Source of the DNA: a virus
IMG/VR virus record: IMGVR_UViG_3300041583_000151
Location: 1-21,958 of that record
Length of the DNA stretch: 21,958 nt
Strand: one strand, 5' to 3'
Shown here: positions 1-21,958 of the stretch, in pieces
How positions within the stretch are numbered: position 1 is the stretch's first letter
Layout: each line of letters begins with the position of its first letter
Made by a program: the position numbers and the translations under genes
Notes under the pieces: generated by a model
Told to the model about the DNA's origin: nothing
What the model saw: the letters and a program-made list of their open reading frames with translations, nothing else
Databases searched by the model: none

Positions 1-1
1 T

Positions 2-31
2 CAGGCGCAGACGGCACAGGCCGCCGCATAG
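2..31 (+). CDS. possible C-terminal tail of an upstream gene
   Basis: The window opens with an open frame reading QAQTAQAAA and then TAG at 29-31. It is followed within 25 bases by a terminator-like hairpin, which suits the end of a gene that begins before the window. Nine residues are too few to identify anything, and frame 1 is also open here, so this is only a weak call. Confidence 0.25.
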   Translation, partial: QAQTAQAAA

Positions 32-51
32 TCGACCGACCCACCCCAGCC

Positions 52-80
52 AGCCCGCTAGCATCAGCTCAGCGGGCTTT
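52..80 (+). terminator. intrinsic terminator-like hairpin
   Basis: AGCCCGCT at 52-59 pairs perfectly with AGCGGGCT at 71-78. Inside, AGC (60-62) can pair with GCT (67-69) around an ATCA loop, giving about 11 base pairs with one bulged C. The T run is short (TTT, then C), so termination may be partial. It separates the previous gene from the one starting at 109. Confidence 0.5.
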
Positions 81-108
81 CTGCGTACAAGCCACCAAGG
101 AGGCACCT

Positions 109-213
109 ATGAGCAAAGAACAACAGGCGCAGATCAAAGAACTCACCGAGCGCGCCGATGCGCACACACGCGTGATTGATAGTCTCAACAACGATCTGAG
201 CTTTTTCTCTTGA
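109..213 (+). CDS. short N-terminal piece of a frameshifted accessory gene
   Basis: ATG at 109 follows an excellent ribosome binding site, AAGGAGG at 97-103. The frame gives 34 residues, starting MSKEQQAQIKELTERAD and ending NDLSFFS before TGA at 211. The residues are hydrophilic and helix-forming. The plus-one frame is open from 200 and continues as LEAVIADLEAKHAGNG into the gene at 338-838, with no start codon and no ribosome site of its own near 200. I infer that this is the true start of that longer gene and that one extra base in the TTTTT run at 202-206 (a mutation, an assembly error or a programmed +1 shift) breaks it. A free-standing 34-residue peptide is the alternative. Function unknown. 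Confidence 0.5.
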   Translation: MSKEQQAQIKELTERADAHTRVIDSLNNDLSFFS

Positions 214-337
214 GGCTGTAATCGCTGATCTCGAAGCTAAGCACGCAGGCAACGGCCCTGCACCCTCACCCGCAACCTGCCTGTGCGATGATTGCGCCGT
301 TGACGAAAAGCAGACCGAGCTTGATCAGGCACTTGCG

Positions 338-838
338 ATGGCCAACGAGCAACGCATGCGCCACAACAAGGCCAAGGCACGCGCTGAGGTTTACCATAAT
401 GACATGATGGCCGTGAGGGCTCAGTACGATGCCTCACGTGAGCGAGCTGACGCGTTGCAGGCCGATGTTGACACGTTGCAGGCTCACAACGAAAGGTTGG
501 CAAGGGTGATTCTCGACGCGGGGCAAATAGACACTGAGGGGCCGATCAAGTTTTTCAGCAATCGGGTGATCTGCCTCAGTGTTGATCTCTCGCGTGATGA
601 GGCTCACTTGCTGCCACCGGCAGGCCAGCAAGAGATCAGAGTTCCAGCGCCTGATGGGATCATGTTTTTAAAGGTTGAAACAATGAGGATCTACAATGTA
701 CTTGACCTTCTATCGAAGGCCTCAAAATACAAGGTAGGTATTCACACCGCGCGGTCTGAGTTTTTCCAAGAAGCGCATGACTGGCTCTTTGCGATCGCTC
801 AAAATAGCCGGGCCACCAACAGGAGGGCAAATGCCTGA
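338..838 (+). CDS. uncharacterised coiled-coil accessory protein (body of split gene)
   Basis: From ATG 338 this encodes 166 residues. Residues about 25-58 have the heptad-like, Ala/Leu/Glu-rich pattern of a coiled coil (RERADALQADVDTLQAHNER). The C-terminal 100 residues look globular, with a stretch reading KYKVGIHTARSEFF. The frame is open upstream to 200, and the extra 46 codons read like protein (a CLCDDC cysteine cluster, then Glu/Gln-rich helix). ATG 338 has only a weak ribosome site, so the original protein probably began at 109 and was about 240 residues long. The stop overlaps the next gene by 8 bases. I do not recognise the family; position suggests a non-structural early or accessory protein. 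Confidence 0.6.
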   Translation: MANEQRMRHNKAKARAEVYHNDMMAVRAQYDASRERADALQADVDTLQAHNERLARVILDAGQIDTEGPIKFFSNRVICLSVDLSRDEAHLLPPAGQQEIRVPAPDGIMFLKVETMRIYNVLDLLSKASKYKVGIHTARSEFFQEAHDWLFAIAQNSRATNRRANA

Positions 839-1076
839 CACCAAGCCGAAAATATTTCGCATCGTTGAGACCGACAACTTCGATGGTGATCACCCTTATG
901 AAGTGTTCGCCACAACTGGCGCGCTGAAAACAATGACTAATCAACAAGCGTGCGCCATCGCAAACGCCATGAACGATCAGTTTCCACCCTACACCGATCG
1001 GTTCTGGAAGGTTGTAGAGGACGGCTACAAGCTCAACCGCGAAGATTGGCCGGTCACGCTCGATGAACCATTCTGA
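831..1076 (+). CDS. small conserved phage protein of unknown function
   Basis: ATG 831 is chosen over an in-frame ATG at 777 because AGGAGG lies at 821-826, correctly spaced. The gene overlaps the previous stop by 8 bases, which indicates translational coupling. The 81-residue product reads PKIFRIVETDNFDGDHPYE, then an Ala/Asn-rich helix (QQACAIANAMND), then DRFWKVVEDGYKL. From memory this pattern resembles a widespread family of short phage and bacterial hypothetical proteins, but I cannot name it or give it a function. It has no membrane segment or signal peptide. Confidence 0.65.
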   Translation: MPDTKPKIFRIVETDNFDGDHPYEVFATTGALKTMTNQQACAIANAMNDQFPPYTDRFWKVVEDGYKLNREDWPVTLDEPF

Positions 1077-1142
1077 GAACATAACCGGCCAACGTGATCA
1101 CGAAAAGCGGTCAAAAACTTCTCAAACCAAGCGAGGGCAACC

Positions 1143-1337
1143 ATGCAAGAGATCGGACAGGGTGAATACAAGGCGGCAAAGAAACGCGCCAACAGGGCGA
1201 TCACCGCACTTGAACTGGCATACAGGACCGCGGCATTCTCGGCATTTTGCGATGAGAAGCCACCAAAGGTCAAAAAACCACGCCGTAAACTCGCCAAACT
1301 ACCACCCAAGAGAGCCCGCAAGGTCACCAAATCATGA
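1143..1337 (+). CDS. small basic protein of unknown function
   Basis: This 64-residue protein starts at ATG 1143 after GAGGG at about 1135-1139. Residues 1-38 are helical and Ala-rich; residues 39-64 are strongly basic with repeated Lys/Arg-Pro pairs (KVKKPRRK, LPPKRARK). A basic, Pro-rich tail of this kind is compatible with nucleic acid binding, but that is inference from composition only. It overlaps the next gene as ATGA at 1334-1337, so the two are probably translated together. An overlapping longer frame at 1063-1446 is judged a shadow. Confidence 0.6.
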   Translation: MQEIGQGEYKAAKKRANRAITALELAYRTAAFSAFCDEKPPKVKKPRRKLAKLPPKRARKVTKS

Positions 1338-1777
1338 TCAAACTCACACCGATCACGCACAAAAAGGCCAAAACCTACGTGCGCGAACACCACCGGCATC
1401 TCAAGCCACCGGCCGGCGCCGTGTTTGTCCTCGCCGTGAGCGATGAGGAGGGCACATTGCGAGGCGTGGCGCTTGTGGGTAGGCCAGTTGCGCGCATGCT
1501 TGATGACGGCCTCACGCTCGAAGTCACACGTGTTGCCACTGATGGCGCACGCAACGCCTGCTCCATGCTTTACGGCGCAGCTCGCAGGATCGCCTTTGCA
1601 ATGGGCTACACCAAGATCGTGACCTACACCCTGCCAGAAGAGGGCGGCGCAAGCCTGCGCGCGGCAGGCTGGAAAAACGAGGGCGAGGCAGGCGGCGGAT
1701 CATGGTCGCGCGATGAGCGTCAACGTGATCTACCACTGCGCGGCGAAGTCAAAACGCGGTGGGTGTTTCCACATTAG
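1334..1777 (+). CDS. XF1762-family phage protein, GNAT acetyltransferase-like
   Basis: The 147-residue product matches from memory the XF1762 family, a GNAT-related group common in phage and prophage genomes. Visible hallmarks are REHHRHLKPPAG (residues 17-28), a VALVGRPVARMLDDGLT block (45-61), TRVATDGARNACSMLYGAA (65-83) and GYTKIVTYTLPEEGGASLRAAGW (91-113). In GNAT proteins the region around the RNACS-helix corresponds to cofactor binding. No substrate is known for this family, so an actual acetyl transfer is inferred. The start overlaps the previous stop (ATGA). The C-terminal 30 residues are charged and variable, ending TRWVFPH. Confidence 0.85.
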   Translation: MIKLTPITHKKAKTYVREHHRHLKPPAGAVFVLAVSDEEGTLRGVALVGRPVARMLDDGLTLEVTRVATDGARNACSMLYGAARRIAFAMGYTKIVTYTLPEEGGASLRAAGWKNEGEAGGGSWSRDERQRDLPLRGEVKTRWVFPH

Positions 1778-1807
1778 TTGACAACCAACACGCCGGCGAT
1801 CTACGCT
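1778..1807 (+). promoter_or_regulatory. possible promoter upstream of the 1837 gene
   Basis: TTGACA at 1778-1783 matches the sigma70 -35 consensus. At 18 bases' spacing lies TACGCT (1802-1807), a poor -10 with three matches. It sits in the only gap (1778-1836) between the genes ending at 1777 and starting at 1837, a sensible place for an internal promoter. The weak -10 keeps confidence low. Confidence 0.3.
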
Positions 1808-1836
1808 GAGCGGGCAACCTCAAACCAGGGCACCCA

Positions 1837-2505
1837 ATGAGTCTGCAACCCGACACCACCACCACCACCACGCCTGAACTGCCACCAAGGCCGCTCAACG
1901 CAGTGGCCTACGCCACACCGCTTGACGTGTGCAAGAAAACCAAACTCACAGGCGGGCCGATCGCAGTGTTCGGCGTTCCGATCGATCGATCCCTATTCGT
2001 GCGGGCCATGCGCGCCAACAAGAAGCCGCCGATCAAGTGGTCAGTGCGTTTCAGTGATCCCAAGCCGGGCTATGTTCCTGCCGATCAAAAACACCCGTGG
2101 GCAAACATCAGCCTAGACGTCACGTGGCCTGACGGCGGCCGGGCGATCTTCTATGGTATCAACCCCGAGGCACCACCAAAGGCGCGCAGGGGCAAGGCCA
2201 GCGGAAAGCCTTGCAAGCGAAAGACCATCAAGGTGATCCGAATCATGGATAAACCCGCAACCGAGCCCGCAACGATCGGCGCTCAGAGCGTCACGCGGCG
2301 CACGTACGTCAAAAACGGGTATGGCGTATTCTGTCATATCACACAGATCAACGATCAACCGATCACGATCTCGTGCAATCAGCCGGCAGATCAGAACGCG
2401 CTCAACTCAATCAGGTTCGATTCATTCGAGCACGCGATCGAAGTGGCAACGCGCCTGATCGTCGACGAGCAAACAACAACCAAACCAAAAAAGTGGAGCA
2501 AATAG
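1837..2505 (+). CDS. uncharacterised 222-residue phage protein
   Basis: ATG 1837 follows a CAGGG ribosome site at about 1825-1829. The N-terminus is a low-complexity Thr/Pro stretch (residues 6-18, seven Thr in succession). The middle is rich in Lys, Pro and Trp (DPKPGYVPADQKHPWAN; LDVTWPDGGRAIFYG), and a basic linker (PKARRGKASGKPCKRK) leads to a C-terminal domain with RRTYVKNGYGVFCHI and ITISCNQPADQN. The last 30 residues form a helix. The alternating pattern suggests beta-rich domains. I do not recognise the family. The stop lies one base before the next ATG, so it belongs to the same transcript as the genes that follow. Confidence 0.65.
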   Translation: MSLQPDTTTTTTPELPPRPLNAVAYATPLDVCKKTKLTGGPIAVFGVPIDRSLFVRAMRANKKPPIKWSVRFSDPKPGYVPADQKHPWANISLDVTWPDGGRAIFYGINPEAPPKARRGKASGKPCKRKTIKVIRIMDKPATEPATIGAQSVTRRTYVKNGYGVFCHITQINDQPITISCNQPADQNALNSIRFDSFEHAIEVATRLIVDEQTTTKPKKWSK

Positions 2506-2506
2506 T

Positions 2507-2896
2507 ATGTGGGTATTTTTCAAAACGGGATTTGTATCAGTGGTCAAGGTACAAGCGGGCAAAGCGGCAAGTGGGCAAGCAATGGCGCCGCGCGATTATT
2601 ATCTTGATGAGGTGATGGTTAGATCTCGCTCACCGCAACACCTGATCAGTTTTGGCTGTAAGCCTGAGCGAATCATTACCACGCCACACGCAGACTACGG
2701 CTACCGGGTGATCATGGATCGCGCTGAGTTTATCGAGCATATGCTCGAACATATGCGGGCGATCGAGTACGGCAACTTCAAGGGGGCAATCAGCGCGGCC
2801 GGGCAGGCCTCAACCGCATTCCTGTGTGCGCTCAATGACGTTTGGAGCGTCATGTATCAGTTTCAAATCAACGACAAAAAAGGCGGCACCAAATGA
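2507..2896 (+). CDS. conserved uncharacterised phage/bacterial protein (MWxF...GF.SVV family)
   Basis: The 129-residue protein has the layout of a small family I recall from many phages and proteobacterial genomes without known function: an N-terminal MWVFFKTGFVSVVK strand pair, a DEVMVRSRSPQHL segment, then ADYGYRVIMDRAEF (residues about 65-78), GNFKGAIS (near 92-99) and a C-terminal VWSVMYQFQ (about 113-121). The spacing of these motifs fits the family. Compared with what I remember, the loop after the first strand is longer here (QAGKAASGQAMAPRD). ATG 2507 follows GTGGAG at 2493-2498. The end overlaps the next gene as ATGA. The role is unknown. Confidence 0.7.
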   Translation: MWVFFKTGFVSVVKVQAGKAASGQAMAPRDYYLDEVMVRSRSPQHLISFGCKPERIITTPHADYGYRVIMDRAEFIEHMLEHMRAIEYGNFKGAISAAGQASTAFLCALNDVWSVMYQFQINDKKGGTK

Positions 2897-3624
2897 ATAA
2901 GATCAACCCATTCAGTTGTCCGGGTTGCGGGCATGTCCACGATCTACGCGACACACCAGAGGGCGCGCTTAGCTATGAGTTCACCACAACCGCACCCACT
3001 GAGGCCGGCGTGGGTATACCTAAACCTTTCGAGGTTCAACGGTGCATTTTTACGCTCAGGGAGCGCGAGGATAGCCGAATCGTGCTCACGTACGATCCAA
3101 AGTGCACCCACACCGCGGCCGGTATGGATCTTGTGCTAGACGCAGCACAGGTGATCAAATCAGCCAAGCGATCAGGCAAAACGGAACACTACCGCGAGCG
3201 CCTGATCGTTGAATTGCAGTCACACCTTGCTGATGCGCTTGAGAAGATCCACAAGATGAGCGCACAGAAAGAAACGCGTGAGGCGGTGATCGAATCAATC
3301 AAGGGCGACGTGATCAAGCTCACCAGCAAGGTTGATGAGTTCCGATCGATCATGGCCAGCATAAGGGGTGAGCGTGATCACGCAGTGGCTCAAGCGGCAG
3401 CAAACGATCAGGCGTTTACTGATGCCTCAGCAGTGCGGGCCATTATTTCAAACTCGCAATCAAAGGCCATGCTACGCATGGCGGCGGCGCTGGCAGACCT
3501 TTTGCCGATGCACCCCAACGAGCCAAGATCAGAACACCAAAGCCGCGGCGAGGCGATCACCATGCACGCGATCGTGCTCACAGACGCCGAATGGGCCGCG
3601 TGGCTCACCCGCTCAAGCCATTGA
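2893..3624 (+). CDS. zinc-ribbon-like, coiled-coil accessory protein
   Basis: The start is set at ATG 2893, which overlaps the previous stop as ATGA; an in-frame ATG at 2842 lies inside the previous gene and gives a less natural N-terminus. The 243-residue product begins NPFSCPGCGHVHD, a CxxC knuckle (C9, C12) with nearby His 14 and 16, and a further Cys/His pair near residue 71 (PKCTHT). Residues about 100-190 are long charged helices likely to form a coiled coil. The C-terminus ends in a short helix with TDAEWAAWL. The zinc site is inferred from motif only. It is the last gene before the terminator at 3696. Confidence 0.6.
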   Translation: MNKINPFSCPGCGHVHDLRDTPEGALSYEFTTTAPTEAGVGIPKPFEVQRCIFTLREREDSRIVLTYDPKCTHTAAGMDLVLDAAQVIKSAKRSGKTEHYRERLIVELQSHLADALEKIHKMSAQKETREAVIESIKGDVIKLTSKVDEFRSIMASIRGERDHAVAQAAANDQAFTDASAVRAIISNSQSKAMLRMAAALADLLPMHPNEPRSEHQSRGEAITMHAIVLTDAEWAAWLTRSSH

Positions 3625-3695
3625 CCACGCTTTGATCTGGTGTAGGGTGCAATAAGGCCACGAAAACGGCCACGCGTCGCAGTAGCGGCGGGCAC

Positions 3696-3730
3696 AGGCC
3701 ACGCAATGACGACCTCTTGCGTGGCCTTTT
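3696..3730 (+). terminator. strong intrinsic terminator closing the accessory gene block
   Basis: AGGCCACGCAA (3696-3706) pairs perfectly with TTGCGTGGCCT (3717-3727) around a 10-base loop, followed by TTTT. This is the clearest terminator in the left part of the window and marks the boundary between the accessory genes and the packaging genes. Confidence 0.85.
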
Positions 3731-3744
3731 GCTTGGGGCCAGCA

Positions 3745-3972
3745 ATGAGCAAGCGACACAACAGCGGGGCCGCGATCCTCAGACCGCGCAAGATCGGCAA
3801 GGCCACCAAAATCACCAAGGCGGGGCCTGCCGCTTCGCTCACGTCGATCTCTGAGCTGAGCGACGCCGAATTTGACTCGCTGATCGAGTCAAGTTTTACT
3901 GAGGAAGTGCGCGAGCCGTTGATCGGCTTCACGGATTGCGGCGATGAGGCGGACTTTTGGTTGCCTGAGTGA
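3745..3972 (+). CDS. small acidic-tailed protein just upstream of terL
   Basis: ATG 3745 is preferred over ATG 3706, because 3706 lies inside the terminator hairpin and would add a hydrophobic leader translated from it. The 75-residue product has a basic N-terminal half (SKRHN, RPRKIGKATKITK) and a strongly acidic C-terminal half (ELSDAEFDSLIESSF, DEADFWLPE). Many phages encode the small terminase subunit at this position, but this protein is shorter than usual and I see no clear HTH, so that role is only a positional guess. The ribosome site is weak (GGGGCC upstream). It ends 24 bases before the terL start. Confidence 0.5.
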   Translation: MSKRHNSGAAILRPRKIGKATKITKAGPAASLTSISELSDAEFDSLIESSFTEEVREPLIGFTDCGDEADFWLPE

Positions 3973-3996
3973 TCCCGCGTCACTAAGATCAAGATC

Positions 3997-5211
3997 GTGA
4001 TCACACCCTCAACACCATCTAACGCGCTCGTCATCAACGGGCCGGTGCTCTACCCGAAACAATACCGCGCGATCATGGATCCGGCGCGGCATTGCTTTAT
4101 TGAGGCCAGCACCAAGGCTGGCAAGACGTTTGGCTGCATCGTTTGGCAGTTCGCACAGTGTTGTGCGCACGAGGGCAGGCGGCACCACTGGTGGGTTGCA
4201 CCCGTCTACAAGCAGGCGCGGATCGCCTATGAGCGGGCCAAGGAATACATACCCAAACAGGCCATCAAATCAATCAACGATGGCGAGATGTTTATCAGGC
4301 TGATCAACGGCGCCACGTGGACATTCAAAAGCGGCGAAAAGCCGGACAACCTCTTTGGCGAGGACGTCTATAGCGTCGTGATCGACGAGGCCAGCCGTTG
4401 CCGCGACGCAGTTTGGCAGGCGATCCGCTCAACCCTGACTGCCACCCGCGGCAGTACCCGCGTGATCGGCAACGTCAAAGGCCGAAAGAACTGGTTTTTC
4501 AGGCTATCACGCAGAGCGCAGAGCGGTGTTGAGGGCTACGCATACCACAAGCTCACCGCCTACGACGCGGCCGAGGGCGGGGCCATTGCGTACGCTGAGA
4601 TCGAGGAAGCCAAGGCCGACCTTCCTGATCACGTATTCCGAGAGCTTTACCTTGCTGATCCTTCCGAGGATGGCAGCAACCCGTTTGGCATCAAGCCGAT
4701 CGAACGCGCCAACAAAGGGCTCACCCACAAGCCGGTTGTGGTATGGGGGATCGACTTAGCCAAGTCGGTTGACTGGACCGTGCTTTGCGGCCTCGACGCT
4801 GAGGGCAATGTTGCTGAGCTTCAAAGATTCCAGCGCGATTGGCAGTCAACGATCGCATTTATCAAGGCCACAGTCGGCGGCACCCCGGCGCTGGTTGACA
4901 GTACAGGGCTCGGCGATCCGATCCTCGAAGACCTACAGAGCGCGGGCCTTGATAACTACGAAGGGCTCGTTTTTACCGGGCCATCAAAACAAAAGCTGAT
5001 GGAAGGCCTAGCGCTCGATTTTCACCGCGGCATCATGACGATCGGCAACGAGGATTTGGTTGACGAACTAAAAGACTTTGAGTTTGTTCACACGCGCACC
5101 GGCGTGCGCTACAGTGCGCCAGACGGCGCACATGATGATACTGTTTGCGCACTTGCGCTTGCGCGGCAACACTTTAGAAACAACCTCACACCCTCAGAAT
5201 GGTGGACCTAA
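3997..5211 (+). CDS. terL: terminase large subunit (packaging ATPase-nuclease)
   Basis: This 404-residue protein pumps DNA into the prohead and cuts the concatemer. The ATPase half shows a Walker A variant ASTKAGKT (residues 37-44), Walker B VVIDEAS (127-133, D130/E131) and a following GNVKGRKNW coupling segment (158-166). The RNase H-like nuclease half shows the three acidic sites: D253 in WGIDLAKSVDW, D301 in VDSTGLGDP and D380/D381 in GAHDDTVCALAL. Length is near the low end for the family but all motifs are present. The start is GTG 3997, since no ATG exists in this frame after the stop at 3970; its GTG is part of a GTGATCAC palindrome. The ribosome site is poor. It overlaps the portal start by one base (TAATG). 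Confidence 0.95.
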   Translation: MITPSTPSNALVINGPVLYPKQYRAIMDPARHCFIEASTKAGKTFGCIVWQFAQCCAHEGRRHHWWVAPVYKQARIAYERAKEYIPKQAIKSINDGEMFIRLINGATWTFKSGEKPDNLFGEDVYSVVIDEASRCRDAVWQAIRSTLTATRGSTRVIGNVKGRKNWFFRLSRRAQSGVEGYAYHKLTAYDAAEGGAIAYAEIEEAKADLPDHVFRELYLADPSEDGSNPFGIKPIERANKGLTHKPVVVWGIDLAKSVDWTVLCGLDAEGNVAELQRFQRDWQSTIAFIKATVGGTPALVDSTGLGDPILEDLQSAGLDNYEGLVFTGPSKQKLMEGLALDFHRGIMTIGNEDLVDELKDFEFVHTRTGVRYSAPDGAHDDTVCALALARQHFRNNLTPSEWWT

Positions 5212-7235
5212 TGAGCGACGAAACAAACGACGGCGGTGGCATGCAGAACCATAATGACGGCATGCAAAACGTGCTCACCAAACTCGGCACAACCAAGGAT
5301 CGCACACACCGATCAAACACTGAGATCGTGCAATCCGAAATCATTGATCCGATCTCGCTCACCTCGCTCTACCGAGATGATCATTACGTCGCACGCGTCA
5401 TCGACCTCATGCCAAACGAGAGCACCCGGCGAGGATTTGAGATCACGGTCGACGATCACGAACTGCAAGAAGATGTGCGTTACCATTTCAAGCGGCTTGG
5501 CCTGATCAAAAAGCTCAACCTTGCCAACAAGTGGGGCCGGCTGTACGGCGGCGGCGCCGTTGTGCTCGGCATCAGCGACGGTAAGCAGCTCAGCGAGCCC
5601 GTTGATCTCGAAGCGGTGAAAAGCGTGGACTGGGCGCTCACTCTCACCCGTCACGAACTGATATCAGACACGATCGAGAATGACCCAGCCGCCCCTTGGG
5701 GCTACGGCAAGCCAGCAACGTACAGGCTCAGCACAAACGTTGTGCACACTACCGGCAAGCTCAATCACGGCGATGTGATCCACGCGTCACGCGTGCTGAG
5801 GTTCGCGGGCACACAACTGCCTGAGCAGTACGGCGCGGAAAACGATTACTGGGGCGATCCCGTTGCTCAGCGTTTGATTGAATCAATCACGAATATCGTC
5901 AACTCAGATCGAGCGATCGGAAACACGATCCAAACATTCAATCAAGCCGTGTTCAAAAAGGCCGGCCTTGCGCAGATCATGCAGGGCGCGGGCGGCGAGG
6001 ATAAGCTGATCGACATGTTCACCACGATGAACATGGCGCAATCGATCCTCGGCATGATGATCGTAGATAAAAACGAGGAGTTCCAGAAGATCCAAACGCC
6101 AGTGTCAGGCCTTGCCGAACTTCACAGCGTCATGGTTCACGCCTACTGCGCGGCGGCTGACGCACCAGCCACGATCCTGTTTGGTACCCCGCCAAACGGC
6201 CTGAGTACCGACGACAAAAGCGGCCGGCAAAACTGGTTTGCCAAGGTGCGCAGCAACCAATCGGAAAACTACGTTCCCAATATTGAGTACGTGGTTGAGT
6301 TGATCCTAGCATCACTCGACGCTCTCGACGCTGACGCAAGCGTCACACCCAACCCGCTCGAAGAGCTCAACGACCTTGAGCAATCAACGATCTTCAAGAC
6401 CTACGTCGACGCAGCAGCATTGCTGATTGATCGAGGCGTGCTGATGCCACTTGAAGTGCGCCTGAGTTTTTTTCAATCAGGCCGATTTTCGCCAAACATC
6501 ACCCTGCTTGATCTTCCAGATCTCGACGGCGCCAGCGGTGGCAACTCATTCGGAAAAGCACAAAACGAGGCACCCGGCGACGTTGAAGGCGATCCGGCCG
6601 GCGATCTCGAATCCGAGGGCATGCCGGCCAGATCTGACGGCAGCCAAGCACAACCACTGATGCCGCCAAGCGAAGCAAGGCGCCAAGCGGCCAAGGGCCT
6701 TGACCTTCGCAAGCGCTTCAAGCACGGCGGCAGTGCAATGAGCCTCGTGCGCGCCAGCCACATCGCAGCGGGCCGACCCATGACCGTTGACGAGATCCGA
6801 GGCCTCAAGCGCTTTTTTGACGCCAACGAAAGCACCAAAAACACACCACCCGAAAAAGGCCGCGGCAAAATCAACTGGCTCCTGCACGGCGGCACACCCG
6901 CGCGCATTTGGGCGGATTCTGTGATCACGATGATCGACGCTCACCGGCTCACACGCACAAACACCACCACAAACGATCGTGATCACAACGACGCCAACAC
7001 CGATCCGCACGCAAAACGCTCAAGCCGGCGCAAGGTGCAAACTGAGATCGAGGCGGGCCGAATGAAGCCAGCAAAATCATTCAAGTGCAAGGTCTGCAAA
7101 AAGGCGCAGGCCACCGAGTATGACCACGTGAGCGGCTACGACGGCGACGATGCCAAGCTCAGCGTTGAGCCCGTTTGCGCAAGCTGCCACCACAAACGCA
7201 CCAACAAGCGAATCAAAGACGGCAACAACGAGTAA
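5211..7235 (+). CDS. portal protein (DUF1073 type) with extra C-terminal zinc/HNH-like domain
   Basis: Residues about 25-440 are a DUF1073-type portal: SLYRDDHYVARVIDLMPNES (52-71), a KWGRLYGGGAVVLGI block (107-121), HASRVLRF (191-198), GDPVAQRLIESI (215-226), and PATILFGTPPNGLSTDDKS (319-337) followed by NWFAKV. Portals form the 12-fold ring at the head vertex. After a Pro/Gly/Glu-rich linker (440-495) comes a second domain, KHGGSAMSLVRASHIAAG (504-521) to RGKINWLLHGG (551-561). A third domain has CKVC (C626, C629), EYDHVSGYD (636-644) and VCASCHHKRT (C656, C659, H660), an HNH/treble-clef-like zinc site. Start 5211 is favoured over 5199 because it overlaps the terL stop as TAATG and has GGTGGA upstream. 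674 residues is longer than a plain portal. Confidence 0.9.
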   Translation: MSDETNDGGGMQNHNDGMQNVLTKLGTTKDRTHRSNTEIVQSEIIDPISLTSLYRDDHYVARVIDLMPNESTRRGFEITVDDHELQEDVRYHFKRLGLIKKLNLANKWGRLYGGGAVVLGISDGKQLSEPVDLEAVKSVDWALTLTRHELISDTIENDPAAPWGYGKPATYRLSTNVVHTTGKLNHGDVIHASRVLRFAGTQLPEQYGAENDYWGDPVAQRLIESITNIVNSDRAIGNTIQTFNQAVFKKAGLAQIMQGAGGEDKLIDMFTTMNMAQSILGMMIVDKNEEFQKIQTPVSGLAELHSVMVHAYCAAADAPATILFGTPPNGLSTDDKSGRQNWFAKVRSNQSENYVPNIEYVVELILASLDALDADASVTPNPLEELNDLEQSTIFKTYVDAAALLIDRGVLMPLEVRLSFFQSGRFSPNITLLDLPDLDGASGGNSFGKAQNEAPGDVEGDPAGDLESEGMPARSDGSQAQPLMPPSEARRQAAKGLDLRKRFKHGGSAMSLVRASHIAAGRPMTVDEIRGLKRFFDANESTKNTPPEKGRGKINWLLHGGTPARIWADSVITMIDAHRLTRTNTTTNDRDHNDANTDPHAKRSSRRKVQTEIEAGRMKPAKSFKCKVCKKAQATEYDHVSGYDGDDAKLSVEPVCASCHHKRTNKRIKDGNNE

Positions 7236-7240
7236 CAGCG

Positions 7241-9904
7241 ATGGCGACACAACCCAAACAACAGGCGCCAAAGCTCAACAAGAAGCCGCGCCTGCCGCGG
7301 TCATTCAGCATGCTTGCGAGCGAATACGCGCTTGCACTCGAAAGCAAAGTGGCCGGGCCAACCCAAGAACGCCAACTGATCAAAGCCGTGATCACGACAA
7401 TCAACCAAGCCTACGCCGAGCGATACGATGCTCAGCCAGATCCAATCACGCCAAAGGGTTACGCCGAGGGCCTCAAGGCGATCGATGGTTTTCAGATCAA
7501 GGCTATGGACGATCAAAACCAAGCGGCCACCCATAGGTTGATCGAGGGGCACCTTAAAAAGCTCAGCAACCACAACCAAAACGACCTAGAAGATCAATGG
7601 ATCAAGGTGCTTGGCATCAGCCCATTGATCCCTAACGATCCAAACGTGTTCAAGATCCTAATGGCCACCACCAGCACAAGCGTTGACAAGATCAAGACCC
7701 TTGAGGCGATCCACTTTGGCAGCCTCAAAAGCATGCTGATCATGAGCTATTCACGGGGCGAAACCACCGAGGATCTCACCAAGAAGATCCAAAAGCAGTT
7801 CGGCGTTACAAGGTCACGCGCTCGATTCTACGCAGTAAATGAGATGGGCAACCTCAACGCGGCGCTCACTGAGCACAAGCAGACAGAGGCAGGCGTCACC
7901 CGCTACATTTGGCGCACAAGCGAGGATGAGCGCGTACGCGACACACACGCCACAAAGAACGGCGAGATATTCGAGTGGGCCAACCCACCCGAGGACACAG
8001 GCCACCCCGGCCGTGACTACCGTTGCCGCTGCACCGCTGAGCCGATCCTTGATGACGAGGACATGCCTGATGATGCTGATTTCTGGAACGCGTTTGAGGA
8101 TGAGCCCGCGCAGGATCCACACTTGGTGGCCAAAGATCTACGTTCAGAGCTTGGCTTGTCACAGGCCGTGGTGGCAAAGGATATGGGCCACAGTCGCGGA
8201 TGGCTCACCCGGTATGAGACGGGCAAGTCAGCACTCAGCCTTGAGGACATGGGCCGGCTCAGGGCCTACTACGCAGAGAAAGGGGCCACGCCTGAAACAC
8301 TGGCGCAGATCTTCGGCGAAACACCAGAGCTACCGTGGCGCCCGTCAGTGGTTGCACCACCCAAGCCGATCGTACCTAAGCCGGCAACGCTTGGCGGCAA
8401 TGGCCTGCCAGAGCTTGACGCTGAGGACGTGATCACGGCCATTGAGCGTGGCGAGCTTTTTGAGTTCAAAAAGCGTGCGACCGATGAGTATTTCGACAGC
8501 AACGATCAGGTGTTTGATATTGTTGAGGCACGATGGAAAAAAATGCTCAACGACTCAGGCCTCACACCCTCAGCACCGGGCACGTCTACAATATTTAATG
8601 CGACACAATTTGATGAGATCAACAAGGAGCTGACTGCGCTTAAGGATGGCCTTAATTGGCACAGGCTTGATCGTGTGGCTATCCTTAGGGCAAAGGGTGA
8701 ACGCGTATCCGAATCAAAACTTCTTGAGCAAGATCCACTTTTCGCCAACTTTTGGGATAAACTCGACCCTGTACTTAAAAAGGATTACGCCAAGGAATAC
8801 GCCGCCCTGATATCAGATCCTTATGAGCTTGAGGTTAGCGCTGGTTATGGGTTCAAGGGTGGCAAGTTTATGGCAGGCCCTGAGCCTCAGCGCATGGCTG
8901 ATTTGCTTACAATGATCAGGGGCAGTGATGCTTATAGCACAGAACGCCACCTCGCAAACATTGCCGCGCGCGAGGCAGAGATCGCAATGGATCTGGCCGA
9001 TAATGAATCCATGATGAGCAGTGTTCTTGATATAATGAAGCGCCTTGAGCGGCGCATTGACGCAATACCAAAAGATCAAAGGTTCTCGACTGCTGAGATT
9101 TTTGAGAACTACCTGACGAAGCAGGCAGCCCGATTCAGGGTTGAGGATATCGACGCCATACCTATGCACGGCAGTTTTAAATACACCGACCTTTTAGGTG
9201 GCAGGCTTACAGGCAAGAAGCCAAGGCGCAAGGCCGCAAAGCTGGGTCAGATTCACAATGGAATCATGAGGTCTGGTGATGAGATATTCACGTCCTTTGA
9301 GCAGGTTGGTTATGCGCCGTTTGGTGCTCCGCCGCCTATGGATTCGATCCTTGAGTTTGTTAAGAAAACAACCGCAGAGGATAAGGTTGCTGATGCGATA
9401 TCTAAGAAATACATGCGTGGCATGTTGCGAACAAAGGGGGGAGGTAAGCGCCCGATTTATCACACGTTTATTGAGGATAGGGCATACCACAGTGATGGCA
9501 GGAATGGTAAGTATGGGATCATCAACGTTGGCTATGAGAAGGGTGCGTACAAAGCTGAGGTGATCACGCATGAGTACGGCCACGCAGCCGAGACTTTAAA
9601 CCCGGTGCTTGACGAGGCAGCTAAGCGGTACTTGCTCAAGCATGCCAAGTTGAGCGGCGCAAGTGTCACCGAGATATACAAGGGCACCACCGAGACTGGT
9701 TGGAAGTTAGACGGGTTTAGTAGCCATTATTCAGGAAAGATCTATGGGAAAGTTGCGCCGCAAGATCATAGTGATTTGCGCGCAACCGAGATCACATCGA
9801 TGGCGATCCAAGAGGTTGGCACGGGCAAGCCGATTAAGAATGATGGCAGGAACGTCAACCTGATCAAGTGGCTGGTTTCAGTGGTCAGCGGTGACTTTCA
9901 GTAA
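7241..9904 (+). CDS. MuF-type minor head protein fused to HTH and zincin-like metallopeptidase domain
   Basis: 887 residues from ATG 7241 (an in-frame start at 7175 lies inside the portal gene). Residues 160-270 are a MuF/phage Mu gpF head morphogenesis domain, ending in the classic block YIWRTSEDERVRDTH (222-236) and HPGRDYRCRC (255-264). Residues about 294-350 form an XRE-type HTH: LRSELGLSQAVVAKDMGHSR and WLTRYETGKS. A Pro-rich linker (360-385) leads to a 500-residue C-terminal region without recognisable family until VITHEYGH (774-781), an HExxH zincin site (H777, E778, H781), with E850 in RATEITSMAIQ as a plausible third ligand. Plain MuF proteins are much shorter. Known MuF proteins can carry toxin or enzyme tails, so an effector delivered with the DNA, or a capsid-maturation peptidase, are both possible. 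The 3' half has fewer GATC sites and more ATA codons than its surroundings. Confidence 0.9.
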   Translation: MATQPKQQAPKLNKKPRLPRSFSMLASEYALALESKVAGPTQERQLIKAVITTINQAYAERYDAQPDPITPKGYAEGLKAIDGFQIKAMDDQNQAATHRLIEGHLKKLSNHNQNDLEDQWIKVLGISPLIPNDPNVFKILMATTSTSVDKIKTLEAIHFGSLKSMLIMSYSRGETTEDLTKKIQKQFGVTRSRARFYAVNEMGNLNAALTEHKQTEAGVTRYIWRTSEDERVRDTHATKNGEIFEWANPPEDTGHPGRDYRCRCTAEPILDDEDMPDDADFWNAFEDEPAQDPHLVAKDLRSELGLSQAVVAKDMGHSRGWLTRYETGKSALSLEDMGRLRAYYAEKGATPETLAQIFGETPELPWRPSVVAPPKPIVPKPATLGGNGLPELDAEDVITAIERGELFEFKKRATDEYFDSNDQVFDIVEARWKKMLNDSGLTPSAPGTSTIFNATQFDEINKELTALKDGLNWHRLDRVAILRAKGERVSESKLLEQDPLFANFWDKLDPVLKKDYAKEYAALISDPYELEVSAGYGFKGGKFMAGPEPQRMADLLTMIRGSDAYSTERHLANIAAREAEIAMDLADNESMMSSVLDIMKRLERRIDAIPKDQRFSTAEIFENYLTKQAARFRVEDIDAIPMHGSFKYTDLLGGRLTGKKPRRKAAKLGQIHNGIMRSGDEIFTSFEQVGYAPFGAPPPMDSILEFVKKTTAEDKVADAISKKYMRGMLRTKGGGKRPIYHTFIEDRAYHSDGRNGKYGIINVGYEKGAYKAEVITHEYGHAAETLNPVLDEAAKRYLLKHAKLSGASVTEIYKGTTETGWKLDGFSSHYSGKIYGKVAPQDHSDLRATEITSMAIQEVGTGKPIKNDGRNVNLIKWLVSVVSGDFQ

Positions 9905-10233
9905 GCAAGGCCAGACTTAGTGGGCTCAGGTATGTAGGGTTGATCGGCAACGATCTTGAGCACAAAAGCTTGCTGATTTTCAGCCGCTGCTTGCATGATC
10001 CTTTTTGCGGCGGTGGGTTGTGACGCCTGCCATTCCATGCCGGCGATCTCTTCGCTCAGTGACTCAAGCAGATCAATAAAGGTGCCGCTATCAGCCTCAA
10101 GGCCGTTGGCCATCAGGGTTGCGCCGTCGGTGCCTTTGCGCTGGTATGATGCGATCACGCGCTCACTTGTTCGCCCCGGATTGCTGATCAGCATATAGAG
10201 TTGCGTGGTTGTTTTTGACTTGCTGGTTTTCAT
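9898..10233 (-). CDS. uncharacterised minus-strand protein convergent with the MuF gene
   Basis: 111 residues, starting MKTSKSKTTTQLYMLISN and ending KSGLAY. The N-terminus is basic. The middle is acidic and helical (DLLESLSEEIAGMEWQASQ), followed by an Ala/Gln-rich helix and a strand reading AFVLKIVADQPYIP. I do not recognise it. Its start overlaps the stop of the upstream minus-strand gene as ATGA, so the two are translated together. Its 3' end overlaps the end of the MuF gene tail-to-tail by 7 bases. Because immunity genes sit next to muF toxin genes in described systems, an immunity or regulatory role is possible, but antisense orientation is unusual and nothing in the sequence proves it. 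Confidence 0.75.
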   Translation of the reverse strand: MKTSKSKTTTQLYMLISNPGRTSERVIASYQRKGTDGATLMANGLEADSGTFIDLLESLSEEIAGMEWQASQPTAAKRIMQAAAENQQAFVLKIVADQPYIPEPTKSGLAY

Positions 10234-10844
10234 TTGGTGGCCTCAGTATCAGCGGCGGCTTTTGTGGCCACCAGGTTTAAGATTAGTTTGCGGGCGGGGC
10301 CGGTGCAGTTGCGCGCGGCGCTGAGTTTGCGATCGTTGGCCTCCCAAGACTTGACGGTGCGCAGGCCAACGCAAAGCTCCTCGGCGAGCTGCGCTTGTGT
10401 CAGGTGCAAGTATGCGCGAGCGGCGCGCACGTCGCTTGGCGTCAGTGGATCGAATGACAGATCGGGGATCAGCGGATCAGGGTCGATCGTGATCACGGGC
10501 TTGGGTTCAACGTAGTATGGGCTCCGCGTTGCTGATTTCTCAGGTGATGACTCGGGCAAGATCGTGAAATTGTAGTGGCTCATGGGCCGATTGTGCACCA
10601 ACAGAGATCCGGCCGTCAACAGGCCCACGATGACCGCACAGCCCGCGAGCAACCAAGCGGCAATACTCACGCGCAAAGCGCGGCGCAAGCGCGCTCTGTG
10701 CCTCTCAGGCGTGCGCAAGGGCACCAACACGCCGATGTTGTACAGGCCACACCCGGCGCACCGGTGAGCGATAAGCGAGCGGCGCGAGCCGGTCCGGCCG
10801 GCGCCTATGCAGCTCTGGCAGATAAAGGCGGTTGATTGTTTCAT
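10230..10844 (-). CDS. membrane-anchored HTH regulator with N-terminal zinc ribbon
   Basis: 204 residues. Residues 9-32 contain two CxxC knuckles (CQSC, C9/C12; CAGC, C29/C32), a zinc ribbon. An Arg-rich stretch (44-58) precedes one clear membrane helix, IAAWLLAGCAVIVGLLTAGSLLV (61-83). A Pro/Asp-rich linker (95-133) leads to an XRE/Cro-type HTH at about 134-192 with LHLTQAQLAEELCVGLRTVKSWE. Arg-rich residues before the helix and the positive-inside rule suggest the N-terminus is cytoplasmic, which would put the HTH outside unless the helix is a hairpin or the topology differs. An internal ATG at residue 88 would give a soluble HTH protein but lacks a ribosome site. The gene probably regulates this island. 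ATG 10844 follows AAAGGC. Confidence 0.75.
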   Translation of the reverse strand: MKQSTAFICQSCIGAGRTGSRRSLIAHRCAGCGLYNIGVLVPLRTPERHRARLRRALRVSIAAWLLAGCAVIVGLLTAGSLLVHNRPMSHYNFTILPESSPEKSATRSPYYVEPKPVITIDPDPLIPDLSFDPLTPSDVRAARAYLHLTQAQLAEELCVGLRTVKSWEANDRKLSAARNCTGPARKLILNLVATKAAADTEATK

Positions 10845-10903
10845 TGGGTGCCTTTATTTTGGTTGGTTGCCACTAATGTTTTTGTGTCGGTTAGGGTTAC
10901 ACC

Positions 10904-10934
10904 AAAAAAGCCCACCGGCGGTAAGCGGGTGGGC
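10904..10934 (-). terminator. intrinsic terminator on the minus strand
   Basis: On the minus strand GCCCACC (10934-10928) pairs with GGTGGGC (10916-10910) and is followed by six T (10909-10904). It lies 20 bases past the stop of the 78-residue gene, so that gene forms its own short transcript; reading into the gene at 10844 would require read-through. Confidence 0.8.
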
Positions 10935-10954
10935 GGGTCGGAGGGTCTGCCGGG

Positions 10955-11191
10955 TTAGTCTTGTTCGATGTTGAATCCATCGGCCGTCGTGGTGAACGAA
11001 AGCGTTTGCGCGTTTCCAATGACGACCGCCCGCTCAAGCATCGCGAGCAGCTTCGGGCGTGTTTCGCGTGCCGAGTACACTCCAACAATAACAACGAACT
11101 TTGCGCTATAGTTTGAAGCGTTCACGAATTCGATTGCTGCGGTGGCGGTCAAGTTTTTCATGGTTCGTCTTGGGTTTCGGTCCGGCTTCAT
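10955..11191 (-). CDS. small uncharacterised protein with its own promoter and terminator
   Basis: 78 residues from ATG 11191, preceded on the minus strand by GGGCAAGGCA. An internal start at residue 11 (MKNLTATAAIEFV) has no ribosome site. The sequence has a basic N-terminus (KPDRNPRRT), then alternating strand-like stretches (KFVVIVGVYSA, AVVIGNAQTLSFTTTADGF) and one helix (RPKLLAMLER). No membrane helix or signal peptide is convincing. I do not recognise it. A consensus promoter at 11212-11240 and a terminator at 10904-10934 frame it exactly, strong evidence that it is expressed independently, perhaps from a prophage or early in infection. Confidence 0.7.
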   Translation of the reverse strand: MKPDRNPRRTMKNLTATAAIEFVNASNYSAKFVVIVGVYSARETRPKLLAMLERAVVIGNAQTLSFTTTADGFNIEQD

Positions 11192-11211
11192 TGCCTTGCC
11201 CTACCCTCAAT

Positions 11212-11240
11212 ACATTAGTGGCGTCCAAGGCCTTTGTCAA
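11212..11240 (-). promoter_or_regulatory. sigma70-type promoter of the minus-strand island
   Basis: On the minus strand TTGACA (11240-11235) is a perfect -35, followed by 17 bases and TAATGT (11217-11212) as -10. The start codon at 11191 follows within 21 bases. The -10 overlaps one arm of the 11-base inverted repeat, which suggests repression by a protein that binds there. Confidence 0.7.
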
Positions 11241-11321
11241 CTTATGTGAGCGAACCACCGAACACCCGCAAACCCGCATAGAATAAGGGTGATCGCAAGG
11301 TCACGGTTTTTAGGTGGAAAT

Positions 11322-11346
11322 AAATCGACATGAGCTGTCGATTTTT
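11322..11346. terminator. hairpin with T tail between divergent promoters
   Basis: AAATCGACA (11322-11330) and TGTCGATTT (11336-11344) form a 9-base-pair stem around TGAGC, and the plus strand continues with more T. It could stop plus-strand transcription coming across the island before the promoter at 11406. The stem is AT-rich at its base, so strength is uncertain. The whole gap 11192-11462 holds only the two promoters, this hairpin and one GTGATCAC at 11348. Confidence 0.5.
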
Positions 11347-11405
11347 CGTGATCACACCCTGAGTCAAAGCATGGTGCACAAACGGTCAAAAGTGCCCTGA
11401 TCGCA

Positions 11406-11436
11406 TTGACATAGCGTCACAATCACAAAGTATTAG
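11406..11436 (+). promoter_or_regulatory. sigma70-type promoter of the head operon
   Basis: TTGACA at 11406-11411 is a perfect -35. The best -10 candidates are AGTATT at 17 bases' spacing (11429-11434) or TATTAG at 19 (11431-11436), neither ideal. It lies 27-57 bases upstream of the protease start and would restart transcription of the head genes after the minus-strand island. Confidence 0.6.
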
Positions 11437-11462
11437 GCAGTAAAACAAAACGAGGGCACACC

Positions 11463-12623
11463 TTGAAAGTCACACGCCTAGACAAAGGCCTACTCAAAAC
11501 ATCACGCAAAACGCCAGAGGGTTACCTCATGTTCGAGGGCTATGCGTCACGCGCTGGCGTGTTCAGGTACCGCGATCAAGCGGGCGTGATCACGGCTGAG
11601 TTGAGGCCAGCCTCTGAGGTGGGCCGCGCTGACTCACTGGCAACCCTCGCACGCAAACCCGTTACCAATACGCACCCCAATGTACCCGTCACCGCTGAAA
11701 ACGCAGACAGGTTTAGCGTGGGCGCGCTTGACGGCGAAGTGAACTGGGAGTCTGACTTTGAGGACGGCTTTATCAAAGTGCGCGGCATTGTGCAGCGCAA
11801 GGACGCCGTTGACGCAGTCGACGCAGGGCGCCAAGAACTCAGTTGCGGCTACACGTGCGATCTCGACGAAACACCGGGCCAGTGGACAGACAGCCTCGGC
11901 GCCGTGCACGAGTACGACGCGATCCAACGCAACATCACATACAACCACCTCGCACTGGTCGACAAAGGCAGGGCGGGCAGTCAGGCACGGCTACGTGTTG
12001 ACGCTGCAATGGTTGACGATGACACCGAACAAACACCACAGCCCAAACAATCAGGGCAAGCAGGAGCTAAAATGAAGATCCGAATTGACGGCCAAGAGTA
12101 CGACATCACCGAGGAAGCGGCCATCAAGCGCGCGCTTGACGCTCAGCAAAAGCGCAACGACGAGGCCGCGGCCAAACTCGCTGAGGCTGAGGCCAACGCA
12201 CAGGCGGCACAGGCAGCAACCGTTGAGGCCGTCGCAAAAGCTGACGCAGCAACCGCACAGCTTGCCACCGTCACCGCAGAGCGTGACGTGCTCAAGCTCG
12301 ACGCAGACAAAGCACCGCCAATAACTGATGCAGCCGAGCGCATGGCTTGGCACACCGAGCGCATGGAGCTCAGCAAACGAGCTGACGCGCTGGCGATCGA
12401 AGTTGAGGCCGAGGCCAGCAACGACGAGATCAAGCGCGCAATCGTGCTCAGCCGTTTCGACGCTGAGGACCTGCCAACGCAGGCGCACATTGACGCGGCA
12501 TTTTCGCTGATGAGCAAAGACACCGCAGCACCCGCACCGACCACAACCCGCGCTGATTCTCAGCAACAGGAGCCGTCAGGCGTTGTTGCCGCAGAGGACG
12601 CCTATCACGCGCAGTTTCGCTAA
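11463..12623 (+). CDS. DUF2213-type prohead protease with scaffold-like C-terminus
   Basis: 386 residues from TTG 11463, with GAGGG at 11452-11456. TTG is accepted because the family's N-terminus (KTPEGYLMFEGYASRAGVFRYRD, 17-39) lies right after it. Residues 1-180 match DUF2213: ELRPASEV (46-53), DSLATLARKPVTNTHP (57-72), QRKDAVDAVDAGRQELSCGY (111-130) and IQRNITYNHLALVDKGRAG (154-172). H71 and S127 in LSCGY resemble the His and Ser of caudoviral prohead proteases (LSxGY/F motif); catalysis is inferred. Residues 204-386 are a long Ala/Glu-rich coiled coil typical of scaffolds. An internal start at 12072 could make this scaffold alone. The protease would cleave scaffold and head proteins during maturation. 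Confidence 0.85.
   Translation: MKVTRLDKGLLKTSRKTPEGYLMFEGYASRAGVFRYRDQAGVITAELRPASEVGRADSLATLARKPVTNTHPNVPVTAENADRFSVGALDGEVNWESDFEDGFIKVRGIVQRKDAVDAVDAGRQELSCGYTCDLDETPGQWTDSLGAVHEYDAIQRNITYNHLALVDKGRAGSQARLRVDAAMVDDDTEQTPQPKQSGQAGAKMKIRIDGQEYDITEEAAIKRALDAQQKRNDEAAAKLAEAEANAQAAQAATVEAVAKADAATAQLATVTAERDVLKLDADKAPPITDAAERMAWHTERMELSKRADALAIEVEAEASNDEIKRAIVLSRFDAEDLPTQAHIDAAFSLMSKDTAAPAPTTTRADSQQQEPSGVVAAEDAYHAQFR
12072..12623 (+). CDS. nested in-frame scaffold protein
   Basis: ATG 12072 is residue 204 of the protease frame and is preceded by AGGAG (12062-12066) at ideal spacing. This is a better ribosome site than that of the parent gene, and it lies exactly at the junction between protease and coiled coil. 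The 183-residue product starts MKIRIDGQEYDITEEAAIKR, then a long Ala/Glu/Lys helix (about 20-80), a charged helix with ERMAWHTERMELSKRADAL, and ends HAQFR. The arrangement copies the known lambda C/Nu3 design, where scaffold is made from an internal start in the protease gene. Separate production is inferred. Confidence 0.65.
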   Translation: MKIRIDGQEYDITEEAAIKRALDAQQKRNDEAAAKLAEAEANAQAAQAATVEAVAKADAATAQLATVTAERDVLKLDADKAPPITDAAERMAWHTERMELSKRADALAIEVEAEASNDEIKRAIVLSRFDAEDLPTQAHIDAAFSLMSKDTAAPAPTTTRADSQQQEPSGVVAAEDAYHAQFR

Positions 12624-12682
12624 CGAAACGACGGCAGTGATCACGATCAACGAACACAGAAAGAACACACAGGACAAATAAA

Positions 12683-13795
12683 ATGGCGCTTCAAAACTAC
12701 ATCAGAGACGGCCTCTATAAAGGCCTCGTTGGCGAACCATCGAACAACAGCCCACTCAACCTTGCGATCACGTGTGTCAACGACGCACCACGCGCAGCAC
12801 AGGTGAGCACGGTTGTGGTCGACACCGCCGTTAACTCGGCAGCTTATACCGTCACCGTTGACGGGATCGACGTAACGTATACGGCTGACGCATCAGCGAC
12901 CAAGATCGAGATCGCGGACGGCCTTGCTGCCGCGCTCAATTCTGAGGGCCTGATCAGCGGTCGAATCAAAGCGGCAAGCAATGGCGTGGATACCGTCACG
13001 CTCACCGCTCGCGTTGGCGGCGAGGCCTTCACGCTCAGCGAGTCTGATGCGAACCTCACCTCTGCAACCTCAAGCGCAAACGCAGTGGCAGCACCGCTCT
13101 ACATGGGCCGTGCGGTCAAACTTGATCCAAGCGTCACCAACGCTGACAATCAGGCCGTGGAAGCTGCAAGCGCATTTTCGGCGCTCGCATACGTGATCAC
13201 ACCTGCCGCGGTTAACCTTGCGGCTTACCTTGTTGATGTAACGTTCCGCGGTCAGGGCTACAAGGCTCAATATACCGCTGATGCATCAGCAACCGTGCAA
13301 GAGATCGTGGAAGGCCTGCAAGCGGCTTTGGCTGGCTTGCTGCCTGCCGGCGTTGTTGCCACTGAGAACAACACCACCCTCACGCTCACCGCGGCAACAC
13401 CGGGCGACACGTTCACCGTTTCGGCTGGCTCAAGCGCAGCAGCTGCAACAATGACCGTCACGCACAACTTGAGCGCTGACACCTCGGCAGACCTCGGTCT
13501 GATCGGCGTGGCTCAGCGTGACATGACGCGCGAGATGGAAGTTGGATCGGAAGATCCTTTCTTTGCTGGCAACAGCGCGATCCCGACCCAGTTCTCAGGC
13601 GTGATCAATGTGCCGATTGAGGCGCCGATCACAAGCCTGAGCCAGGGTGTCTATGTGCGCGTGGCAGCCAACGGCGCGCTTGACAAGATCGGCGGATTCT
13701 CACCCGTGGCAGGTACCGGCTTGGTTCTTTGGAACAAGGCAAAATGGGCACGTCAACTTGAGTCGGGCCTTGCCTCACTCAAGCTGATGGCCTGA
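12683..13795 (+). CDS. capsid cement/decoration protein with two inserted beta modules
   Basis: 370 residues, placed between protease/scaffold and capsid gene, where cement proteins lie. The core appears to be residues 1-35, 136-168 and 270-370 (GRAVKLDP; FSGVINVPIEAPITSLSQGVYVRVAANG; NKAKWARQLESGLASLKLM). Two related modules of about 95 residues interrupt it: 36-135 (AYTVTVDGIDVTYTADASAT) and 170-265 (AYLVDVTFRGQGYKAQYTAD). Each has strand, then EIxxGLxxAL helix, then LTLTA strands. Such modules are likely displayed on the head surface. ATG 12683 has AGGA at 12671-12674, in a leader shared with the capsid gene. The cement identity rests on position and core pattern. Confidence 0.7.
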   Translation: MALQNYIRDGLYKGLVGEPSNNSPLNLAITCVNDAPRAAQVSTVVVDTAVNSAAYTVTVDGIDVTYTADASATKIEIADGLAAALNSEGLISGRIKAASNGVDTVTLTARVGGEAFTLSESDANLTSATSSANAVAAPLYMGRAVKLDPSVTNADNQAVEAASAFSALAYVITPAAVNLAAYLVDVTFRGQGYKAQYTADASATVQEIVEGLQAALAGLLPAGVVATENNTTLTLTAATPGDTFTVSAGSSAAAATMTVTHNLSADTSADLGLIGVAQRDMTREMEVGSEDPFFAGNSAIPTQFSGVINVPIEAPITSLSQGVYVRVAANGALDKIGGFSPVAGTGLVLWNKAKWARQLESGLASLKLMA

Positions 13796-13861
13796 TCAAC
13801 CAAGCGGCTGATCACTGATCGCTGAAACAACATAACCGTTTAAGAAAACAGGACAAATAAG

Positions 13862-14851
13862 ATGATTAAGATCAAAAGAAAAATCGAAGTGGTTCGCGCT
13901 GATGATATTGCGTTCATTGACGCACGCATGAGCGAGCGCCATGACGCTGATATCACGGCGATCGGATCGGGCCAGTTCTTCAAGCGACAGCTTGAGCACG
14001 TCTATTCGACTACCTATCAAGCATCAATGCCGATGCCGAACAGCCTCCGTTTGTTCCCGGTGGATACCGAGATCAACGAGGGTGCGACCTCGTACGTTCA
14101 CCGTATGATGGAGCCCGTGGGTGAGGCGATCGTGATCTCGAATTACGGCAACGACCTTCCACGCGTGAACACGGTGATGCGTGAAGAGGTCAAGCAACTC
14201 AAGGATATTGGTAATTCCTACAGCTACTCGATCAAAGATATCGCCAGCGCACGCATGACGGGCGCCAACATTGACGGCGATCGTGCATACGCTTCGCGTG
14301 AGGCCATCGAGCGCAAACATAATGAGATCTTCTGGTGGGGCCTCGCTGAGTTCGGCCTCTACGGCGCGCTTAACCACAACTCGATCCCGCGCTTCATTTT
14401 CTCGGTTGCGCTCAACAGCGCAAGTGATCCAGACGATGTGGTTAACGAGCTCAATGCGTACGTTAACAGCGTTAACGCGCTCACCAAAACCACCGCGTTT
14501 GTGGATACATTGGTGCTGCCGGCTGACGAATACGCGTACGTGATGAGTACGCCACGGTCGCCAAACAGCGACACTACGATCGGCCAGTTCTTGATCCTCA
14601 ATAATCCGTTTCTCAAAACGATTGAACAGGCGTGGGAGCTCGGCGGTGATATCGTTCACAATAACGGCCAGTCGCTTGCTTTTGCTTACCGCAAGAGCCC
14701 GCTTGTGGCCAAGGTTGTCGCGCCGATCATCTATCGTCAGTTGCCAATGGAGCGCAAGAATCTTGAGTTTGTCACCAACTGCACAGGCATGAACGGTGGG
14801 TTCTACTCACCCAAGCCGCTTGAAATCTGCGTTGGTGAATTGCTTGCCTAA
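13862..14851 (+). CDS. major capsid protein (DUF2184 type)
   Basis: 329 residues. It matches DUF2184 capsid proteins of the HK97 fold: an N-terminal helix, FFKRQLEHVYSTTYQASMPM, a GATSYVHRMMEPVGEA strand region, a conserved core AYASREAIERKHNEIFWWGL followed by GLYGALNHNSIPR, and a C-terminal KVVAPIIYRQLPMERKNLEF with EICVGELL. The protein forms the icosahedral shell. No long N-terminal scaffold (delta) domain is seen, in keeping with a separate scaffold at 12072. The ribosome site AGGA (13850-13853) lies in a 13-base leader identical to that of the cement gene. A hairpin and strong terminator follow, fitting high expression of this gene. Confidence 0.9.
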   Translation: MIKIKRKIEVVRADDIAFIDARMSERHDADITAIGSGQFFKRQLEHVYSTTYQASMPMPNSLRLFPVDTEINEGATSYVHRMMEPVGEAIVISNYGNDLPRVNTVMREEVKQLKDIGNSYSYSIKDIASARMTGANIDGDRAYASREAIERKHNEIFWWGLAEFGLYGALNHNSIPRFIFSVALNSASDPDDVVNELNAYVNSVNALTKTTAFVDTLVLPADEYAYVMSTPRSPNSDTTIGQFLILNNPFLKTIEQAWELGGDIVHNNGQSLAFAYRKSPLVAKVVAPIIYRQLPMERKNLEFVTNCTGMNGGFYSPKPLEICVGELLA

Positions 14852-14890
14852 TGGCGGCAAGATGTGATCAACTCGTGATCACGATCATTT

Positions 14891-14908
14891 GCGGGGGGCG
14901 ACCCTCGC
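14891..14908 (+). other. GNRA-tetraloop hairpin after the capsid gene
   Basis: GCGGGGG (14891-14897) pairs with CCCTCGC (14902-14908), with one G-U pair, around the tetraloop GCGA. It precedes the terminator by six bases and may stabilise the 3' end of the capsid message. Confidence 0.5.
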
Positions 14909-14914
14909 ATAAAC

Positions 14915-14957
14915 GGGTGCGGCCGGCTTGTTTGGGTTGTCTGCCGCACCCTTTTTT
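14915..14957 (+). terminator. strong intrinsic terminator after the major capsid gene
   Basis: GGGTGCGGC (14915-14923) pairs with GCCGCACCC (14943-14951) around a 19-base loop, followed by TTTTTT (14952-14957). It separates head genes from neck and tail genes and should lower expression of the latter relative to capsid. Confidence 0.85.
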
Positions 14958-14990
14958 AATCCAAACACAACCCAATTTAAGGTGATCAAA

Positions 14991-15272
14991 ATGAGCGAAA
15001 AACAAGATCCAAAGGCAGCCGCAACTGAGCAGAAAACGGTCCTCATTGAGAGCAAGCTGATCTATCCCCTCACCGTGAGCCGCCAGATCCGCGAGGAAAA
15101 CGGCGCCTTGAAGTCTGGCAGGCGTACGATCAGCATCGTGCCGGCCAACATTCAGATCAACGATCTGCCACTTGGCACCACCCCGATCCCCTCTGACGTT
15201 TGGCGCGAACTGATGAAAATGCCACAGATCGCCACTAAGCTCAAAAACGGCACACTCAAGGTTGTTTCGTAA
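14991..15272 (+). CDS. uncharacterised small protein at the start of the neck module
   Basis: ATG 14991 is chosen because AAGGTGA lies at 14979-14985; a longer start at 14928 would lie inside the terminator loop. The 93-residue product has a charged N-terminus (SEKQDPKAAATEQK), then strand-like stretches (TVLIESKLIYPLTVSRQI, RRTISIVPANIQINDLP) and a C-terminal helix (SDVWRELMKMPQIATKL). It overlaps the following DUF4054-type gene by one base (TAATG), so the two are probably co-translated and may act together at the head-tail junction. I do not recognise a family. It contains no membrane segment. Confidence 0.65.
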   Translation: MSEKQDPKAAATEQKTVLIESKLIYPLTVSRQIREENGALKSGRRTISIVPANIQINDLPLGTTPIPSDVWRELMKMPQIATKLKNGTLKVVS

Positions 15273-15655
15273 TGAGCACGTCCAGCGACAAATTACGAGG
15301 GCTCTGGCCTGAGTTTGCCACCGATCCCGCTGATGCCATCGTTGATCTGTTCATTGAAACGGCAACGAGTCAAATGAGTGTCACGAGGTGGGGCAAACTC
15401 TTTGAGCTTGGCGCGATCACCCTTGCCGCGCATATGCTCGCACTGCGCAAGCGCTCACTTGCTGCCGCTGGCAGTGCACTTGGCGGGCCAGTGGGCGGCC
15501 TCACTGCGCTGAGCACGGGCGACGAGTCGATCAGCTTTGGTGCCGTGGGCGCGGCCACCGCTGATGAGTTTGACACCAGCCTACGCACCACCCCGTACGG
15601 CCTCGAATTTTTAAGGCTCAAGTCACTTCTTGTGCTCACACCGATCAACGTCTGA
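15272..15655 (+). CDS. DUF4054-type head completion/adaptor protein
   Basis: 127 residues. The layout is that of DUF4054 phage proteins: an N-terminal LRGLWPEFATDPADAIVDLFIETAT, a WGKLFELGAITLAAHMLALRKR helix (residues about 40-62), then STGDESISFGAV and a terminal TTPYGLEFLRLKSLL. These proteins bind under the portal and form the first connector ring in related phages. The helical bundle is clear from the pattern. It starts by TAATG overlap with the preceding gene, and its TGA stop is part of the ribosome site of the next gene (TGAGGTGAT, 15653-15661). Confidence 0.8.
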   Translation: MSTSSDKLRGLWPEFATDPADAIVDLFIETATSQMSVTRWGKLFELGAITLAAHMLALRKRSLAAAGSALGGPVGGLTALSTGDESISFGAVGAATADEFDTSLRTTPYGLEFLRLKSLLVLTPINV

Positions 15656-15664
15656 GGTGATCCC

Positions 15665-16132
15665 GTGGCAACCAAAACCAAGATCAAAGACAACGACAAA
15701 ACAAAGACCATCTTTGCTGAGCTTGCGGCGCTTAACGGGCGCACACTTGCCGTTGGTGTGATCGGGCATGCGGCACAGTGGAGCCCCGGAAACGGCGGCG
15801 CCAACATGGCTGACATAGCCACGTTCAACGAGTACGGCACACGCACGATCCCGGCGCGGCCTTTCATCAGAACGGCGATCGACGAGAACGCGGCATCCTA
15901 CGAGAAAATGATCAAGAAAGGCCTCGGCTACCTCGTCAAACCGGGCGGCGCCATCACCCTACTCAACCGGCTATCGCTCAAGGCCGTTGCTGATGTTCAA
16001 CGCAAGATCGTGACGATCAAAAAACCGCCAAATGCGGCGAGTACGATCAAGGCAAAAAAATCATCTAACCCGCTGATCAACACGGGCCGCATGCGGCAAT
16101 CGATCAGCGCAGAAATCAGGCTGAAAACATGA
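15665..16132 (+). CDS. HK97 gp10-like neck/tail completion protein
   Basis: 155 residues from GTG 15665, preceded by AGGTGA at 15655-15660. Signature elements are VGVIGHAA (30-37), FNEYGTRTIPARPFIR (54-69), and the block PPNAASTIKAKKSSNPLINTG (121-141) followed by RMRQSI, which is typical of gp10-like/tail completion proteins of many tailed phages. Such proteins bridge connector and tail. The start codon GTG lies within TGATCCCGTG; no better ATG is available. The end overlaps the next gene as ATGA, beginning a chain of three such overlaps (16129, 16557, 16919). Confidence 0.8.
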   Translation: MATKTKIKDNDKTKTIFAELAALNGRTLAVGVIGHAAQWSPGNGGANMADIATFNEYGTRTIPARPFIRTAIDENAASYEKMIKKGLGYLVKPGGAITLLNRLSLKAVADVQRKIVTIKKPPNAASTIKAKKSSNPLINTGRMRQSISAEIRLKT

Positions 16133-16560
16133 AACCACTTTTGATCAACCTTGTTGCGATCACCCACTTGCGCATTGGCGGCCGTACACTCACACCACCA
16201 CCAAACACCGACCGCGGCCGGGCCGATCGCTATATTCAAATCTTTGAAATCAGCGCGGCAAAGGCCGTTGTTGCTGCCAAGCAAATGCAGCCAGCTTTTG
16301 ATCACGACACGCAGGCACTCACCCGCGCAGGCGGCGTGACTTGCGCATCATTTTACGGGCCGTTCAAGGCGGCAACCGCCACGGCCCCTGAGCCCGCGCC
16401 TACTGAGCCCGCAAAGCAAGAGGCCACACTCACGCCTGAGCCGGCCAAAGGGGCCGGCACAGTGCCAGACGTTAAGCCTGAGCCCGCAAAAGAGCCAGCC
16501 ACTGAAACACGGGCAAGCCAGCGCAAGCGAAGGCCAGCACGCGAAACAAACAGCAAATGA
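16129..16560 (+). CDS. uncharacterised protein with Ala/Pro/Glu-rich repeats
   Basis: 143 residues. Residues 1-80 look globular (LLINLVAITHLRIGGRTLTPPP; YIQIFEISAAKAVVAAKQM). Residues about 84-126 are a low-complexity tail containing five EPA units (PEPAPTEPAK, TPEPAK, KPEPAK, EPATE), and the end is basic (SQRKRRPARETNSK). A flexible acidic repeat followed by a basic end suggests an extended linker binding a charged partner. Its tight coupling by ATGA overlaps on both sides argues for a structural role at the neck, but I do not recognise it. Confidence 0.65.
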   Translation: MKPLLINLVAITHLRIGGRTLTPPPNTDRGRADRYIQIFEISAAKAVVAAKQMQPAFDHDTQALTRAGGVTCASFYGPFKAATATAPEPAPTEPAKQEATLTPEPAKGAGTVPDVKPEPAKEPATETRASQRKRRPARETNSK

Positions 16561-16922
16561 TCAACGCTCGCACATACACCGTCAAACGCTTTGCCAAGAC
16601 GCTCACCAATGGTGTGATCACGGTTGCTGAGGTCTCGACGTTTGAGATCGCGGGCAATGTGCAGCCTATGAGTGATCGGCAGATCAATGCGGCGCCTGAG
16701 GGCTTCCGCGAGATGCCGGGCGGCAAGTTCAAGTTTTACACCGAGGATCTCAGCAAGCCGATCCTCGTTTCAGGCGGAGGCTTGATCGATGGCACCACTG
16801 AGCCTGACGCGATCGAGTATATGGGCGGCCTGCTCTACGTGCATGGGATCGAGGATCGGCGCCACGGCCTGATTCCCCACATCAAGTATTTGTTGATCCA
16901 ACCGCAGGTGCCGGCAACATGA
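16557..16922 (+). CDS. head closure/neck-type protein (tentative)
   Basis: 121 residues. It is beta-rich: TYTVKRFAKTLTNGVITVAE, then TFEIAGNVQPMSDRQI, EGFREMPGGKFKFYTED, and a C-terminal GGLLYVHGIEDRRHGLIPH followed by IKYLLI. The V-Q-P element followed by a short helix and a barrel-like set of strands resembles small head-closure (stopper) proteins in related phages, from memory. Its position, between a gp10-like gene and the neck terminator gene, fits this. It is co-translated with both neighbours through ATGA overlaps. The assignment is moderate because no single signature is decisive. Confidence 0.6.
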   Translation: MINARTYTVKRFAKTLTNGVITVAEVSTFEIAGNVQPMSDRQINAAPEGFREMPGGKFKFYTEDLSKPILVSGGGLIDGTTEPDAIEYMGGLLYVHGIEDRRHGLIPHIKYLLIQPQVPAT

Positions 16923-17458
16923 TCGACGTTTACCAGCCAACGCACGCAGAGATCAGCGCACGGGCTTTTGTGATCAGCGCGCTTGCGCTCGCAGGGATCA
17001 CCACCGAGGTGCTCTATGCGAATCAGGGCGCGGTGCGCCTGCCGGTGCCGTTTATCACGGTACAGGTGATCACAGATATTGAGGGCCACACCCCTGAGGT
17101 GATCACGATCGAGGGCGACACTGCCGGAATGGTCAACACTGAGATCCACGAATACCGCACAGGCACCGCAACGATCGCTTGTTATGGGCCAACCTCGTGG
17201 GCGCTGGCACACGCGATCGCGCGCGCGGTTTACGCGGTAAACGAGATCGAGTTTTTCGCGATCAACGAAGTGAGGGCGATCACCGATGCGCCTGAGCCAA
17301 TGGCCACTGGCTTTGAGCGGCGCGCGATACTTGACCTTGCGATCAGCTATACAGACTTGAACGTGATCACAAACAGCAATCAGGCGCTTGAATCAACCAC
17401 GATTACTGGCACAATCAACGGCGTTGACGCCGAAATCACAGAAAATTGGCCAACATAA
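16919..17458 (+). CDS. neck terminator protein, LIC_12616/gp12-like
   Basis: 179 residues. The pattern PVPFITVQVITDIEGHTPEV, then EIHEYRTGTATIACYGPTSWALAHAIARAV and a terminal beta region fits the LIC_12616 or gp12-like neck terminator proteins that precede DUF3383 sheath genes. Such proteins end the tail tube and meet the head connector. The C-terminal 40 residues (TNSNQALESTTITGTINGVDAE) look like an extra strand pair. The start overlaps the previous gene (ATGA). This gene shows the strongest GATC bias in the window: 15 of its 21 Ile codons are ATC preceded by G. Confidence 0.75.
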   Translation: MIDVYQPTHAEISARAFVISALALAGITTEVLYANQGAVRLPVPFITVQVITDIEGHTPEVITIEGDTAGMVNTEIHEYRTGTATIACYGPTSWALAHAIARAVYAVNEIEFFAINEVRAITDAPEPMATGFERRAILDLAISYTDLNVITNSNQALESTTITGTINGVDAEITENWPT

Positions 17459-17470
17459 CGGAGCCCCATA

Positions 17471-18799
17471 ATGTCTCTTGACAGCATCATTGATATTGAT
17501 ATCGCACTTTCTAGCCCATCGGTTTCGCGCGCGGGCTTTGGCACCCCAATGCTTTTGGCCTCAGGCCTCGGCGCGGGCTTTACTGAGCGCATCAGGTTCT
17601 ATTCGAGCGCAACAGAGGTTGCGGCAGACAGTGATCTCAGCGCAAGCGCACAGGCTCGCGCAACCCTAATGCTTGCGCAGGCACTTAGGCCTGATCGCAT
17701 TGCGGTGGGTCGACGTGAGGCGGCCGTTGCGCAGGTTGATACTCTGGTTGTCACTGCCGCGGCTGATGGTGTTTATACCGTCACGATCAACGGCATTGAT
17801 TTTGCGTTTACCGCCACATCCTCAACCGTGACGGCAATCCGTGATGCGCTTTTGGCGGCCATCAACCTCGGATCTGAGCCTGTCACCGCGGCGTCCGTAT
17901 CAACCAACACGTTGACGCTCACCGCAGATGTTGCGGGTGTTCCGTTTCTGGTTTCGATCGTCAGCGTGTCACCGATTACGCTCAGCACCACCGTTGCAAA
18001 CGTAGGTGTCACTTCTGAGATCTTGGCCGTTGAGGCTGAGAGCTCGGCTTGGTACGGCCTTGTTCTTGAGTCACGAGATGATACGGACATTCTGCTTGCG
18101 GCCGGGCAGATCGAGGCCATGCAAAAGGTGTTTATCGCGCAATCAAACAGCGCAGATCTGATCACCGTGGCCACCACTGACATCGCCAGCCAGATCAAGG
18201 CGCTGAGCTACCGGCGCACGCACGTTGCTTATATCAGCAGTGACACGAACCATTACGATGCAGCGCTTGCGGCCTCATTCTTGTCGTCAGACTTTGACGA
18301 AACGGCGCCAACGGCAACGCACTTGATCTTGCAGGGTGTGACAAGCGAAGAGCTTGGCACCACCGCACAAGCTAACCTTGAGGCCAAAAACGCTGGGTTC
18401 TACTCGACCCTGTTCGGCCTGCCGGCCGTTGCCAACTGCCTCACCGCGGCAGGTTACGATCTGGAACTGATCGTTACGGTCGACTGGGTTAAGGCGCGCA
18501 TGAGCGAGGCCGTAGCACAGCTTTTCAGCAACCGCGCAAACGGTCGCAAGCGCATTGGCTTTGATGATATCGGCTTTCAAATGGTTGCCGCTGAGGCTGA
18601 GGGTGCGGCGCTTGTTGGGGAAGACGTCGGGCACTTTATCAAGGGAACGGTTGTTTTCGAGGTTCCTGCGCGTGCTGATGTGGCCACCGCTGACGAGGCG
18701 ATCAGCAAGTTGCGCATGCGCTTTGGTGCTCAGTATTCGGGCCGTACAAAATCGGTCAGTGTGCAGGGCTACGTGAGCCAGAGCTTTGCCGGCCTTTAA
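17471..18799 (+). CDS. contractile tail sheath protein (DUF3383 type) with inserted beta module
   Basis: 442 residues. DUF3383 elements include the N-terminal VSRAGFGTPMLLA (18-30), RIRFYSSATEVAAD (40-53), ALRPDRIAVGRR (71-82), LSYRRTHVAYI in the middle and a C-terminal half with VDWVKARMSEAVAQLF, NRANGRKRIGFDD and RFGAQYSGRTKSVSVQGYVS. The sheath contracts to drive the tube through the host envelope, so its presence defines a myovirus-type tail. Residues about 88-180 (GVYTVTINGIDFAFTATSST; TLTLTADVAGVPFLVS) are a module related to those in the cement protein at 12683. ATG 17471 follows GGAG at 17460-17463. Confidence 0.88.
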   Translation: MSLDSIIDIDIALSSPSVSRAGFGTPMLLASGLGAGFTERIRFYSSATEVAADSDLSASAQARATLMLAQALRPDRIAVGRREAAVAQVDTLVVTAAADGVYTVTINGIDFAFTATSSTVTAIRDALLAAINLGSEPVTAASVSTNTLTLTADVAGVPFLVSIVSVSPITLSTTVANVGVTSEILAVEAESSAWYGLVLESRDDTDILLAAGQIEAMQKVFIAQSNSADLITVATTDIASQIKALSYRRTHVAYISSDTNHYDAALAASFLSSDFDETAPTATHLILQGVTSEELGTTAQANLEAKNAGFYSTLFGLPAVANCLTAAGYDLELIVTVDWVKARMSEAVAQLFSNRANGRKRIGFDDIGFQMVAAEAEGAALVGEDVGHFIKGTVVFEVPARADVATADEAISKLRMRFGAQYSGRTKSVSVQGYVSQSFAGL

Positions 18800-18803
18800 T
18801 TGA

Positions 18804-18820
18804 TGCCGGCTGAGCCGGCA
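18804..18820. other. perfect GC-rich hairpin after the sheath gene
   Basis: TGCCGGC (18804-18810) and GCCGGCA (18814-18820) form a 7-base-pair stem around TGA. No T run follows, so it is not a normal terminator. It may stabilise or process the message between sheath and tube. Confidence 0.4.
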
Positions 18821-18853
18821 AAACGTGATCACAAAACGAACAGGAGCTAAATA

Positions 18854-19288
18854 ATGTCACGCAAAAAAACATACAACCTCGCCAGAGTGATCATGACGGT
18901 CAACGGCGTACCCATGAGCGGATTCGGTGAATCTGATGCCGCAAAGTGGGAGCCCAACAGTGATATCTGGGAGACAACCGTTGGCGCTGATGGCGAGTTG
19001 ACGCGCAACAAAACCAACGACGACAGTGGCAAGTTAACGTTTACGTTCAGTAAGATGAGTATGAGCAACGGCGTGCTCAACGTGTTTTTGCAACTGGCCA
19101 AAAACCTCGGCATTGGCGACACGTTCACGATCATGATCAACGACCTCAACGGCGGTGACAAACTGATCGCGATCGACTGCTATATCGAGCGCGAGCCCGA
19201 TCTTGCATTTGGCAAGACGGCCGGTGATAAAGAGTGGATCATCAAAACGCCAAGCGGCAAAACAAGCCACGGCGGATCGCTGATCTGA
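18854..19288 (+). CDS. tail tube protein (DUF3277 type)
   Basis: 144 residues. The pattern fits DUF3277 tail tubes: an N-terminal YNLARVIMTVNGVPMSGFGE, then DIWETTVGADGELTRNKTND, SGKLTFTFSKMSMSNGVLNV and a C-terminal IDCYIEREPDLAFGKTAGDK. Hexamers of this protein would stack to form the inner tube. It directly follows the sheath gene, as expected. The ribosome site lies in CAGGAGCTAAA (18841-18851), identical to that of the nested scaffold at 12072, which suggests both are translated efficiently. A hairpin precedes and another follows the gene. Confidence 0.82.
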   Translation: MSRKKTYNLARVIMTVNGVPMSGFGESDAAKWEPNSDIWETTVGADGELTRNKTNDDSGKLTFTFSKMSMSNGVLNVFLQLAKNLGIGDTFTIMINDLNGGDKLIAIDCYIEREPDLAFGKTAGDKEWIIKTPSGKTSHGGSLI

Positions 19289-19299
19289 TCGTGATCACA

Positions 19300-19319
19300 G
19301 CGGGGCACATCAGCCCCGC
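19300..19319. other. GC-rich hairpin after the tail tube gene
   Basis: GCGGGGC (19300-19306) pairs with GCCCCGC (19313-19319) around ACATCA. No T run follows. It lies just after a GTGATCAC at 19291-19298 and probably affects message stability rather than ending transcription. Confidence 0.4.
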
Positions 19320-19349
19320 ACTTATTGACCACCAACCCAAAGAGAAAAA

Positions 19350-19847
19350 GTGGAACACATCGAAACAATCAAAAGCGATCACGGCACTGATCACACCTAC
19401 ACCGTGATCCTGCACCCCGCAGAAGAGGGTTATGTGATCGGGCAAAAGTTGCTCAAGATCATCGCGGCGATTGCACCTCCGATCATTGATGGCGTCATGG
19501 GATCAAAGAGTGACTCAGGCCTTGGCGAAGTCGACCTTGATGCTCAGGTTCACGTGAGCGGCGAGGCCGTTGGTAGGGCAATCGGCATGGTTGCGGCAGA
19601 GATTGCGGCCTCAGGCGGCGTTGGGTTTATCAAGGATATCCTGAAATACACCACACGCACCAATGCTGAGGGCAATCCGGGACGCGTGGTGGAGCAGTTC
19701 AACCTGATCTACCAAGGCAACTACGGCGAGATGGCCAAGGCCGTTGCGTGTGCACTCAAGGCCAATTTCGGCCCCTCATTGCGCGCAAGCCTCGGGGCCG
19801 TGAATACGACTCCGCTGGGCGGCTTTCTGAGCAAGCTGCAAGGCTAG
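19350..19847 (+). CDS. tail assembly chaperone, short form (G-like)
   Basis: 165 residues from GTG 19350, after AAAGAGAAA. The sequence begins HIETIKSDHGTDHTYTVIL, has a helix-rich middle (GQKLLKIIAAIAPPIIDGV; GEAVGRAIGMVAAEIAASGG) and ends in QFNLIYQGNYGEMAKAVACALKANFGPSL, which is typical of tail assembly chaperones that lie between tube and tape measure. Such proteins coat the tape measure during tail assembly and are absent from the virion. The stop TAG at 19845 lies within a second open frame (-1) that carries the expected C-terminal extension, so a frameshifted longer form of about 224 residues is likely. Confidence 0.75.
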   Translation: MEHIETIKSDHGTDHTYTVILHPAEEGYVIGQKLLKIIAAIAPPIIDGVMGSKSDSGLGEVDLDAQVHVSGEAVGRAIGMVAAEIAASGGVGFIKDILKYTTRTNAEGNPGRVVEQFNLIYQGNYGEMAKAVACALKANFGPSLRASLGAVNTTPLGGFLSKLQG

Positions 19848-20026
19848 CAGAAAGCACCCAAGCTGATTGGGTCTTTTGGCGACCCGTTGAGCAGGGGCTT
19901 GCGCGCGATATTCGCGCGGTCAAACGTGAGTGGTCAATTTTAGAATTGATCGAGGCTCACGAGATCTTAGATCTCAGGGCAGACATTGAAGAACTTGCCG
20001 CGCGTGACGCCAAGAACAAAGATTAA
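19748..20026 (+). CDS. tail assembly chaperone extension in the -1 frame (GT-like)
   Basis: This frame is open from before 19748 (GTG) to TAA at 20024-20026 and is shifted by -1 from the previous gene. Past the upstream stop it reads WVFWRPVEQGLARDIRAVKR, then WSILELIEAHEILDLRADIE, the motif I associate with the second part of G-GT type chaperones. No ATG, GTG or TTG with a ribosome site exists near the upstream stop, so it is probably reached by -1 frameshifting. I find no canonical X XXY YYZ slippery heptamer in 19740-19847; GGGCGGC and CAATTTC are the nearest. The start given is formal; the true product is a fusion. Confidence 0.6.
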   Translation: MCTQGQFRPLIARKPRGREYDSAGRLSEQAARLAESTQADWVFWRPVEQGLARDIRAVKREWSILELIEAHEILDLRADIEELAARDAKNKD

Positions 20027-20037
20027 ATGAGGCCGTA

Positions 20038-21921
20038 ATGCCAACAGTTCGAGAGCTTCTATATACGATCGGATTCGATGTAAACGACAACGCACTTGTG
20101 CGCGTGAATCGAAAGATCGTTGACGCAAAAAACTCTTGGACAAAGTTCGGCCTCAGGGTTGACGCTGGCCGCAAGAAGATCGATCGACTTGCGGCCACGG
20201 CACGCAAAAAACTGCCGTTCATTAAAAAGGAAATTGATTCGATGGGCGGGGGCCTTGGTGGCATGCTTGCGGGCGGTGCGCTCACCGCTGGCCTTGGCCT
20301 TGCTGGTAAAATGATGGTCGACAGGATCGGCGAGTTTGAGATGCTAAAGGCCCAGCTTGTGACGATCTTAGGCAGTGAAGAGGCCGCGGATTCCAAGTTC
20401 AAGGAGCTTCAAAACTTTGCAGCCACCACCCCATTCCAGCTCGCAGAACTCACCAACAGCTTTGCCAAACTATCGGCCACGGGCATCAACCCGACGATGG
20501 ACGATCTCAATGATTTCGGCAACATGGCCGCGGGCATGGGCAAGACGTTTGATCAAATGGGTGAGGCCATCACTGATGCCTCAACCGGCGAGTTTGAGCG
20601 CCTTAAAGAGTTTGGCATTATCTCGAAAACTCAGGGCAATCAGGTTGAGTTCACCTTCAAGGGGATCAAGACAAAGGTCAAAAAAGAATCCAAGGAGATC
20701 GTCAAATATCTCAAAGACATATCAAAGGCAAACTTTGCTGGCGGCATGGAGCGACAGAGCGCCACCGTGCGCGGCGCGATCAGCAACCTCATGGACGGGA
20801 TCGACGCGTTTTTTGCGCAGATCGGCGATGCCGGCTTGGCCAAAGAACTCAACGGTTTTTTCAGAGATCTCAGCGCAATCACCGGCGAGTCTGAAAGCCT
20901 CGCAACCGTGATCGGTCGCGTGCTCGGCTTTGCGCTCAGGCAGTTGCGTGATGGCCTCAAGTGGGCAAAGGAGCACTCAGCAGAGTTGAGCGTTGCGCTC
21001 GGTGTGCTTGCGGCGGCAATGGCGATCAAGGCCATGCACAGCCTGATCGCTGGTGTGATTCAAATGGGCGTGGCGTTTGCCACCGGCACCGGGCCGATCT
21101 GGCTCACCGCGGCGGCCCTGATCGCAATGGCGCTGATCGTTGAAAGCCTTGTTCAATACTTTGAAAACGGCGCCGAGGCCTCAATGATCGGCAAATGGTT
21201 TGAGGATACATTCGGAATGAAAGGCCCTGAGGCAGTCAAGCAACTCAAAATGAGCCTGCTGGCCATCGCTGGCGTGCTAATCCTATTGCTGATTCCTTTT
21301 GCACCCATCACCGCATTGATCCTTGCGATCGCGTTTCTGGCCGTCACCCTGATCGAATACTGGGACCAGATACCGGGCGCGTTTGGGAATATGATCGATG
21401 AGGTGATCACGTTCTTCAAGTACCTCTTTGGGTGGTTGATCCTCAGCATTTACAAGGTGTTCGAGGACTTCGCCACTGCGATCGGTGAGGGCGCGGCAGA
21501 GCTTTGGTTCCCTGTTCTCGACGCATGGGAGACGGTCAAAGCGCTAGTCAAGTCATCGGTCGACGATTTCGCCGCATATGTGTTTGCCAAGATCGCGTCA
21601 ATTATGAACAAAATGGATCTGATCCCTGCCGCACTTCGCATGGTGCCGGGCTTTGGCGCGGCGTTGTCCGCGGGCGGATCAGTCGCAAAATTCATTGGCG
21701 GCGGCGCAGTAAACCCAACGATCGACGCCAACAAACGGCTCAACCAAATCAGCAACAACAGCCGATCAAGCTCGAACACAATCAGCGCACCCATCACCGT
21801 ACAGGTTGACGGCAGTGCAGGCGGGCCGGGCATGATCAGCGAGCTTGAGAGCAAGCTCAGCGGCATCGTTGACAACCTATTTCGGCGCGCGGCTGATGAC
21901 CTTGACGGCGCGGCACAGTAA
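20038..21921 (+). CDS. tail tape measure protein
   Basis: 627 residues from ATG 20038, with GAGG at 20030-20033. It sets tail length and is ejected through the tube. The N-terminal part (YTIGFDVNDNALVRVNRKI) matches tape measures of related phages. Residues 98-250 hold the conserved region with LGSEEAADSKFKELQNFAAT, TTPFQLAELTNSFAKLSATG and FGNMAAGMGKTFDQMGEA. Hydrophobic segments lie at about 316-345, 354-374, 405-440 and 453-476. The C-terminus has a Ser/Asn-rich linker (572-580), then ISAPITVQVDGSAGG. At the usual 0.15 nm per residue the tail would be about 94 nm long, a short contractile tail. Confidence 0.9.
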   Translation: MPTVRELLYTIGFDVNDNALVRVNRKIVDAKNSWTKFGLRVDAGRKKIDRLAATARKKLPFIKKEIDSMGGGLGGMLAGGALTAGLGLAGKMMVDRIGEFEMLKAQLVTILGSEEAADSKFKELQNFAATTPFQLAELTNSFAKLSATGINPTMDDLNDFGNMAAGMGKTFDQMGEAITDASTGEFERLKEFGIISKTQGNQVEFTFKGIKTKVKKESKEIVKYLKDISKANFAGGMERQSATVRGAISNLMDGIDAFFAQIGDAGLAKELNGFFRDLSAITGESESLATVIGRVLGFALRQLRDGLKWAKEHSAELSVALGVLAAAMAIKAMHSLIAGVIQMGVAFATGTGPIWLTAAALIAMALIVESLVQYFENGAEASMIGKWFEDTFGMKGPEAVKQLKMSLLAIAGVLILLLIPFAPITALILAIAFLAVTLIEYWDQIPGAFGNMIDEVITFFKYLFGWLILSIYKVFEDFATAIGEGAAELWFPVLDAWETVKALVKSSVDDFAAYVFAKIASIMNKMDLIPAALRMVPGFGAALSAGGSVAKFIGGGAVNPTIDANKRLNQISNNSRSSSNTISAPITVQVDGSAGGPGMISELESKLSGIVDNLFRRAADDLDGAAQ

Positions 21922-21958
21922 GATCACCCTAACAAGGTCACGAAATCAGGGATCAAAA
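21922..21958 (+). other. start of an intergenic gap cut by the window end
   Basis: These 37 bases hold no start codon followed by a useful frame. CAGGG at 21946-21950 followed by ATCAAAA could be the ribosome site of a gene that starts just past the window, which by order would be a baseplate or tail gene. Confidence 0.3.

Follow-up and report, generated by a model that had tools for sequence, protein, structure and literature searches.

In tailed phages the head and the tail are built along separate assembly pathways, and their proteins are usually regarded as unrelated. The stretch of viral DNA analyzed here (21,958 nucleotides, IMG/VR record IMGVR_UViG_3300041583_000151; hereafter the window) raises the question of whether three segments, two in a head cement protein and one in the tail sheath, are copies of a single domain and, if they are, what such a domain would do on both parts of the particle. 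PHROG and Pfam matches identify genes in the window for terminase, portal, a Mu-F-like head protein, protease, cement, major head protein, terminator, sheath, and tape measure; those that bear on the question, with the three segments (modules A, B, and S), are as follows.

11463-12623, + strand: head maturation protease (phrog_530, E 1e-70).
12683-13795, + strand: head cement/decoration protein of 370 aa, with a phrog_563/PF22758-type core and two modules (from core match, relatives, and neighbors).
12791-13093, + strand: module A, cement residues about 36-137, profile core 44-130 (from alignment, model, and profile).
13181-13474, + strand: module B, cement residues about 167-265, profile core 171-261 (from alignment, model, and profile).
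13862-14851, + strand: major head protein, without module (phrog_264, E 6e-63).
16919-17458, + strand: tail terminator, without module (PF23961, E 5e-13, the match uninterrupted).
17471-18799, + strand: tail sheath protein of 442 aa, phrog_205, with relatives that match DUF3383 (from PHROG and phmmer).
17723-18016, + strand: module S, sheath residues 85-182, profile core 91-177, an outer-domain insertion (from alignment and profile).
18854-19288, + strand: probable tail tube protein, by its position next to the sheath (phrog_280, E 2e-31).

The cement gene directly precedes that of the major head protein and has the protease gene upstream. The phrog_280 annotation of the tail tube candidate is virion structural protein, and the module profile search of ORFs gave no match in it.

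A sequence-only reading of this DNA had proposed one module in three copies in the two virion proteins, and alignment against shuffled sequences bears this out at the positions given there. By local BLOSUM62 alignment, modules A and B score 137 (z 15.2) and modules A and S score 143 (z 14.4), and neither score was reached by any of 5,000 composition-preserving shuffles; modules B and S score 66 (z 3.8), which 14 of 5,000 such shuffles reached, so that this pairwise comparison is weak when taken alone. Compared as whole proteins by BLASTP, cement and sheath align over 81 residues with 48% identity (E 2e-10). A module profile, iterated on these same sequences, gave 67 bits to module B and 69 to module S. 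When 1,346 six-frame ORFs of all loci were searched with the profile, which was built in part from the sequences that it matched, there were 40 matches at E<1e-3, all on the sense strand, and the best reversed and shuffled decoys reached 0.009 and 1.3, respectively; the new contigs and cultured phages described below come from independent searches. Modules A and B are near-exact instances of the motifs originally listed, and module S is a looser one (YTVTINGIDFAFTA, STVTAIRDALLAAI, TLTLTADVAGVPFL). Judged from their sequences, modules A, B, and S are homologous and make up a domain of ∼90 residues.

Because the uncut cement protein had no convincing family match in Pfam, NCBIfam, and PHROG scans, its core is recognizable only after the modules are excised: the remaining ∼175 residues match phrog_563 (virion structural protein, 173 aa) at E 8e-8. 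PF22758 (Phage_cement) was matched by the window protein neither cut nor uncut, and its membership in that family thus rests on the phrog_563 match together with relatives, since cement proteins with one module match PF22758 at 2e-10 to 2e-19 and one of them (L007) matches both families (phrog_563 1.7e-9, PF22758 1.8e-10). Module-free cement proteins of 156-173 aa also exist, in Acinetobacter phage 5W and Xanthomonas phage DIBBI, and match PF22758 over nearly their full length. The site of module A lies between an N-terminal arm and the first strand of the body (FG-x-x-V), with the module starting near residue 40 throughout, and the site of module B follows the FG-x-x-V strand and precedes the next conserved GV strand; both sites fall at the same core positions in every module-bearing relative. 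The earlier suggestion that the modules are inserted into core loops is upheld by the match of the excised core, the existence of module-free members, and the fixed sites. The core profile gives hardly any alignment with E217 gp24, and mapping onto that protein gave a plausible place for the first site only, at about residue 42, preceding the AFGY strand. The window cement protein had no tblastn match in the phage collection, and a cement-alignment search of prophages likewise gave none.

The second carrier was more readily identified. The window sheath matches phrog_205 at E 3.9e-61 over residues 1-436, and phmmer matched it to the solved sheaths gp76 of 9zdk (E 7e-38), Sf14 (5e-27), and PhiTE (3e-26), as well as to those of Bas63 and Phi92 (phage names for entries 9c39, 9cb9, and 9mt4 are taken from the fold search). 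DUF3383 was not matched by the window sheath; it was matched at 5e-15 by that of a relative (L005). Module S sits where solved sheaths usually have their outer domain (residues ∼85-185), and alignment of the window sheath to a shorter one of 358 aa, from contig G001, leaves a gap across the module.

Scanning viral contigs with an alignment of four modules yielded 22 contigs, in which the number of copies proved to vary. Cement proteins have two modules in seven genomes (the window, G001, L029, L031, L032, G012, and G017) and one in five (L007, with a protein of 274 aa, L034, L037, L038, and L045), the module B site being empty in all five; L033 has a cement fragment containing one module or more. 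Sheath modules start at residues about 87-100 and are single in most sheaths; L038 and G012 have two copies each, and L046 has a complete and a partial one. Cement and sheath both contain the module in seven contigs (the window, L007, L031, L034, G012, L038, and L045). Contig G001 (60.8 kb) has two cement modules and a module-free sheath, and the profile search found no further module outside its cement protein. The module is also found in baseplate wedge proteins (AAM37, HNL01, L040/L041, L043, L044, and VCM, the last with a sheath module as well) and in the tail terminator of G012 (PF23961, 1e-12), the window homolog of which has none, so that G012 contains five modules over three virion proteins. 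With module A alone, tblastn against phages returned 11 records; with module S or module B alone it returned none at E 1. The DIBBI sheath was considered as a further carrier, but it had been added by hand to one profile and an independent profile gave only E 0.2, and it is not counted. A survey of relatives, as earlier recommended, therefore found cement proteins with zero, one, or two modules and a sheath without one, and related phages have the module in one to three of their virion proteins. None of the Pfam, NCBIfam, and PHROG models used is specific for the module, which would justify a named domain family.

AlphaFold2, run on the cement protein with two relatives, gave a mean pLDDT of 49, with the modules mostly at 60-83 and the core, which in the PF22758 family forms a beta-tulip trimer at three-fold axes, under 40. 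Modules A and B are each modeled as three strands, a helix, and four strands (beta3-alpha-beta4). The module A model matches residues 91-186 of the A-1(L) sheath (Z 14.5, rmsd 1.7 over 95 residues), and the module B model matches residues 86-178 of the PhiTE sheath (Z 12.6) and residues 75-238 of gp36, the auxiliary capsid protein of crAss001 (Z 11.0, rmsd 2.6, 105 residues). Further fold matches of the cement modules were to the T7 nozzle (Z 10.3), FliC (Z 10.5), FliD, a wedge protein (9ndy, Z 11.8), the Sf14, Milano, Mu, and 7-7-1 sheaths, the Bas63 wedge, and, at lower Z, GbpA; XM1 was absent among the 50 PDB matches listed for the cement model. Foldseek against predicted viral proteins returned tail tubular protein B, a gp47-like wedge, sheath, crAss-like proteins, and a mycobacteriophage minor capsid protein. 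According to the models, then, the fold of the cement modules is that of solved sheath outer domains. The sheath model (five sequences) is of low confidence, with a mean pLDDT of 40, and a fold search with it gave matches mainly to the C-terminal core; the strand/helix order of module S agrees with that of the other two, but because the model is poor we assign this module by sequence homology. The common fold expected from the sequence was thus recovered for modules A and B, the module S model being too poor for this comparison. A profile of 30 modules matched the Phi92 (1e-12) and 9zdk (1e-11) sheaths and, weakly, Milano, A-1(L), and 9zd7 gp88 (E 0.012). Ig-like Pfam profiles (Big_2, PKD) gave a single weak match among the 30 modules (Big_2, 0.03), outside those of the window, and among the Pfam flagellin/FliD families the sole match, of module B to FliD_N at 0.05, fell short of the cut-off, so the likeness to flagellar proteins is one of fold only.

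The reading that we favor, with moderate confidence, is that the three segments are copies of an autonomous domain of ∼90 residues, of the fold seen in sheath insertion domains, in FliD/FliC, and in the crAss001 "FD" domain, which phages would put into loops of virion subunits and which would most likely act as an outer-shell spacer or contact in head and tail. In the window lineage it uses one fixed sheath site and two fixed cement sites, of which none, one, or both are filled in relatives. With the domain at these sites many copies would face outward on head and tail, a placement suggested by the position of the domain in solved relatives, and as rigid and soluble spacers the modules would most likely bring adjoining subunits into further contact and thicken the outer shell. 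Such a structural role is supported by several observations: the trimers of E217 gp24, a member of this cement family, make up a cage between capsomers (PMC10329688); the FD domain of crAss001 touches the A-domain of the MCP (PMC10172136); domain III of the Mu sheath points outward (PMC11915804); within the cement protein conservation is highest in module A, with 59% and 53% identity to relatives L004 and L007 as compared to 22% and 46% for the C-terminal core; and the window modules are acidic, with 3-6% aromatics and no Trp. In the sheath, however, conservation is reversed (module 34-36%, remainder 47-64%), which is not what a key structural contact predicts, and the inclusion of cell-surface and chitin-associated proteins (surface flagellin and GbpA) among the fold relatives also counts against this reading.

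Those fold relatives lend some weight to adhesion, which we regard as possible but unlikely: the modules would be surface ligands, present in multiple copies and each with weak affinity for polysaccharide of the host or the environment, in the manner proposed for Ig-like decoration domains. Surface flagellin and GbpA bind glycans, and the module fold is common to bacterial cell-surface flagellin (2zbi/3k8v; 26-27% identity, 89 residues) and GbpA. Many copies would be present on the outside of the virion, and an aid to adhesion was suggested by the authors who described additional sheath domains (PMC9230969). The composition of the modules argues against this, and in particular against an aromatic binding face, as does module A, which is not diversifying, and Pfam carbohydrate-binding families were unmatched except for CBM_4_9 at 0.03 in 1 of 30 modules. 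We prefer a spacer role to classic glycan binding because of the conservation of module A and the acidic, aromatic-poor copies; of the two functions suggested by the sequence-only reading, polysaccharide binding gained no positive evidence, and stability appears the likelier.

A broader proposal, which we consider rather doubtful, is that the module forms an interchangeable outer coat throughout the lineage, spread over head cement, neck terminator, sheath, and baseplate, with copies gained, lost, tandemly duplicated, and partly homogenized in each genome. If true, it would mean that head and tail surfaces are kept matched to each other.

Less probable still is recent copying within the genome, in which the sheath module would derive from the phage's own cement protein, or the reverse, with copies homogenized within genomes. 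In the first set of sequences, the best partner of module S was the cement module A of the same window (143), ahead of the sheath modules of L005 and L006 (108 and 98), its nearest sheath relatives. Sheath and site-1 cement modules of the same genome are also slightly more alike than those of different genomes (permutation p 0.008; shuffle-corrected p 0.024), in a test with six genomes whose statistics ignore relatedness; this excess is a hint, from sequence comparison, of possible exchange between head and tail genes. The tandem sheath copies of G012 are close, with 70% DNA identity. Against recent copying, the DNA of modules A and S is only 51% identical, the insertion sites are conserved in each protein, and in the enlarged set the nearest relatives of module S are the terminator and sheath modules of G012. 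A module tree from a short alignment rejected neither a clade of sheath modules (AU p 0.45) nor a clade of module S with cement modules (p 0.12-0.21), and it pointed to no particular donor. The move of a copy between capsid and tail that had been proposed is, as a recent event, not supported by the DNA identity, the fixed sites, or the tree. We find it scarcely credible that the similarity reflects only Thr/Ala/Val-rich beta composition without homology, because, although the window modules are 54-60% A+T+S+V and the B-S score is weak, this is refuted for the A-B and A-S pairs by the composition-preserving shuffles, the reversed and shuffled decoys fail to match the profile, and modules A and B agree in the order of strands and helix and resemble solved domains of one kind.

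Parts of this picture are already published, namely the fold, its location in the sheath, and a FliD/FliC-like domain in an auxiliary capsid protein (PMC10457771; PMC10172136). In the open-access literature we found no account of a sequence-similar module that the head cement and sheath of one phage share, that varies in copy number at fixed sites, and that recurs in terminator and wedge proteins, which is weak evidence of novelty. What emerges is a single stock domain put to use in several parts of the particle, probably to form a stabilizing or spacing outer layer. Its sequence-level kinship among the cement, sheath, terminator, and wedge proteins of one group of phages, where its sites are fixed and its copy number varies, amounts to a natural experiment on the construction of virion surfaces, and deleting it in a cultured relative would offer a test between structural and adhesive roles.

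Of known systems, PF22758 (E217 gp24, Pam3 gp6) and phrog_563 share with the window cement its core family and its place beside the major head protein; the DIBBI and 5W members are free of modules, whereas the window member has two. Ig-like/BIG2 domains (T4 Hoc, Sf14 gp20, and the decoration protein of 9kmh/9kzj) are likewise added surface beta domains of variable copy number (PMC11821841), but the module is a beta3-alpha-beta4 fold with a helix and no meaningful Ig/BIG2 match, and it sits in loops rather than being appended terminally. The insertion domain of J-like baseplate wedge proteins (A-1(L) gp31 residues 81-180, the Bas63 wedge, and 9zd7 gp88) is matched by module profile or fold; it is confined to the tail, and the window sequence stops before the baseplate genes. 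The outer or insertion domains of sheaths (InD of XM1; A-1(L), PhiTE, Sf14, Milano, and Mu) have the same fold as the cement modules (Z 11-14.5) and the same position as module S; they have been described in tail proteins, and the window phage adds two sequence-similar copies in its head cement. The authors of the XM1 study likened InD to domain D3 of FliD (PMC10457771). In the capsid, gp36 of crAss001 carries, like the window cement, a FliD/FliC-like domain within an auxiliary protein (FD, residues 75-237), a feature that its authors called unique to most crassviruses (PMC10172136); that protein has a PH-like core and one FD copy, whereas the window protein has a PF22758-type core and two copies. 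The window phage would thereby join the observations on the XM1 sheath InD and the crAss001 capsid FD under one fold.

Five copies of the module are carried by a single contig, G012, where they are distributed over the cement protein, the tail terminator and the sheath, and the two sheath copies, which share 70% DNA identity with each other, look like a tandem duplication. Module-bearing proteins at this locus (L048) and at others are as follows:

L048 (G012:C1:9000-22000), 3744-10206: five module copies (cement, two; tail terminator, one; sheath, two)
L050 (contig G017), 2408-3133: 241-aa module-bearing protein in the fibre-side region
L035, 3537-4712: module-bearing protein directly ahead of the sheath, with a weak tail-fibre match
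L039, 4722-6197, and L053, ORF at 5722: module-bearing sheath (phrog_17610/phrog_23), module at residues 99-186
L012 (Pseudomonas phage VCM), ORF at 23125: baseplate wedge with module (E 1.5e-5)

The L039 and L053 sheaths belong to a family distinct from the others with the module, and this family is also present in the chromosome of Picosynechococcus sp. PCC 7117.

Two head genes of the window also stood out:

5199-7235, +: portal protein (PF06381, phrog_146)
7175-9904, +: Mu-F-like minor head protein, 909 aa

At its C-terminal end the portal frame continues through residues ~602-676, which resemble an HNH endonuclease in PHROG (E 0.005-0.06); Pfam matched no HNH family in this protein. The gene may encode a portal-HNH fusion. 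The Mu-F-like protein contains an internal XRE-type helix-turn-helix (residues 320-367; HTH_31, 3e-8) and, in the direction of its C-terminus, a zincin-like HEYGH motif, an uncommon mix in a head protein.

The cultured phage VCM bears the module in both its sheath and its baseplate wedge and offers a tractable system for studying it.
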